Assembly: GCA_028280575.1 (NCBI GenBank)
Contig: JANQLN010000079.1
Coordinates: forward strand, 1 to 64,000
DNA from: Clostridia bacterium
GTDB lineage: Bacteria > Bacillota > Clostridia > Acetivibrionales > STF1-152
Direction of reading: 5' to 3'
DNA length: 64,000 nucleotides
The notes under the pieces were generated by a model, which did not search any database, had not been told where the DNA came from, and saw only the letters and a program-made list of their open reading frames with translations. Shown here piece by piece: positions 1 through 64,000 of this stretch (position 1 is its first letter; each line of letters starts with the position of its first letter). The translations under genes and the position numbers were made by a program.

Positions 1-99
1 AAAGCGTTAAATATCCAGATATTCGCCGTTTTTTTGAAGAATTTGGACAAAAAAATGAATCAAAAATATATGTACAGGAGTTCTGTCCAAGGCTCCTAG
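1..99. repeat. Palindromic repeat family A, right half (cut by window start)
   Basis: Bases 1-30 are identical to 25051-25080, and similarity continues with substitutions to the CTCCTAG end (93-99), which matches the right end of the complete copy at 24982-25149. The left half lies outside the window. It ends about 25 bases before the metG promoter. No coding sequence is seen in it. Probably a MITE- or REP-like element; see the full copy. Confidence 0.8.
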
Positions 100-123
100 C
101 AATTTGATCATTTTGCCAAAGGC

Positions 124-152
124 TTGAAAAAAAGTATTGTTAATTGTATAGT
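124..152 (+). promoter_or_regulatory. Putative sigma-A promoter of metG
   Basis: TTGAAA (124-129), a 17-base spacer and TATAGT (147-152). Transcription would start near 159, about 55 bases before the TTG start of metG. The promoter overlaps an open extension of the metG frame, which argues that the extension is not translated. Confidence 0.6.
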
Positions 153-213
153 ATATTTATGGCAGGCTTATGCAATTAAAAGAAAACAGTTGTCAAATGG
201 GAGGCAGGATAAG

Positions 214-2160
214 TTGAAGCGAAAAAAATATTATATTACTACCGCAATAGTATATACGTCCAAAAAACCTCATATAGGAAATACATATGAAGCTGTCCTG
301 GCAGACAGTATTGCAAGATTTAAGAGGCTTTTAGGATATGATGTGTTCTTTCTTACAGGTACCGACGAGCATGGACAGAAGATTCAACAGGTTGCCCGGG
401 AAAACGGAATAACACCTAAACAGCATGTTGATAAGGTGGCAGGGCAAATAAAAGACATCTGGGATATGATGAATACAAGCTATGACAAATTCATCAGAAC
501 TACCGACGGCTACCATGAAAAAGCCGTACAGAACATATTTAAAAGCTTGTATAACAAAGGAGACATTTACAAAGGCAAGTACAAGGGCCTTTATTGTACA
601 CCCTGTGAATCGTTTTTTACTGAAACCCAGCTGGTAGAAGGTAAATGTCCCGATTGTAAAAGGGAAGTCCAGAAAACGGAGGAAGAAGCCTACTTTTTTA
701 AGTTAGGCAAGTACCAGGATAAATTAATCAAATACATTGAAGACAATCCCGGGTTCATACAGCCTGAGTCCAGAAAGAATGAAATGATGAATAACTTTCT
801 CAAAAAAGGATTGCAGGATTTATGTGTTTCAAGGACTTCATTTGATTGGGGAGTACCTGTGACCTTTGACGGAGGACATGTTATTTATGTATGGATAGAT
901 GCGCTTAGTAACTATATAACTGCTTTGGGCTTTGACCCGGAAGGAGAATGTGGAGAATTATACAATAATAACTGGCCTGCCGATGTACACTTGATAGGCA
1001 AGGATATTCTGAGGTTTCATACGATATACTGGCCTATTATGCTAATGGCACTGGAACTGCCTCTTCCCAGGCAGGTCTTTGGTCATCCCTGGCTCCTGGT
1101 AGGCAGCGACAAGATGAGCAAATCAAAGGGGAATGTTCTATATGCGGACGATCTGGTTAAGCATTTTGGAGTGGATGCGGTCAGATACTATGTGCTGCAT
1201 GAAATGCCCTTTGCCCAGGACGGCACTATAACATATGAGCTGTTGATAAGCAGAATAAACTCAGATTTGTCTAACATACTTGGAAATCTTGTAAACAGGA
1301 CGTTAGCAATGATAAATAAATACTTTGACGGTATAATAATTAAGGGCAGGGAGGGGCAGCCTGTTGATGAGGAACTTAAAAGTATGGCAATGAGTACGGT
1401 TGAAAATACTGCTGAAAAAATGGAAAAATTAAAGGTTTCCGAAGCTATGGATGAAATATGGAATCTTCTTAGAAGAAGCAATAAGTATATTGATGAGACA
1501 ATGCCATGGATACTTGGCAGGGACGGGTCTAAAAAAGACAGGCTTGCAGCAGTCCTGTACAACCTGGCTGAGGTAATAAGAATAGCGTCTGTGCTTTTGG
1601 GCCCTTTTATGCCTGAGACAGCTGCGAAAATCCAGCAGCAAATAAATACAAAGGATGTTGGTTGGGACAGTATACAGGATTTTGGAAAAATCCGGGAGGG
1701 AACAAAAGTCGGAGAGGCCTCTCCACTCTTTGTACGGATAGATGAAAAAAAGAAAATGGATGAAATCGGCAACGCAGAAAAAAGCAGTGCTGAAAACAAA
1801 AAGGGTAATAAAAAAATAAAGGAAACGGGAAGCTTTGAGAATATTACCATTGATGATTTTGCCAAAATAGACTTAAGAGTGGCAAAAGTGCTGGAGGCTG
1901 AAAAAATTGAAGGCACAGACAAGCTTATAAAATTCAAGCTCAAGCTTGGTGATGAAGTAAGGCAGGTGGTATCGGGAATAGCAAAATACTATAAGCCTGA
2001 TGAGCTTAAAGGTATGGATGTTATACTGGTTGCCAACTTAAAACCTGTAAAGCTTAAAGGGGTCGAGTCCCAGGGAATGATACTTACAGCATCAGGCAAA
2101 AAGGACTTGGTTCTTCTAACCACCGATAAGGATACGGACAGCGGCAACAAAGTAAGCTGA
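214..2160 (+). CDS. metG: Methionyl-tRNA synthetase
   Basis: Charges tRNA-Met with methionine in the cytoplasm. The class I Rossmann core carries PHIGN (19-23, the HIGH box), a CxxC pair at Cys128/131 with a second CxxC near 145 (zinc knuckle), and KMSKS at about 300-304. A lysine- and glutamate-rich linker near 515-545 leads to a C-terminal Trbp111/OB tRNA-binding domain (about 550-648), typical of the long dimeric bacterial form. The TTG at 214 is chosen because GGAGG lies 9 bases upstream and the protein then begins MKRKKYYITT, as in family members; the frame stays open to 124 but that stretch holds the promoter. Length 648 residues, normal. A palindromic repeat follows directly. Confidence 0.97.
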   Translation: MKRKKYYITTAIVYTSKKPHIGNTYEAVLADSIARFKRLLGYDVFFLTGTDEHGQKIQQVARENGITPKQHVDKVAGQIKDIWDMMNTSYDKFIRTTDGYHEKAVQNIFKSLYNKGDIYKGKYKGLYCTPCESFFTETQLVEGKCPDCKREVQKTEEEAYFFKLGKYQDKLIKYIEDNPGFIQPESRKNEMMNNFLKKGLQDLCVSRTSFDWGVPVTFDGGHVIYVWIDALSNYITALGFDPEGECGELYNNNWPADVHLIGKDILRFHTIYWPIMLMALELPLPRQVFGHPWLLVGSDKMSKSKGNVLYADDLVKHFGVDAVRYYVLHEMPFAQDGTITYELLISRINSDLSNILGNLVNRTLAMINKYFDGIIIKGREGQPVDEELKSMAMSTVENTAEKMEKLKVSEAMDEIWNLLRRSNKYIDETMPWILGRDGSKKDRLAAVLYNLAEVIRIASVLLGPFMPETAAKIQQQINTKDVGWDSIQDFGKIREGTKVGEASPLFVRIDEKKKMDEIGNAEKSSAENKKGNKKIKETGSFENITIDDFAKIDLRVAKVLEAEKIEGTDKLIKFKLKLGDEVRQVVSGIAKYYKPDELKGMDVILVANLKPVKLKGVESQGMILTASGKKDLVLLTTDKDTDSGNKVS

Positions 2161-2161
2161 T

Positions 2162-2268
2162 TTTGAGAGTTTCCCCATTTTTTAAAACAGGTATAAATTC
2201 ATTCCCAATGATAACTGTTTCATTATACACATAAATCTTCTCAATGTTAAAAATGGGGAAACTCAAAT
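2162..2268. repeat. Palindromic repeat family B, full copy
   Basis: About 107 bases whose ends are inverted copies of each other: TTTGAG..TTTCCCCATTTTTTAA on the left against TTAAAAATGGGGAAACTCAAA on the right. It starts two bases after the metG stop. The right half (2207-2267) recurs at 10745-10805 with 4 mismatches in 61. It can fold into a long hairpin and could end metG transcription, but its recurrence suggests a small mobile palindrome. No long open frame. Confidence 0.8.
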
Positions 2269-2279
2269 AAGCTGATAGA

Positions 2280-2308
2280 TTTACTTATTTATGTTAATGT
2301 AGTAAAAT
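2280..2308 (+). promoter_or_regulatory. Putative promoter of tatD
   Basis: TTTACT (2280-2285), 17-base spacer, TAAAAT (2303-2308). It lies immediately after the family B repeat and about 38 bases before the tatD start. Confidence 0.45.
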
Positions 2309-2345
2309 AGAACATAGAAAATGAAAAACCGGAGTGGAGCCGCAG

Positions 2346-3119
2346 ATGCTTATAGATACGCATGCCCATTATGATGACGGCAGGTTTAACGAAGACCGGC
2401 ATGAAATAATTGAAAGAGTACACAGGGAAGGTGTTTCATATATACTGAATCCGTCTTCAAGCCTGTCTTCAGTCGCTGAAACGATTTCCCTGTCCCAAAA
2501 ATACGGATATGTATATTCTGCCGTAGGCATACATCCTCACAGCATAAGTGAAGCGAATGAAAATACCATGGCAGTTATAAAAAATTTCGCTTCAAATAGC
2601 AAGGTAGCTGCAATAGGTGAAATCGGCCTTGACTATTATTATGACAACAGTCCCAGGGAGGTCCAGAAATATTGGTTTGCAAAGCAGGTCAGCCTGGCGG
2701 GAGAATTAAAGCTGCCGGTAATTATACATGACAGGGATGCTCATGAAGATGTCTTAAATATAATAAAAAAAGAACAGGCATATAAGACGGGAGGGGTTTT
2801 TCATGCATTTTCCGGCAGTGTTGAAATGGCAAGGGAGCTTGTGGAATTGGGATTTTACATTTCCGTAGGCGGTGTGGTTACATTCAAAAATGCCAAAAAA
2901 ATTATTGATGTTGTAAAATATATACCGGAGGACAGGCTTCTCCTGGAAACTGATGCACCCTACCTGACTCCTGAGCCTAAAAGGGGAAAAAGAAATGATT
3001 CCGGCAACCTGATATATATTTTGGAAAAAGCAGCTGCTATAAAAGGAGTTGAAGCGGAGGAGCTGGCAAAGATAACATCTGAAAATGCTATAAGGCTCTT
3101 TGGTTTTGGAGGAGAATAA
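2346..3119 (+). CDS. tatD: TatD family metal-dependent hydrolase (DNase-like)
   Basis: A TIM-barrel amidohydrolase-fold protein of the TatD/YcfH family, whose members act as Mg-dependent 3'-5' exonucleases or phosphoesterases. Visible metal-ligand motifs in order: DTHAHYDD (4-11), GEIGLDYYY, HDRDAHED, FHAFSGS and LETDAPYL. Length 257 residues, usual for the family. The ATG at 2346 is chosen because GGAGTGG lies 8 bases upstream; an in-frame GTG at 2334 sits inside that site. It follows metG, a pairing common in Firmicutes. The next gene begins two bases after its stop, so the two are probably co-transcribed. The physiological substrate cannot be told from sequence. Confidence 0.93.
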   Translation: MLIDTHAHYDDGRFNEDRHEIIERVHREGVSYILNPSSSLSSVAETISLSQKYGYVYSAVGIHPHSISEANENTMAVIKNFASNSKVAAIGEIGLDYYYDNSPREVQKYWFAKQVSLAGELKLPVIIHDRDAHEDVLNIIKKEQAYKTGGVFHAFSGSVEMARELVELGFYISVGGVVTFKNAKKIIDVVKYIPEDRLLLETDAPYLTPEPKRGKRNDSGNLIYILEKAAAIKGVEAEELAKITSENAIRLFGFGGE

Positions 3120-3121
3120 TA

Positions 3122-3823
3122 ATGAAAAAATTCTTTCTTGTACTGATTTGCGCAGTAATTATCCTGTTTTTCATCGGCTTTAACTATTTACTTTGGGATA
3201 GGGAAAACAAGGCGGAGGATATTAAAACTTTAAAAAATACAAATGACAGCAATGATGTTACCATAAATTACCTTTCCAAAGAAATGAAAAGGCTGAATGA
3301 TGAAAATGAAGGCTATGTGAAAGAGCTGGACCGATTGACAAAGGATATTGAGCTGCTCAATAAGAAGGTTAACGATTCGGCTATGGTGAACAGCGAATTG
3401 AAAAAGGAGCTTTCAAGCAAGGAAGAAAGTATAGGGTTTCTTAAAGATGGATACGACAATCAGGCACTTGCCGCTATTATAAACGGCTGGGTGGAAAATT
3501 TGAATGAGGGAAACTTTTTTGAAGCATATGAAATCAGATTTGGTCATGGAATCAACAGTGAAAATGGTTTGACTTTGGAGGCATTTACTTTGTTGTTCAA
3601 AGGCATTGTAAAACAAATTGCGGTAGAGTCAATTGACGAACATATGGGAGAAGATATTAAAGCAAATGGTCAAAAGGCCTTTAATGTAGTGCTTGAAGCA
3701 GTAGTGGATGAAACAGTTGAAAATACATATTTCACCAACGGCAAAAACAGCAGGATATTTGTAATGGATTTTGATAGGAGTACAAGCAATTGGGTCATTA
3801 CAGACATAATGCAGCAGGATTAA
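3122..3823 (+). CDS. Membrane-anchored coiled-coil protein, unknown function
   Basis: I do not recognise a named family. One N-terminal membrane segment (about 5-24) is followed by a charged heptad-like region (about 35-105, rich in Leu, Glu, Lys and Asn) that should form a coiled coil. A C-terminal domain of about 120 residues (115-233) has the alpha+beta pattern seen in NTF2-like extracytoplasmic domains: an AALAAIINGWVENLNEGNF-type helix pair, then strands. The domain guess is inference. The ribosome binding site GGAGGAG lies in the end of tatD, so the gene is translated from the tatD message. The product probably faces outside the membrane. Confidence 0.75.
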   Translation: MKKFFLVLICAVIILFFIGFNYLLWDRENKAEDIKTLKNTNDSNDVTINYLSKEMKRLNDENEGYVKELDRLTKDIELLNKKVNDSAMVNSELKKELSSKEESIGFLKDGYDNQALAAIINGWVENLNEGNFFEAYEIRFGHGINSENGLTLEAFTLLFKGIVKQIAVESIDEHMGEDIKANGQKAFNVVLEAVVDETVENTYFTNGKNSRIFVMDFDRSTSNWVITDIMQQD

Positions 3824-3845
3824 ACTGCTCAAAGCCATACCAATT

Positions 3846-3874
3846 TTGACAAATGATGAAATATGTAGTACAAT
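3846..3874 (+). promoter_or_regulatory. Strong sigma-A promoter upstream of carD
   Basis: A perfect TTGACA (3846-3851), 17-base spacer and TACAAT (3869-3874). The next gene starts at 4072, which implies a leader of about 190 bases. Confidence 0.75.
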
Positions 3875-3880
3875 AAAATG

Positions 3881-4071
3881 GTATACTTTTATTTTTATTG
3901 CTTATAAAAATAAAAAATTAAGTATTCGGAGGTAGGAATTATTGTATTGTGCTCTTCCGGTTGATTAGTAAAGCCTTTATGGACATGCCTTTTAAAGACT
4001 GTTCTGGGAATTTCCAAATACTAATGACAAGTTCTTAATATTAATGTGTAGTTTTTTTTGGAGGATTTTTA
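3881..4071 (+). promoter_or_regulatory. Long 5' leader of carD with possible leader peptide
   Basis: The transcribed leader holds an A/T-only hairpin (about 3886-3917) and a clear GGAGGT at 3928-3933. That site is followed 8 bases later by TTG at 3942 opening a short frame, M-Y-C-A-L-P-V-D-stop, ending at 3968. No match to a known riboswitch was recognised. The leader peptide is speculative: a GGAGGT can occur by chance. Confidence 0.3.
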
Positions 4072-4551
4072 ATGTTCAATGTAGGAGACAAGATAGTATA
4101 TCCCATGCACGGAGCTGGAATAATAGAGTCTATTGAAGAAAAGGAAATATTAGGTGAAAAGCAGAGCTATTATGTTGTCAAAATGCCGATTGGTGATATG
4201 AAGGTAATGATTCCGACAAATAACGTAGGGGATATTGGTATCAGAGAAATTATCAGTACCCAGGATGTGGACAAGGTAATGGAAATTCTAAAGGAAAACG
4301 GTATAAATGTTACTAGCAATTGGAACAAAAGATATCGTGAAAACATGGTAAAGATTAAAAGCGGGGACATCTTTGAAGTTGCAGAAGTTGTCAGAACTCT
4401 AATGCTGAGAGATAGGGAAAAAGGATTGTCGACTGGAGAGAGGAAGATGCTTAACAGTGCAAGGCAGATATTAATTAGTGAACTGGTTCTTGCTAAAGGT
4501 ATCAATCAGCATGATTTAGAGAGTTTGATTGATAGTTACATAAGCGTTTAA
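4072..4551 (+). CDS. carD: CarD/CdnL-type RNA polymerase-binding regulator
   Basis: A 159-residue protein of the CarD_CdnL_TRCF family. The N-terminal Tudor-like RNA polymerase interaction domain (about 1-60; begins MFNVGDKIVYPMHGAG) is followed by a helical DNA-binding domain (about 70-159). Family members bind the beta subunit at promoters and stabilise open complexes, notably at rRNA promoters; in clostridia and bacilli the role is less studied. It is preceded by its own strong promoter and a long leader, with a GGAGG site 8 bases before the ATG. The PIN/TRAM gene 27 bases downstream and ispD form the usual Firmicute neighbourhood for this gene. Confidence 0.92.
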   Translation: MFNVGDKIVYPMHGAGIIESIEEKEILGEKQSYYVVKMPIGDMKVMIPTNNVGDIGIREIISTQDVDKVMEILKENGINVTSNWNKRYRENMVKIKSGDIFEVAEVVRTLMLRDREKGLSTGERKMLNSARQILISELVLAKGINQHDLESLIDSYISV

Positions 4552-4578
4552 CAATTTATAGCAGGGGAGACGGATAAA

Positions 4579-5643
4579 ATGCTGAATAATATTATCAGGA
4601 TATCCTTTGCAGTAGTGGGAGGCATAACCGGTTTTTCACTTACAAAAACTGTTATACTTACATATGGCTTACATACCGATGGTATAGGTTTGTTGATATA
4701 TACTGTTTTTTCAGGTCTTACCGCTTTCATATTTTATTCAGCCGGTAACAGGCTGATAAAAGTTATATCCAAAAACCTTGACGGCCTGGAGAAGCTTATT
4801 CAGAGCATGACCCTTTATGAGCTTACAATCAGCAGTGTGGGACTTATTATTGGATTGATAATTGCAAATCTTATAACTATTCCAATTGTCAAGGTCAACA
4901 TTATAGGAGTGCCTGTATCCATAACGGTGAATATACTTTTCGGGTTTATGGGTATATACATAGCCGCAGGTAAAAGAAATGAAACCCTGCATGATTTCTT
5001 TAAAGAAAGAGATGGGGAGAAAAAATCAATTCCCATGCCCAAAATCATAGATACAAGTGTACTTATTGACGGAAGGATAGTAGATATAATCAGAAGCGGG
5101 TTTATGGAAGGCGTAATTATTATTCCCGAATTTGTGCTGGTTGAATTAAGGCATATTGCCGATTCACAGGATTCTTTAAAAAGAAACAGGGGAAGGCGGG
5201 GCCTGGATGTTATTAACATGATCCGCAATGAACTTGGCTATCCTGTAAAAATTGACAATACCAGGCTTCCTGAGGGCGGAGAGGTTGACAGTGAGCTTCT
5301 TGGAGTTGCCAAAAAGCAAAACGGGTGTATTGTAACCACTGATTTTAATCTGAATAAAGTGGCCAGTGTCCAGAATATTCATGTTCTTAATGTAAATGAG
5401 CTTGCCAATGCGGTTAAACCAATAGCCCTGCCGGGTGAAAATCTGGAAGTACAGGTAATAAAGGATGGAAAAGAAAATGGGCAGGGAATCGGTTATATGG
5501 AAGACGGAACAATGATAGTGGTAGACGGGGGCCATACCCATATCGGGGAAAAGATAAATGTGGTTGTTACAAGCGTTTTGCAAACGGCTGCCGGTAGAAT
5601 GATATTTGCAAAGCCAAAGATCCCGGTTGAAAAAGCAATTTAA
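4579..5643 (+). CDS. Membrane PIN/TRAM domain protein (YacL-like)
   Basis: A 354-residue protein with four predicted membrane segments in the first 140 residues, then a PIN-like nuclease domain (about 150-270). The PIN domain opens with DTSVLIDGRIVDI and ends near VTTDFNLNK, so acidic metal-binding residues are present. A C-terminal TRAM domain (about 290-350; EDGTMIVVDGG) follows. This architecture is that of Bacillus YacL, conserved next to carD and ispD. PIN domains suggest RNA cleavage and TRAM suggests RNA binding, but the cellular role is not established. It is likely co-transcribed with carD (27-base gap). Confidence 0.93.
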   Translation: MLNNIIRISFAVVGGITGFSLTKTVILTYGLHTDGIGLLIYTVFSGLTAFIFYSAGNRLIKVISKNLDGLEKLIQSMTLYELTISSVGLIIGLIIANLITIPIVKVNIIGVPVSITVNILFGFMGIYIAAGKRNETLHDFFKERDGEKKSIPMPKIIDTSVLIDGRIVDIIRSGFMEGVIIIPEFVLVELRHIADSQDSLKRNRGRRGLDVINMIRNELGYPVKIDNTRLPEGGEVDSELLGVAKKQNGCIVTTDFNLNKVASVQNIHVLNVNELANAVKPIALPGENLEVQVIKDGKENGQGIGYMEDGTMIVVDGGHTHIGEKINVVVTSVLQTAAGRMIFAKPKIPVEKAI

Positions 5644-5734
5644 ATATATATGGAATATAAATAGTTTTACAAGGCTTTTAATAGTGTCAAAGCAAGATCA
5701 TAACATAAGCAGAATGCTCATCAAGGAGGTTTAT

Positions 5735-6418
5735 TTGTTTACCAGTGCTGTTATTGTTGCTGCCGGAGCAGGAAAACGTATGGGCGAGGACATTAATAAA
5801 CAGTTTTTCGAGCTAAACGGTGTGCCTGTTGTTGTCAGAACATTAGAAATATTTGCAAAAAGCAGCTTTATTAATGAAATTATTCTTGTTTTAAGCAATA
5901 ATGATATTCTTTATTTTAAAAACCATATTCTAGCCGGAGGTACTTTCAATAAGCTCTCATCTGTAGTTACAGGAGGCAGGACAAGGCAGATATCCGTGTT
6001 TAACGGGCTGCAAAGGGTATCCCCCGGCACCGATGTCGTACTGGTACATGATGGTGCCAGGCCATTTGTCAAGGATGATGTTCTAAAAAATTGCATTTTT
6101 GGTGCTATGGAGCTTGGAGGAGCTTGTGCTGGGATACCGGTTAAGGACACAATTAAAAAAACGGACGGCAAATTAATAAAAGAAACGCTTGACAGAAGCT
6201 GTTTGTGGGCAATACAAACCCCACAGGCTTTTAAGTACCATATCTTAATGGATGCACACAAAAAAGCCCGGGCGGAAGGATTTTCAGGGACCGATGATTC
6301 CGTACTTGTTGAAAGGACAGGAATAAGGCCCGGAATTGTTATGGGCGGTTATGACAATATTAAGATTACAACAAAGGAAGACCTTGACCTTGCCCAAATA
6401 ATACTGGAGAAAAAATGA
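5735..6418 (+). CDS. ispD: 2-C-methyl-D-erythritol 4-phosphate cytidylyltransferase
   Basis: Transfers CMP from CTP to MEP in the non-mevalonate isoprenoid pathway. The nucleotide-binding loop AAGAGKRMG, VLVHDGARPF, the GIPVKDTIK segment, RSCLWAIQTPQAF and TDDSVLVE are all present, so the active site looks intact. The TTG at 5735 is chosen because AAGGAGGT lies 4 bases upstream and the protein then begins MFTSAVIVAAGAGKRMG; an open extension runs back into the previous gene. Length 227 residues, normal. It ends 10 bases before the end of a minus-strand ispF-like gene, so ispD and that gene are convergent rather than in the usual tandem order. Confidence 0.95.
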   Translation: MFTSAVIVAAGAGKRMGEDINKQFFELNGVPVVVRTLEIFAKSSFINEIILVLSNNDILYFKNHILAGGTFNKLSSVVTGGRTRQISVFNGLQRVSPGTDVVLVHDGARPFVKDDVLKNCIFGAMELGGACAGIPVKDTIKKTDGKLIKETLDRSCLWAIQTPQAFKYHILMDAHKKARAEGFSGTDDSVLVERTGIRPGIVMGGYDNIKITTKEDLDLAQIILEKK

Positions 6419-6428
6419 AGGGCTGCGG

Positions 6429-6905
6429 CTATAAGCTTTCAACTGTTACACAGGCGAAAACCTGGATGCCAATTCCTTTTCCAAACTGAGTGAGGCCCTC
6501 TCCGGTAGTTGCGGTTATTCCTATACAGCTTTCCTGCAAATCTAAGAACTCTGACAGGCTCCGGCGCATGTCGCCTATTTTGGGGCTGATTTTAGGGATA
6601 AGGCATTCAATAGATAGCGAAACATGGACTATACTTCCATTAAGATGCTTAAGTGCTTCTTCCAGGTATGCCCTACTGTCCGTTATTCCTTGGTTGTGGC
6701 ACATATCGTCACTTATTTTGCCTAATATGTTAACACATGTAATGCCGCTAACCGCATTTGTTATTGCGTGGAGCACTACATCTGCATCGCTGTTACCCTT
6801 TAGAGGAGGTTCGCCTTCAAAAATTATTCCGCCCAATAAAAGCTTTTTATCCTTGTTACTATAATCAAATCTATGACTGTCCTGCCCGATTCCAAACCTG
6901 ACCAT
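6429..6905 (-). CDS. Divergent IspF-like protein (MECDP synthase family)
   Basis: A 158-residue homologue of 2-C-methyl-D-erythritol 2,4-cyclodiphosphate synthase. The zinc-ligand positions are kept (Asp9 and His11 in GQDSH, His46 in DVVLHAI), as are GDMRRSL and an ATTGE segment. However, several residues conserved in IspF differ: GHSDADV is GNSDADV, the Asp after the third ligand is Asn50, the GDIG motif is NILG, and HFPDTDP is not recognisable. GFTGR near the C-terminus is also altered. It has its own promoter (6937-6965) and AAAGGA 8 bases before the ATG. It may be a repurposed paralogue; whether a canonical ispF exists elsewhere cannot be seen. Confidence 0.8.
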   Translation of the reverse strand: MVRFGIGQDSHRFDYSNKDKKLLLGGIIFEGEPPLKGNSDADVVLHAITNAVSGITCVNILGKISDDMCHNQGITDSRAYLEEALKHLNGSIVHVSLSIECLIPKISPKIGDMRRSLSEFLDLQESCIGITATTGEGLTQFGKGIGIQVFACVTVESL

Positions 6906-6936
6906 GTAATTATTCCTTTCTTTTTATATTATCTCT

Positions 6937-6965
6937 ATTATATTAAAGCAGCATATAACCATCAA
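6937..6965 (-). promoter_or_regulatory. Promoter of the ispF-like gene
   Basis: On the minus strand: TTGATG (6965-6960), 17-base spacer, TATAAT (6942-6937), about 30 bases before the start codon. Confidence 0.6.
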
Positions 6966-7075
6966 TAAAAAAACAAAAAAATTTCCAAAAAAATCATTAT
7001 TCCATAATAAAGATTAATTTTATTGGCAATAATAGTTAAGAGGTAAAACAGCTTTAAAAAAAATGGAGGGATTTT

Positions 7076-7879
7076 ATGAAAAATAGGATAGTTTTTTTGA
7101 TAGCGCTTGTTTTGGTGTTAACGGCAGCTACGGGTTTATTTGCCGCATATGCCGGGGATAGTAAGGAATTAGCCAGTGTCAATGACGAAGCTGTACCTGT
7201 ATTTGAAAAGGTGAGTTATGCCAGCGGAGTTGTCAATGCAAGCTTTCTTAACATGAGGCAGGGGCCGTCAACAGATTATACTGTTTCAAAGGTATTGAAA
7301 AAAGGACAAACCGTTAATATTATCGGAAAGATGGGTTCATGGTATGCTGCAATTGATGCGGATAGCGGCATTATCGGATGCTTGCACAGTAGTTATATCA
7401 CTATGCCTGCCTCTGTTGACTTAACGTCAGAGAAGCTTCCCGACCCTGACAGGAAAGAGGAAGAAAAAGAAACTGATAAAGGTGCAGTGCTTGATGTTTC
7501 TGAAAATGAAAAGGTTCTTCTCGACTTGATCAATGAATCAAGAATAGAGGCAGGTCTTAAACCTCTTGAATTTGATCCGATACTTTTAAGGGTAGCGAGG
7601 TTAAAAGCACAGGATATGGTAGACAATAATTATTTTTCACATCAATCCAATGACTTTGGTTCACCCTGGGATATGATGAGAAAGTATGATATAGCTTTTG
7701 CTACGGCAGGTGAGAACATAGCCGGCAATAAAACCATTGAGGGAGCTTTTAATGCGTGGATCAATTCGGAAGCGCATAAAAAGAACATTTTGAATGATAA
7801 ATTCAGCCATACGGGAATAGGTATAGTGGAAAGCCCGGCTTATGGTAAGATACTGGTCCAGCAATTTATCGGCAAATAA
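7076..7879 (+). CDS. Secreted SH3-CAP domain protein (YkwD-like)
   Basis: A 267-residue exported protein. A signal peptide (about 1-26) is followed by a bacterial SH3 domain (about 50-105; NASFLNMRQGPSTDY is the typical start) and a charged linker. The C-terminal CAP/SCP domain (about 140-267) carries LINESRIEAGLKPL, a FSHQS histidine, GENIAG and WINSEAHKKNIL, with the conserved His and Glu residues of the CAP cavity. SH3 domains of this type bind cell wall; bacterial CAP proteins related to YkwD and SafA-associated factors are poorly defined. GGAGG lies 8 bases before the ATG. It starts a run of three wall-targeted genes, each with its own terminator. Confidence 0.92.
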   Translation: MKNRIVFLIALVLVLTAATGLFAAYAGDSKELASVNDEAVPVFEKVSYASGVVNASFLNMRQGPSTDYTVSKVLKKGQTVNIIGKMGSWYAAIDADSGIIGCLHSSYITMPASVDLTSEKLPDPDRKEEEKETDKGAVLDVSENEKVLLDLINESRIEAGLKPLEFDPILLRVARLKAQDMVDNNYFSHQSNDFGSPWDMMRKYDIAFATAGENIAGNKTIEGAFNAWINSEAHKKNILNDKFSHTGIGIVESPAYGKILVQQFIGK

Positions 7880-7911
7880 ACCGGAGCTTTTGCCAGAGTG
7901 AAAGCGGGGAG

Positions 7912-7967
7912 TGTATACCATATGGGATGTCTTTAATTCCTGGAACATGACCTTTGAAATACAAGCA
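7912..7967. repeat. Palindromic repeat family C, diverged left half
   Basis: Resembles 15229-15284: the blocks CTTTAATTCCT and CTTTGAAATACAA are shared, with roughly three quarters of bases identical by eye. It lies in the 312-base gap 7880-8191, which otherwise holds a terminator and the promoter of the next gene. It is degenerate compared with the copy at 15235-15345. Confidence 0.55.
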
Positions 7968-8051
7968 TTTTGCTTATATCATAATCTTTTGGGTATTACG
8001 CATGTATTATTCCGCATGGCTTCTAATCCCCGCTTTTAAGTAAGCTTCCCG

Positions 8052-8094
8052 CCCTATTTCATATTTTTTTCGTAAAATATGAAATAGGGGTTTT
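8052..8094 (+). terminator. Strong hairpin terminator after the CAP gene
   Basis: CCCTATTTCATATTTT (8052-8067) pairs perfectly with AAAATATGAAATAGGG (8074-8089) and is followed by GTTTT. A 16-base perfect stem. Confidence 0.8.
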
Positions 8095-8110
8095 ATGTCT
8101 ACACAAAGAA

Positions 8111-8119
8111 TGCTATAAT
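8111..8119 (+). promoter_or_regulatory. Extended -10 promoter of the first HxCxH protein gene
   Basis: TGCTATAAT (TG-N-TATAAT) at 8111-8119, followed by ATTA. No good -35 is seen 17 bases upstream. The same TGCTATAATAT string precedes the paralogous gene (9489-9499). Confidence 0.5.
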
Positions 8120-8191
8120 ATTAATGGAGGAATTATTTTGAAATATATAATGTTACTCTATTAATATTACATATTCTTTTAGGGGGAGCAA

Positions 8192-9232
8192 ATGTTTAAA
8201 AGGAGTACTACTTCGGTTGCAATTCTTTTGTTGTTGGTTTTGGGCCTGTCACAGGCTTTATTTGTCCGGGAAGTGCATGCATCAGATACTTTGAAAAGCG
8301 GAATGAAGGGTGAAGATGTCATGATGCTTCAGCAAGAGCTTTCCAAACTTGGATTCTTTAATGCCAGTCCAACCGGTTACTATGGTGAAATAACGCTGAG
8401 CGCGGTTAAAAATTTTCAAAAGGCTTATGGCCTCTACCCCGACGGTGTAGCCGGCAAAAATACTGTAAATCGCATCAAGGAGCTTCTTTATGATAAAATA
8501 CTGGAAAAGGAAATGGAAGGCGACGAAGTTTTTATGCTGCAGGAAAGTCTTAAAAGGCTTGGTTACTTTTCTGTAAAGCCTACAGGGTATTTTGGTGATT
8601 TGACGGAAGCTGCCGTATTGAAATTCCAAAAGGCAAATGGGTTATATGCAGACGGTGTAGCAGGTATTAAAACCTTAAGCTTGCTCAGGGATATCTTGGC
8701 CGGTGCTCAAAAAAGCGGGGTTAAAACCTCAAGAAGCAGTTCAAGAAATGTAAGTTATAAAACTCCCTGGTTTGGGGGAGTGGACAAAATATTCAAACGG
8801 GGAGCGGACGCTACGGTTTACGACATAAAATCAGGGTTAAGCTTCAGGGTAAAAAGGACATTTGGCACTAATCATGCAGATGTTGAACCGGTTTCCAAAG
8901 AGGATACCGCAGTAATGAAGCGTATTTATGGCGGCAGCTGGAGCTGGAGCAGAAGGGCAATAATTGTAACCGTTAACGGCAGGAGGATTGCTGCGTCCAT
9001 GAATGGAATGCCCCATGCCGGGCTTGATAAATATGCATCGGGCAAATATATAAGCAACAGGTCCGCAGGATACGGGTATGGATATAATTATGATACTGTA
9101 AAGAATAATGGTATGAATGGACATTTTTGTATACATTTCTACAAGAGCAGGCTTCATGTAAACAACAAGGTTGACCCTTTACACCAGGAAAAGGTTGAAG
9201 AAGCAAACCAGTGGGCCCAGAGAAATTACTGA
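8192..9232 (+). CDS. Secreted peptidoglycan-binding protein with unrecognised HxCxH domain (paralogue 1)
   Basis: A 346-residue exported protein: signal peptide (1-30, cleavage after VHA), two PG_binding_1 repeats (about 34-92 and 108-168; each ends DGVAG..T), a short Ser-rich linker, and a C-terminal domain (about 190-346) that I do not recognise. That domain has conserved polar residues shared with its neighbour: NHAD (His228, Asp230), MPHAG (His275), GHFCIHF (His311, Cys313, His315), Ser319, His322, Asp328 and His331. The pattern could suit a zinc enzyme or a cysteine transpeptidase, but neither is shown. GGGGGAG lies 8 bases before the ATG. The paralogue at 9619 has the same architecture. 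Confidence 0.9.
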   Translation: MFKRSTTSVAILLLLVLGLSQALFVREVHASDTLKSGMKGEDVMMLQQELSKLGFFNASPTGYYGEITLSAVKNFQKAYGLYPDGVAGKNTVNRIKELLYDKILEKEMEGDEVFMLQESLKRLGYFSVKPTGYFGDLTEAAVLKFQKANGLYADGVAGIKTLSLLRDILAGAQKSGVKTSRSSSRNVSYKTPWFGGVDKIFKRGADATVYDIKSGLSFRVKRTFGTNHADVEPVSKEDTAVMKRIYGGSWSWSRRAIIVTVNGRRIAASMNGMPHAGLDKYASGKYISNRSAGYGYGYNYDTVKNNGMNGHFCIHFYKSRLHVNNKVDPLHQEKVEEANQWAQRNY

Positions 9233-9274
9233 CAGTGTTTTCAGGTGAATGAAAAAGGGTATATTATGTAAACA

Positions 9275-9303
9275 AAAAAACAGCTAAAAAAGCTGTTTTT
9301 TGT
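9275..9303 (+). terminator. Terminator after HxCxH paralogue 1
   Basis: AAAAACAGCT and AGCTGTTTTT flank an A-rich loop (about 9276-9300), followed by TGTT. The flanking A and T runs make it work in either direction. Confidence 0.75.
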
Positions 9304-9467
9304 TATATTTTTATTACAGCAGCAATACAGGTGCGTTACTTCCTGTGTATTACAGTATTTAAAAAAACCTTTAAAGGCTTTAAAACAGTATATTTCATCT
9401 TTTCAAGTTTTTCTTGCAAATGAGTATTTTACTAATTAAACCAAAATATTCACAAGTATTTTGCCAA

Positions 9468-9497
9468 TTGTAAATGTAAAAACATTTATGCTATAAT
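9468..9497 (+). promoter_or_regulatory. Promoter and long leader of HxCxH paralogue 2
   Basis: TTGTAA (9468-9473), 18-base spacer, TATAAT (9492-9497) with an upstream TG (extended -10). Transcription would start near 9504, leaving about 115 bases of leader. The leader holds an imperfect GGAGC..GCTCC hairpin (9544-9569) around CTAAATTTAG, and an 18-base string (9582-9599) that recurs at 29488. The rest of the 386-base gap 9233-9618 holds only the previous terminator and A/T-rich sequence. Confidence 0.6.
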
Positions 9498-9618
9498 ATA
9501 TTATGTATACTTTAAGTTTTTGCATTTAGCTTCTTTAGTTAATGGAGCCTGCTAAATTTAGTGCGCTCCTTGCTTAAAACCGATTAAGGTGCAAATTGCT
9601 TATAGGAAGGAGGGTTCT

Positions 9619-10665
9619 ATGAGGAAAAGAAGGATAATTCGTTTACTTGCTTTGATTTTGCTGGTCTCTACATATTTTATGGTAAGCTCACTTTCAGCTT
9701 ATGGTTTGCTGTTAAAGAAAGGTTCAAGGGGAAACAATGTGGTTAAGCTTCAAAATAATCTGAAGCAATTGGGTTATTTTAATGCAAGGGCAACAGGCTA
9801 CTATGGCAGCATAACTGAAAAATCCGTTAAAAACTTTCAAAAAAGCCACAATCTTCTTGTGGACGGTATAGCTGGGAACAATACAATTTCCCTTTTGAAC
9901 AGCAAATTGGAACCTGTTAATGCTTCTGTTACCCCGCTGAAAAAAGGTATGAGAAGCAGCTCTGTTGTTGAGCTTCAGCAGGGCCTTAAAAAGACAGGTT
10001 ATTACAGCAGTCTTATTACAGGCTATTATGAGAGTGTAACAGAGTCTGCAGTTAAAAAGCTGCAGGCAGATTACGGACTGCCTGCCGACGGAATTGCCGG
10101 GCGAAACACTCTGGCTCTTTTGGACAAGCTTTTAAACGGAGCTGTTACAAAAGCGTCTTCCAGGGCAGGGGTATCAAGGCAAAACAACTACATGGCAAAT
10201 TGGTTTGGTTCTGTTGCAAATATTTTTTCAAGGGGTACTGTCGCAACGGTTTATGACATCAAATCCGGCTTGAGCTTCAAGGCCAAACGTACATATGGTG
10301 AAAACCATGCAGATTGTGAGCCCCTTACAGCTAACGACACCGCCATAATGAAGAAGATTTATGGGGGAAAGTGGAGCTGGAGCAGGAAGGCTGTTGTAGT
10401 TGAAGTAAACGGAATGAAATTTGCGGCATCAATTAATGGGATGCCCCATGCCGGATTAGATAAATATCCGGCCGGAAAATATGTTTCAAACAGGAGCGGC
10501 GGATTTGGAGCGGGTTTAAATTTTGACCAGGTAAAAGGTAATAACTTTAACGGGCATTTTTGCATCCATTTCTACCACAGCAAGACCCACGGGACAAACA
10601 GAATAGATCAAAAGCATCAGGCCATGATTAGGACTGCAAATGAATGGATCAAAAGAAATAATTAA
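9619..10665 (+). CDS. Secreted peptidoglycan-binding protein with unrecognised HxCxH domain (paralogue 2)
   Basis: A 348-residue paralogue of the preceding gene with the same plan: signal peptide (about 1-28), two PG_binding_1 repeats (about 32-95 and 105-172), linker, then the C-terminal domain (about 192-348). The polar residues are conserved at NHAD, MPHAG, GHFCIHF (His313, Cys315, His317), Ser321, His324 and the DxxHQ motif. Here the segment after Ser reads KTHGT, closer to an HGT motif than in paralogue 1. GGAAGGAGGG lies 6 bases before the ATG at 9619; an upstream in-frame start at 9589 has no such site. Its own promoter and terminator show independent expression. Confidence 0.9.
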   Translation: MRKRRIIRLLALILLVSTYFMVSSLSAYGLLLKKGSRGNNVVKLQNNLKQLGYFNARATGYYGSITEKSVKNFQKSHNLLVDGIAGNNTISLLNSKLEPVNASVTPLKKGMRSSSVVELQQGLKKTGYYSSLITGYYESVTESAVKKLQADYGLPADGIAGRNTLALLDKLLNGAVTKASSRAGVSRQNNYMANWFGSVANIFSRGTVATVYDIKSGLSFKAKRTYGENHADCEPLTANDTAIMKKIYGGKWSWSRKAVVVEVNGMKFAASINGMPHAGLDKYPAGKYVSNRSGGFGAGLNFDQVKGNNFNGHFCIHFYHSKTHGTNRIDQKHQAMIRTANEWIKRNN

Positions 10666-10706
10666 TACTGCGTCGAAAAACAAAGCTGAGATGCCAATAT
10701 AAATTT

Positions 10707-10741
10707 AGCCCTGCTTTCCCAAAAGAAAGCAGGGCTTTTTA
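10707..10741 (+). terminator. Terminator after HxCxH paralogue 2
   Basis: AGCCCTGCTTTC (10707-10718) pairs with GAAAGCAGGGCT (10725-10736) and is followed by TTTT. A 12-base perfect GC-rich stem: a classic intrinsic terminator. Confidence 0.9.
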
Positions 10742-10744
10742 TAT

Positions 10745-10805
10745 AATGATAACTGCTTCATTATACACATAAATCTATTCAATGTTAAAAATGGGGAAAC
10801 GCAAA
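10745..10805. repeat. Palindromic repeat family B, right half only
   Basis: Matches 2207-2267 with 4 mismatches in 61 bases, including the AAAAATGGGGAAAC terminal arm. The left arm is absent. It sits between the preceding terminator and the promoter of the decarboxylase gene. Confidence 0.8.
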
Positions 10806-10816
10806 GGTTCTTTTTC

Positions 10817-10846
10817 TTGACTTATACTTAAGCCTTGTCTTATAAT
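10817..10846 (+). promoter_or_regulatory. Strong promoter of the decarboxylase gene
   Basis: TTGACT (10817-10822), 18-base spacer, TATAAT (10841-10846); about 30 bases from the predicted start of transcription to the ATG. Confidence 0.7.
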
Positions 10847-10881
10847 TCATTTGTTGATGAAGATTATGGAGGAATTGATTA

Positions 10882-12336
10882 ATGTTAAATGGTGATCAAA
10901 ATTTAACCCCCCTTTTTGACGCGGTCAGGAAATATGTGGATGACAAGGTGATTCCATTCCACGTACCCGGACATAAACAGGGAAGGGGAATAGAAGAACT
11001 AAGGGAATATATTGGTGAAAAGGCGCTTCAAATGGATGCCAACGGCATGGACGAGCTTGATTACCTGACAAGCCCCACAGGTGTAATTTTAGAATCGGAA
11101 AAACTTATGTCAAATGCATTTGGTGCAGAAAATGCTTATTTTCTGGTCAATGGCACCACATCAGGTGTACAGGCCATGATAATAGGGGCCTGCAATCCGG
11201 GAGACAGGATTATTATCCCGAGGAATGCCCATAAATCTACCATAGGTGCAATTGTTCTAAGTGGAGCAATACCTGTTTATATACGGCCGGAAATAAACAA
11301 AAGCCTTGGGATTGCCATGGGCATAACCGTTGACAGCTTAAAAGAAACTATTAAGAAATATCCCCACGCCAAGGCTGTTTTTGTTGTAAATCCAACTTAT
11401 TATGGTGCCGCTCCCGATATGAAATCCATTGTAAGAGTTGCCCACAGGCATAATATGGCGGTACTTTCCGATGAAGCCCATGGGGCACATATGTGTTTTC
11501 ACGATGATTTTCCATTGACCGGTATGGAGGTAGGCGCCGATATGAGCTGTGTGAGCCTCCATAAGACATCTGGATCTCTTACCCAGAGCTCCGCACTGCT
11601 TGTAAGAAGTAACATAGTTTCCGATGAAAAGGTAAGGCAGGTCCTTAATTTAACCTATACGACAAGTGCATCCTATTTGCTGATGTGTTCACTTGACATT
11701 GCAAGGAAGCAGCTTGCTACAAAGGGCAGTGAAATGCTTGAACAAAACCTTGTACTTGTGAGGGAGGCAAGGGATGAAATAAACAAAATTGACCGTTTGT
11801 ATGCATTTGGAAAAGAGCTGGTCGGTACTCCGGGATGTTATGACCTGGACGAGACAAAGCTTGGGATCAATGTCAGGGGTATCGGATATACCGGTTACCA
11901 GATGGAGGCCAAGCTTCGCAAGGAGTATAATATACAAATTGAGCTGTCGGACCTTTACAACATACTTGCAATAACAAGCATTGGAGATACAGAGGAAAGC
12001 TTGCACCTCCTTGTTTCGGCACTTAAAGATGCAGCTTCAAAATCCGGAGCGGTCGGTCTGGGCAACAAGGTTTTTATACCTGAAAGCCTTGAGATGATAG
12101 TATCCCCAAGAGATGCATTTTACAGCCCTAAAAAAACAGTCGCCATTGATGATGCCGAAGGTGAGGTTGCCGGCGAAATGGTTATGGCATATCCACCCGG
12201 CATACCTGTTATTTGTATGGGGGAAAGGATATCAAAGGATATAATCGCTTACATAAAACTGCTCAAGGAACAAGGGTGTGAATTACAGGGAACTGTTGAT
12301 CCATATGTAAATAATATAAAAGTTTTGGGAATGTAA
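10882..12336 (+). CDS. speA: Arginine/lysine/ornithine decarboxylase, fold type I PLP enzyme
   Basis: A 484-residue PLP-dependent decarboxylase of the Orn/Lys/Arg group in its short Gram-positive form. The N-terminal part shows PFHVPGHKQG, the cofactor region shows NGTTSGVQAM and DEAHGAH, and the Schiff-base lysine is Lys228 in SLHKTSG. The C-terminal domain (about 380-484) includes YPPGIPVICMGE. The most likely role is arginine decarboxylase, making agmatine for polyamines, as for Bacillus SpeA; lysine or ornithine specificity cannot be excluded. No speB or speE gene adjoins it, so agmatine processing must be encoded elsewhere. It has its own promoter, and a GGAGG site lies before the ATG. 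Confidence 0.9.
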   Translation: MLNGDQNLTPLFDAVRKYVDDKVIPFHVPGHKQGRGIEELREYIGEKALQMDANGMDELDYLTSPTGVILESEKLMSNAFGAENAYFLVNGTTSGVQAMIIGACNPGDRIIIPRNAHKSTIGAIVLSGAIPVYIRPEINKSLGIAMGITVDSLKETIKKYPHAKAVFVVNPTYYGAAPDMKSIVRVAHRHNMAVLSDEAHGAHMCFHDDFPLTGMEVGADMSCVSLHKTSGSLTQSSALLVRSNIVSDEKVRQVLNLTYTTSASYLLMCSLDIARKQLATKGSEMLEQNLVLVREARDEINKIDRLYAFGKELVGTPGCYDLDETKLGINVRGIGYTGYQMEAKLRKEYNIQIELSDLYNILAITSIGDTEESLHLLVSALKDAASKSGAVGLGNKVFIPESLEMIVSPRDAFYSPKKTVAIDDAEGEVAGEMVMAYPPGIPVICMGERISKDIIAYIKLLKEQGCELQGTVDPYVNNIKVLGM

Positions 12337-12420
12337 GCTTTAAAAAATTCTTCATTTGACTAAATTGTTCTAACATGCTTGTCCTTTGAATAATTATATG
12401 AGAGAGACAAAGGAGTGGTT

Positions 12421-15117
12421 TTGTTGAGAACAGGTAATGGGACACCCAGGTTAAATGGAGATTACAATGGACTTAAAGAAAAAGAAGCAGAAAAAAAACT
12501 TGAAATTCATGGTTTAAATATAATTGAGTCTAAAAAGGGCATATCAACGTTTAAAATATTTCTTAATCAGTTTAAGGATTTCATGGTTTTAATCCTTATA
12601 GCTTCTACCTTGGTATCGGCTGCAATGGGTGAGATAATCGAAGCGGTTACGATAGTTGCAATAATTGTAATTAATTCCGTGCTGGGATTTGTGCAGGAAT
12701 TCAAAACGGAAAGAACACTTGATGCATTAAAGGAAATGGCTGCTCCCGGGTGCAGGGTAATAAGGGATGGAAAAGTAAATGAAATTCCTGCAACACAAGT
12801 AGTCCCGGGAGATTTGATAATAATTGAAGAGGGTGACAAGGTTGCCGCGGACAGTGTACTTGTTGAAGCAAAAAATATAAATGTGGATGAGTCGCTTCTC
12901 ACAGGCGAGTCGGTACCTGTAGATAAAAATGCTCATAATGAAAATAACGGCAAATACCCGGAAAAAGAGGCATGTATTTTTATGGGCACTGCAATAACAA
13001 GAGGAAGGGGCAGGGCCATAGCATTTGCTACGGGTATGAAAACCGAGATGGGTAAAATTGCAGATATGATTCAAAATTCGGAAGATAATGAAACGCCTCT
13101 TCAAAAAAGGCTGGACCAGCTTGGGAAATATATTGTTATGGGTTGTCTGCTCGTATGTGCAATAGTATCGATAACAGGGATATTAAGGGGGGAAGCAATC
13201 CTTACAATGCTGATGGCGGGAATAAGCCTGGCGGTAGCTGCCGTACCTGAAGGGCTTCCGGCGGTAGTAACCATTGCACTTGCCATTGGAGTGCAGCGGA
13301 TGCTTAAACGCAAAGCTCTTGTACGTAAACTTCCTTCTGTCGAAGCCCTTGGATGTGCCGATATAATTTGTTCAGATAAAACCGGTACACTTACGGAAAA
13401 CAGGATGCAGGTAAAAAGCATATATACGGCTGGCAGGATTTTTACCGTAAAAAATAGCCGGAGGAATAAAACCGAATTTATGTTCAGGGACCGAAAGGTA
13501 TCTCCGGATGCTTCAAAACCTTTGAGCCTTGTCCTAAAAGCAGGAGCCCTTTGCGGCAATGTAAGTATTGAGCTGCCTGAAAGGAAGACCATAAGTATTA
13601 TAAGCAAAATAAAAAAAAAGATTAAAACCCCTGAAAGCTGGCATTTAAATGGAGACCCTACAGAAAAAGCATTAATGGAAGCCGCGCTTGGTGCGGGGCT
13701 TATAGATGATGTATTGCATAACAATAAAAAGCTTGATGAGATTCCTTTTGATTCCGACAGAAAATGCATGTCCGTATTGTGTAAGGATGCTTTACACGGA
13801 CATTATGTCTACACAAAAGGCGCGCCTGGCGTAGTACTGGAAAAATGCGGCAAAATACTTACTTCCAAAGGGATTGTCCCGATGGATAAAGCTTTAAAGA
13901 CAGGCATACTGACCATAAACGACAGGATGGCATCGGAAGCATTGAGAGTGCTGGGTATAGGGTATAAAAAGTTAAATGGCAGGAGCTTTTTGGGGAAAAT
14001 GGAAAGCAGCCTGGTGTTTGTCGGTCTTGTCGGAATGATTGACCCTCCAAGAAAGGAAGCATATGAAGCAGTCAAAAAGTGCAGGCTTGCAGGCATAAAG
14101 CCTGTAATGATAACAGGAGACCACAGGCTTACTGCCCACGCAATCGCAAAAGAGCTTCATATATGGCAAAGCACAGATAAAATACTAACCGGCTCTGATC
14201 TTGATAGACTGGGTGAATACGGACTTCAAAGGATTGCTGAAAATGTATCAATTTATGCAAGAGTAACGCCCCGGCATAAGCTGGCCATTGTAAAAACATT
14301 AAAAAAAATGGGGCACACGGTAGCAATGACAGGAGACGGGGTAAATGATGCCCCTGCTGTAAAGGAAGCGGATATTGGTGTTTCCATGGGACTTACAGGT
14401 ACTGATGTTACCAGGGAAGCATCATCTATGATATTGACCGATGACAATTTTGCAACAATAGTATCTGCCGTGGAGGAAGGGAGAATAATTTACAGTAATA
14501 TCCGTAAATTTATCAGATACCTGCTTTCATGTAATATAGGCGAAGTTCTGACAATGTTTTTGGGTATGCTGGTTGGATTGCCCATACCGCTTTTGCCCAT
14601 TCAAATACTTTGGGTTAATCTTGTAACCGACGGACTGCCCGCAATAGCATTGGGACTTGAGCCTGCTGAAAAGGATATAATGACGGACCCTCCCAGGAAA
14701 TCGGGAGAAAATATATTTTCAGACGGATTGGGTTTTTTGATAATAAAAAGAGGCTTGCTGCTTGGCTTATGCACTCTGGCCGTATTTGCAAGCATCTTAT
14801 ATTTTACCGGGAATGTGCCCTTGGCAAGGACAGGAGGTTTTATGACACTTGTGCTTACCCAGCTTATCCACGTCTTTGAGTGCAAGTCTGAAAAACGGAC
14901 AATATTTGAAATTCCCCTATTTAATAATGTACTCCTGGTTTTTGCTGTTTTATGTTCTCTTTGCATGATACTTGCAGCAGTATACATACCATTTTTGCAA
15001 AATATTTTTAAAACGGTTCCCCTTACACCGGACGAATGGGTACTAATACTGGGTTTTTCCATATTGGGGCCTATTTTTTCAAGTTTTTTTAAGAAGAAAA
15101 AATATAAACCGTCATAA
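12421..15117 (+). CDS. Calcium-transporting type P-type ATPase
   Basis: About 898 residues, P2A/SERCA-like. It contains an N-terminal cation-ATPase domain, an actuator with LTGES, the phosphorylation site DKTGTLTE (Asp319), KGAPG in the nucleotide domain, and TGDGVNDAPAVKEADIG in the hinge. The PEGLP motif of membrane helix 4 and the NLVTD segment of helix 6 indicate calcium, with manganese possible. It would expel cations from the cytoplasm. AAAGGAG lies 5-8 bases before tandem TTG codons at 12421 and 12424; a GTG at 12415 overlaps that site and is less likely. It stands alone, with a 415-base gap after it and no evident terminator hairpin. Confidence 0.93.
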   Translation: MLRTGNGTPRLNGDYNGLKEKEAEKKLEIHGLNIIESKKGISTFKIFLNQFKDFMVLILIASTLVSAAMGEIIEAVTIVAIIVINSVLGFVQEFKTERTLDALKEMAAPGCRVIRDGKVNEIPATQVVPGDLIIIEEGDKVAADSVLVEAKNINVDESLLTGESVPVDKNAHNENNGKYPEKEACIFMGTAITRGRGRAIAFATGMKTEMGKIADMIQNSEDNETPLQKRLDQLGKYIVMGCLLVCAIVSITGILRGEAILTMLMAGISLAVAAVPEGLPAVVTIALAIGVQRMLKRKALVRKLPSVEALGCADIICSDKTGTLTENRMQVKSIYTAGRIFTVKNSRRNKTEFMFRDRKVSPDASKPLSLVLKAGALCGNVSIELPERKTISIISKIKKKIKTPESWHLNGDPTEKALMEAALGAGLIDDVLHNNKKLDEIPFDSDRKCMSVLCKDALHGHYVYTKGAPGVVLEKCGKILTSKGIVPMDKALKTGILTINDRMASEALRVLGIGYKKLNGRSFLGKMESSLVFVGLVGMIDPPRKEAYEAVKKCRLAGIKPVMITGDHRLTAHAIAKELHIWQSTDKILTGSDLDRLGEYGLQRIAENVSIYARVTPRHKLAIVKTLKKMGHTVAMTGDGVNDAPAVKEADIGVSMGLTGTDVTREASSMILTDDNFATIVSAVEEGRIIYSNIRKFIRYLLSCNIGEVLTMFLGMLVGLPIPLLPIQILWVNLVTDGLPAIALGLEPAEKDIMTDPPRKSGENIFSDGLGFLIIKRGLLLGLCTLAVFASILYFTGNVPLARTGGFMTLVLTQLIHVFECKSEKRTIFEIPLFNNVLLVFAVLCSLCMILAAVYIPFLQNIFKTVPLTPDEWVLILGFSILGPIFSSFFKKKKYKPS

Positions 15118-15234
15118 TGCTGCAATCCAAAAAAAATTTGTAAAGCTGATTTTTAGCACAGTAGTAATAAGACATTTTTCTTATCTGTTCGTATTTAAAA
15201 ATATAATACATGTTAAGAACCGGGGATTTGTGAT

Positions 15235-15345
15235 ATACTATATGAAACGGCTTTAATTCCTTAAATTGCGGTCTTTGAAATACAACAAAGGTTTTAGTGG
15301 GTTTCAAAGGTCATAACGCTTGGAATTAGACGTTATATATAGTAT
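15235..15345. repeat. Palindromic repeat family C, full copy
   Basis: The left end ATACTATATGAAACGGC (from 15235, running on to TTTAATTCC at 15260) is mirrored by GGAATTAGACGTTATATATAGTAT (15322-15345, split here only for description). The interior pairs too: GGTCTTTGAAA against TTTCAAAGGTC. The result is a long imperfect hairpin of about 111 bases. It lies in the 416-base gap 15118-15533, where I see no gene; the remainder is A/T-rich with no clear terminator or promoter except weak matches near 15481. Related half copies occur at 7912, 33174 and 60744. Confidence 0.75.
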
Positions 15346-15533
15346 TAATAAGCATAAAATATCTGATTTCATGAATAATAATATTTTTTTCTATAGGGAT
15401 AATATATATTATTTTCTGAATAAGTATATGTGAAGATTTTTAATATGCTTTTTTGCCGGGAACCATAATGCATAACGATTTTGTTATTTGCAAATTATAA
15501 ATTATGTGTAGAGATATGAAAGGCAGGTAAAAA

Positions 15534-17018
15534 ATGAAAATACTTTTTGTTTATCCTGAAAATCCAATTACTTACTGGGGTTTTCAATACGCACTCAGGT
15601 TTGTATCAAAAAAGGCCAGCTTCCCGCCTTTGGGATTATTAACAGTTGCTGCGATAATTCCTTCAGGCTATGAAAAAAAGCTGATTGATATGAATATAAC
15701 AAAGCTTAAGGACAAGGACATATTATGGGCGGATTACGTGTTTATAAGTGCCATGGTGGTGCAAAAAGATTCTGTAAGGGAAGTAATAGACAGGTGTAAA
15801 ATGCTTGGGGTGAAAACAGTGGCGGGAGGGCCCCTGTTTACTTCAGAGCCTGAAGAATACGATGATGTTGACCATCTTGTACTTAATGAAGGAGAAATAA
15901 CGCTGCCTTTGTTTTTGGAAGACCTTGAAAAAAATACTCCGAAGCATTTGTATACATCGGACGAAATGTTTGAGTTGGGTAAAACGCCGCTGCCTTTATG
16001 GGAGCTTATCAATGTTAAAAAATATGCTACCATGAATATACAGTATTCACGGGGATGTCCTTATAACTGCGAGTTTTGCAATATAACAACCCTTTACGGG
16101 CATAATCCCAGGACAAAAAGCGCAATCCAGCTGCTTGATGAATTGGATGTATTGTATAAATCCGGCTGGAGGGGCGGAGTATTTTTTGTAGACGATAATT
16201 TTATTGGGAACAAGAAAAAGCTTTTAAAGAATATACTTCCTGCTCTTATTGAGTGGATGGAAAAAAGGGATTACCCATTTGCATTTCAAACTGAAGCAAC
16301 AATAAATCTGGCAGATGACCAGGAGCTAATGGAAAAGATGGTGAGAGCAGGCTTTAATACCGTATTCATAGGTATTGAAACCCCCGACGAAGATAGTCTT
16401 TCCGAGTGCAGTAAAATGCAGAATAAAAACCGTGACATGATAAAATGTATTAAAAAGATTCAAAGCTCCGGCTTACAGGTACAGGGTGGATTCATAGTTG
16501 GATTTGACAACGACAGGCATTCGATTTTTGAAAGGATGGTAAATTTCATCCAGGAAAGCGGTATTGTAACCGCAATGGTCGGACTGTTAAATGCACCTAA
16601 GGGCACAAGGCTTTATAAGCGGCTTCTTGGAGAAGGCAGGCTTTTAAAGGATTTTTCCGGTGACAATACCAATTTTACCATGAATTTTATACCCAAAATG
16701 GATAAGGGAGTTCTGGTCAAAGGCTATGAGAGTATAATTAACAATATATACTCTCCAAAAAAGTACTATGAGCGCGTCAAGACGTTTCTTAAAGAGTTCA
16801 AGCCCGGAAAGATGGCTTCAACTCATATTAGCTTTGAGCATGTAATGGCATTTTTAAGGTCAATCATACGGCTGGGAATTATCGGTAAGGAGAGGACATA
16901 CTATTGGAAGCTGATTATCTGGTCCTTGTTTAAGCGTCCAAGGCTGTTTCCCCTGGCCGTTACTCTCTCAATTTACGGATTCCATTTCAGGAAGGTATTT
17001 GAAAGGACTGTCTTTTAA
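15534..17018 (+). CDS. B12-binding domain radical SAM protein (DUF4070-type)
   Basis: A 494-residue protein with a Rossmann-like cobalamin-binding N-terminal domain (about 1-140; LFVYPENP, SFPPLGLLTVAAI, AGGPLFTS). A radical SAM core (about 165-370) carries the cluster motif CPYNCEFC (Cys175, 179, 182). The C-terminal extension (about 375-494) is of the kind annotated DUF4070. The B12 domain lacks an obvious DxHxxG, as in many of these proteins, so base-on/base-off binding is uncertain. Such enzymes include methylases (for example hopanoid C-2 methylase HpnP) and many of unknown substrate; no neighbour points to a pathway. It is a single-gene unit; AGGCAGG precedes the ATG. Confidence 0.88.
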   Translation: MKILFVYPENPITYWGFQYALRFVSKKASFPPLGLLTVAAIIPSGYEKKLIDMNITKLKDKDILWADYVFISAMVVQKDSVREVIDRCKMLGVKTVAGGPLFTSEPEEYDDVDHLVLNEGEITLPLFLEDLEKNTPKHLYTSDEMFELGKTPLPLWELINVKKYATMNIQYSRGCPYNCEFCNITTLYGHNPRTKSAIQLLDELDVLYKSGWRGGVFFVDDNFIGNKKKLLKNILPALIEWMEKRDYPFAFQTEATINLADDQELMEKMVRAGFNTVFIGIETPDEDSLSECSKMQNKNRDMIKCIKKIQSSGLQVQGGFIVGFDNDRHSIFERMVNFIQESGIVTAMVGLLNAPKGTRLYKRLLGEGRLLKDFSGDNTNFTMNFIPKMDKGVLVKGYESIINNIYSPKKYYERVKTFLKEFKPGKMASTHISFEHVMAFLRSIIRLGIIGKERTYYWKLIIWSLFKRPRLFPLAVTLSIYGFHFRKVFERTVF

Positions 17019-17139
17019 AAAACAGTTAAAAGGGAAAAATGGTAAAATTCAAATCTGATTTATAAAAATAGGGAAGCTCAAGATTTATTATTCCTTGAAA
17101 ATAGTTATTAAAGAATATATAATTGACCATGCGGTTTAT

Positions 17140-17163
17140 GGACAATCTGTTTACAGATTGTTC
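17140..17163. terminator. Inverted repeat between radical SAM gene and ABC operon
   Basis: GGACAATCTG (17140-17149), TTTA, CAGATTGTTC (17154-17163), followed by ATATTTTCG. The 10-base stem has one G-T pair. It may be a weak terminator for the upstream gene or an operator for the ABC operon 107 bases downstream. Confidence 0.45.
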
Positions 17164-17269
17164 ATATTTTCGTAAAAAGTATGTTGGATAATAATTAAGG
17201 AATGATTAAGTAATATACGATAGAAATTTCTTGATCATTCCATATAATTATGGTATGGGAGGGAAAAGG

Positions 17270-18217
17270 ATGATAGAAATACAGAATTTGACTAAAAAAT
17301 ATGGTCAGATTAAAGCTGTAGATAACGTGAGCTTTACTGTAAACAAAGGAGAAATCCTGGGATTTCTGGGACCTAACGGGGCAGGCAAATCTACTACTAT
17401 GAATATCCTTACGGGATATATTCCTGCTACCGACGGAAAAGCTATGGTTTCCGGATTTGATGTAATGAGCCAGCCGCTGGAAGTAAAAAAAAGAATAGGC
17501 TATATGCCTGAGCATCCTCCGGTTTATATGGATATGACAGTAACTGATTATCTGAATTTTGTAGGTGACCTTAAAAAGGTGGACAAAAAACAAAAGAAAA
17601 GCCAGATAAGTGATATAATGGAACTGGTTAAGATAACAGATGTCAGAGGCAGGCTTATAAACAACCTTTCAAAGGGTTACAAGCAAAGGGTCGGATTGGC
17701 CCAGGCACTGTTAGGCAGCCCGGAAGTTTTAGTCCTGGACGAACCTACCGTGGGACTTGACCCAAAACAGATTATTGAAATACGCAAGCTTATCAAAGCC
17801 CTGGGAAAAGAACATACCATTATTTTAAGCTCCCATATACTGCCTGAAGTCAGTGCGGTCTGTGAAAGAGTAGTCATAATAAACAATGGCAAGATTGCTG
17901 CCGTAGATACCCCTGAGGAGCTGGCGAAGAATTTCGGAAGCGCATCAAGGCTTTTGGTTACGGTAGTAGGCCCAAAGAGCTCCATAGCAGATAAAATGCG
18001 TGAAATATACGGCATAAAACTGGTAGAGCCAAACATGGAGAAGGAGAAGGATGTGGTCAGCTATATTGTTGAATCGGACACCGACATTGACGTAAGAAAA
18101 CCCTTATTTTTTGCAATGGCTAAACTGGGCTACCCTATAATAGAGATGAAATCCATGGATATGACACTGGAAGACATATTCCTCCAGCTTGTGACTGAAG
18201 AAAAGGAGGTTGGATAA
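17270..18217 (+). CDS. ABC transporter ATPase (GldA/CcmA-like)
   Basis: A 315-residue ABC ATPase: Walker A GPNGAGKST (34-42), signature LSKGYKQR, Walker B VLVLDEPTVGLDP and a switch histidine in LSSHILPEV. A C-terminal extension of about 90 residues is typical of drug/gliding-type ABC-2 exporters. The ATG at 17270 is supported by GGGAGGG 6 bases upstream; an open extension to 17231 lacks such a site. The permease gene begins one base after its stop. It energises an ABC-2 exporter with the next three products; the cargo is unknown. Confidence 0.93.
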   Translation: MIEIQNLTKKYGQIKAVDNVSFTVNKGEILGFLGPNGAGKSTTMNILTGYIPATDGKAMVSGFDVMSQPLEVKKRIGYMPEHPPVYMDMTVTDYLNFVGDLKKVDKKQKKSQISDIMELVKITDVRGRLINNLSKGYKQRVGLAQALLGSPEVLVLDEPTVGLDPKQIIEIRKLIKALGKEHTIILSSHILPEVSAVCERVVIINNGKIAAVDTPEELAKNFGSASRLLVTVVGPKSSIADKMREIYGIKLVEPNMEKEKDVVSYIVESDTDIDVRKPLFFAMAKLGYPIIEMKSMDMTLEDIFLQLVTEEKEVG

Positions 18218-18218
18218 A

Positions 18219-18923
18219 ATGCTGGCCATATATTTAAAGGAAGTTAAATCGTATTTTTATTCTCCCATTGCGTATGTGATGATAGGGCTTTTTATTGTGC
18301 TGACTTCCATCTTTTTTGTACCTAATCTCACGTACCGGTCGGGTGATTTTAACGGAAACCTTTCCTCAATGAGCTATATACTCATATTCCTTGTACCCAT
18401 ACTCACCATGAGGATAATTGCGGAAGACAGGAAAAATGGAACGGATGTACTGCTTATAACATCCCCTGTAAAACTTACTAACATAGTGTTGGGCAAATAT
18501 TTTGCAGCTTTCACCGTTTTTATGGTAATTGTTGTTATTTCACTGATCTATCCTGTTGTATTGATTGCCTTCGGCGGTCAGTTTACCGCTAAACTGGTTG
18601 GGGGATATTTAGGCTATATACTTTTAGGAGGTGCCTTTATATCGGTTGGGGTTTTTGCTTCGTCCATAACAGAAAACCAGATTATTGCAGCAATAGTTAG
18701 TTTTGTAGGACTGCTTATTATGTGGATAGCCGATGGAATTGCAGGACTGATTGGAGGGCTTACGGCTAAGGTACTTGGCTGGTTTTCTCTTCTTTCAAGG
18801 TATGAGGATTTTAGCAATGGAATACTTGGAATTGGACCAATAATATATTATTTAAGCTTTATTTCGCTGTTTTTGTTTATAACTGCCATGATGATAGAAA
18901 AAAGACGCTGGAGTCAGGGGTGA
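18219..18923 (+). CDS. ABC-2 type permease (GldF-like)
   Basis: A 234-residue integral membrane protein with six predicted helices. It begins MLAIYLKEVKSYFYSPIAYV, the usual start of GldF-type ABC-2 permeases, and contains the RIIAEDRKNGTDVLL loop. AAAGGAGGT in the end of the ATPase gene lies 8 bases before the ATG at 18219. It forms the membrane channel for the upstream ATPase; the GldG-like gene begins 6 bases downstream. In Bacteroidetes GldA/F/G are linked to gliding, but in Firmicutes the same trio occurs in non-gliding species and its function is not established. Confidence 0.92.
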   Translation: MLAIYLKEVKSYFYSPIAYVMIGLFIVLTSIFFVPNLTYRSGDFNGNLSSMSYILIFLVPILTMRIIAEDRKNGTDVLLITSPVKLTNIVLGKYFAAFTVFMVIVVISLIYPVVLIAFGGQFTAKLVGGYLGYILLGGAFISVGVFASSITENQIIAAIVSFVGLLIMWIADGIAGLIGGLTAKVLGWFSLLSRYEDFSNGILGIGPIIYYLSFISLFLFITAMMIEKRRWSQG

Positions 18924-18929
18924 TAAAAA

Positions 18930-20378
18930 ATGGATAAAATATTCCGTAAATTAATAAGTGTTTTTAAAAGTAAAAATGTAAAATATGGAACAGTAACTTT
19001 GGTTTTGATAGCGGCAGCTACTGCCATTGCCCTGGTATTGAATCTTTTTGTGGGAATGTTTGACTTGAAATGGGATCTTACACCAAACAAGCTCTATTCA
19101 ATCAGCGACAAATCTGTCGAAATTCTTAAGGCCCTGGAAAAAGATGTAATCATATATGGGCTTTTTGACGACGGTAAAGTTGGTGCAAGAGAAGGATACA
19201 AGGAATTTGTACAGCTGCTTGACAAATATGAAAGATATCCAAGGATAAAGGTTGAATATGTTGATCTGGACAGGAATCCTGATTTTAGAGGTGAAATTGA
19301 CCCTGATGATATGATGGAAATAAAAAAGGGCAAATTTATTGTAAAAAGCGGGGACCGGGTCAAGGTGCTGGACGGATATGATTTGTATGATACACATTTT
19401 GACCAGCAGTCCTTTCAGAACCGCATTACCGGTTCAAATGCGGAACGGGGCTTTACCGGTGCGATTGTTTTTGTGACTGCCGAAGAAACACCGGTTGTTT
19501 ATTTTACGAAGGGACATGGAGAAACGGAGCTTGACAGGGATTTTTCAAATGCCAGGGACCGTCTGGAAAGGAATAATTATGAAGTGAAAACCATTGACCT
19601 TTTGATTGACGGTATTCCGGACGATGCCATTGCCGTAGTTATGTTTTCACCCCGGAATGATTTGAAAGCCAAGGAAAGAGATATATTGGATGAGTACTTG
19701 AAGGATAGGGGCGGAAATGTTATTATGTTGTTTGATCCAATCCTTTCGAGTGATAAGTTTGAAGAATTCAACAAGGTTTTAAATGAATTCAATATAAATA
19801 TTAACCATGACAGGATTTCAGAAAATGATAGAAATATGTATTTGCCCTTAAGCCAGTTTTATTTGTATCCGAAGGCCGAAAGCAGCCCTATAACCAGTGA
19901 GCTTTCACCTTCAAACTTCAGGATTATCATGCCATACTGCCGGAGCGTGGATATTCTTAAAAATACAAAGGAATACATTGAAACAACGTCTTTGATCACT
20001 ACCAGTGACCAGGCGGAAAGCATAAAGGCCGACGGAAGTGAAAACGAAATCGGTAAGCTTAATGTGGCGGTTGCCGTGGATTATAAAGGGGGATATAAAC
20101 CCTCCAAGCTTCTGGTTACGGGTAATTCAGCCTTTATGTCGGATGAGGTGTACGCTATGATAGGAGATTCAGGTATTCACTTTTTCATGCATTTGCTAAG
20201 TTGGATGAAAGGTGACGATAAAGGCGATTTCTATGTTGCCCCCAAGGCTTACGAAAGGCAGTCCATAAACATTACCGCCAAGCAGAGCAGTGTATTCAGT
20301 ATATTATTGGTAGTTGTCCTTCCCATTATAATATTCGGAATGGGCACCTATGTTTATCTAAGGAGGCGTCATTTATGA
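18930..20378 (+). CDS. GldG-like ABC-associated membrane protein
   Basis: A 482-residue protein with an N-terminal membrane helix (about 22-44), a large extracytoplasmic region (about 45-450) and a C-terminal helix (about 452-475) ending RRRH. The outside part starts LKWDLTPNKLYSISDKSVEIL, a hallmark of the GldG/ABC_transp_aux family, with a GATase-like fold further on (VYFTKGHGETELD, VIMLFDPI). It lies between the permease and the DUF4340 gene, whose ATG overlaps its stop (ATGA at 20375-20378), so translation is probably coupled. It probably acts as an extracytoplasmic partner of the exporter; the substrate is unknown. Confidence 0.88.
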   Translation: MDKIFRKLISVFKSKNVKYGTVTLVLIAAATAIALVLNLFVGMFDLKWDLTPNKLYSISDKSVEILKALEKDVIIYGLFDDGKVGAREGYKEFVQLLDKYERYPRIKVEYVDLDRNPDFRGEIDPDDMMEIKKGKFIVKSGDRVKVLDGYDLYDTHFDQQSFQNRITGSNAERGFTGAIVFVTAEETPVVYFTKGHGETELDRDFSNARDRLERNNYEVKTIDLLIDGIPDDAIAVVMFSPRNDLKAKERDILDEYLKDRGGNVIMLFDPILSSDKFEEFNKVLNEFNININHDRISENDRNMYLPLSQFYLYPKAESSPITSELSPSNFRIIMPYCRSVDILKNTKEYIETTSLITTSDQAESIKADGSENEIGKLNVAVAVDYKGGYKPSKLLVTGNSAFMSDEVYAMIGDSGIHFFMHLLSWMKGDDKGDFYVAPKAYERQSINITAKQSSVFSILLVVVLPIIIFGMGTYVYLRRRHL

Positions 20379-21772
20379 GGCTTTACAGGATAGCTGCCAT
20401 TATGCTGGCCGCACTTGCCGTAATGGCTGCAGTATATGTTTTGCTCAAAGATAATATCGGTAAGGATGATAGTGAAGAAGAGTACAAAAGCACCTATGAA
20501 AAGCTGTATGATATCAAGATAGATGATGTTATAAAGGTTACGGTTAAAAATAGTGTCACTGATGAGTTTTTTGCAATTGAAAAGGATGCTGAAGATAAGA
20601 ACAAATGGAATCTTATTTCCCATGGGGATTTGAGGGTAGACAGCTCAAAGGTTAAAAGTATAGCTCTAAATGCTAATTCTGTCGGTTCAAGTAAAGTAAT
20701 AGAAGAGGATGCACAGGATTTATCCAAGTATGGCCTTGACAACCCGTCCCTTGTTACGGTATATACCGGGGAAGGCGCTGCCGCCTTTTTGGAAATAGGT
20801 GATATGACACCCACTGAAGGAGCTTATTATATCAAGCTTAAAGACAGTACAAAGGTTTATACCCTGGGTACCTATTCAGGAGACAGGCTTATGGTTTCAG
20901 AAAATGATATAAGGGATAAAAAACTCTTTGATGTGGTGCAGGATGAAATTATACAGATTTCCATGGACAGGAAAGGTGAAAATGTCTTTAAAGCTGAAAA
21001 AGTAGATGAAACCCGGTGGAATCTCACTTCCCCAATTATTGCAAATGTTGATTACAGTGCTGTAGGTCCGCTGCTGCAGTCTGTTGAAACTCTGGCTATT
21101 GAAGAGTTTGTTGAGAAGGATGCCATGTCCCTTGACAAATATGGCCTGGATAAGCCTAATTATGTTATAGAGTTTAAAAAGGCAGGCGACTCTTCAATAC
21201 AAATAATGTTTGGAAAGGAAAAAGCAAAAAAAGCCTTTATCAAGCTGGGAGAGGATAATGAAGTGTTTTCCGTATCCACTGATGCATTTACTTACCTTGA
21301 CAAACCAATCGAAGAGATTGTAGAAGTATTTGCATACATCGTAAATATCAATGATGTCAGCAGGATTGAAGTTGAAATGGATGGTTATAAGCATGATATT
21401 GGTTTGCAGACCGACGAAGAAGATAGGGATAATGATAAGTTTACCGTAAATGGCAAGGATGCGTCCATGGAAGATGAAAATGGAGACCAGCCCTTCAGGA
21501 AATATTATCAGGCTCTCATCGGCGTTACGCTGGATGAAGTTTATCCGGAAGGCAGCCCTCAAGGTGAGGCGGAAATAACTTTCACCTACTATCTTAAGGA
21601 AGCCCCGGGAGTTATGAAGGTTGAATATATTTCAAAGGACGACACATATTACTATGTGGTGAAAAACGGTGAATACAGCGGCATCCTGGTTAAAAAGAAC
21701 AAGTTTGACAAAGAAGACGGAGTAAGGGAGATGAATGAAAAGCTTATGGACTTTTTGGAAAGCAAAGGCTAA
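20375..21772 (+). CDS. DUF4340 domain protein of the Gld-type ABC operon
   Basis: A 465-residue protein with one N-terminal membrane helix (about 5-24) and a long extracytoplasmic part. Two repeat-like units are visible, each with a KYGLD-P-x-x-V core (SKYGLDNPSLVTVY and DKYGLDKPNYVIEF), which marks DUF4340. The C-terminal half is acidic. DUF4340 proteins regularly follow GldG-like genes, and the 4-base overlap with the upstream gene here supports one complex. AAGGAGG before the ATG lies within the end of the previous gene. Function unknown beyond association with the exporter. Confidence 0.88.
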   Translation: MRLYRIAAIMLAALAVMAAVYVLLKDNIGKDDSEEEYKSTYEKLYDIKIDDVIKVTVKNSVTDEFFAIEKDAEDKNKWNLISHGDLRVDSSKVKSIALNANSVGSSKVIEEDAQDLSKYGLDNPSLVTVYTGEGAAAFLEIGDMTPTEGAYYIKLKDSTKVYTLGTYSGDRLMVSENDIRDKKLFDVVQDEIIQISMDRKGENVFKAEKVDETRWNLTSPIIANVDYSAVGPLLQSVETLAIEEFVEKDAMSLDKYGLDKPNYVIEFKKAGDSSIQIMFGKEKAKKAFIKLGEDNEVFSVSTDAFTYLDKPIEEIVEVFAYIVNINDVSRIEVEMDGYKHDIGLQTDEEDRDNDKFTVNGKDASMEDENGDQPFRKYYQALIGVTLDEVYPEGSPQGEAEITFTYYLKEAPGVMKVEYISKDDTYYYVVKNGEYSGILVKKNKFDKEDGVREMNEKLMDFLESKG

Positions 21773-21932
21773 GGCCATCCCGTTAAAAACCATAACTTAA
21801 TCAATTTGCTTAAATTTCACTGTTAAAGAATAGTCATTATTAGGGCAGCCCTCACATATCAATTATAAGAGGCTTTTGGATTTAGTATATTCTAATTATC
21901 AAATTTCCGAATTGTGTGGGGGCTGTTTTGTT

Positions 21933-23000
21933 GTGTATAAGAACGAAATATTTAACATTATAAAGGTTGGAAGTATCTATACTGCAACGGTAATAGGTGC
22001 AGGATTTGCTTCAGGGCAGGAGATAGCAAAGTTTTTTCTGGTATATGAACAGCGCGGTTTTTACGGTATTATCCTTTCAGGTCTTCTCTTTGCCCTTATA
22101 GGTTATATTGTACTCAACAGGGTTTATTCACATAGAATCAGAAATTATGATGAGTTCCTTTTTCCCATGACGGGATGGCTGATGGGATGGATTGTTGAAA
22201 TTATAAGCATATTATTCATGGTTTCCGTTTTCTTTATTATGATTGCAGGCTCGGGAAGCCTGGTTTCCGATACATTTTATATTAAAATGGAATATGGAAT
22301 ATTCATTATGTCATTTATCTGTATGCTGATACTGCTGGCAGATATTAGAGGTGTTGTCGGACTTGGCACCCTTATTACTCCGGTTTTAATTACAGGTATC
22401 ATTGCAATAGGAATATATATAATTGTTACAAGGGACATATCCGTATTTAACAGCGGAAATATACTGACCGGATTAACAAAAAACTGGGTTTCTTCGGCGA
22501 TTGTCTATGTAAGCTACAACAGCATACTTTCCGTTGTAGTTTTGTCAGGGCTGTTTCCATACCTTAAAAGCAGGAAAGTGGCAGGGCTTGGCGGAATAAT
22601 GGGAGGAGCCATGCTGTGTGTCATTGCGTTGATTATTTATCTGGCCCTGTATATTTTTTATCCTGCCACCATACATTCCGAATTTCCGATAATGAGTGTA
22701 CTGGTCAAATACAACACTGCAATTACAAAGGTGTATTCTCTCGTCCTTTGGCTTGCAATGCTTCTTTCTGCAGTTACTTCAGGATACTGCATAACCGAAA
22801 GGATCGGCAGCAAGCTTAAATTGAAACAAAAATATACTGCGGTTATTATCTGTGGCGTGGCTATTCCATTTTCCAGCATGGGTTTTTCTAATCTTATAGC
22901 TGCCATATACCCATTGTTCGGATATATGGGGCTTTTTATGGTAATTTTGATACTGGTTAACGGGCTAAAGGATATAAGGTCAGGCAGGGACGCTTCTTAA
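21933..23000 (+). CDS. YkvI-like membrane protein (APC-superfamily-type transporter)
   Basis: A 355-residue hydrophobic protein with about ten membrane helices. It starts near FNIIKVGSIYTATVIGAGFASGQE, the signature of the YkvI family, which is distantly related to amino-acid transporters of the LeuT/APC fold. The substrate is unknown. The GTG at 21933 is chosen because GGGGG lies 10 bases upstream and the product then aligns with family starts; a TTG at 21876 is in frame but has only a weak site. No partner gene is evident. A promoter for the next gene lies after it. Confidence 0.85.
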   Translation: MYKNEIFNIIKVGSIYTATVIGAGFASGQEIAKFFLVYEQRGFYGIILSGLLFALIGYIVLNRVYSHRIRNYDEFLFPMTGWLMGWIVEIISILFMVSVFFIMIAGSGSLVSDTFYIKMEYGIFIMSFICMLILLADIRGVVGLGTLITPVLITGIIAIGIYIIVTRDISVFNSGNILTGLTKNWVSSAIVYVSYNSILSVVVLSGLFPYLKSRKVAGLGGIMGGAMLCVIALIIYLALYIFYPATIHSEFPIMSVLVKYNTAITKVYSLVLWLAMLLSAVTSGYCITERIGSKLKLKQKYTAVIICGVAIPFSSMGFSNLIAAIYPLFGYMGLFMVILILVNGLKDIRSGRDAS

Positions 23001-23028
23001 GGAAATTGATCTTACTTAAGCTGCACCG

Positions 23029-23058
23029 TTGCGGAAATATCGTGGAATATGTTAAAAT
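23029..23058 (+). promoter_or_regulatory. Possible promoter of the DUF5711 gene
   Basis: TTGCGG (23029-23034), 18-base spacer, TAAAAT (23053-23058). Moderate match. Confidence 0.35.
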
Positions 23059-23091
23059 TGTTACTATAAAAACAAGGGAGTAACATTAAAG

Positions 23092-24279
23092 ATGTATACC
23101 AATGATGAGCCTAAGGATAATAATAAAAAACGGGTATTTAAAATAATCACTTTTTCAGGTCTTATTATTTCTGTAATAGTTATTTCATTTCTCGTTTATA
23201 CTAAAAGTAGGGGTCTGGATATTGAAAATATGGATGTAAAGAGTGTATTTGCCCAAATATTTACGATAGAAAAATCTTCAGGGGGCATTTTGTGGGAGAG
23301 GACGTATAACTTTGAAGATGAACATATACTGGGCATAAGCAAGGATATGCTGTTGAAGTATAAAGACAGCAGTATAGTCGGAATAAATAGAAATGGAGAA
23401 AATGAATTAAATTTAAAGGCTTCGTTAAATAATCCTATTACGTCCTTTAGCGGAAACAGATTTGCAGTAGGAGATAAAGAGGGCCACAGCATTTATGTGC
23501 TTAATGGAAAAAAAGTGGTCTGGAAAAAGGAATTGAACGACAGGATAATTAATATTTATATAAATGCCGGCGGCTATGCTGCTGTTGTCCATGATGCTAA
23601 AGGCTACAGCTCCGCAGTATCTGTTTACGACCCGGGCGGGGAATGGATATTTACCCGGGACTATTCCGAAACGTATGCTTTTTCGGCTTCAATTTCAGAG
23701 GATAACGCCAGTGTATTGGTCAACTGTATGGATGTGGGAGGTATAAATGCGTTTACATACATTGAAGTACTAGATATCCTTGGAACCCGGATGTCCGGAT
23801 TTGACAAGGATAAACTGTTTCCATATGCATGTTTTGTGGATAAGGACAGCTTGTTCCTGGCTAACGACAATGAACTGTATTTTTATGATAGTGGAGGGAA
23901 GCAGATTGCTTACAGTGCCTTTGAAGAGATTTACAGTGTGGCTGCCGTTTCAGGCAAATATGCCGCCGCTTCTGTTATTAGTGAGAAGAAGTCCGGAGTA
24001 CTGAAGTCTTATAACATTGATATTCTGATATTTGATGAACATGGTGAAAAAAATGCTTCTATAGGTTTAAAAGAAGAGGTGTACAATCTTAGGTCATATG
24101 AAGATATAATTGCAGTTAATACGGGCAGGCAGGTAATATTTCTTGATGAGGATTGCAATGAAATTTACAGGTTTTCGTCTATTTCCGATATAAGGGACGT
24201 GTTTTTTTTAAACAGGATGGAAGCAGTAGTTGTATCCAAGAACAAAGTCAGCGCATTAAGGCTGGCAAATAACGGATAA
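23092..24279 (+). CDS. DUF5711-type membrane-anchored beta-propeller-like protein
   Basis: A 395-residue protein with a short cytoplasmic N-terminus, one membrane helix (about 17-40) and an extracytoplasmic region of repeating beta-rich units (SIYVLNGKKVVWKKEL, LYFYDSGGKQIAYS, VIFLDEDCNEIYRF) suggestive of a beta-propeller. The plan fits DUF5711, often found beside CvpA-like genes in Clostridia, as here: the CvpA-like gene starts 26 bases later. Function unknown; an envelope-sensing or scaffold role is only inference. Confidence is high that it is a real gene, lower for the family name. Confidence 0.85.
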   Translation: MYTNDEPKDNNKKRVFKIITFSGLIISVIVISFLVYTKSRGLDIENMDVKSVFAQIFTIEKSSGGILWERTYNFEDEHILGISKDMLLKYKDSSIVGINRNGENELNLKASLNNPITSFSGNRFAVGDKEGHSIYVLNGKKVVWKKELNDRIINIYINAGGYAAVVHDAKGYSSAVSVYDPGGEWIFTRDYSETYAFSASISEDNASVLVNCMDVGGINAFTYIEVLDILGTRMSGFDKDKLFPYACFVDKDSLFLANDNELYFYDSGGKQIAYSAFEEIYSVAAVSGKYAAASVISEKKSGVLKSYNIDILIFDEHGEKNASIGLKEEVYNLRSYEDIIAVNTGRQVIFLDEDCNEIYRFSSISDIRDVFFLNRMEAVVVSKNKVSALRLANNG

Positions 24280-24304
24280 AAATGAATGGTGGGGGGAGAT
24301 GGCA

Positions 24305-24985
24305 ATGAATTTAGCTGATGGAGCGGTTTTTGTACTAATAGCTGCTTTTGCTGTAATAGGACTTGTGCAGGGATTTATTTATTCCGTATTTAAAATTGCT
24401 TCCTTTTTCATATCCATATATCTTGCTATAAAATTGCACCCGGTGGTTACCGGCATACTTATGAAGACAACAATATTTGAATCAATCAAAGCTTCCATAC
24501 AAAAAAACCTGCTTTTAAGAAAGGATGAAATCGTACCGGCAGCCGGGGCAAGCAGTGAAGGCTTTGGGCTGGTGGATAAAATACCGCTTCCTTCATTCTT
24601 AAAGGATTTGATATTTTCAGGCAGGGACCTGACAGAAGCAGTGGACCTCAGCGATGTAACCGACAGGTTGAGCTCGGAGCTTGCGGCTTTTATAATCAGC
24701 GTAATAAGTCTTATTGCCCTGTTCATAGCAATCCGGTTTACTCTTATGCTTTTTAGGGTATTGCTGCAGGGAATAGCCAGGCTGCCCGTATTCAAACAGT
24801 TGGACAAGGTAGGGGGACTGCTTCTCGGAGCTTTAGAGGGGCTGCTGACCATATATATACTTTTTGCAATTCTAATGCTTTTTAGCTCGTCTCCCTATTT
24901 CGCCGCTGTTTTTGAGTCAATTGAAGCATCATTGCTTGCAGCATTCTTTTATGAGAATAATTTTATTGTAGATATGATATACTAG
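24305..24985 (+). CDS. CvpA family membrane protein
   Basis: A 226-residue protein with four predicted membrane helices, two near the N-terminus (about 3-45) and two in the C-terminal half. The family start ADGAVFVLIAAFAVIGLVQG and the FKQLDKVGGLLLGALEGLL segment are typical of CvpA, named from colicin V production but probably a general envelope factor. The ATG at 24305 is chosen because GGGGAG lies 6-7 bases upstream; the ATG at 24299 is too close to it. The stop codon overlaps the first bases of the family A palindrome, which may act as its terminator. Confidence 0.88.
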   Translation: MNLADGAVFVLIAAFAVIGLVQGFIYSVFKIASFFISIYLAIKLHPVVTGILMKTTIFESIKASIQKNLLLRKDEIVPAAGASSEGFGLVDKIPLPSFLKDLIFSGRDLTEAVDLSDVTDRLSSELAAFIISVISLIALFIAIRFTLMLFRVLLQGIARLPVFKQLDKVGGLLLGALEGLLTIYILFAILMLFSSSPYFAAVFESIEASLLAAFFYENNFIVDMIY

Positions 24986-25149
24986 GAGTCAGCTCGGAAA
25001 GTCCTGCACACAGCTTTTCGTCCCTTTATTCCGCTCAAATTTCTGCAAGAAAAGCGTTAAATATCCAGATATTCGCCGTTTTCTTGCAAAAATTGAGCAA
25101 AAAAATGAACTGAAAATCTGCACACACGACTTTTCGAGCGGACTCCTAG
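24982..25149. repeat. Palindromic repeat family A, full copy
   Basis: A 168-base imperfect palindrome bounded by CTAGGAGTC (24982-24990) and GACTCCTAG (25141-25149). Pairing continues inward: GCTCGGAAAGTC against GACTTTTCGAGC, GCTCAAATTTCTGCAAGAAAA against TTTTCTTGCAAAAATTGAGC (by parts), with AATATCCAGATATT at the centre. The right half recurs at 1-99. No target duplication is clear and no coding frame is seen. The size and terminal inverted repeats suit a MITE; its position at a gene end also suits a terminator hairpin. Confidence 0.85.
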
Positions 25150-25157
25150 TGTTTTTC

Positions 25158-25186
25158 TGGACAGTACGTATAAAACATAGTACAAT
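25158..25186 (+). promoter_or_regulatory. Promoter of ilvD
   Basis: TGGACA (25158-25163), 17-base spacer, TACAAT (25181-25186). The predicted leader is only about 32 bases, so no T-box or peptide attenuator fits before ilvD. Confidence 0.6.
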
Positions 25187-25224
25187 AGTTAAAACAGTTT
25201 TTTAAAGCAGGAGGACAGGTTAAA

Positions 25225-26883
25225 ATGAGAAGTGATGTTGTAAAAAAGGGTATTGAAAGGTCGCCTCACAGGTCTTTGTTCAAAGCTATGGGCTATACGG
25301 ATGAAGAACTTCAAAAGCCGCTTATCGGCGTGGCAAATTCAAAAAGTGAAATAATACCGGGGCATGTTCATCTTGATGATATAGCAGATGCGGTTAAGGC
25401 AGGTATAAGGATGGCCGGAGGTACACCCATAGAATTTGGGACCATCGGGGTATGTGACGGAATTACAATGGGACATACGGGTATGAAATATTCCCTTCCC
25501 AGCAGGGAACTGATTGCAGATTCTTGTGAAGCCATGGGGCTTGCCCATAATTTTGACGGCATGGTTTTTATTCCTAATTGCGATAAAATTGTGCCCGGAA
25601 TGCTGATGGCGGCAGCAAGGATTAATGTGCCGTCCGTAGTTGTAAGCGGCGGTCCAATGCTTTCCGTTTATAAAAAGGGTAAATATCTTGACCTTAACAG
25701 TGTTTTTGAAGCCGTAGGAGCTGTAAAGGCAGGAAAAATGCATGAAGATGAGCTTTGTGAATATGAAAATAATGCCTGTCCCGGATGCGGTTCCTGCTCC
25801 GGAATGTTTACGGCCAACTCAATGAACTGCCTGACGGAAGTTTTGGGAATGGGACTTACCGGCAACGGAACAATACCTGCCGTATATGCTGAAAGAATAA
25901 GGCTTGCAAAATCTGCAGGCGTTAAGGTTATGGAATTGGTTGAAAAGGATATTAAACCCGGGGATATATTGACGCCAAGGGCTTTTGATAATGCTCTTGC
26001 GGTGGATATGGCCCTGGGCTGCTCTACAAATTCCATACTCCACCTGCCTGCAATAGCGCATGAAGTAGGCTTAAAAATTGACCTGGATAAAATAAATGAT
26101 ATTAGCGCAAATGTACCCAACCTGTGCCGCCTTTCACCTGCCGGTGAACACCATGTGCAGGATTTATATGCCGCAGGGGGTGTTCAGGCGGTAATGAAGG
26201 AATTGTCAACAGGAAATTTGATTAATACCGACATTATTACATGCACAGGGAAAACAGTATGGGAAAATATAAAGGATGCGGATATAATTGATAGAAATGT
26301 TATACGAAGTATAAAGAAGCCTTACAGCAAGATGGGCGGACTGGCAATATTGAAAGGTAATATAGCACCTGACGGCAGTGTTGTAAAAAGATCTGCGGTA
26401 GCTGAAGAAATGCTGGTTCATAAAGGTCCTGCAAGGGTCTTTGATTCTGAAGATGATGCAATAAGCGCAATATATGAAGGCCGAATTAAAAAAGGCGATG
26501 TGGTAGTTATAAGATATGAAGGGCCTAAAGGCGGACCGGGTATGCGTGAAATGCTTTCACCGACTTCCGCAATAGCAGGCATGGGCCTTGACAAGGACGT
26601 AGCCCTTATCACCGACGGAAGATTCTCCGGGGCATCCAGGGGAGCATCTATTGGCCATATTTCGCCTGAAGCAATGGAAGGAGGTCCCGTAGCTTTGATA
26701 ATTGAGGGGGATACAATCAGCATTGACATTCCAAAGGGAAGACTTGACGTATTGGTTTCACAAGAAGAGATGGATAAAAGAAGGGAAGAATGGAAGAAAC
26801 CGGAGCCAAGAATTACTACTGGATACCTTGGAAGATATTCAAGATTGGTAACTTCGGCAAGTACGGGAGCAGTATTATATTAG
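25225..26883 (+). CDS. ilvD: Dihydroxy-acid dehydratase
   Basis: Dehydrates 2,3-dihydroxy-isovalerate and 2,3-dihydroxy-3-methylvalerate to the keto acids of valine and isoleucine synthesis; an iron-sulfur enzyme. A 552-residue protein with the family motifs [20 protein letters not shown], a cluster-ligand Cys in [24 protein letters not shown] and GRFSGASRG near the C-terminus. Length is standard. AGGAGG lies 8 bases before the ATG. ilvB follows after 54 bases, probably co-transcribed from the ilvD promoter. The genes ilvN, ilvC and leu are not in the window. Confidence 0.97.
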
Positions 26884-26937
26884 TAAAAAAACCCTTGATT
26901 TTGATTTTACATTTAGATTAGAAAGGACGTAAAATAA

Positions 26938-28605
26938 ATGAAGCTTACAGGTGCACAAATTTTAGTTGAATGTTTAAAAGAACAGGATGTAAATACAATT
27001 TTCGGATATCCGGGAGGAGCGGTATTAAACATATATGATGCTCTTTTAAAGGCAAAAGACGATATAAGGCACATTTTGACATCCCATGAACAGGGAGCTT
27101 CCCATGCAGCCGACGGGTACGCCAGGGCAACGGGGAAGGTCGGTGTATGCATAGCTACTTCCGGTCCGGGGGCTACCAACCTTGTAACCGGTATAGCAAC
27201 TGCGTACATGGATTCTGTGCCCCTGGTTGCCTTTACGGGACAGGTTCCCACAAGCCTGTTGGGGAAGGACTCCTTCCAGGAAGTAGATATTACTGGAATA
27301 ACAGCACCTATTACGAAACATAATTATATAGTTAAGGACGCAAGCAAACTGGCGGACATTATAAGAAAAGCTTTTAGCATAGCAAGAGAAGGCAGGCCCG
27401 GACCCGTACTGATTGATATTTGCAAGGATGTAACTGCTGCGGAGGCAGAATACGAACCCAAATCCGTTAAGCCTCCGGCAGAAATTCCAATGGGGGCAAC
27501 AGACAGCCAAATAAATGAGGCGGCAGAAATAATAAACAGGGCAAAAAAGCCGGTAATCCTATCAGGGGGCGGAGTATCTATTTCTCAGGCGGACACCGAG
27601 GTGTTAAATTTTGCGGAAAAGGCAATGATTCCTGTTTCCACAACTATGATGGGTTTGGGCTCTTTTCCGGGAAACCATAAGCTCTTTATGGGCCTTGTTG
27701 GAATGCATGGGACAAGAACGTCAAACCATGCGGTTAAGGAAGCCGATCTTTTTATAGCAATCGGTGCAAGATTTTCGGACAGGGTTATCAGCAATGTAAA
27801 GAAATTTGCTCCAAATGCACAGGTTATGCATATAGATATTGACCCTGCGGAGATAAATAAAAATGTTACCGTACAATATCCTTTGGTGGGTAATATTAAA
27901 AAGATATTACAAAAGCTTAATGCTAAAATAGAAATTGTCAGGGAATCAAAATGGGCCGGGCAGATAATTGAATGGAAAAAATCTTACCCTTTAAAATATG
28001 TACAGGACGGTACCTTGAAACCGCACCATGTTGTTGAAAGGATATATGAGCTTACAGGCGGAGATGCTTTAATAACAACCGAGGTGGGACAGAATCAGCT
28101 GTGGGCCGCCCAATTTTATAAATACTCTGCACCCAGGCAGTTTATTTCATCAGGCGGCCTGGGAACAATGGGATACGGGCTGGGAGCCTGTATAGGTGCC
28201 CAGATTGGCATGCCTGGCAAGAAAGTTATTAATATTGCAGGTGACGGGAGCTTTAGGATGAACTGCAATGAAATAGCAACTGCTGTGGAATACAAGCTGC
28301 CTATAGTAATAGCTATCCTTAATAATCATGTTTTGGGAATGGTAAGGCAATGGCAGGATATGTTCTATGACGGAAGGTTTTCCTCTACAACAATTGACAG
28401 GGACGGAAGCTTTGTAAAATTGGCAGAAGCATTTGGTGCAATAGGCATAAATGTCACAAAACCGGAAGAGGTTGACGGTGCTTTAAATAGGGCCCTGGCG
28501 TCAAAGGACACTCCCGTGCTTATAAATTTTGAAATTGACAGGGATGACAAGGTTTTTCCAATAGTACCTCCCGGGGCTGCCATAGATGAGCTTATTGAAG
28601 AATAG
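26938..28605 (+). CDS. ilvB: Acetolactate synthase, large (catalytic) subunit
   Basis: Condenses two pyruvates, or pyruvate with 2-oxobutyrate, using thiamine diphosphate, at the first common step of branched-chain amino acid synthesis. A 555-residue protein: the PYR domain has the catalytic Glu in SHEQGASHAADGYAR, the central FAD/DHAP-like domain follows (about 190-330), and the TPP-binding domain has GDGSFRMNCNE running to AILNN. WQDMFY is the usual herbicide-site region. No ilvN small regulatory subunit adjoins it, so feedback control depends on a subunit encoded elsewhere or is absent. AAAGGACG precedes the ATG. Confidence 0.95.
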   Translation: MKLTGAQILVECLKEQDVNTIFGYPGGAVLNIYDALLKAKDDIRHILTSHEQGASHAADGYARATGKVGVCIATSGPGATNLVTGIATAYMDSVPLVAFTGQVPTSLLGKDSFQEVDITGITAPITKHNYIVKDASKLADIIRKAFSIAREGRPGPVLIDICKDVTAAEAEYEPKSVKPPAEIPMGATDSQINEAAEIINRAKKPVILSGGGVSISQADTEVLNFAEKAMIPVSTTMMGLGSFPGNHKLFMGLVGMHGTRTSNHAVKEADLFIAIGARFSDRVISNVKKFAPNAQVMHIDIDPAEINKNVTVQYPLVGNIKKILQKLNAKIEIVRESKWAGQIIEWKKSYPLKYVQDGTLKPHHVVERIYELTGGDALITTEVGQNQLWAAQFYKYSAPRQFISSGGLGTMGYGLGACIGAQIGMPGKKVINIAGDGSFRMNCNEIATAVEYKLPIVIAILNNHVLGMVRQWQDMFYDGRFSSTTIDRDGSFVKLAEAFGAIGINVTKPEEVDGALNRALASKDTPVLINFEIDRDDKVFPIVPPGAAIDELIEE

Positions 28606-28711
28606 TTACAAGCGAGCCGGGAATATTCCCCATAGCCATAAGTATAAGTAGATTTAAAATTTACATAAGGCAGGGCAGAAATGTTTATTAATTATAATAT
28701 GTTTTATTCCA

Positions 28712-29482
28712 TTGGCCTTGGTATTATATTTTTTTTTATTGGGTACAAGCTATCGTTATCCATTGGCAAAAAAGCTTAAATATATTTTAAGCTTGTTATT
28801 TTTTTTATTTTGCCTGCCTGGTGTATTGTTTATTACCTGCAATATATTTAGTGCAATACGGTTTTCTATATGGTATATTGAGTTTAGAAGTTTAGATAAA
28901 ATTGAGGTATTATCTGCATTCTGGGCATTATTTATAGGCTTTGTTACAAATAAAAGCCGGTCCGGCAGAGTTAAATGGAAAAAATATAACAAGTATATTT
29001 ACTTAACTGCCCTACTTCTTGTTTTAGCACCATATTTGGAGCCGGTAGTATTTCCTGCAGAGTTTAAGAATAAAATCGGTAACGAATGGAAAGAAGGAGT
29101 TTGCTTGCAGACAACCGGTTTTACCTGTGGAGCAGCTTCTTTGGCAACAGTGTTCAATCACTATGGAAAAAAACAGTCGGAAAAAGAAATAGCAAGGTCT
29201 ACCTTTGCCAGCCTGGGCGGCGTAGAGGAGTGGTATCTGGTAAGATACGCAAGGCATCAAGGCTACAATGTAAAATGCATGTACCTGAAGGATTTGTCCA
29301 AAACAGCATATCCGTCCCTGCTGGCTGTAAGATTTAATAATATACCCCACTTTATAGCTTTTTTGGGCAAAGTTAATGAAAAATATATTATCGGAGACCC
29401 TTTAAGCGGCAAGTCTTTTTTGACAAAGGCCGAATTTTTTGACAAGTATGTTTATGACGAACTTACAATAGTAATTGATTAA
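28712..29482 (+). CDS. C39-like cysteine peptidase domain membrane protein (probable N-terminal frameshift)
   Basis: The frame given (from a TTG, 256 residues) has hydrophobic segments over about the first 115 residues, then a papain-like C39 domain: CLQTTGFTCGAAS (Gln then the active Cys), IPHFIAFLG (His) and GDPLSG (Asp), the expected triad. C39 domains usually cleave double-glycine leaders in bacteriocin ABC exporters; stand-alone membrane forms are of unknown function. The TTG has no ribosome binding site. A frame starting at ATG 28681 encodes a membrane helix and ends in SIGKKA-stop; removing one A from the six-A run at 28768-28773 joins it to this frame as SIGKKLKYIL. The gene is probably longer and carries a frameshift, slippage site or sequencing error. 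Confidence 0.75.
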   Translation: MALVLYFFLLGTSYRYPLAKKLKYILSLLFFLFCLPGVLFITCNIFSAIRFSIWYIEFRSLDKIEVLSAFWALFIGFVTNKSRSGRVKWKKYNKYIYLTALLLVLAPYLEPVVFPAEFKNKIGNEWKEGVCLQTTGFTCGAASLATVFNHYGKKQSEKEIARSTFASLGGVEEWYLVRYARHQGYNVKCMYLKDLSKTAYPSLLAVRFNNIPHFIAFLGKVNEKYIIGDPLSGKSFLTKAEFFDKYVYDELTIVID

Positions 29483-29518
29483 GGAATGATTAAGGCGCAA
29501 ATTGCCTAAATAAAATGC

Positions 29519-29547
29519 TTGACTTTTTGTTTGGCATGTGCTAAATT
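29519..29547 (+). promoter_or_regulatory. Promoter of the rpmG-secE-nusG operon
   Basis: TTGACT (29519-29524), 17-base spacer, TAAATT (29542-29547). It lies about 70 bases before rpmG. Confidence 0.6.
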
Positions 29548-29623
29548 AAATACTGTGTTGGAAGGCTTTTTTTTTATGTCCAAAAATAGCCTGAAATGCT
29601 GCTTAAAGCTGGAGGTGGAAGCA

Positions 29624-29773
29624 ATGAGATTGAAGATTACGCTTGCATGTACTGATTGCAAGCAAAGGAATTATCATACTATGAAAAACAAAAATAACGA
29701 TCCTGACAGGATTGAACTTAAAAAATATTGCAAATTTTGCGGCAAGCAAACGGTTCATAAGGAAACAAAATAA
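29624..29773 (+). CDS. rpmG: 50S ribosomal protein L33
   Basis: A 49-residue basic protein, [19 protein letters not shown] at its start and [17 protein letters not shown] at its end. The two CxxC pairs mark the zinc-binding (C+) form of L33. GGAGGTGG lies 5-6 bases before the ATG at 29624; the frame is open upstream but that stretch contains the promoter. It heads the standard rpmG-secE-nusG order. Confidence 0.96.
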
Positions 29774-29797
29774 AATTATTTAGTGGAGATATATGAT

Positions 29798-30010
29798 ATG
29801 GCTGCTGAAACGGTAAAAAAGAAAAGAAAAAGTATTAAAAAGTTTTTTAAGGAAATAAAAAGTGAGCTGAAGAAAGTTATTTGGCCGAACAGGGAGCAAT
29901 TAATCAACAATACTGTTTCTGTTTTGCTGGCTTGCTTTATAATTGGTGCCATAATATGGATTGCAGACTGGGCATTACTTGGCATAGTAACCAATACATT
30001 GGCAAAATAA
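29798..30010 (+). CDS. secE: Preprotein translocase subunit SecE
   Basis: A 70-residue single-span protein: a basic N-terminus rich in Lys (about 5-20), the conserved amphipathic segment FFKEIKSELKKVIWPNREQL, and one membrane helix (about 43-65). It clamps SecY in the SecYEG channel. The ATG at 29798 has GTGGAG about 8 bases upstream; the GTG at 29783 lies inside that site and is not used. It lies between rpmG and nusG. Confidence 0.95.
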   Translation: MAAETVKKKRKSIKKFFKEIKSELKKVIWPNREQLINNTVSVLLACFIIGAIIWIADWALLGIVTNTLAK

Positions 30011-30151
30011 AGGCTTCATGAATTTTTTGTATGGATTACAGTAGTTTTTTTCATGGTATAAGGTGATGTATGGTGTAGATTTATGAAGCGTTATATATTA
30101 AAGAGCATGTGTGTTAATAAAGTTTGAGCATGCTTAAAGGGAGGGCATAGT

Positions 30152-30688
30152 ATGCTTTCTGAAGAAAGTATTTCTGAAAATGCCAGGTGGTATGTTGTGC
30201 ATACATATTCCGGTTATGAAAACAAAGTAAAGGCTAACATAGAAAAACTGGTTGAAAATAGAGCTATGCAGGACTTTATCATTGACATAGTAGTACCTAT
30301 GGAGGAACAAATTGAAATTAAAGACGGAAGAAAGAAGGTTACCTTAAGAAAGGTATTTCCCGGGTATGTCCTTATTAAAATGGTCATGACCGATGAATCC
30401 TGGTACATGGTTAGAAACACAAGAGGTGTTACAGGGTTTGTAGGACCGGGTTCAAAGCCTGTTCCCCTATCCGAGGAGGAAATAAGGGCAATGGGTGTGG
30501 AAGAGTTTGCGCCTCTGCTGGATTATGAAATTGGGGACAGTGTAAGGGTTATATCCGGTCCTCTTGAAAATTTCATAGGTACGGTTGAAGAAATAAATCT
30601 TGAAAAGAAAAAGGTTAAAGCTATGGTTTCCATGTTCGGCAGGGAAACCCCTGTTGAATTGGAATTGGCACAAATCCAGAAGCTTTAG
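30152..30688 (+). CDS. nusG: Transcription elongation/antitermination factor NusG
   Basis: A 178-residue protein with the NGN domain (about 8-115; ARWYVVHTYSGYENKVK start, FPGYVLIKM, RNTRGVTGFVG) that binds the RNA polymerase clamp. A C-terminal KOW domain (about 125-178; GDSVRVISGPLENFIGTVEE) contacts ribosomal protein S10 or Rho. Length and order before rplK are standard. GGGAGGG lies 8 bases before the ATG. A 141-base gap upstream shows no clear promoter. A weak GC hairpin (GCAGGTCTTTG against CAAAGCCTG) follows the stop. Confidence 0.96.
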   Translation: MLSEESISENARWYVVHTYSGYENKVKANIEKLVENRAMQDFIIDIVVPMEEQIEIKDGRKKVTLRKVFPGYVLIKMVMTDESWYMVRNTRGVTGFVGPGSKPVPLSEEEIRAMGVEEFAPLLDYEIGDSVRVISGPLENFIGTVEEINLEKKKVKAMVSMFGRETPVELELAQIQKL

Positions 30689-30749
30689 GCTGGCAGGTCT
30701 TTGGAGTCAAAGCCTGAAGCCTGCTTTTGTATTATAGGATGATATTAGA

Positions 30750-30803
30750 CAGGCAATTGGTGCTATAGTTGCCTGGTTGATATAAATGACACTTAAAGTG
30801 TCA
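30750..30803 (+). promoter_or_regulatory. Two hairpins in the rplK leader
   Basis: CAGGCAA (30750-30756) pairs with TTGCCTG (30769-30775). It is followed by a perfect 17-base palindrome TGACACTTAAAGTGTCA (30787-30803), 25 bases before the rplK start. Possible L1/L11 autoregulatory site or operator; no established match was recognised. Confidence 0.4.
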
Positions 30804-30828
30804 CAAAATAACTGGGAGGTGGAATGAA

Positions 30829-31254
30829 ATGGCAAAAAAAGTGATTGGTTTTGTTAAGCTGCAGATACCTGCAGGCAAGGCAACTCCGGCTCCACCGGTT
30901 GGACCAGCGCTGGGACAGCATGGAATTAACATTATGGGGTTTTGTAAGGAATTTAATGAAAAGACTGCTAAAGATGCAGGTCTTATTATACCTGTTGTGA
31001 TTACGGTATATGCGGACAGGTCTTTTACATTTATTACAAAGACACCACCTGCTGCCGTCCTTATCAAAAAAGCGTGCAACATTGAAAGTGGTTCCGGTGT
31101 GCCCAACAGGGATAAAGTTGCTACTATCTCAAAGGATGAACTTAAGAAGATAGCAGAAATGAAAATGCAGGATTTGAATGCAGCCAATGTGGAATCCGCA
31201 ATGAGTATGATCGCCGGCACTGCCAGGAGTATGGGCGTTGTTGTTAAGGATTAG
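30829..31254 (+). CDS. rplK: 50S ribosomal protein L11
   Basis: A 141-residue protein that binds 23S rRNA at the GTPase-associated centre. The N-terminal domain shows [20 protein letters not shown] and [15 protein letters not shown], with the proline helix targeted by thiostrepton. The C-terminal rRNA-binding domain ends [22 protein letters not shown] lies 8 bases before the ATG. It is followed by rplA as usual. Confidence 0.97.
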
Positions 31255-31287
31255 AGCTTATCTTAAACAGGTGGGAGTTGAAAAAAG

Positions 31288-31983
31288 ATGAAAAGAGGAA
31301 AAAAATATCAAGAAAGTGTAAAGCTTATTGATAAGGAAAACTACTACAGTTCGCAAGAAGCTCTTGACCTGGTTCAGAAAATGGCCAGGGCTAATTTTGA
31401 TGAAACTGTAGAGGCCCATATTAAATTGGGTGTTGACTCAAGGCACGCGGACCAGCAGGTGAGAGGTGCGGTTGTACTTCCGCATGGTACCGGAAAATCA
31501 ATAAGGGTATTGGTGTTTGCCAGGGGTGATAAGGCTGTTGAAGCTGAAAAGGCAGGGGCGGATTATGTCGGAGCCGAAGATTTTGTAGCGAAGATACAAA
31601 ATGACAACTGGTTTGAATTTGACGTGGTTGTTGCAACGCCGGATATGATGTCTGTTATAGGCAGGCTTGGGAGGGTATTGGGACCTAAAGGCTTGATGCC
31701 TAACCCAAAAGCAGGGACCGTAACAATGGATGTTGCAAAAGCGGTCAATGATATAAAGGCCGGCAAGATTGAATATAGACTTGATAAGACGAATATAATG
31801 CACTGCCCTATAGGTAAAGTTTCCTTTGGGACAGAAAAGCTGCTTGAGAATTTCCGTACTTTATTGGGAACGGTTATTAAAGCCAAGCCTGCTGCTGCAA
31901 AAGGCCAGTACTTAAAAAGTGTTGTTGTTTCAAGTACTATGGGACCCGGAGTTAAGGTGCATTCGCAAAAAATCATGGACTGA
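31288..31983 (+). CDS. rplA: 50S ribosomal protein L1
   Basis: A 231-residue L1 protein of the ribosomal L1 stalk. It starts [17 protein letters not shown] and contains the [20 protein letters not shown] signature near the middle, with the expected C-terminal [16 protein letters not shown]1 often represses its own operon by binding the leader mRNA; the hairpins before rplK could be such a site, which is inference. GGTGGGAG precedes the ATG. Confidence 0.97.
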
Positions 31984-32054
31984 TTTTATCACAGCAGCAA
32001 AAGAACTTTACAAAATGACGGGAATGTATTAATATATATGTGAACTTAATATGA

Positions 32055-32188
32055 AGCCATAGACAGCAGGTGTACTGTAATTTGTGCATAATCGACTATA
32101 TTTTAGGATTCGGCCTGCCGAGGTATTTTTTAAACAAAGGTTAATCAGCCTCCAAAAATGTCTGTGCTTTAAATTTTTGGAGGTTTTT
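32055..32188 (+). ncRNA. Ribosomal protein L10 leader with attenuator
   Basis: The conserved L10-leader elements are visible: AGACAGCAGGTG (32061-32072) and CCTGCCGAGGT (32114-32124), which bind the L10-L12 complex in Gram-positive bacteria. They are followed by an intrinsic terminator, CCTCCAAAAAT (32149-32159) pairing with ATTTTTGGAGG (32173-32183) and TTTTT. This arrangement lets excess L10(L12)4 stop transcription of rplJL. Recognition is by the established Rfam-type motif, from memory. Confidence 0.88.
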
Positions 32189-32206
32189 ATATGGGAGGTG
32201 AAATAA

Positions 32207-32734
32207 TTGCCAAGTGAAAAAGTACTTGCTCAAAAAAAACAGATTGTAAGTCAGTTATCTGAAAAAATAAAAGATTCAATATCTATTGTTTTTGCAGATT
32301 ACAGGGGCTTGACCGTGGAACAGGATACAGAGTTAAGACGCGCTTTCCGGGAAGCCGGAGTTGAATACAGTGTAGTTAAGAATTCGCTCACCAGATTTGC
32401 GGTTAAAGAGATAGGTTTAGAAGGGCTTATTGAGCATTTGAATGGTCCTATTGCTATGGCTGCAAGCGGCAAGGACCCTGTATCACCTGCCAAGGTTCTG
32501 GCAGAATATTCGAAAAAATTCAATGTTCTTGAAATGAAGGTTGGTGTTCTGGAAGGCAAGATTATAGATATCGAAGGAATAAAAGCTATAGCTGCCCTGC
32601 CTTCTAAGGAGGAGCTTGTTGCCAAGGTATTGGGCGGATTAAATGCACCCATATCCGGATTTGTCAATGTATTGAATGGTAATATCAGAGGACTTGTTGT
32701 TGCATTGAATGCAATAGCTGAGCAAAAAGCATAA
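32207..32734 (+). CDS. rplJ: 50S ribosomal protein L10
   Basis: A 175-residue protein forming the base of the L7/L12 stalk. The N-terminal rRNA-binding domain shows SIVFADYRGLTVEQDTELR and VVKNSLTRFA; the C-terminal helix ends NIRGLVVALNAIAEQKA and carries L7/L12 dimers. The start is TTG at 32207, with GGGAGGTG 6 bases upstream; no in-frame ATG is available. It is controlled by the L10 leader directly upstream. Confidence 0.96.
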   Translation: MPSEKVLAQKKQIVSQLSEKIKDSISIVFADYRGLTVEQDTELRRAFREAGVEYSVVKNSLTRFAVKEIGLEGLIEHLNGPIAMAASGKDPVSPAKVLAEYSKKFNVLEMKVGVLEGKIIDIEGIKAIAALPSKEELVAKVLGGLNAPISGFVNVLNGNIRGLVVALNAIAEQKA

Positions 32735-32786
32735 AACATAAAACATGAAAGATAACTATATTTAGATCATACGGAGGTATATTAAA

Positions 32787-33170
32787 ATGGCAAGTGAAAA
32801 GGTTACAAATTTAATTGAAGAAGTAAAAACATTAACGGTGTTGGAATTATCGGAATTGGTAAAGGCCCTTGAGGAAGAGTTTGGTGTATCGGCAGCAGCA
32901 CCTGTTGCCGTAGCGGCAGTCGGAGGAGGAACAGATGCGGGAGCGGCGGAAGAAGAAAAAACCGAATTTGATGTGGTACTTAAAGAGATTGGCTCGCAGA
33001 AAATAAAGGTTATCAAGGTTGTTAGGGAATTAACCGGTCTCGGACTTAAAGAAGCTAAAGATTTAGTTGACGGTGCACCCAGTACAATTAAGGAAGCCGT
33101 ATCAAAGGAAGAAGCAGAAGAAGTTGAAGCAAAATTCAAAGAAGTCGGTGCTGTCACAGAGATTAAATAA
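32787..33170 (+). CDS. rplL: 50S ribosomal protein L7/L12
   Basis: A 127-residue acidic stalk protein: N-terminal dimerisation helices (about 1-35; [20 protein letters not shown]), a flexible Ala/Gly hinge (about 36-55), and the C-terminal factor-binding domain ([40 protein letters not shown]). It recruits EF-G and EF-Tu, both encoded downstream in this window. GGAGG lies before the ATG. A family C repeat and a strong terminator follow, so rpoB is on a separate transcript, at least in part. Confidence 0.97.
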
Positions 33171-33173
33171 CTA

Positions 33174-33211
33174 ATACTATATGAAACGGCTTTAATTCTT
33201 GCATTATGACG
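33174..33211. repeat. Palindromic repeat family C, left-end fragment
   Basis: ATACTATATGAAACGGCTTT and the following bases to about 33198 match 15235-15259 closely; similarity then fades. It starts four bases after the rplL stop, ahead of the terminator. Confidence 0.7.
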
Positions 33212-33227
33212 CATACGCATATATATT

Positions 33228-33261
33228 AAAAAAAGGAGCTTTTTACAGCTCCTTTTTTTAA
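33228..33261 (+). terminator. Terminator after rplL
   Basis: AAAAAAAGGAGCT (33228-33240) pairs with AGCTCCTTTTTTT (33247-33259) around TTTTAC. A strong, possibly bidirectional intrinsic terminator separating rplJL from rpoBC. Confidence 0.85.
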
Positions 33262-33316
33262 TTATTTTATAATTTTCATCATGTACGGAAATAATTTTAA
33301 AAGAGCAAATAAATCG

Positions 33317-33345
33317 TTGACAAGTTAAATTAGCTGTGTTAGAAT
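33317..33345 (+). promoter_or_regulatory. Strong promoter of rpoBC
   Basis: A perfect TTGACA (33317-33322), 17-base spacer and TAGAAT (33340-33345). Transcription would begin near 33352, giving a leader of about 370 bases. Confidence 0.75.
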
Positions 33346-33351
33346 TATAAA

Positions 33352-33720
33352 CTGCGTTATTATTATGGAAAGGAAGTAACGTACTTTTTTTTATGCGTTT
33401 AAAATAATGATAAGACGAGTTACTTAGAGTGTATATTTTGATTATACCACAATAGAATAAATAAGACAACAAGTGTTAATAATATTTTGTATGATTGAAA
33501 AAGAAAGTATTATATATGGTATGTATATATAATTTGTTTTATACCTTGTATCTTTAATGTAATTTGTGGTTTTATATTTTATTACAATTTAAGAAAACTC
33601 CTGTTTAAAATGTTCATATTGAGGCAGTTGTTTACAGTGGTTTAACAATGCAATAACGGCAGGTATTATTATAGTATGGTTATAAGCAATAAAAAGTCAA
33701 TACTCATGAGGTGATAATTA
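33352..33720 (+). promoter_or_regulatory. Long untranslated leader of rpoB
   Basis: This part of the 550-base gap 33171-33720 holds no credible gene. AAGTAAC (33374-33380) can pair with GTTACTT (33419-33425). The rest is A/T-rich, with a possible second -10 (TATAGT) near 33671. It may carry post-transcriptional control of beta/beta-prime synthesis; no known motif was recognised. Confidence 0.35.
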
Positions 33721-36700
33721 ATGGTGCATCCTGTTCAGACAGGTAAAAAGACTAGAATGAGTTATTCCAAGATTGAAGAAGTATTAGACATACCCAATTT
33801 AATAGAGGTGCAGAGAAGGTCCTATGAAAATTTTCTTAAAGAAGGTCTTCGTGAAGTTTTCAAAGATGTGTCCCCTATTATGGACTATACGGGTAATTTA
33901 ATTTTGGAGTTTGTGGACTACACTTTGGATGAAAACCCAAAGTATACCGTTTCCGAGTGCAAGGAAAGAGATGCTACATATTCGGCTCCCTTAAAAGTTA
34001 AGGTACGTTTAATTAATAAGGAAACCGGAGAAGTCAAGGAGCAGGAAATATTTATGGGGGATTTCCCTCTCATGACCGAAAAAGGGACTTTTATCATTAA
34101 CGGGGCTGAAAGGGTAATTGTAAGCCAGCTGGTGAGGTCTCCGGGAATATATTATTCCATGAAAATTGACAAGACAGGAGAAAGCCTTTATTCTACGACT
34201 GTTATTCCAAACAGGGGTGCCTGGCTGGAATATGAAACTGATTCAAATGACATAATGTATGTCCGTATTGACAGGACAAGGAAGCTTCCAATAACAGTTT
34301 TGTTAAGAGCAGTTGGTTACGGAACCGACCTGGATATTACAGACCTTCTTGGTGAAGATGAAAAGGTGCTTGCCACTATCCAGAAGGATAATGCTAAAAC
34401 CAGGGAGGAAGGCCTTCTGGAAATATATAAAAGACTGAGGCCCGGAGAGCCTCCAACCGTAGACAGTGCAAAATCACTTATAAACAGCTTGTTTTTTGAC
34501 CCAAAAAGATATGACCTTGCAAAGGTAGGAAGATTTAAGTTTGGAAAGAAGCTCTCTATTTCTTCCAGGATCAGCGGCCAGATTGCGGGAGAAGATATAA
34601 TTGATGAAAGTACCGGAGAAATATTTGTTTCCGAAGGTGAATTAATTGATAGGGACACCGCCCGCAGCATTCAAAATTCCGATATAAATCAGGTCTTGAT
34701 TTCAGTTGGAGAAAAGAAAGTCAAGGTTATAGGAAACAATACGGTTGATTTAAATGAATATCTCAATTTTGACACTGCCGATTTGGGAATCAAGGAATTG
34801 GTAAGGCTGGATATTCTGAAGGAAATACTTAACGATAACAGTTCGGAAAAAGATATAAAAAAAGCAATAAAAGACAGACTGGACGAGCTCTTGCTTAAGT
34901 TTATCACCAGGGAGGATATAGTAGCTTCAATAAACTATCTTGTTCATTTGGATTATGAAATAGGTAATACCGATGATATAGACCACCTTGGAAACAGAAG
35001 GCTGCGTTCGGTAGGCGAGCTTTTGCAAAACCAGTTCAGAATAGGATTATCCAGAATGGAAAGAGTGGTCAGGGAGCGTATGACTATCCAGGATATAGAT
35101 ATTGTTACTCCCCAGGCCCTCATTAATATAAGGCCTGTTGCGGCTGCAATCAAGGAGTTTTTTGGCAGCAGCCAGCTTTCACAGTTTATGGACCAGACCA
35201 ATCCGCTGGCAGAGCTTACCCATAAAAGAAGATTAAGCGCCCTTGGGCCGGGAGGGTTAAGCAGGGAAAGAGCGGGATTTGAAGTCAGGGATGTTCACCA
35301 CTCCCACTATGGCCGCATGTGTCCCATTGAAACGCCGGAAGGCCCTAATATAGGCTTAATAAGCTCTCTTAGCACCTATGCCAGAATCAATGAGTACGGA
35401 TTTGTTGAAGCCCCGTACAGAAAGGTTGACAAATCAAAAGGGATAGTTACTCATGCAATTGATTATCTGACTGCGGATGAAGAGGATGAATTCATGGTTG
35501 CCCAGGCAAATGAGGAATTGACAGAGGATGGGAAATTTGTTCACAAGAGAGTTAAGTGCAGGTATAAAGAGCATATAATGGAAACCGAAAGCACAAAGAT
35601 TGACTATATGGACGTATCGCCAAAGCAGCTTGTTTCTGTTGCTACGGCTATGATTCCTTTTCTGGAAAATGATGATGCCAACCGTGCTTTGATGGGCTCA
35701 AACATGCAAAGGCAGGCTGTGCCTCTTATAAAGCCGGAGGCTCCCCTTATAGGGACAGGAATTGAACATAAGGCTGCAAGGGACTCGGGTGTTGTGATCC
35801 TGGCTAAAGCTCCCGGTATTGTTGACAGGATATCTGCAGATGAAATTGTAATCAAGAATGATTTGGGCAGGAAAGAATATTATAAGCTCCTTAAATATAT
35901 GAGATCAAACCAGGGAACATGCATCAATCAAAGGCCCCTTGTAAAAAAGGGAGACATTGTAAAAAAAGGTGATATAATTGCCGACGGGCCGTCTACGGAT
36001 TTGGGTGAAATTGCCCTTGGCAAAAATATACTTGTGGGATTTATGACCTGGGAGGGGTATAATTACGAAGATGCCATCCTCATAAGTGAAAAGCTTGTTA
36101 AAGACGATACATTTACATCGATCCATATTGAGGAATACGAAGCAGAAGCCAGGGATACGAAGCTCGGGCCCGAGGAGATTACCAGGGATATTCCCAATGT
36201 AAGTGAAGACTCCTTGAAGGACCTGGATGACAGAGGAATTATAAGAATCGGAGCCGAAGTTATTTCGGGAGACATACTGGTAGGAAAGGTTACTCCAAAA
36301 GGAGAGACTGAACTGACGGCGGAAGAAAGGCTGTTAAGGGCTATATTTGGTGAAAAGGCAAGAGAGGTGCGTGATACCTCATTAAGGGTTCCTCACGGTG
36401 AACAGGGGATTATAGTAGATGTTAAGGTCTTTTCAAGAGAAAATGGTGATGAATTACCGCCCGGTGTCAACCAGCTTGTGAGAGTATATATTGCTCAAAA
36501 GAGAAAGATTTCGGTTGGAGATAAAATGGCCGGAAGGCATGGCAACAAGGGTGTTATTTCTAGGATTCTTCCTGAAGAAGACATGCCGTTTTTACCTGAT
36601 GGAACTCCTCTTGAAATAGTGCTTAATCCTCTGGGTGTTCCTTCACGTATGAATATAGGACAGGTGCTTGAAACACATCTGGGATATGCGGCAAAACTGC

Positions 36701-37524
36701 TTGGCTGGTATATTGCTACACCTGTATTTGACGGGGCAAAAGAGAATGACATCATCGAAACATTCAAAACGGCAGGTATTGATGTTGACGGTAAAAGCAG
36801 GCTATACGACGGCAGAACAGGAGAAATGTTTGAGAACAGGGTTACTGTGGGATATATGTACATGCTGAAACTGGCACATCTTGTTGATGATAAAATTCAT
36901 GCCCGTTCTACAGGTCCATATTCACTGGTTACACAGCAGCCTCTGGGCGGCAAGGCACAATTTGGAGGGCAAAGGTTTGGTGAGATGGAAGTGTGGGCTC
37001 TTGAGGCCTATGGAGCCGCATATTCACTACAGGAAATCCTGACGGTTAAATCCGACGATGTAGTTGGAAGGGTTAAAACGTATGAGGCAATCGTCAAAGG
37101 TGAAAATGTTCCGGAGCCTGGAATTCCTGAGTCCTTTAAAGTACTTATGAAGGAACTGCAAAGCCTTTCCCTGGATGTAAAGGTTTTTTCCGACGACAGT
37201 GCGGAAGTTGCAATAAAGGAATCAGACGATGACGATGTGGAAGATTTGAATGTAAATATGGAAGGCCGTGAGGACGACGACCCGGGCAGCGATTTTAACG
37301 AAATAGAAGATAAGGATGATAGTGTACTTGATATTGATGAACTGGGCTTTGACAACATGGCGGATAATTCGGATAAACTGAATGGTGATATTGTTGACAA
37401 TCTGTTTCTGGATACTGCTCCGGAGGATATTGAGGACGATGATATTGACGACGGAATTGATATTAGTTTAAGCGATCTGGACAAAGAGCTTGATGAAGAT
37501 GACGAAGATGATGAAGATTTTTAG
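33721..37524 (+). CDS. rpoB: RNA polymerase beta subunit with long acidic tail
   Basis: A 1267-residue catalytic subunit of RNA polymerase. The rifampicin pocket reads [17 protein letters not shown] and [20 protein letters not shown], the sensitive-type sequence. The C-terminal clamp-anchor segment [20 protein letters not shown] is present. After the usual end ([10 protein letters not shown], about 1156) the protein continues for about 111 residues in which nearly half are Asp or Glu and only about five are Lys or Arg. Acidic tails occur in Firmicute RpoB (B. subtilis has a shorter one), so this is an extension rather than a frameshift. ATG, with GAGGTG upstream. rpoC follows in the same operon. 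Confidence 0.97.
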
Positions 37525-37588
37525 CTAATACATTATTTATAAGATCAACTGATGAGTACAAATTTCAAATATGAAAGGAGACAGAGCC

Positions 37589-40500
37589 ATGTTGGTGGAA
37601 CTTAACAACTTTGATTCAATAAGAATAGGTCTGGCCTCTCCGGAAAAGATCAGGGAATGGTCAAGAGGTGAAGTGAAAAAGCCGGAAACCATTAACTATA
37701 GAACATTAAAACCCGAGCGTGACGGGCTTTTCTGCGAAAGGATATTTGGTCCTCAGAAAGACTGGGAATGCCATTGCGGTAAATATAAAAGGATAAGATA
37801 TAAAGGGATTGTATGTGACAGATGTGGTGTTGAAGTGACCCGCTCCAAGGTTAGAAGGGAAAGAATGGGACATATCGAGCTGGCTGCCCCTGTTTCACAT
37901 ATATGGTATTTTAAAGGTATACCCAGCAGGATGGGCCTTATTCTGGATATGTCGCCCAGGGCTTTGGAAAAGGTTCTTTATTTTGCGTCTTACGTCGTAA
38001 TTGACCCGGGACAAACGCCTCTTTCAAGCAAGCAGATACTCTCAGAAAAGGAATATAGAGATAGTGTTGATAAATTCGGATACAATTTCCGGGCAGGGAT
38101 GGGAGCAGAAGCAGTAAAAGAGCTTTTAATGCAAATAGACCTGGATGCGCTTTCATCGGAGCTTAGAAGCCAGTTAAAGGAAACCTCGGGACAAAAAAGG
38201 ATCAGGACAATAAAAAGACTGGAAGTTGTGGAGGCCTTTAGAAAATCAGGCAATATGCCTGAGTGGATGATACTTGAGGTCATTCCGATTATTCCGCCCG
38301 AGCTAAGACCAATGGTCCAGCTTGACGGAGGCAGATTTGCAACTTCGGACCTTAATGACTTATATAGAAGGGTCATAAACAGGAACAACAGGCTAAAAAG
38401 GCTGCTGGACCTTGGTGCGCCGGATATTATTGTAAGAAATGAAAAAAGGATGCTTCAAGAAGCAGTTGATGCGTTGATAGATAACGGCAGAAGAGGAAGG
38501 CCCGTAACGGGTCCCGGCAACAGGCCCCTTAAATCTCTTTCGGATATGCTTAAGGGCAAGCAGGGCCGTTTCCGCCAAAACCTGCTTGGCAAGCGTGTTG
38601 ACTATTCAGGCCGTTCAGTTATTGTTGTAGGGCCCGAGCTTAAGATTTACCAATGTGGTCTCCCTAAAGAAATGGCTCTTGAGCTGTTCAAGCCGTTTGT
38701 TATGAAAAAGCTTGTCAATGACGGGATGGCCCATAACATAAAAAGTGCAAAAAGAATGGTGGAAAGGGTAAGGGCCGAAGTATGGGATGTACTTGAAGAG
38801 GTTATCAAAGAACACCCGGTACTGCTTAACCGTGCTCCCACCCTTCACAGGCTTGGTATACAAGCATTTGAGCCCGTTCTTGTTGAAGGCAGGGCACTCA
38901 AGCTTCACCCGCTGGTATGTACTGCTTATAATGCAGACTTTGACGGTGACCAGATGGCCGTACATGTTCCATTGTCGTCGGAGGCCCAGGCAGAGGCCAG
39001 GTTCCTTATGCTGTCTGCCAACAATCTTTTAAAGCCCCAGGACGGAAGACCGGTTACGGTACCTACCCAGGATATGGTACTGGGTACTTATTACCTGACT
39101 ATGGAAAAAGATGGTGTGGAAGGAGAGGGAAAAGTCTTTTCTTCAACTGATGAAGCAGTTATGGCTTATGAGGACGGATATGTGGATTTGCATGCAAGAG
39201 TAAAGGTAAGGATGAAAAAGAAAATAAAGGGTAAAACAGTTTCCAGGCTGATTGATACCACTCCCGGGATGATCATATTTAACGATGCTATTCCCCAGGA
39301 TCTTGGTTTTATTGACAGGACTGACCCTGATGTTATGTTCCACCTGGAAATTGACCACCTTGTTGACAGTAAAAGCTTAAGGGAAATAATAGACAGGTGC
39401 ATAAAGGTTCACGGCACCACCAGGACGGCAGAAGTCTTGGACAGGATGAAATCACTTGGATACAAGTATTCAACCAAGGGTGCGGTAACTATAAGCATAT
39501 CTGATATGATTATTCCTGAAGTAAAAAAGAAATATGTTCAGCAGACGGAAGATAAAATCGGGGTTATGCTCAAGCAGTATAAGAGAGGCCTGATATCTGA
39601 CGACGAGAGATACAACTCCGTCATAAGTGCATGGACGGAAACAGTTGAAAATATTACAAATGCACTGGTAGAAAACCTGGACAGGTTTAATCCTCTTTAT
39701 ATGATGTGGCAGTCAGGCGCCAGGGGAAATACCAACCAGATCAGGCAGCTGGCAGGCATGAGAGGACTCATGGCGGATACGTCGGGTAAAACCCTTGAAA
39801 TTCCTATCAAGGCAAATTTCCGTGAGGGCCTTGACGTATTGGAATACTTCATCTCAACACATGGTGCCAGGAAGGGATTGGCCGATACCGCATTGCGTAC
39901 TGCAGACTCAGGTTATCTGACACGCAGGCTGGTTGATGTCAGCCAGGATGTCATAGTAAGAGAAATAGATTGCGGTACTGATGACGGTATATATGTACAG
40001 GATGTCAAGGATGGAAAAGACATAATTGAAAAGCTCTATGAAAGACTTGCGGGAAGGTATATTGCAGAGGATATTAAAAATCCCGACAGCGGTGAAATGA
40101 TAGCTGGAAAAAACGTTATGATAAATCCCATAATGGCTGAAGATATAGTGAAAGCCGGCTATAAAAAAGTCAAGGTGCGCTCAATTCTTACTTGCCATTC
40201 CAAATATGGTGTTTGTGCAAAATGCTATGGTGCCGACCTGGCCGGAGGCGGGCAGGTTGATGTGGGCGAAGCTGTGGGCATAATTGCGGCCCAGTCCATT
40301 GGAGAACCCGGTACTCAGTTGACCATGAGGACCTTCCATACCGGAGGAGTTGCGGGAGATGATATTACACAGGGTCTGCCCCGTGTAGAAGAGCTCTTTG
40401 AAGCCAGAAAACCAAAAGGGCTGGCGATAATATCTGAAATAAACGGCAGCGTTGCTTTAAACGAATCGAAGAAAAAGCGTGAAGTTGTTGTAACGTCAGA

Positions 40501-41131
40501 TGATGGTGAAACTAAAAACTATTTGATTCCATATGGCTCCAGATTGAAGGTTAGTGCGGGAGATTTAATTGAAGCCGGAGATGAAATAACGGAAGGTTCC
40601 GTTAATCCCCATGATATACTCAAGATCAAAGGAGTTGAAGGTGTCCAATCCTATCTTTTACAGGAAGTACAAAAGGTTTACAGGATGCAGGGTGTTGATA
40701 TTAACGACAAGCATATTGAGGTTATTGTCAGGCAGATGATGCGCAAGGTTAAGATAGATGATTCCGGTGATACTGATATGCTGCCGGGCGGGCTTGTAGA
40801 CCTGTTTGAATATGAAGAGCAGAACAGAGAAGCCGAAGCTCAAGGACTGAGGCCTGCTGTTGGCAAAAGGAGCCTTCTTGGCATAACAAAGGCATCCTTG
40901 GCCACCGAATCATTCCTTTCGGCCGCTTCATTCCAGGAGACCACCAGGGTATTGACAGAAGCTGCTATAAAGGGGAAAATAGATCCGTTAGTCGGATTGA
41001 AGGAAAACGTAATCATAGGAAAGCTTATTCCTGCCGGTACGGGAATGAGCAGATATAAGGATATTGAAATAGACGTGGAACAGCCGATCCATAGTGAAAT
41101 TAGTATCAATGACCTGACATGCAGCTTATAA
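37589..41131 (+). CDS. rpoC: RNA polymerase beta-prime subunit
   Basis: A 1180-residue subunit carrying the active-site magnesium motif [12 protein letters not shown]. The N-terminal zinc ribbon is CHCGKYKR with CDRCG, and the second zinc site is built from Cys residues in DCGTDDG and [15 protein letters not shown]. The trigger-loop/bridge-helix region ([22 protein letters not shown], by parts) is intact. The ATG at 37589 is chosen because AAAGGAG lies 8 bases upstream; an ATG at 37571 precedes that site. Length is typical for a Firmicute without large insertions. Confidence 0.97.
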
Positions 41132-41138
41132 GCATATA

Positions 41139-41160
41139 GAGCATTTAGTATGCTCTTACT
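41139..41160 (+). terminator. Weak hairpin after rpoC
   Basis: GAGCAT (41139-41144), TTAGT, ATGCTC (41150-41155), followed by TTACTT. A short stem with a poor T run; it may only partly terminate. Confidence 0.35.
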
Positions 41161-41199
41161 TGAAACTGATCATCGCAAATTGCTTTGGAGCCTTGTTTC

Positions 41200-41228
41200 T
41201 TGACAACCTAAAGAAGCAGTGGTAAAAT
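41200..41228 (+). promoter_or_regulatory. Strong promoter upstream of the L7Ae-rpsL-rpsG-fusA genes
   Basis: A perfect TTGACA (41200-41205), 17-base spacer and TAAAAT (41223-41228). It lies about 148 bases before the L7Ae-type gene. Confidence 0.7.
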
Positions 41229-41375
41229 ATTTCACTGTGTGTAACGTATGATTTGCATGACTTAAGGTTAAGAGACTTGCCTGTTATAATGGGGCAATTA
41301 CCTTAAAGCTTCGGTAGAGGATTAATAAAACAGGGGTACAAGTACCAAGTTTGGGCGGTTCGGAGGTTATGGGGC

Positions 41376-41624
41376 TTGTTGAATAAGTTGAAGGAAGGGA
41401 AAAAAATAATTGGGGTTAAGCAAACAATAAAAGCAGTGCGGAAAAAAGAAGTGAGTTTTGTTTATGTTGCTGAAGATGCTGATGCCAGGATTACGGACCC
41501 ACTGGTTGCTTCATGTAAGGATAATGGAATTGAGATTGTCTATGTTGAATCAATGAAGCATTTGGGTAAGGCATGTGAAATTGAAGTTGGAGCAGCCGCA
41601 GCCGCAGTTTTTGTTGATGATTGA
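41376..41624 (+). CDS. L7Ae-type ribosomal protein (YbxF/RplGB-like)
   Basis: An 82-residue protein of the L7Ae/L30e/S12e/Gadd45 fold, matching Bacillus YbxF, which binds kink-turn RNA. Visible features: IIGVKQTIKAVRKKEV near the start and VASCKDNGIEIVYVESMKHLG in the middle, then an Ala-rich helix. The start is TTG at 41376 (a second TTG follows at 41379), with GGAGG 9 bases upstream. It holds the usual place between rpoC and rpsL. Its exact ribosomal role is not settled. Confidence 0.93.
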   Translation: MLNKLKEGKKIIGVKQTIKAVRKKEVSFVYVAEDADARITDPLVASCKDNGIEIVYVESMKHLGKACEIEVGAAAAAVFVDD

Positions 41625-41832
41625 TATTTTTATTACAATACCGGGTAAAAAATTTTCTGATTAATTTTGGAAAACATCAGCTAAAAGCATGTTGATTATT
41701 TTCTAAACAGGCTATGCAGGTTTTTTCCCGCGTACTGATACTAGTGGCCTGTAAATTTAGAGCTTGCAGAGTACTAGAGAAAAAAACCTTTGAAAGTAGT
41801 AGCAATCAAAACCAATTTAAGGAGGTGAATAG

Positions 41833-42246
41833 ATGCCAACTTTTAACCAGCTTGTAAGAAAGGGGAGAAAAGTAGTTGAGAAAAAGACTACAGCCCCTGC
41901 TTTGCGCAGAGGATTTAACTCATTGAAGAAGCAGCCTGTAGAAATGAGTTCTCCGCAAAAAAGAGGAGTATGTACGGTTGTCAAGACAAATACACCTAAA
42001 AAACCTAATTCTGCATTAAGAAAGGTTGCAAGGGTACGTCTTACAAACCAGAATGAGGTAACTGCTTATATACCGGGTATAGGACACAATTTGCAGGAGC
42101 ATAGCGTTGTCCTTATCAGGGGAGGCAGGGTCAAAGACCTTCCTGGTGTACGGTATCATATTGTTAGAGGTACTTTGGATACCGCAGGGGTCTCGGACAG
42201 GAGACAGGGCCGGTCAAAATATGGAGCTAAAAGGCCCAAATCTTGA
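41833..42246 (+). CDS. rpsL: 30S ribosomal protein S12
   Basis: A 137-residue decoding-centre protein. It begins [13 protein letters not shown] and contains the [17 protein letters not shown] loop and the [17 protein letters not shown] loop, both with wild-type residues at the positions where streptomycin-resistance changes occur. AAGGAGGTG lies 5 bases before the ATG. A 208-base gap upstream shows no recognised regulatory element. Confidence 0.97.
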
Positions 42247-42420
42247 TTGAATTAACAGGTGCTTAATTGATTATATATATTATTTAATATAAGCGCTTGA
42301 CGACGGTCAGGCCGATTTGTTTTATTATAAAGTGCCTTGCCGCGAGTACCGATGAATAATCTTAAAATTTGCCTGGAATAATCTTGAAGGCAGATAAATT
42401 ATTTAAGGAGGGAAGTAAAA

Positions 42421-42891
42421 GTGCCAAGAAAAGGACATATACCAAAAAGGGATGTTTTAGCCGATCCGCTTTATAATGACAAGGTTGTTACCAAGCTTAT
42501 CAACAATATTATGCTAGACGGCAAAAAGGGTGTTGCCCAAAAAATATGCTATGGAGCCTTTGACATCATAAAAGAGAAAACCGGCAGGGAACCATTGGAA
42601 GTATTCCGGGAGAGCCTTAATAACATAATGCCCGTTCTCGAAGTCAAGGCTAGAAGAGTGGGCGGTGCAACTTATCAGGTTCCGATGGAAGTCAGAGCAG
42701 AAAGAAAGCAGGCCCTTGGTTTGAGATGGCTTGTCAGCTATTCAAGGGCAAGAGGCGAAAGGACTATGAAAGAGCGTCTTGCCGGGGAGATACTTGATGC
42801 CCTTAACGGTTCGGGCGGTGCTTTCAAGAAAAAGGAAGATACCCATAAAATGGCAGAAGCAAACAGAGCATTTGCACATTATAGATGGTAA
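42421..42891 (+). CDS. rpsG: 30S ribosomal protein S7
   Basis: A 156-residue protein that nucleates assembly of the 30S head. It begins [20 protein letters not shown] and contains [16 protein letters not shown] and the basic C-terminal end [13 protein letters not shown]. The start is GTG at 42421 with GGAGGG 7 bases upstream. It lies between rpsL and fusA, the classical str order. The 174-base gap before it includes TTGACG near 42297 but without a good -10. Confidence 0.97.
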
Positions 42892-42992
42892 GAGGCAGAA
42901 AACAGAATAGTTTCAATTGAGAAGCAGCATAGCTGGTTCTGATTTCTGACAATCCTGTAATCTTTTATTTCGAATCGAAAGGAGGGTTTGCC

Positions 42993-45056
42993 ATGCCCAG
43001 GCAGTTTAGTTTGGAAAACACCCGCAACATTGGAATAATGGCTCATATAGATGCAGGCAAGACAACAACTACTGAACGTATTTTATTCTACACCGGCAGG
43101 GTCCATAAGATGGGAGAAGTTCATGAAGGTGCGGCAACAATGGACTGGATGGAGCAGGAGCAAGAAAGAGGAATTACAATAACGTCGGCAGCAACAACTG
43201 CACAGTGGAATGAAAAAAGAATTAATATTATAGATACGCCGGGGCACGTTGACTTTACTGTAGAAGTCGAAAGGTCTCTTCGCATCCTTGATGGTTCGGT
43301 AACGCTTTTTTGTGCCAAAGGAGGAGTTGAGCCCCAGTCAGAAACGGTATGGAGACAGGCAGACAAGTATAATGTACCCAGATTGGCCTATGTAAATAAA
43401 ATGGATATCATGGGTGCGGATTTTTATCGCTGTGTCGAAATGATGAAAGACAGGCTGAAAGCAAACGCTGTGCCTTTCCAACTGCCTATAGGAAGTGAGG
43501 ACAGCTTCCAGGGAATCATTGACCTTGTCAAGATGAAAGCTTATTACTACAGGGATGATATGGGAAATGTAATAGAAGAAGCTGAAATACCTGGAGAGAT
43601 GAATGACCTTGCAAAAGAATATCGTAATAAGTTAGTAGAAGCAGTTTCGGAACAAGACGAAGAATTATTGGAAAAGTATCTGGAAGGCATTGAATTGACG
43701 GAAGACGAATTAAATTTGGGAATAAGGAAGGCAACTATAAATGTCAGCATAATTCCTGTAGCGTGCGGATCATCTTATAAGAATAAGGGAGTGAAAAAGC
43801 TGCTTGATGCGGTTGTTGATTATATGCCTTCGCCTCTTGATGTGCCGCCGATTAAAGGTGTTTCTGAGGATGGAGAGGAAGATATTGAAAGAATTGCTGA
43901 TGACAGTGCTCCATTTTCAGCACTTGCTTTCAAAATAATGACGGACCCGTTTGTTGGGAAGCTATGTTTTTTCAGAGTATACTCAGGTACGTTAAAATCA
44001 GGTTCATATGTATTAAACTCTACTAAAGACAGAAAGGAACGGATCGGCAGGATACTTAAAATGCATGCCAACCACAGAGAAGAAGTGGATATGGTATATT
44101 CGGGAGATATTGCGGCGGCGGTAGGTCTAAAAAACATTACTACGGGTGATACTCTTTGTGCCCAGGATAATGCGGTTATATTGGAATCAATGGAGTTTCC
44201 AGAACCGGTTATTCATATAGCAATAGAGCCTAAAACCAAAGCCGGTGAAGAAAAGATGGCGATTGCGCTTCAAAAGCTTTCGGAAGAGGACCCCACATTT
44301 AAGACTCATACCGACCCTGATACCGGTCAGACTATTATTTCGGGTATGGGAGAGCTGCACCTTGAGATTATAGTAGATAGAATGCTCCGTGAGTTCAAGG
44401 TCGAGGCCAATGTGGGAAAACCCCAGGTGTCGTACAAGGAGACCATACGCAGGCATGTGAAGTCGGAAGGCAGATTCATAAGGCAATCCGGCGGAAGAGG
44501 ACAATATGGTCATTGCCTGATTGAAATTGAACCGCAGGAGCCTGGAACGGGCTATCAGTTTGAGGATAAAATCGTAGGAGGTTCCATACCCCGGGAATAT
44601 ATACCGGCTGTTGACGCAGGCATCCAGGACGCTATGAATAACGGAGTGCTTGGCGGATACCAGATGGTTGATGTGAAGGTAACCCTATATGACGGTTCAT
44701 ACCATGATGTAGATTCTTCGGAAATGGCATTCAAAGTAGCCGGGTCAATGGCTTTCAAGGATGGGTGTAAAAAAGCTGAACCAGTTCTTTTAGAACCTAT
44801 AATGAAAGTGGATGTCAATGTTCCCGAAGAATATATGGGCGACGTAATAGGTGATTTAAATTCCAGGAGGGGACACATTGACGGAATGGAGGCAAGAGGA
44901 GGCGCCCAGGTCATAGCCTCAAGCGTGCCTTTATCTGAAATGTTCGGATATGCTACCGATTTACGTTCAAAAACCCAGGGAAGAGGTACCTTTACCATGC
45001 AGTTTGCACGGTATGAGCAGGTACCCAGGAGCATACAGGAAACGCTGCTTAAATAA
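42993..45056 (+). CDS. fusA: Elongation factor G
   Basis: A 687-residue translocase GTPase. The G domain has [15 protein letters not shown] (P loop), [11 protein letters not shown] (switch I), DTPGHVDF and NKMD. Domain II follows, then domains III-V with [14 protein letters not shown] and the C-terminal [16 protein letters not shown]. It moves tRNAs and mRNA after peptide bond formation. GGAGGG lies 7 bases before the ATG. Standard length with no insertions, so it is the housekeeping copy rather than a Tet(M)-like or EF-G2 paralogue. Confidence 0.97.
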
Positions 45057-45071
45057 AATGGATTAAAACTA

Positions 45072-45100
45072 TTGTAATTTGTTAAATGTAAGTGTAAAAT
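45072..45100 (+). promoter_or_regulatory. Putative promoter of tuf
   Basis: TTGTAA (45072-45077), 17-base spacer, TAAAAT (45095-45100); leader of about 150 bases to tuf. Confidence 0.5.
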
Positions 45101-45257
45101 ATATGCATTGTATTTTTAATATAAATATAGCAAAAGCTACTTAAGCAGCAAGTTATGAAAGGTTATTAAGCGTAGATGGAAAAAATTAAGCACACTAAAA
45201 AAACAAAAGACTTTGGAATATTAAACATCATTAATAAAGTCAGGAGGAGATTTAATA

Positions 45258-46463
45258 ATGGCAAAAGCTAAATTTGAAAGAAACAAACCGCATGTTAATA
45301 TCGGAACCATAGGACATGTTGACCATGGAAAGACTACTTTGACTGCAGCAATAACCAAGGTAATGGCTATTGATGACGAATCAAACGAGATAAGGGCGTT
45401 TGATCAGATTGACAAAGCTCCGGAAGAAAGGGAAAGAGGTATCACCATAAGTACCGCACATGTTGAGTATTCTACCCCTAACAGGCATTATGCACACGTT
45501 GACTGCCCGGGCCATGCCGATTATGTTAAAAACATGATAACCGGTGCCGCCCAGATGGACGGAGCAATTCTGGTTGTTTCAGCAGCCGACGGACCAATGC
45601 CCCAAACAAGAGAGCATATTCTTCTTTCACATCAGGTTGGGGTCAACTACATAGTTGTATTCCTTAACAAATGTGACATGGTGGACGACGAAGAGTTGAT
45701 TGAGCTTGTTGAGATGGAGCTTAGAGAGCTTCTAAGCGAATATGAATTTGACGGAGACGCAATTCCCATAATTAGGGGTTCTGCACTCAATGCACTTGAA
45801 TCGGGCTCACAGGATTCGGGCGCTGAAGAATACAAGTGCATCAAAGAGCTGATGGAAGCGGTAGACAGTTATATCCCTACCCCGGAAAGAGATGTAGACA
45901 AGCCTTTCATTATGGGTGTTGAGGATGTATTCTCAATTACAGGACGCGGAACCGTTGCTACGGGTAAAGTGGATAGAGGAACAATCAAGGTTGGAGATGA
46001 AGTTGAAATAGTTGGTCTTATGGATGCTCCGAGAAAGACTGTTGTTACCGGGGTTGAAATGTTCAGAAAGCTTCTTGATGCGGCTGTGGCAGGTGACAAC
46101 ATTGGTGCTCTTTTAAGAGGCGTACAAAGAGATGAGATTGAAAGAGGGCAGGTTCTTGCAAAACCCGGAACAATCAAACCTCATATGAAATATACCGGGC
46201 AGGTTTACGTATTGACCAAGGAAGAAGGCGGAAGGCATACCCCGTTTTTCAACGGCTACAGGCCGCAGTTTTATTTCAGGACAACTGACGTTACCGGGGT
46301 TGTTAAGCTGCCGGACGGTGTAGAAATGGTTATGCCCGGGGACCATATTGATATGGAAATTGAGCTTATTACTCCAATTGCTATGGAAGAAGGCGTTAGA
46401 TTTGCTATTCGTGAAGGTGGAAGAACCGTTGGTTCAGGTACTGTTACTTCAATAAAAGAGTAA
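45258..46463 (+). CDS. tuf: Elongation factor Tu
   Basis: A 401-residue GTPase that delivers aminoacyl-tRNA to the ribosome. It shows [15 protein letters not shown] (P loop), [14 protein letters not shown] (switch I), [26 protein letters not shown] and SALNALE, followed by domains II and III ending [21 protein letters not shown] lies 8 bases before the ATG. It ends the str-type cluster and has its own likely promoter and a strong terminator. Confidence 0.98.
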
Positions 46464-46476
46464 TCCGAAGCTTATG

Positions 46477-46506
46477 AGTGGGTGGAATAATCTGCCCACT
46501 TTTTTT
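46477..46506 (+). terminator. Terminator after tuf
   Basis: AGTGGGTGGA (46477-46486) pairs, with wobbles, with TCTGCCCACT (46491-46500), followed by TTTTTT. A second small hairpin CGGCATTGTGCCG lies at 46514-46526. Confidence 0.8.
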
Positions 46507-46532
46507 AATGCCCCGGCATTGTGCCGATTTAC

Positions 46533-46562
46533 TTGACATCCTTATGTTTTATTAAGTTAAAA
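46533..46562 (+). promoter_or_regulatory. Possible promoter of the PilZ-like gene
   Basis: A perfect TTGACA (46533-46538), 18-base spacer, TTAAAA (46557-46562). Confidence 0.4.
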
Positions 46563-46617
46563 AAGGGGTAAAGATATATAAGGAATTATTAAATAATAAA
46601 ACCCGAGGGTGAAGGAT

Positions 46618-47004
46618 ATGGGAAAAGATTATTACAGGCAGTGTGATTTAATGGGGACAGGCCATATAAAGGTTTTAGGTGAGCCGTCGCTGCGGAGGCA
46701 TTCATTCGAAGTTTTGGATATTACCCATGAAAGCATTAAAATAAGAAGCAAGGGTAATTTCGCCGTAAGCTCTCTAGTGGATATATACCTGGCATTCAGT
46801 GGTTATATCAGGGGAATTGAACTTGACATAAAGGGAATTGTTACGGATAAATCCGAAAGGAAACGGGACTATATATACACTATCAAGTTTACAGATTTGA
46901 GTGAGGAAGAAATAGTTGAAATAGATGAAATAATACAAATAAGCTGTACAATGGGCCCCAAGCAGGTTAATTCCTGCGACCATGGGGATTGTAAAATTAA
47001 ATGA
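46618..47004 (+). CDS. PilZ-like domain protein
   Basis: A 128-residue protein whose fold pattern fits PilZ: a conserved stretch FEVLDITHESIKIRSKGNF (compare DISxxG), followed by strands ending KRDYIYTIKFTDLSEEE. The N-terminal RxxxR motif that binds cyclic di-GMP is not clear (only LRRHSF), so ligand binding is uncertain. The C-terminus has a CDHGDC motif of unknown meaning. The ATG at 46618 is chosen because GAGGGTG lies 6 bases upstream; the GTG at 46609 overlaps it. It is followed after 51 bases by a flavodiiron protein gene. Confidence 0.72.
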   Translation: MGKDYYRQCDLMGTGHIKVLGEPSLRRHSFEVLDITHESIKIRSKGNFAVSSLVDIYLAFSGYIRGIELDIKGIVTDKSERKRDYIYTIKFTDLSEEEIVEIDEIIQISCTMGPKQVNSCDHGDCKIK

Positions 47005-47055
47005 GTCAATCAATAAGGATCCCGTTGACTCAGGATTCAAAGGAGATGAATAAAT

Positions 47056-48243
47056 TTGATAAAGGTTAAGGAAAACATATATTGGATAGGGGTTAAAGAC
47101 TGGGCTCTTAAAAGGTTCCATGGTCATGAGCTTTCAACGCACAGGGGATCAACTTATAACTCATACCTGATAAAAGATGAAAAAACAGTTCTGGTAGATA
47201 CCGTATGGGATCCGTATAAAGAAATGTTTTTACAAAAGCTTGAAGCCGGCCCAGGACTTGATAATATTGATATGATTATAATAAATCACATGGAACCTGA
47301 TCATGGGGGAAGCCTTGGACATATTTTATCAAAAATACCCGATACGCCGATTTATTGTTCGAAAAACGGCGCGGATACTATTAAGAAGCATTTTCACAAG
47401 GACTGGAATTTTAATATTGTGAAAACGGGAGACAGGATAAAAACAGGCAAATATGAGCTTTTATTTATTGAGATGAAAATGCTTCACTGGCCTGACAGTA
47501 TGATGGTATATGTGGAAGGAACCAACACGGTTTTGTCAAATGATGCTTTTGGACAGCACTTTTGCCCCCAGTCCATTTTTAATGATGAGGTAGATAATTG
47601 TGAGCTTTACCAGGAAGCTATAAAATATTATGCCAATATATTGTCTCCGTTCAATATGCTTGTAAAGAAAAAAATAGATGAAGTAAAAGCCATGAAGCTG
47701 CCCATTGATATTATTGCCCCAAGCCATGGAGTCATATGGAGGGACAACCCCATGCAGATAGTTGATAAATATTATCAATGGAGCCAAAATTACAGTGAGG
47801 ATTTTATTTCAATAGTTTACGATACTATGTATAATGCAACACAGGATATGGCAAAAGCTATAGGAAAAGGATTGAGTAACAAGGGAGAAAAATACAAGCT
47901 TTTCAACTGTTCCGTATCGGACCAGAGCGATCTTATAACGGAGCTGTTTCGCTCTAAGGGTATAATAGTGGGAAGCTGTACCGTTAACAACACCGTACTG
48001 AGGTCAATAGCGGCGATTTTATCGGAAATCAAGTCCCATAAATTTAAAAACAAACCCGGTGCTGCATTTGGCAGTTACGGCTGGAGCGGTGAAGCGCCAA
48101 AGGTTATAAAAAACCAGCTTGAAGAAGCGGGGCTTAAGGTTTTACAGGAACCGGTCTCGGTTAAATACAGGCCAACCGGTGAAGAACTGGCTCTTTGCAC
48201 ACAGCTTGGCGAAGAATTTGCAGTATCGCTGCAAGAATTTTAA
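47056..48243 (+). CDS. fprA: Flavodiiron protein (FprA, class A)
   Basis: A 395-residue protein that reduces oxygen to water, or nitric oxide to nitrous oxide, protecting anaerobes. The metallo-beta-lactamase-like domain (about 1-245) carries the di-iron ligands HMEPDH (78-83), a further Asp in SNDAFGQH and a His in APSHGVIW. The flavodoxin domain (about 253-395) contains the FMN-binding segment around GSCTVNNTVL and AFGSYGWSGEA. No rubredoxin or flavin reductase domain is fused, so a separate electron donor is needed. The start is TTG at 47056 with AGGAGATG 8 bases upstream. A strong terminator follows. Confidence 0.95.
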   Translation: MIKVKENIYWIGVKDWALKRFHGHELSTHRGSTYNSYLIKDEKTVLVDTVWDPYKEMFLQKLEAGPGLDNIDMIIINHMEPDHGGSLGHILSKIPDTPIYCSKNGADTIKKHFHKDWNFNIVKTGDRIKTGKYELLFIEMKMLHWPDSMMVYVEGTNTVLSNDAFGQHFCPQSIFNDEVDNCELYQEAIKYYANILSPFNMLVKKKIDEVKAMKLPIDIIAPSHGVIWRDNPMQIVDKYYQWSQNYSEDFISIVYDTMYNATQDMAKAIGKGLSNKGEKYKLFNCSVSDQSDLITELFRSKGIIVGSCTVNNTVLRSIAAILSEIKSHKFKNKPGAAFGSYGWSGEAPKVIKNQLEEAGLKVLQEPVSVKYRPTGEELALCTQLGEEFAVSLQEF

Positions 48244-48262
48244 GACTTTCTATACAGCCTGT

Positions 48263-48309
48263 AAAAAACGCCATATTGTTTAAGCTCATAAAATTATATG
48301 GCGTTTTTT
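48263..48309 (+). terminator. Terminator after fprA
   Basis: AAAAACGCCATAT (about 48264-48276) pairs with ATATGGCGTTTTT (about 48296-48308). Long stem with T run. Confidence 0.8.
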
Positions 48310-48344
48310 ATCATGTATCTTTCCACAGTTGCCATATAAATCAA

Positions 48345-48373
48345 TTGAAATGAATATATATAAGAGTTATAAT
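48345..48373 (+). promoter_or_regulatory. Strong promoter of lon
   Basis: TTGAAA (48345-48350), 17-base spacer, TATAAT (48368-48373). No CIRCE or CtsR-type operator was seen around it. Confidence 0.7.
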
Positions 48374-48452
48374 ATATTAATAAAAAAGAAGGTATATGTT
48401 TTACTAAATTTATTAATATGAGCGTTTTGCTCATTTACAGGGGTTGGTCGGA

Positions 48453-50900
48453 ATGCCGGATAAAAATATAAAAGTGAAAAATAGGGTTTTACCGCTTCTT
48501 CCGCTTAGGGGGATGACAGTTTTTCCTTATATGACAATGCCTTTTGACGTGGGCAGGGAAAAATCCGTAAAGGCACTTGAAGAAGCGATGATAAACAATC
48601 AGCTCATTCTTTTGGTTGCCCAAAAGGATGCAAAGGTAGATGAGCCTGATTTTAAGGATATATATACTGTTGGTACGGTTTCCAGGGTAAAGCAGCTGTT
48701 AAAGCTGCCGGGGGACACAATCAGAGTATTGGTTGAGGGGTTGTGCAGAGCTAAAATAAGCAAAGTTATACAAAGCGAACCGTTTTTTCTTGTAGAGGCA
48801 TTGGAACAGCCTGTTTTGAGACGAAAGGCGCAGGTTAAAAAGACCCGGCTTAAAGCTTTGTTAAGACAGGTATTATCTAAATTTGAAGAGTATGCAAAGC
48901 TTAGTGCAAGAATATCTGCCGATACGGTGCTGTCGGTAATGTCAATAGAGAATACGGATCAGATGATTGATATAATTACGGCAAATCTTGCACTTAAAAT
49001 TGAACAGAAGCAGGAGATCCTGGGCGAATTCGATTCTTTACAAAGGCTTGAGAAGCTTCTCAAAATAATGATAGAAGAAGTTGAAATTCTTGAGGTGGAG
49101 AAAAATATTAGCTTGAAAGTCAGAAAAAAGATTGATAAGATGCAAAAGGAGTACTACCTGAGAGAACAAATGAAAGCTATACAGAACGAACTGGGTGACA
49201 AGGACGGCATTGCCGGAGAAGTTGACGAATACAGAAAAAAATTAGATGAACTTAAGCTTCCCGAGGAAGCCCGAACCAAGGTGCTGAAGGAATTGGACAG
49301 GCTTGTGAAGATGCCTCCTGGGTCTGCGGAGGGTTCTGTCATAAGGACTTATGTTGACTGGGTCCTGGGTATTCCCTGGAATAAAAAAACAGAGGAAATA
49401 CTTGACCTGGAAAGGTCTGAAAAGGTGCTTGACGAAGATCATTACGGTCTTGAAAAAGTCAAGGAAAGAATTTTGGAATATCTCGCGGTGAGGAAGATGA
49501 CTAACAGCTTAAAAGGGCCTATATTGTGCCTGGTAGGGCCTCCCGGTGTTGGTAAAACTTCAATTGCTAAATCCATAGCCAGGGCCATTAACAGGAATTA
49601 TGTACGCATGTCTCTGGGGGGAGTCAGGGATGAAGCTGAAATAAGAGGGCACAGGAGGACATATGTAGGCTCTATGCCTGGGAGAATCATTTCTTCACTG
49701 AAACAGGCCGGTACCCAAAATCCTTTAATTTTACTGGATGAAATTGACAAGATGAGTAATGATTTTAGAGGAGACCCTGCGTCTGCAATGCTTGAAGTGC
49801 TTGACGGTGAGCAGAATTTTTCTTTCAGGGACCACTATCTTGAACTGCCCTTTGATTTGTCGGATGTACTTTTTTTAACTACGGCAAATAATGTAGAGAC
49901 TATACCCAGGCCTCTGCTGGACAGAATGGAGTTAATAAGCGTATCCGGGTATACGGAGGAGGAAAAACTTCAAATAGCGATAAGGCATTTAATACCTAAG
50001 CAGCTGAAAATTCATGGCCTGAAAAAAAGATTTGTGGGATTTTCCGAACAGGCTGTAAGAGATATTATTGTTTATTATACCAAAGAGGCAGGGGTTCGAA
50101 ATCTGGAGAGGGAAATTGCTACCGTATGCAGAAAAGCAGCCAAGCATTTGCTTTCTTCCGGTAATAAAAGCGTAAGGATTAATTCAAACAGGGTTAAAGA
50201 GTTTTCGGGAAAAAGAAAATTCAGGATTGACCCGGCAAACGAGAAGGATGAAGTAGGCATTGCTACCGGGCTGGCATGGACTCCCGTTGGCGGTGATACC
50301 CTCTCAATTGAAGTTAATCTCATGGATGGTTCGGGAAAGCTTGAACTTACAGGCCAGCTGGGAGATGTAATGAAAGAATCGGCAAAAACTGCCGTAAGCT
50401 TTATAAGGTCCAAGGTTGATGAGTTCGAAATAGACATGGAATTCCATAAAAAGTATGATATCCATATCCATGTACCTGAAGGCGCTATACCCAAGGATGG
50501 CCCTTCTGCAGGCATAACCCTTGCAACAGCAATGGTGTCGGCTCTTACGGAAATACCAGTAAGGAAGGACGTAGCCATGACAGGTGAGATAACCTTACGG
50601 GGAAGGGTACTTCCAATCGGAGGACTTAAAGAAAAAGCACTGGCGGCTCACAGGGCAGGGATATATAATTTGGTTATTCCAAAAGATAATGAAAAGGATA
50701 TAATCGACATACCTGAAAATGTAAGAAAGCGTCTGAATTTTACAAGTGTTGATAATATGGAAAATGTACTTTGTGCGGCACTTGTAATAAAAAAGATAAA
50801 TAATGAAATGGAGAAGGTATGTACGGCAATTAACAAAAGCCTTATTTTAAACAGCCAAAATATAAGAGAGATAGCTGAACCTACCCGTATCAAGCAGTAA
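48453..50900 (+). CDS. lon: ATP-dependent protease Lon (LonA)
   Basis: An 815-residue cytoplasmic quality-control protease. An N-terminal substrate-binding LON domain (about 10-200) and coiled coil precede the AAA+ module, with Walker A GPPGVGKT (362-369) and Walker [10 protein letters not shown]. The C-terminal protease domain has the dyad Ser685 (in [10 protein letters not shown]) and Lys728 (in GGLKEK). About 30 extra residues follow the usual end. The ATG at 48453 is chosen because AGGGG lies 9 bases upstream; an in-frame TTG at 48444 abuts that site. It is a single-gene unit with its own promoter and terminator. Confidence 0.97.
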
Positions 50901-50918
50901 AGCCGTGATTAAAATATA

Positions 50919-50944
50919 AAAAGCAGGCAGCCGTCCTGCTTTTT
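50919..50944 (+). terminator. Terminator after lon
   Basis: AAAAGCAGG (50919-50927) pairs with CCTGCTTTT (50935-50943) around CAGCCGT. Confidence 0.8.
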
Positions 50945-51091
50945 CCATGGCCTGAGTTTTTTTATCAAACTGCCCAAAGCCGGAGCACCATAGCCATGTG
51001 AACGGTTGAAAATAGGACCTGTCCAGGCAAAAATAGGTCCACGGAACTATATATGAACTATATTAATTGTTAAATTTAGTACATTCAAGGC

Positions 51092-51120
51092 TTTACAAAT
51101 TTCCCATGTGAATATATAAT
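51092..51120 (+). promoter_or_regulatory. Promoter of the TPR-like membrane protein gene
   Basis: TTTACA (51092-51097), 17-base spacer, TATAAT (51115-51120). Confidence 0.6.
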
Positions 51121-51170
51121 TAATAAAAGAATTAACAAATGTGCTATTAAATTAATATTGGAGAGGTCAT

Positions 51171-51950
51171 ATGGGTTTTTATGTAGCTGCTGTAATTGTG
51201 TCGGTACTTGTTTCATCGGCTGGGTTGCTGGTTTTATTCCGTAAAAGGGGAATAGGCAGTTATAGAAGTGTACTGACTATATCCATTACATCATTGGTTA
51301 TTTGTATTGCAGTTCCTTTAATATTCAATGTCATATGGAATATAGAGGGTTTGTTTAACGACGGGATGAAGGTATTGATTGCGTTTTCCGTAACTATCTT
51401 TTCGTATCTGCTAATGCTTGTCATCGGTGTTCTGGTAGTTTCATCAATTTCATCAAGCAGGTTTTTCAATAATATTTTTAATAAAATTAAAAATTCTCAC
51501 GAAAATTATAAAAACAAAATTAAATTCAAAAAAAATAATACAAACAACATTACAGGGGGTAAAAAATCAAAAGAGGGGCCTGCCGGAGAAGATAAGGAAA
51601 TTAGCAGTGCTTTTAATGATGTGGCTGCCGGAAACAACGGAATTTATTTTTCTGAGACTTACGGGCCGGATATAAATGACCTGACTGTAGACCAATGCCT
51701 TGAAAAAGCATTTGAAATGAAACAATCCGACCTTTTGGAAGATGCAGTAAAATATTATATGTATGCGCTGGATAAGAACCCTGAGAATGATATAGTATTC
51801 TGGGTTATTGTTGATGTATGTACAATTTATAAAACTCTGGGCAAAGCTGATCTTGCAAAGGATATCCTTGAGAGCTACACTGAGGTTTACCGGGATGTAA
51901 TGGAAGATAATGTAAAATACCAGATTGAAAAAAACCTTTTGGTAATATAG
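51171..51950 (+). CDS. Membrane protein with C-terminal TPR-like helices
   Basis: I do not recognise a named family. A 259-residue protein with three predicted membrane helices (about 2-24, 37-58, 66-92), a Lys/Asn-rich linker (about 95-145), and a helical C-terminal part (about 170-255). The C-terminal part contains a TPR-like pair: LEDAVKYYMYALDKNPEND and TIYKTLGKADLAKDILESY. The soluble part is probably cytoplasmic. GGAGAGG lies before the ATG. Next comes the PRC-barrel gene after 80 bases; the two may form a unit with the VanW-like gene, which is inference from spacing. Confidence 0.78.
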   Translation: MGFYVAAVIVSVLVSSAGLLVLFRKRGIGSYRSVLTISITSLVICIAVPLIFNVIWNIEGLFNDGMKVLIAFSVTIFSYLLMLVIGVLVVSSISSSRFFNNIFNKIKNSHENYKNKIKFKKNNTNNITGGKKSKEGPAGEDKEISSAFNDVAAGNNGIYFSETYGPDINDLTVDQCLEKAFEMKQSDLLEDAVKYYMYALDKNPENDIVFWVIVDVCTIYKTLGKADLAKDILESYTEVYRDVMEDNVKYQIEKNLLVI

Positions 51951-52030
51951 GTAATGGGTTTCGGCTATAAGGCTTTAGTGCTTATGTAAAAAATTTATTT
52001 GAATAAAATTGTTAGAGGGTGTGTTATGCT

Positions 52031-52939
52031 ATGAAAAAAATTGAAAGTATCCTTGGATTGCCTGTAGTAGACATTTCAACCGGTGAGCAGACAGGAAAGG
52101 TAAAGGATGTATTGGTTAATTCGGAAAAAGGTTCATTGGATTTTGTTGTTATCGGTGTTGAAACTGAAAATCTTATAACCAAAGTTATTTCAGCTTTAGA
52201 CATAATTGGTATAGGAGAGTACGCTTTGACAATTCAGACTTCGAGCGTAATCAGGGAACTTAATAAGACCTCTGAAGCTATTAATCTTATGCAGTCAAAT
52301 ATTAAAGTCAAAAATACCAGGGTAATGACACGTAAGGGAAGCCTTATAGGTCTTACCGGTGATATTTATGTTGATGAGGACAACAAGTGTCAAATTACAG
52401 GCATAGAGTTTAAGACCGATGAGGGAATGCCGATTATTGGAATACTCCCTGCAGAATGTGTTATAACATATGGTAAAAACCTTATAATTGTGGATGATGA
52501 CTCCGAGCAGCAGCTGACTGATTCAATAGAAGGTATCGAAATTGCGGTTAAGCCGGATACGGTTATGGAAAAAGCATATGATCAGACCGGAATTTACGAA
52601 GAAACGGAAGCGGTTGAAAATACATCTGACGGCGAAGGCTTTCAGGATACTTATGGAGATGACCAGTCTGCGGCCACCCTGGAAGAAGACTACGGGCAAG
52701 AAAGTGATAAAGAGGATGAAAGCCTTGAAGAGGAGGGCGATAACAGCTCAACCAGCGCAGCAGACCTTTTTGAGCAAAGGCAAAGACAGTATCTTGTCGG
52801 AAGAAAAGCTTCAAAAACAATATCGGATAATTCCGGTGAAGTAATAGTAAGAGAAGGCATGATAATAAATAATGAAATAATAGATGAAGCAAAAAGCAAG
52901 GGTAAACTTGTTGAGCTGGTAATGAACAATAGAGCCTGA
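52031..52939 (+). CDS. PRC-barrel domain protein with acidic linker
   Basis: A 302-residue soluble protein. Two tandem PRC-barrel-like units are visible, the first at about 1-75 (ILGLPVVDISTGEQTGKVKD) and the second at about 88-165 (VMTRKGSLIGLTGDIYVDED). A Glu/Asp-rich stretch (about 180-245) follows, then a conserved-looking C-terminal segment (QYLVGRKASKTISDNSGEVI, then IDEAKSKGKLVELVMN). PRC barrels occur in RimM and in photosynthetic and sporulation-related proteins such as YlmC; the job here is unknown. The ATG at 52031 has GAGGGTG 9 bases upstream; the GTG at 52019 overlaps that site. It is followed almost directly by the VanW-like gene. Confidence 0.82.
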   Translation: MKKIESILGLPVVDISTGEQTGKVKDVLVNSEKGSLDFVVIGVETENLITKVISALDIIGIGEYALTIQTSSVIRELNKTSEAINLMQSNIKVKNTRVMTRKGSLIGLTGDIYVDEDNKCQITGIEFKTDEGMPIIGILPAECVITYGKNLIIVDDDSEQQLTDSIEGIEIAVKPDTVMEKAYDQTGIYEETEAVENTSDGEGFQDTYGDDQSAATLEEDYGQESDKEDESLEEEGDNSSTSAADLFEQRQRQYLVGRKASKTISDNSGEVIVREGMIINNEIIDEAKSKGKLVELVMNNRA

Positions 52940-52953
52940 ACGGGGTGATAGGA

Positions 52954-54273
52954 TTGTTGGTTATCCAAAAAAGGCTTATATTCCTGTTGATAATAGTACA
53001 GACATTCATAGCGGTTTCCGTCGGATGTCTGGCTACTTATTTTTATGGCAGAAAAATTGTTAGGACACAGGTAGTTGTAGCCGGAATAGATGTGACAGCG
53101 CTAAATAAGGAACAGATGGAAAATGAGTTGTCTTTTAAATATGGGAAAATTATAAGTGAGGAGTCGGTGAAGCTGTCTATTAAAGGCAGTGAATTTGCAA
53201 TTTCCGGCAATCAAATCAAGCTTGCAATTGATATTGATTCCATATGGAAAAAGAAAATAGACTTATTGGAAAAAAAAGCGTCTTTTTTTGATTTTTTTTC
53301 TGCAATGATAAAACCTAATAAAGCTGAATTGGAATTGGACATTGCTGCTAACGACGGGCTATTGCTGGATGCGCTTAAAGATATTGCGGCTGATGCCAAT
53401 AAAGGGTTTGTTAATGCCAGCTTAATAACAGAAAACGGCTCAATAATTAAAGAGCCTTCCATACCGGGATTTAGGCTGAACCTTGAAAAAACACTTCTGA
53501 CAGTTAAAGAGAATTTATCTTTGGAAAGCAATTCATTAATTATTATTAGCGAAAAAAACGGCCTGGACATTATTGAGCCTGAAAGGAAACTGGATTATTA
53601 TAAGGGTCTGGATGCCTTCATATCCCATTATAAAGTTAAAATCCAACAAAAAAAATATTTGAAGAATCTGGGAAAAATAGCTTTGCTGCTTGACGGCATG
53701 ATTCTTGACGGCAGCCGCTTTGATTATAAGGACTATTTAATTGGAAAAGGTATGGATTTGGAGAATACATATGATATACATAATATTATGGCCTCAGCAA
53801 TATATGGCGCAATATTGAAAACAGGTATAGACCCGGAGCAGGTTAGAAGAATACCTCATAATATTGCACTGGATCATTTGCCCGTGGGTTTGGATGTTAA
53901 TCTTAAAGAGGGTGGGTTTTCTTTTAACGGTACCGGGTATGAAAAGCTGATGCTGAATGTCATTGTTGATGATGATTACGTAAACGTAGGAATTATCGGA
54001 CCTTCATTTGCGGCAGAAAATGAGTACGGCCTTAATTCAACAATAATACAGGTATATGAACCCGGTATTATATATGTTGAAGACAGCAGTATTGAAAGCA
54101 GTACCGAATTAATTGTAAATGAAGGGAAAAAAGGCTTGAGGGTTAATTTGCACAGATCGAAAAATACCGATGGCGGTGAGGCGGAAAATGAACTTTTGTA
54201 TACTGATGTTTATGAGCCTGTAAGCAAAATAGTAAAAATCAGCAATGTAAGTACGGACTACATTGTAAAGTGA
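52954..54273 (+). CDS. Membrane-anchored VanW-like/PG_binding_4 protein, degenerate
   Basis: A protein of about 439 residues with an N-terminal membrane anchor (about 5-28). The next region begins VVVAGIDVTALNKEQMENEL, typical of the PG_binding_4 (YoaR-like) domain of VanW family proteins. The C-terminal half matches VanW in outline (NIMASAIYGAILKTGIDPEQ, HLPVGLDVN, YVNVGIIG), but the glycine- and cysteine-rich GGGICQVSST-type motif is missing. It therefore looks like a diverged member; VanW function itself is unknown. The start is uncertain: GGGGTG lies 6 bases before a TTG at 52954, with a TTG at 52957 and a GTG at 52945 as alternatives. Its 3' end overlaps convergent mecA by 16 bases. Confidence 0.78.
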   Translation: MLVIQKRLIFLLIIVQTFIAVSVGCLATYFYGRKIVRTQVVVAGIDVTALNKEQMENELSFKYGKIISEESVKLSIKGSEFAISGNQIKLAIDIDSIWKKKIDLLEKKASFFDFFSAMIKPNKAELELDIAANDGLLLDALKDIAADANKGFVNASLITENGSIIKEPSIPGFRLNLEKTLLTVKENLSLESNSLIIISEKNGLDIIEPERKLDYYKGLDAFISHYKVKIQQKKYLKNLGKIALLLDGMILDGSRFDYKDYLIGKGMDLENTYDIHNIMASAIYGAILKTGIDPEQVRRIPHNIALDHLPVGLDVNLKEGGFSFNGTGYEKLMLNVIVDDDYVNVGIIGPSFAAENEYGLNSTIIQVYEPGIIYVEDSSIESSTELIVNEGKKGLRVNLHRSKNTDGGEAENELLYTDVYEPVSKIVKISNVSTDYIVK

Positions 54274-54887
54274 GATACTATAATTTCAACTGCATTGCTG
54301 GCTATTAGAATCTCGCTGTGTTCATTTAGAAAGCCTTCCGTAAAAGCGATGTTGTATTCCCTGGTTCCAAATTCAATAAGGCTTAGTTCAAGAAGAGTGG
54401 TATCTGTGACCAGTAAACCTTCTTTTCTTATAATCAGGAAAAACTTGTCGCCGTATTTGTAGAGGGAGCTTTCACCTGAAAAAATCGGATGTATTGCTTT
54501 GCATAAGCTGCATACATCCTCAAAGCTTGAAAATGAACTTATCCAGACCGAGGGTGATTGAAAGGTTCTTTTTTTAATTTTAAGGTCTGATTTTCTAAAC
54601 CTGTTTTTTATATATTTTTGTATTGACTCAAAATCGCCGTCCTCATCAAGCCTGGTTATAGTTATAATAAACCCTTCTTCTTCGTCGGGGACAGGTTCAA
54701 TAAGAATCTGGGAGTCGGCAACATTAAACCCTAATTCAATTTCAGCCTGTTCCATCATATCCCAAAAAAGCTCTTGAGCGGCAGGAGAGTTGTAGTTCAG
54801 AGCCTCTATGTCAATATTCCTCTCTTCAAGATCATTAAGTGATATGGTAACCTTAATCATATCATCATTAATTTTTTCTATTTTCAT
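54258..54887 (-). CDS. mecA: MecA-type ClpC adaptor protein
   Basis: A 209-residue protein of the MecA/YpbH family. The N-terminal domain begins MKIEKINDDMIKVTIS and has the DLEERNID and ELFWDMMEQAE segments. A linker and a C-terminal domain with FSSFEDVCSLCKAI and SSLYKYGDKFFLIIR follow. MecA delivers substrates to ClpCP and assembles the ClpC hexamer; in Bacillus it controls competence and sporulation. The ATG at 54887 is preceded by AGGTGTGAGG; the frame remains open upstream but family members start here. It is transcribed against the flow of its neighbours, and its 3' end overlaps that of the VanW-like gene. Confidence 0.9.
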   Translation of the reverse strand: MKIEKINDDMIKVTISLNDLEERNIDIEALNYNSPAAQELFWDMMEQAEIELGFNVADSQILIEPVPDEEEGFIITITRLDEDGDFESIQKYIKNRFRKSDLKIKKRTFQSPSVWISSFSSFEDVCSLCKAIHPIFSGESSLYKYGDKFFLIIRKEGLLVTDTTLLELSLIEFGTREYNIAFTEGFLNEHSEILIASNAVEIIVSHFTM

Positions 54888-55100
54888 TAACCTCACACCT
54901 ACTTTTTTTGTTTGTAAACTACAAAAACACATTGGTTTTATCAAATGTCCCACTTTTGTAAAATTAATCGACTGTTTTCATTAACTCTATTATACTTTGT
55001 TTAATGTAAAAAGAGAAGTGTTTAATTATTATTGTATAAAAAAAGTAATATTTTGAAAATGTAAATATTCTGTATAAAAAATTAAAATATATTTACTGTG

Positions 55101-55129
55101 TTGAAATAAATTGATTCGATAGTTATAAT
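55101..55129 (+). promoter_or_regulatory. Promoter of the DUF4321 gene
   Basis: TTGAAA (55101-55106), 17-base spacer, TATAAT (55124-55129). Likely start of the DUF4321-maf-mre transcription unit. Confidence 0.65.
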
Positions 55130-55167
55130 ATGATTATTAGGGTCTTTTTATAGAATGGAGTGTTGTT

Positions 55168-55440
55168 ATGAGAAGAGCAAAAAGCCCGTGGATACTTTTG
55201 CTTTTTGTTTTATGCGGATCAATTGCGGGGGGATTCTTAGGTGAGATTCTGACCCAGTATTCCTTTTTTAAATGGATGAACCTTGGCGGGCCCAATGGCT
55301 ATAGAGAGCTTTTGTCAATTGCATCGGATCCTTTAATAGATGCACATGTTATAAGATTTGGCATAAGCTTTACCCTGCGTGTTAACGGTGGAAGTATTTT
55401 AGGAATAATTTTGGCAATATTATTATATATGAAAAAGTAG
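55168..55440 (+). CDS. DUF4321 family small membrane protein
   Basis: A 90-residue protein with two membrane helices (about 8-30 and 68-88). The PWILLLFVLCGSIAGGFLGE start and C-terminal GSILGIILAILLY are typical of DUF4321, which commonly precedes maf and mreB in Clostridia. Function unknown; the location suggests envelope growth, which is inference. GGAGTG lies before the ATG. A 145-base gap separates it from maf. Confidence 0.88.
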   Translation: MRRAKSPWILLLFVLCGSIAGGFLGEILTQYSFFKWMNLGGPNGYRELLSIASDPLIDAHVIRFGISFTLRVNGGSILGIILAILLYMKK

Positions 55441-55585
55441 CAGCATCATATATGTATTTAAAAAACCTTAAAGTATATTTTTTCAAAATTTATCAATATG
55501 GTTTGAGAAAAAGAATATATAATGGGAATTTTTGATACACTTTTGTTTAAGAATCTATTTCTGAATATATTTGGGAGGGTAAATT

Positions 55586-56203
55586 TTGAAAAAGATTATT
55601 CTTGCTTCTGCTTCTCCGAGAAGATCGGAGCTTTTAAAACAGATGGGTATTGTTTTTGATGTTTTTGCTTCGGATGTTGATGAAATAATTGATATAACAA
55701 AAAGCCCTGATGACATGGTAAAAATACTTTCTTGCAGCAAAGCGTATGATGTGGCAGGGAGAATCAGTAGAAAAGCATTGGTTATTGGAGCAGATACAGT
55801 CGTAGTTAAAGATGAAATTCTAGGGAAGCCTGAAAACTATGAGGATGCTGTCCGGATGCTTTTAAAGCTGCAGGGCCGGTGGCATTTTGTGTATACAGGA
55901 ATAACTGTTATTGATACTTATGGTGATTTGTTCCATGTTTCAGATTTTGAAAAGACCAGAGTTAAAATGAGAAAGCTAACTCTTGGTGAAATAAAGGCAT
56001 ATGCTGCTACCAATGAACCATACGACAAGGCTGGGGCATATGGTATACAGGGATTGGGTGCCATGCTGGTTGAAAAAATTGACGGCTGTTATTTCAATGT
56101 AGTTGGATTACCTATAAAGAAACTGACCGGGCTGCTTGAAAAATTCAATTACAGCCTGGTTGAAATATTGAAATTTACAAAAGAAGAATGGGAGGACAAC
56201 TAA
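55586..56203 (+). CDS. maf: Maf family nucleotide pyrophosphatase
   Basis: A 205-residue protein that hydrolyses non-canonical or UTP/TTP-type nucleoside triphosphates and has been linked to septum inhibition in Bacillus. The motif [13 protein letters not shown] (4-16) and the conserved DTVV, GKPE, YTGI and GAYGIQG segments are present. Length is normal. GGAGGG lies 7 bases before the ATG. mreB begins two bases after its stop and is likely translated from the same message. Confidence 0.94.
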
Positions 56204-56205
56204 AA

Positions 56206-57225
56206 ATGAGTTTACTTACAAGAGATATTGGAATTGATCTTGGTACGGCAAATACTTTATTATGTGTTAAGGGAAAGGGCATCATAGTTCGTGAACCTTC
56301 TGTTGTAGCCATCAACAAAAGAACGGGGAATATCCTGGCGGTGGGAGATGAGGCAAAAAATATGATAGGCAGGACACCGGGCGACATTGTAGCAATCAGG
56401 CCTTTAAAAGACGGAGTAATTGCAGATTTTGAAGTTACCCAGAATATGCTGAAATATTTTATAAAAAAGGCGGTTTCCAATAATGTGCTTTCCAGGCCCA
56501 GGGTTATAATATGTGTACCTTCAGGTATAACGGAGGTTGAAAAGAGGGCGTTTGAGGACGCTACACGTGAAGCGGGAGCTAAGGAAGCTTATCTGGTAGA
56601 GGAGCCGATGGCAGCAGCTATAGGTTCAAATCTGCCTGTTGAAGAGCCTTCGGGAAGCATGGTTGTAGACATCGGAGGCGGTACCAGTGAGGTTGCGGTT
56701 ATTTCCCTTGGAGGTATAGTTACAAGCAAGTCTTTACGTATTGCGGGGGATGATTTTGATCAGGCTATTGTGCATTACATAAAAAAGGAATATAATCTTA
56801 TGATAGGGGAGAGGACTGCTGAAGCGATAAAGGTGGGCATAGGAGCCGTTTATTCTGTTGAAGAAAATGACGGAAGCATGGAAGTAAGGGGCAGGGACTT
56901 GGTTACCGGGCTGCCTAAAAATATTGAAATATTTTCCGAAGAGATAACAAAAGCCCTGGAAGAGTCCATAAATGCCATTGTGGATTCAATTAAGTTTACT
57001 TTGGAAAAGACGCCTCCCGAGCTTGCATCGGATATTATGGACAGGGGGATCATGCTTACCGGCGGCGGAGCTCTGTTAAAAGGTTTGGACAGGCTTATAA
57101 ACCAGGAAACCGGCATTCCGGTTTTTATTGCGGAGAATCCGCTGGACTGTGTTGCAGCCGGAGCCGGAGAAGTCCTTGAAAAGATTGATTTATTGAGAAA
57201 GGTAAGAATGGCTCCAAAAAAATAA
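56206..57225 (+). CDS. mreB: Rod shape-determining protein MreB
   Basis: A 339-residue actin-like protein that forms membrane-bound filaments guiding the elongasome. Actin-fold motifs are visible: [12 protein letters not shown] (phosphate 1), [18 protein letters not shown] (phosphate 2), EEPMAAAIG and [13 protein letters not shown] (adenosine). The ATG at 56206 is chosen because GGGAGG lies 10 bases upstream; an ATG at 56188 lies before that site. It starts the mreBCD-mrdA run, with mreC 21 bases downstream. Confidence 0.96.
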
Positions 57226-57246
57226 AGTGGCGGGGGGTCTTCAGTA

Positions 57247-58098
57247 TTGTTTAATTTTTTTGAAAACAAGAGTTTGGTCCTCATTGTTGTAACGGTAATT
57301 TTAATACTGCTGATAGGTATTTCATCGGCTTTTAGTGAAACCATGGGACAGATTGGAAATATTTTAAGCGTACCAATCACCCCTGTACAAAAATTCTGTA
57401 CATTTACAGGGAAGAATATTGAAGCTTTTGTTTTATTTTTCAAGGACACTAAAGCCATAAAGGAAGAAAATGAAGCCCTTAAAGAATCTATAAAAAAGCT
57501 TCAGAGCGAGAACAGGGAACTTACAAAACTAAAGGAAAAAAATATGGAATTAAAAAAAGCTCTTAGACTTAAAGGGCGTTTTGATGCTTATGATTTGGTA
57601 GGTGCAAACATAACTGCCATGGACCCGGGAAACTGGTTTAATATTTTCACCCTTGACGTAGGCAGCAGGGACGGTATTAAAGCGGACAGCCCTGTCATAA
57701 CAAGTTCAAGGGGTCTGGTAGGCAGAATATGCAGTGTACATTTCTCCCAGTCAAAGGTACTTTCAATACTGGATGAAGACAGTGTGGTATGGGGTTGGTC
57801 TGAAAAGGGCTGGTCTTTAAGGATAAGAGGTGATCTGGAATATAAGGACAGGGGATTTTGTATAGCCGATATGATTCCCATTGAAATGGACATAGCCGAA
57901 GGAGACCTTATAGAAACCTCCGGATATGGAGGTATATATCCAAAAGGAATTTCGATAGGCAAAGTCATAGAGGTTAAAAACCAGGATAGTGACCTGTATA
58001 GATTTGCTGTAATAGAACCTTCTGTGGATTTGGAAAACTTAGAAGAAGTATTTATTTTAAGGAAAAAGTCTATTGAGGCAGGTAGTGAAGAGAAATGA
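57247..58098 (+). CDS. mreC: Rod shape-determining protein MreC
   Basis: A 283-residue bitopic protein: a short cytoplasmic tail, membrane helix (about 9-28), coiled coil (about 66-105, KEENEALKESIKKLQSENRE), then the beta-barrel MreC domain (ITAMDPGNWFNIFTLDVG; GYGGIYPKGISIGKV). It links MreB to PBP2 and activates wall synthesis. The start is TTG at 57247, with GGGGGG 8 bases upstream. The last four bases overlap the mreD start (ATGA), pointing to coupled translation. Confidence 0.94.
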   Translation: MFNFFENKSLVLIVVTVILILLIGISSAFSETMGQIGNILSVPITPVQKFCTFTGKNIEAFVLFFKDTKAIKEENEALKESIKKLQSENRELTKLKEKNMELKKALRLKGRFDAYDLVGANITAMDPGNWFNIFTLDVGSRDGIKADSPVITSSRGLVGRICSVHFSQSKVLSILDEDSVVWGWSEKGWSLRIRGDLEYKDRGFCIADMIPIEMDIAEGDLIETSGYGGIYPKGISIGKVIEVKNQDSDLYRFAVIEPSVDLENLEEVFILRKKSIEAGSEEK

Positions 58099-58604
58099 AA
58101 TTAAAAATTGCCGCTTACGCTTTTACAATTTTTATAATTCTTATTCTGCAGACAACCATGCTAGAATATGTCAAGATTCTAAATGTCAAGCCAAATCTTT
58201 TACTTGTATTTATAATTTGTGTTTCAATATCCAGGGGAAATGTGGAAGGGGCAGTAACCGGATTTTTTACCGGATTGGCACAGGATATGCTTTCGGGAAG
58301 GATTATAGGATTTTATTCCCTTTTGGGCTTATATGCCGGTATTTCGCTTGGTTCGGTACATAAAAGACTGTACAGGGATAATTTTATTGTAATTGTCTTC
58401 TTCACGCTGGTCCTGTCAATAGCATATGAATGGATGGTTTACTTCCTTGCTTCATTTGGAGAAAGTGCAGGCAATATAAGGTTTTTCTATCCCATGGTAC
58501 ACAGGATATTGCCCGAAGCGCTCTATAATGCTTTTACATCTGTATTTATGTACGGTTATGTGTTAAAATTGAATAAAAAGCTTGATGCATTGGAAGATAA
58601 GTAA
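58095..58604 (+). CDS. mreD: Rod shape-determining protein MreD
   Basis: A 169-residue integral membrane protein with about five helices. It shows the family pattern FIILILQTTMLEYVKILNVKP early and the RGNVEGAVTGFFTGLAQDML segment in the middle. It is part of the elongasome membrane complex with MreC, RodA and PBP2. Its ATG overlaps the mreC stop. mrdA follows. Confidence 0.92.
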   Translation: MKLKIAAYAFTIFIILILQTTMLEYVKILNVKPNLLLVFIICVSISRGNVEGAVTGFFTGLAQDMLSGRIIGFYSLLGLYAGISLGSVHKRLYRDNFIVIVFFTLVLSIAYEWMVYFLASFGESAGNIRFFYPMVHRILPEALYNAFTSVFMYGYVLKLNKKLDALEDK

Positions 58605-58639
58605 GCATATGGCGATAAATGCTCCTACAGGTGGTTTTA

Positions 58640-60703
58640 ATGAAAAAGGCTATTTTGGACAGATATTTAATATTGGTTGTTCTTTTTGCAGGTTTTGGGA
58701 TGCTGATCCTTTATAATCTTTACAACCTCCAGATTGTTAACGGTTTAGAGCACTTTGAGGATTCACAGAACAAAATCCGCAGAGAAAAAACTATCCCGGC
58801 GCCAAGGGGTAAAATTTATGACAGGAATAATGTACCTGCAGCCGTTATTGCCCAGGGGTTTGAAGTGCATTTGGTAAAAAGTGCGGCAACCGTACGGGAA
58901 AAGAATGAGGCAATATCAAAGCTTGTTGATATATTAGAAAAAAATGGAGACAAATATTCCAATAGCCTTTGCAAATACTTAAGCTTTGCTCCTATGGAAT
59001 TTGATAGCAATAAGGATATAGCAGCCTGGATGAAAAAGTTTTTCTATGAGGATGAAATAGAAGCTGAGGAAATGGCAAAAAAGCCCTATGAATTTTTCAA
59101 TTATCTCAGGGAAGAGTGTTTTGAGATAGACAGCAGTTACTCTGATGAAGAAGCTTATAAAATAATGAGGATAAGATATGAGATACATAAAAACTCTTGG
59201 TTTTTCAGCAGGTTCAATCCTTTGAGGATTTCTACGGATACAAGCCTTAAATCTGTTGCGGAAATTGAAGAAAGGCATCATGAAATGCCTGGTGTGACAA
59301 CGGAGGTTGTTCCCGTCAGGGAATATAATCAGGCTTATCTTGCTCCACACATTATAGGGTACATGGGGAGCATTAGTCCTGACCAGCTTAAAAACTGGTC
59401 CGATTATAATTATGCTGCAGATGCCATAGTGGGAAAAGCAGGGGTAGAGTTTTTTTATCAGCATGTTTTAAGAGGCAGGGAAGGCAAGAGTAAAATAGAG
59501 GTTGACAAAAATGGAAGGCTTACGGACGTATTGAAGGAGGAACCGGCAATCCCTGGAAATGATCTGGTGCTTACCATTGATATGGAGCTTCAAAAAGTAG
59601 CTTATGATTCCCTTGAGAAAACTATCAAGCAAATAGTTGAAAAAAAAGACGGCAAGAGAAATTTTGGAGATGCTTTTTCAGGAACAGCTATCGCAATGAA
59701 GATTGATACCGGTGAAATAATTGCCATGGCAAGCTATCCCGGATACGATCCTTCATTTTTTCTTGACCTGGATGCAAAAAAGCAAAAGCAGGTAAAAATA
59801 TGGATTAGCGACCATGATAACAAGCCCACCATGAACAGGGCTACCCAGATTACCTATGCTCCCGGTTCAACCTATAAGCCTCTGGTAGCAATTGCGGCTT
59901 TAGAGGAAGGTGTTATAACTCCTTCAACCGTAATTAGAGATAATGGAAAAGTTGAGTATGACGGGCATGTATTTTACTGCCTGGAATCTAGAAGTGGGCA
60001 CGGAGACCTGGTTCTTGAGACGGCGTTGGCCACTTCCTGCAATATTTTCTTTCATATTATCGGTGTGGATACTACAATTAACAAAATAGATAAATGGGCA
60101 AAGCTGTTTGGGCTTGGAGAAAAAACCGGTTTTGAATTATATGAAAAAAAGGGAATCAGGGCCAACAGGGAATACAAATACGAAACCTTCAAGGAGGACT
60201 GGTGGCCGGCCAATACCGCTATGTCGGCAATAGGACAGCTTTATAACGAATTCACGCCTTTGCAGCTTGCAGTTTATATTTCGGCAATAGCCAACGGAGG
60301 CAGGCTGTATAAACCCTATGTAGTGGACAGGGTGTTAAGATATGACGGGGTCCCCCTTGAAATTACCAGGCCTGAGTATAAAAAAATACCTGTAAAGGAC
60401 ACAACCCTGGATGCGGTTAAAAAGGGAATGAAGCTGGTTACCCAGTCGGTTGACGGTACGGCTGAAAAAGTATTCAGAGATTTCCCGGTAAAGGTTGCAG
60501 GTAAAACAGGTACGGCAGAGACTGGCAGGGAAAAATACGGGGAGTCGTCGGACGCGCTTTTTGTTTGTTATGCACCGGCGGAAAAGCCGGAAATTGCAGT
60601 CGTTGTTGTTGTTGAAAAAGGAGTATGGGGCTCTTATACGGCACCGATAGCCAAGGATTTGCTGACGGCATATTTTGGCATTGAAAAGGATAGCGGTGAA
60701 TAA
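58640..60703 (+). CDS. mrdA: Penicillin-binding protein 2 (class B transpeptidase)
   Basis: A 687-residue class B PBP of the elongation complex. It has a membrane anchor (about 6-28) and an N-terminal pedestal with RREKTIPAPRGKIYDRN. The transpeptidase domain shows STYK (active Ser410 to Lys413), SCN (in TSCNIFF) and KTGTAE. It crosslinks lateral wall peptidoglycan. The ATG at 58640 is chosen because AGGTGG lies 5 bases upstream; an ATG at 58619 precedes that site. No rodA lies beside it. A family C repeat end follows, then minC. Confidence 0.95.
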   Translation: MKKAILDRYLILVVLFAGFGMLILYNLYNLQIVNGLEHFEDSQNKIRREKTIPAPRGKIYDRNNVPAAVIAQGFEVHLVKSAATVREKNEAISKLVDILEKNGDKYSNSLCKYLSFAPMEFDSNKDIAAWMKKFFYEDEIEAEEMAKKPYEFFNYLREECFEIDSSYSDEEAYKIMRIRYEIHKNSWFFSRFNPLRISTDTSLKSVAEIEERHHEMPGVTTEVVPVREYNQAYLAPHIIGYMGSISPDQLKNWSDYNYAADAIVGKAGVEFFYQHVLRGREGKSKIEVDKNGRLTDVLKEEPAIPGNDLVLTIDMELQKVAYDSLEKTIKQIVEKKDGKRNFGDAFSGTAIAMKIDTGEIIAMASYPGYDPSFFLDLDAKKQKQVKIWISDHDNKPTMNRATQITYAPGSTYKPLVAIAALEEGVITPSTVIRDNGKVEYDGHVFYCLESRSGHGDLVLETALATSCNIFFHIIGVDTTINKIDKWAKLFGLGEKTGFELYEKKGIRANREYKYETFKEDWWPANTAMSAIGQLYNEFTPLQLAVYISAIANGGRLYKPYVVDRVLRYDGVPLEITRPEYKKIPVKDTTLDAVKKGMKLVTQSVDGTAEKVFRDFPVKVAGKTGTAETGREKYGESSDALFVCYAPAEKPEIAVVVVVEKGVWGSYTAPIAKDLLTAYFGIEKDSGE

Positions 60704-60743
60704 GGACAGCCGAATCAGATCATATGTAAAGTAACATTGTAAA

Positions 60744-60767
60744 AATTAAAGACGTTTCATATAAGTA
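60744..60767. repeat. Palindromic repeat family C, terminal arm only
   Basis: AATTAAAGACGTTTCATATA and the next bases match, with few differences, the reverse complement of the left arm at 15235-15260. It lies between mrdA and minC. Short, so less certain than the other copies. Confidence 0.5.
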
Positions 60768-60815
60768 CATATAGATTTAAAAACCGGTATACCGGTAATT
60801 GATGCGGAGGGGATT

Positions 60816-61487
60816 ATGGCTGGAAATATTGTGACTTTCAAAGCAACTGTTGACGGGCTTGTAATTGTTTTTGACAGGGAAGAAAAATTTGAAGTGATTT
60901 TAAGGCAAATTGAGGACAAGCTCCAATCGGCAGGAAAATTTTTTAAGGGGGCCAGGCTGGATATTAAATACAGGGGCAGAGAGCTTTTGGAGCATGAGGA
61001 AAACAGGATAAAAAATCTCATGGGTGAAAAGTCCGGAGCCATTATAAACAGCTTTGATAAAGACAGATCCGTAGGTGAAAAAAAAGAAGCTGTAAATCCA
61101 AAAAAGCTTAATATGAAGAAGCTGATGTTTTTTGACGGAATTGAAGAAGGTATTACAAAATTTTACCGCGGCACATTGCGTTCAGGGCAGCTTGTGGATT
61201 TTGAAGGGAATGTAGTAATTATTGGAGACGTAAATCCTGGAGCCGAGGTAAAGGCGTCTGGAAACATTGTTATAATGGGCTCTTTAAGAGGCGTTGTACA
61301 CGCGGGCCGTGATGGAAATAGAAGCGCCGTTATAACGGCCTTTAATTTGCACCCTACCCAGCTTAGAATTGCAGACCTTATCAGCAGGCCGCCGGACGGC
61401 AATACGGCCGCAGGCCCGGGAAAAGCTGAAATTGCATATGTCAGGGATGGCAATATTTACATTGATCTCCTGGGTTTTACGGAATAG
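60816..61487 (+). CDS. minC: Septum site-determining protein MinC
   Basis: A 223-residue inhibitor of FtsZ assembly. The N-terminal domain (about 1-100) contacts FtsZ, a linker follows, and the C-terminal right-handed beta-helix domain (about 115-223) shows FYRGTLRSGQLVDFEGNVVI, IGDVNPGAEVKASGNIVIMG and LRGVVHAG, the surface that binds MinD. GGAGGGG lies 8 bases before the ATG. It is separated from minD by 177 bases containing a promoter, so minC and minDE can be expressed independently. Confidence 0.95.
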   Translation: MAGNIVTFKATVDGLVIVFDREEKFEVILRQIEDKLQSAGKFFKGARLDIKYRGRELLEHEENRIKNLMGEKSGAIINSFDKDRSVGEKKEAVNPKKLNMKKLMFFDGIEEGITKFYRGTLRSGQLVDFEGNVVIIGDVNPGAEVKASGNIVIMGSLRGVVHAGRDGNRSAVITAFNLHPTQLRIADLISRPPDGNTAAGPGKAEIAYVRDGNIYIDLLGFTE

Positions 61488-61552
61488 TATTGCTCTATTC
61501 CAAAGGTGAAGGGCTTTTGTAGTACATATTACCCATAATCTTATTCAAACAA

Positions 61553-61581
61553 TTGACAAATGGGCAAAAGACATATATTCT
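61553..61581 (+). promoter_or_regulatory. Promoter of minDE
   Basis: A perfect TTGACA (61553-61558), 17-base spacer, TATTCT (61576-61581). Confidence 0.6.
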
Positions 61582-61664
61582 AGAGAAAGAGGTATTTTGT
61601 TTATGGTTAACTATTTTAAAAATTAACAGTTAAATGTTTTGATATTTACAGGAGGTATTTATTA

Positions 61665-62465
61665 ATGGGAGAGGTTATTGTCATAACTTCAGGTAAGGGA
61701 GGAGTAGGAAAAACCACTACTACTGCCAACATCGGCACGGCGCTTGCCCTTGGCGGTAAAAAAGTTGTACTTGTAGATACCGACATAGGTCTTAGGAACC
61801 TTGATGTGGTAATGGGGCTTGAAAATAGAATTGTCTATGACCTTGTTGACGTTGTTGAAGGATTTTGCCGTTTAAAGCAGGCACTTATAAAGGATAAAAG
61901 GTTTGAAGGCCTGTTTTTGCTTCCGGCGGCACAAACCAGGGATAAAACTGCCGTAAGCCCCAAGCAGATGATTAATTTGTGCAGTGATTTAAAGGAAGAG
62001 TTTGATTTTGTTATAATAGACTGTCCGGCAGGTATTGAACAGGGATTTAAAAATGCCATTGCCGGTGCTGAAAAAGCAATTGTGGTAACAACGCCCGAGG
62101 TATCGGCCGTAAGAGATGCCGATAGGATAATAGGCCTGCTGGAAGCAAATGAACTCAGAAGCCCTACATTGCTTATAAACCGTGTCAGGCCCGACATGGT
62201 AAGAAGGGGAGACATGATGTCTATTGAAGATATAATAGACATACTTGCCATCGACCTTGTGGGAGTGGTGCCTGATGATGAAAAGATTGTGGTTTCCACC
62301 AACAGGGGCGAGCCGGCTGTTACAGATAGCAAATCTCTTGCCGGAAAGGCATACGGCAATATTGCAAGAAGACTTCTTGGCGAAGAGGTGCCTATTTTAG
62401 ATTTTGAATCCGACAGTGGATTTCTACCAATGATAAAAAAGCTTTTCGGCTTAAAAACTACTTGA
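61665..62465 (+). CDS. minD: Septum site-determining ATPase MinD
   Basis: A 266-residue ParA/MinD ATPase. The deviant Walker A SGKGGVGKTTTT lies near the N-terminus (9-20), VLVDTDIGLRNLD carries the activating Asp, and FVIIDCPAGIE is the Walker B region. The C-terminal amphipathic helix MIKKLFGLKT anchors it to the membrane when ATP is bound. It recruits MinC and is driven off by MinE. AGGAGG lies 10 bases before the ATG. minE follows after 18 bases. Confidence 0.97.
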   Translation: MGEVIVITSGKGGVGKTTTTANIGTALALGGKKVVLVDTDIGLRNLDVVMGLENRIVYDLVDVVEGFCRLKQALIKDKRFEGLFLLPAAQTRDKTAVSPKQMINLCSDLKEEFDFVIIDCPAGIEQGFKNAIAGAEKAIVVTTPEVSAVRDADRIIGLLEANELRSPTLLINRVRPDMVRRGDMMSIEDIIDILAIDLVGVVPDDEKIVVSTNRGEPAVTDSKSLAGKAYGNIARRLLGEEVPILDFESDSGFLPMIKKLFGLKTT

Positions 62466-62483
62466 AATGAGGGATAATGTAAA

Positions 62484-62768
62484 ATGCTTGCGGATTTGGC
62501 AAGGTTCTTTGGGAAAACAAGAAGTTCGAACCAAATGGCAAAGGAGAGGTTGAAGCTTGTGCTGATACATGACAGGTCAAATGTATCCCCACAATTTCTG
62601 GATATGGTAAAAAGTGAGATCATCAAGGTAATAAACAACTATATGGATGTTGATGAAGAGGCTTTGGACATCCAGCTCACCCGAACCAGGAGCGAACATG
62701 GGGATGGAGTGGTTCCCGCCCTGGTGGCTAATATTCCAATTAAGAATGTTAAAAAATGTGGGAAATAA
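62484..62768 (+). CDS. minE: Cell division topological specificity factor MinE
   Basis: A 94-residue protein. Its N-terminal part (MLADLARFFGK, then AKERLKLVLIHDR) contains the membrane-targeting and anti-MinCD helix, and the C-terminal dimerisation domain includes VKSEIIKVINNYMDVDEEAL. It stimulates MinD ATPase and sets up pole-to-pole oscillation, so the cell probably uses a MinE-type rather than a DivIVA/MinJ-type system for MinCD placement. It is in the same operon as minD. Confidence 0.95.
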   Translation: MLADLARFFGKTRSSNQMAKERLKLVLIHDRSNVSPQFLDMVKSEIIKVINNYMDVDEEALDIQLTRTRSEHGDGVVPALVANIPIKNVKKCGK

Positions 62769-62929
62769 ACCATTAAGCCAGGTTTAACTTAATAATTCTA
62801 TGCAATATGACTTTTTTGAAGCCTTGTGTATTTAAAAAACATGGTGCAAGAATTAAAGGCGTTGAATACGGTAGTCCGGCGGAAAGCCTATATATATGCA
62901 GGGCATGACATAAGGCGGTATGATACATA

Positions 62930-63346
62930 ATGAACATTGCATTGATTGCGCATGACAAAAAAAAAGAATTAATGGTTGATTTTTGCATAGCCTATAAAGC
63001 CATACTTGAGCAGCACAAGCTTTTTGCTACAGGAACAACAGGCACCCTTGTCATGGATGCCACAGGCTTGAATATCCATAAGTTCAATCCTGGTCCAATG
63101 GGAGGAGAGCAGCAGATAGGGGGTATGGTTGCCTACAATGAGCTTGATTTTGTGATTTTTTTCAGGGACCCCCTTTCAGCCAGACAGTACGAACCTGATG
63201 TCAATTCTATTCAAAGGCTTTGTGATATACACAATATACCCTTTGCCTCAAATATAGCATCCGCGGAAATGCTGATTAAAGGTGTTGAAAGGGGAGACCT
63301 TGAGTGGAGGGAGCTCGTCAATCCACTTTTTAATAAGGACAATTAA
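62930..63346 (+). CDS. mgsA: Methylglyoxal synthase family protein with altered catalytic residues
   Basis: A 138-residue protein matching MgsA over its full length: [14 protein letters not shown] (His8, the His19 equivalent), [10 protein letters not shown] phosphate loop, GPMGG-QQIGG, FFRDPL (Asp80) and EPDV (Asp90, the Asp101 equivalent). MgsA converts dihydroxyacetone phosphate to methylglyoxal. Two residues usually essential differ: the catalytic base Asp of GGDQQ is Glu60 (codon GAG) and the His before EPD (His98 in E. coli) is Tyr87 (codon TAC). Activity is therefore in doubt. The gene is intact, follows minE as in other Clostridia, and has no strong ribosome binding site. Confidence 0.85.
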
Positions 63347-63449
63347 ATTATATTTTTTGGACTTGCTTTTCTCATTCCGGCATATTTTCATAATTTGCCT
63401 AATATAATTATTATAAAAAGAACGGCACTAATATTGCAGCGGAAAAAAC

Positions 63450-63555
63450 CTTATAGGCTGGGTTGAAAGCCAACCGGAGATGGTTTAGCCTTGCGTGTCC
63501 CCCATTGCATCGCCGCTCCGGCAGACGGGACAGCTCAGCTGTTGGCCTTTAGCAT
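63450..63555 (+). ncRNA. Candidate structured RNA or cis-regulatory element
   Basis: The sequence is notably richer in G and C than the surrounding intergenic DNA and can form several helices: GGTTG (63461-63465) with CAACC (63471-63475), CCGGAG (63474-63479) with CTCCGG (63516-63521), and TGTCCC (63496-63501) with GGGACA (63527-63532). The last two cross, giving a possible pseudoknot. ATGG/CCAT could extend the second helix. It ends about 45 bases before a membrane protein gene, a position suited to a riboswitch. It matches no class I can name. Confidence 0.45.
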
Positions 63556-63599
63556 TAATAATATAATTTTTTGCTGTAGTACTAAAAGGAATGAGTAAA

Positions 63600-64000
63600 A
63601 TGGATGAATATTACTCCCGGCAAAAACACGCAAGATACAAACCGCCTAAAGTAAGGAAAAATAATGGGAAAAGAAAAAATAAAATCAGGCTGACCCTTGT
63701 CATGCAGCTTGTAATATCCATAATTGTTTTCATGTTTGTCTGGTTAATTGGCAAGTCGGATTCACCTGCCGGAAAATTTATTGTCAAACAGGTTAAATGG
63801 GTTGTTTCCAAAGATGTAAGGGTCGACGACGTATATGCAAGCCTGAAAAATACGGTTTCCGGCCTTGCCGGAAAAGATGCGGAAAGAGCTGATGATTACG
63901 TTGGCAATAACGATACGGACATTGAGGACTTAAATGAAAATGAAGCTTATCCTGCCTTTAGTAATGTTGATAATAGTGGTAAGGAAGCTATTAATGAAGC
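63600..64000 (+). CDS. Membrane protein, N-terminal part (cut by window end)
   Basis: An open frame from ATG 63600 to the window edge, 133 residues seen. A basic cytoplasmic N-terminus (RQKHARYKPPKVRKNNGKRK) precedes one membrane helix (about 34-53) and an acidic, low-complexity extracytoplasmic stretch. AAAGGA lies 9 bases before this ATG; another in-frame ATG lies at 63591. In related Clostridia a membrane-anchored M23 peptidase of the SpoIVFA/SpoIIQ type follows mgsA here; that identity is inference because no catalytic domain lies within the window. Confidence 0.75.
   Translation, partial: MDEYYSRQKHARYKPPKVRKNNGKRKNKIRLTLVMQLVISIIVFMFVWLIGKSDSPAGKFIVKQVKWVVSKDVRVDDVYASLKNTVSGLAGKDAERADDYVGNNDTDIEDLNENEAYPAFSNVDNSGKEAINE

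Follow-up and report, generated by a model that had tools for sequence, protein, structure and literature searches.

Two adjacent genes of a Clostridia bacterium (GenBank assembly GCA_028280575.1, contig JANQLN010000079.1) encode secreted proteins that end in the same, seemingly nameless domain, and the locus therefore raises the question of whether this domain, hereafter X, is an enzyme acting on the cell wall and, if so, by what chemistry. The window, i.e. the whole stretch of DNA that was analysed, comprises positions 1–64,000 of the contig.

The gene pair and its shared C-terminal domain

The two genes lie head to tail on the + strand (Table 1). A first-pass annotation had described them as tandem paralogues, and both open reading frames were indeed located where it had placed them, with products 54% identical over 318 aa. 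Secretion and two peptidoglycan-binding repeats, which it had also proposed, were borne out by signal peptides read from the sequence and by two PG_binding_1 repeats detected with Pfam in each protein (E = 3e-38 and 3e-39). X, defined here as the shared C-terminal domain, measures ~155 residues in both genes (~130–155 across the family) and is 63% identical between them, compared with 45% in the part N-terminal of X; the duplicates have kept the conserved motifs while the rest diverged, as had been claimed.

Because GGAGGG stands just upstream of the ATG at 9619, this codon is a more likely start of gene 2 than the GTG at 9589. The hairpin after each gene, together with the promoter of gene 2, indicates that the two are probably separate (monocistronic) transcription units. 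Directly upstream, on the same strand, another secreted protein with SH3 and CAP domains is encoded at 7076–7879 of the window, and a terminator-like hairpin at 8052–8089 marks its end. A third copy of X was found elsewhere in the same genome (L083:1489–1968), where it follows LysM-like repeats and carries Asp in place of Cys (GHFDIHF), so that Cys-type and Asp-type X coexist in one genome.

Table 1 Features of the gene pair in the window. X residues are numbered (A1 numbering) as (base − 8738)/3 + 1, residue 1 beginning at base 8738.
Feature	Coordinates	Strand	Remarks
Gene 1	8192..9232	+	346 aa; signal peptide, two PG_binding_1, X; RBS gggggag just before ATG
Gene 1 signal peptide	8192..8281	+	KR, hydrophobic core, cleavage after VHA; read from sequence
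Gene 1 PG_binding_1 copy 1	8309..8473	+	residues 40–94; Pfam
Gene 1 PG_binding_1 copy 2	8510..8692	+	about residues 107–167; two Pfam stretches, PG_binding_2 at 107–149
Gene 1 X domain	8759..9229	+	long form, Cys type; alignment, AlphaFold2
NHADVEP in gene 1 X	8870..8890	+	invariant H46 and D48, mostly E/Q at 50; strand b3
N89-G-M-P92-H93-A-G in gene 1 X	9002..9022	+	N89 covaries with C131; P92 and H93 invariant
Long-form insertion in gene 1 X	9026..9090	+	~23 residues, ends approximate; absent in most relatives
GHFCIHF (128–134) in gene 1 X	9119..9139	+	strand b6; 131 is Cys or Asp family-wide
S137-x-x-H140 and H149-Q150 in gene 1 X	9146..9187	+	
Intrinsic terminator after gene 1	9275..9301	+	terminator-like hairpin
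Sigma-A-like promoter of gene 2	9468..9497	+	TTGTAA-18-TATAAT, extended -10; consensus match only
Gene 2	9619..10665	+	348 aa from ATG; signal peptide, two PG_binding_1, X
Gene 2 PG_binding_1 copy 1	9727..9897	+	Pfam
Gene 2 PG_binding_1 copy 2	9940..10119	+	approximate
Gene 2 X domain	10192..10662	+	long form, Cys type
Intrinsic terminator after gene 2	10707..10736	+	terminator-like hairpin

Pfam and NCBIfam searches with X alone gave no match at E ≤ 10, PHROGs yielded nothing of note, and among PDB sequences there was no real match, either by single sequence or by profile. Likewise, none of 85 relatives matched a Pfam family meaningfully, and literature searches found no paper on the domain. 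The first-pass annotation had called the domain unrecognised and had named a profile hit to a characterised family as a finding that would count against it; these searches (Pfam, NCBIfam, PHROGs, PDB sequences) returned none. We regard X as a candidate for a catalytic-domain family without description so far, within the known kind of modular wall enzymes.

Distribution in bacteria and phages

When about 85,000 species genomes were scanned, 105 relatives were found, and the 80 listed among them belong to Clostridia, Halanaerobia and other Bacillota. Of 399 genomes sampled from the window's phylum, 140 contained X, many of them in several copies; its spread is patchy (1 of 13 further genomes from the window's class, 7/71 in another class). 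Copies from Tepidibacter and Cytobacillus came from plasmid records and are annotated as 'peptidoglycan-binding domain-containing protein' or 'hypothetical protein'. X is common in Clostridia and relatives yet invisible to the annotation libraries tested, and the members of a whole candidate wall-enzyme family therefore go by no other names than "peptidoglycan-binding protein" or "hypothetical".

Wall modules (PG_binding, LysM, SH3, G5) accompany X nearly always, with X itself usually at the C-terminus. The modules that precede it include two to four PG_binding_1 repeats, SH3, LysM-G5, LysM-like repeats and, in one arrangement, nine SH3 plus PG_binding_1; a single 215-aa protein consists of a leader and X, with no other Pfam domain. 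An N-terminal hydrophobic segment was found in 82 of 84 bacterial X proteins. Several proteins (L102, L116, L122, L127, L199 and others) continue past X into a helical-looking conserved tail of ~40 or more residues. Bacterial gene neighbourhoods contained clade-specific neighbours only, and no conserved neighbour hinting at a substrate; in the Defluviitalea/Epulonipiscium group (L007, L011, L013, L017, L018), tatD, a yabE-like gene and ksgA are found near X.

Among 2.9 million IMG/VR contigs, the X profile retrieved four (L312–L315), and two further scans gave the same four. Annotated GenBank phages contained no X domain, a phage query being matched by its PG_binding part only. All four phage proteins combine PG_binding_1 with X, keep all key residues, and are the sole PG_binding_1 proteins of their contigs. 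None has an N-terminal hydrophobic segment; they thus show two marks of phage endolysins, a PG_binding_1 module and no signal peptide. A third mark, a holin beside the gene, was found in L312 and not seen in L313–L315, contigs that may be fragments. The lysis cassette of L312 (3598–6130) comprises a gene for an ELLD endolysin-like protein with SH3, the PG_binding plus X gene, and Holin_LLH; the genes ahead of the ELLD gene are large, probably tail or fibre genes. Two candidate lysins, ELLD and X, are thus encoded side by side there. In L313 and L314 the X gene adjoins terminase and portal genes. Amidase_2, Amidase_3 and GH25 were not found in any of the four contigs, which may be incomplete. 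L315, a contig of 169 kb, encodes many tRNAs, and its X reading frame is open under TAG = Q; in the stretch 1–10369 there are 17 tRNAs within 10 kb, including one whose anticodon is CTA, as well as genes that are open only if TAG = Gln. L315 is likely a stop-codon-recoded phage.

Conserved residues, couplings and predicted structure

Conservation was counted over 266 non-redundant X domains. No or almost no variation was seen at W11, G43, H46, D48, D56, W70, P92, H93, N124 and G128, while A85, S87, H140 and H149 are ~99% conserved. Position 50 is Glu in about 80% and Gln in about 18% of domains. At position 129, where GHFCIHF has its first His, relatives show H, V, Q or M; position 131 is Cys in 186 domains and Asp in 79, with Gly in a single degenerate protein. 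The motifs singled out in the first-pass annotation (NHAD, MPHAG, GHFCIHF, SxxH, DxxHQ) are present in both genes of the pair, but two of their residues, Cys131 and the His at 129, vary in the wider family.

The identity of residue 131 goes together with that of residue 89: partners of Cys131 are mostly Asn (166) or His (10), and those of Asp131 are Ala, Ser or Thr in 79/79. On the best tree, built without columns 89 and 131, parsimony placed 15 changes between Cys and Asp. On well-supported branches, residue 89 followed 131 in 4–5 of five independent pairs and did the opposite in none, a number of pairs too small for p < 0.05. Three proteins (L281, L227, L285) carry a degenerate X in which H46, D48 and H93 are kept, and H133, S137 and H140 are all lost; they are possible pseudo-enzymes, and the joint loss suggests that these three residues act together.

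In a mean-field analysis, 89–131 was the strongest coupling of the family. The couplings reproduced two beta hairpins of the predicted model, and linked strand b6 to the PH loop, b3 to the 118–127 loop, and S87 to H149. Since couplings join the segments bearing the conserved residues, these are probably neighbours in the fold; coupling around the conserved residues was marginal in a permutation test (p = 0.04, Neff about 193). An internal duplication of X (NHADVEPLT versus GHFDIHFLN, in matching register) was considered and rejected, hhalign of the two halves giving a probability of 0.2.

AlphaFold2 returned confident models for both the long form (pLDDT 95.8, pTM 0.91) and the short form, which has ~23 residues fewer (pLDDT 94.1, pTM 0.90), with the element order a-b-b-b-a-b-b-(insert)-b-a. 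Foldseek searches of the PDB with both models gave nothing at E ≤ 0.001, a result with which a permuted known fold stays compatible, and a viral structure library gave nothing significant.

Candidate functions and comparison with known systems

Because X occurs in secreted, wall-gripping proteins, is widely spread and has a copy in a phage lysis cluster, it is probably a wall-cutting enzyme. Our preferred reading, to which we assign a probability of roughly 0.5, is that X is an undescribed catalytic domain acting on peptidoglycan, secreted and wall-tethered, used as a lysin in rare phages, and probably a zinc-dependent hydrolase. That X is an enzyme at all is likely, and by analogy with known amidases it would probably be a metal-dependent peptidoglycan hydrolase domain. 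In favour of this reading we count the invariant H46, D48, H93, N124 and H140 across 266 divergent domains, the limitation of position 131 to Cys or Asp (one degenerate Gly apart), the 89–131 coupling, the wall modules, the N-terminal hydrophobic segments of bacterial but not phage copies, the L312 cassette, the failure to find Amidase_2, Amidase_3 or GH25 in the phage contigs, and the Cys/Asp exchange documented at the zinc site of type-2 amidases; against it, the marginal permutation test on the couplings, the rarity of phage X (four contigs), ELLD as a second candidate lysin beside X in L312, the place of the gene next to terminase genes and no holin seen beside it in L313 and L314, and bacterial neighbourhoods that give no hint of a substrate. 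A more specific proposal, that X represents a novel class of peptidoglycan hydrolases of unsolved fold, present in about a third of the sampled genomes of the phylum, borrowed by phages, and with a metal ligand that alternates between Cys and Asp along with its neighbour, is more tentative, and we hold it at somewhat less than an even chance.

According to the preferred reading, bacteria secrete X proteins, whose signal peptide features are visible in the sequences, and tether X to the wall by interchangeable binding modules, while rare phages may deploy it as a holin-dependent lysin, as suggested by the arrangement of the genes and the lack of a signal peptide. The putative active-site pocket would bring together H46/D48 (b3), N89-P92-H93 (end of b5), N124, [C/D]131 with H129/H133 (b6), and H140, the couplings pointing to the proximity of these segments. 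The most likely chemistry would be hydrolysis of a peptidoglycan bond, peptide or amide, with the help of a metal (zinc); the predicted ligands are His residues together with residue 131 (Cys or Asp), in the manner of amidases with a His/His/Cys or His/His/Asp site. The wall-targeted enzyme with an unrecognised domain envisaged in the first-pass annotation is supported by the missing profile match, the confident fold without PDB match and the phage copy in a lysis cassette; of the two mechanisms it had offered, the metal hydrolase fits better by analogy, and the cysteine transpeptidase is rejected as a mechanism of the family, with Asp in 79/266. If X does cut peptidoglycan, wall biology would gain one more catalytic fold, and lysins a further candidate class; the strict Cys/Asp switch coupled to residue 89 poses a directly testable question on metal or nucleophile chemistry.

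Alternatively, X could be a non-cutting domain specialised in binding or sensing a wall ligand (a stem-peptide or glycan receptor), with its conserved residues binding that ligand. The weak top Foldseek hits were PilZ-type ligand-binding split barrels (E 0.04–0.05, TM about 0.3–0.48), and X is found alongside other binding modules; however, it almost always follows these modules at the C-terminus, where catalytic domains commonly sit, no other major lysin was recognised in the phage contigs apart from ELLD in L312, and the dense invariant His/Asp residues and the C/D alternation look catalytic. We consider such a role unlikely. A peptidoglycan glycosidase or lytic transglycosylase, in which D48, E/Q50 and D56 would supply acid/base residues and His would position the sugar with no metal, is quite unlikely: D48 and D56 are essentially invariant, residue 50 is mostly Glu, and the phage lysis context suits any muralytic activity, but the Gln found at 50 in about 18% of domains, the Cys/Asp alternation with four to five fixed His (unusual for glycosidases) and the lack of a GH fold match speak against it.

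A specific role in sporulation or germination, a statement about role that is compatible with hydrolysis, appears improbable. SpoIIIAA was present in 134 of the 140 genomes with X and in 201 of the 259 without it (Fisher p = 6e-7; raw counts, uncorrected for kinship), and the N-terminal halves of both proteins scored best, among NCBIfam models, with that of the spore protein SleB (E = 2e-27 and 7e-30). At the same time, six X-positive genomes have no SpoIIIAA, X also occurs in phages and in Halanaerobium, and the promoter ahead of gene 2 is sigma-A-like. Finally, it is very improbable that X is a relative of L,D-transpeptidases (YkuD) or NlpC/P60 and works as a cysteine transpeptidase or peptidase, since residue 131, although Cys in most domains within a MPHAG...GHFCIHF pattern that resembles HG...SHGC by eye, is Cys or Asp (the latter also in the third copy of the source genome) and has switched repeatedly, which rules out Cys catalysis as the mechanism of the family, and there is neither a PDB-chain sequence match nor a significant fold match.

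L,D-transpeptidases (YkuD) are secreted and often fused to PG_binding_1 or LysM, and their His and Cys motifs come in an order similar to those of X; assignment of X to YkuD (PF03734) was rejected, with no Pfam match at E ≤ 10 or in 85 members, no fold match, and no invariant catalytic Cys (C 186, D 79, G 1). NlpC/P60 was rejected as well (Cys-His dyad not conserved, no profile match). SleB, a modular spore cortex enzyme (PG_binding_1 plus Hydrolase_2), resembles genes 1 and 2 in the N-terminal half, but its C-terminal domain is Hydrolase_2 where theirs is X, and the full-length SleB scores of both proteins fall far under the NCBIfam cut-off. PilZ and related split barrels show a weak overall likeness of topology, below significance; PilZ proteins are cytoplasmic c-di-GMP binders, whereas X is set apart by additional helices and a site rich in His. 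LAS metallopeptidases (M23, M15) have, like X, HxD- and HxH-like motifs on strands, but with HxxxD or Hx6D in place of the H-x-D of X, whose second motif is [HV]x[CD]xH; membership in M23/M15, whose ligands are H-x3-D or H-x6-D plus HxH or ExxH, was rejected on motif spacing and the lack of a profile or fold match.

A parallel in chemistry is offered by the type-2 amidases. Homology of X to Amidase_2 (PF01510), considered for 'WHAG' versus 'PHAG' and the hairpin before it, was rejected, with no support from Pfam, PDB sequences or fold. Among type-2 amidases, LysC and T7 lysozyme have a His/His/Cys zinc site, whereas that of AmpD and AmiE is His/His/Asp (PMC7404271). Compared with this site at the level of sequence, X has invariant His and a strict Cys/Asp choice at 131, and its alternation resembles the two His plus Cys or Asp of Amidase_2/PGRP as an analogy of chemistry only. 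In its way of working, too, X would be like Amidase_2/PGRP, wall hydrolases that serve both bacteria and, as lysins, their phages.
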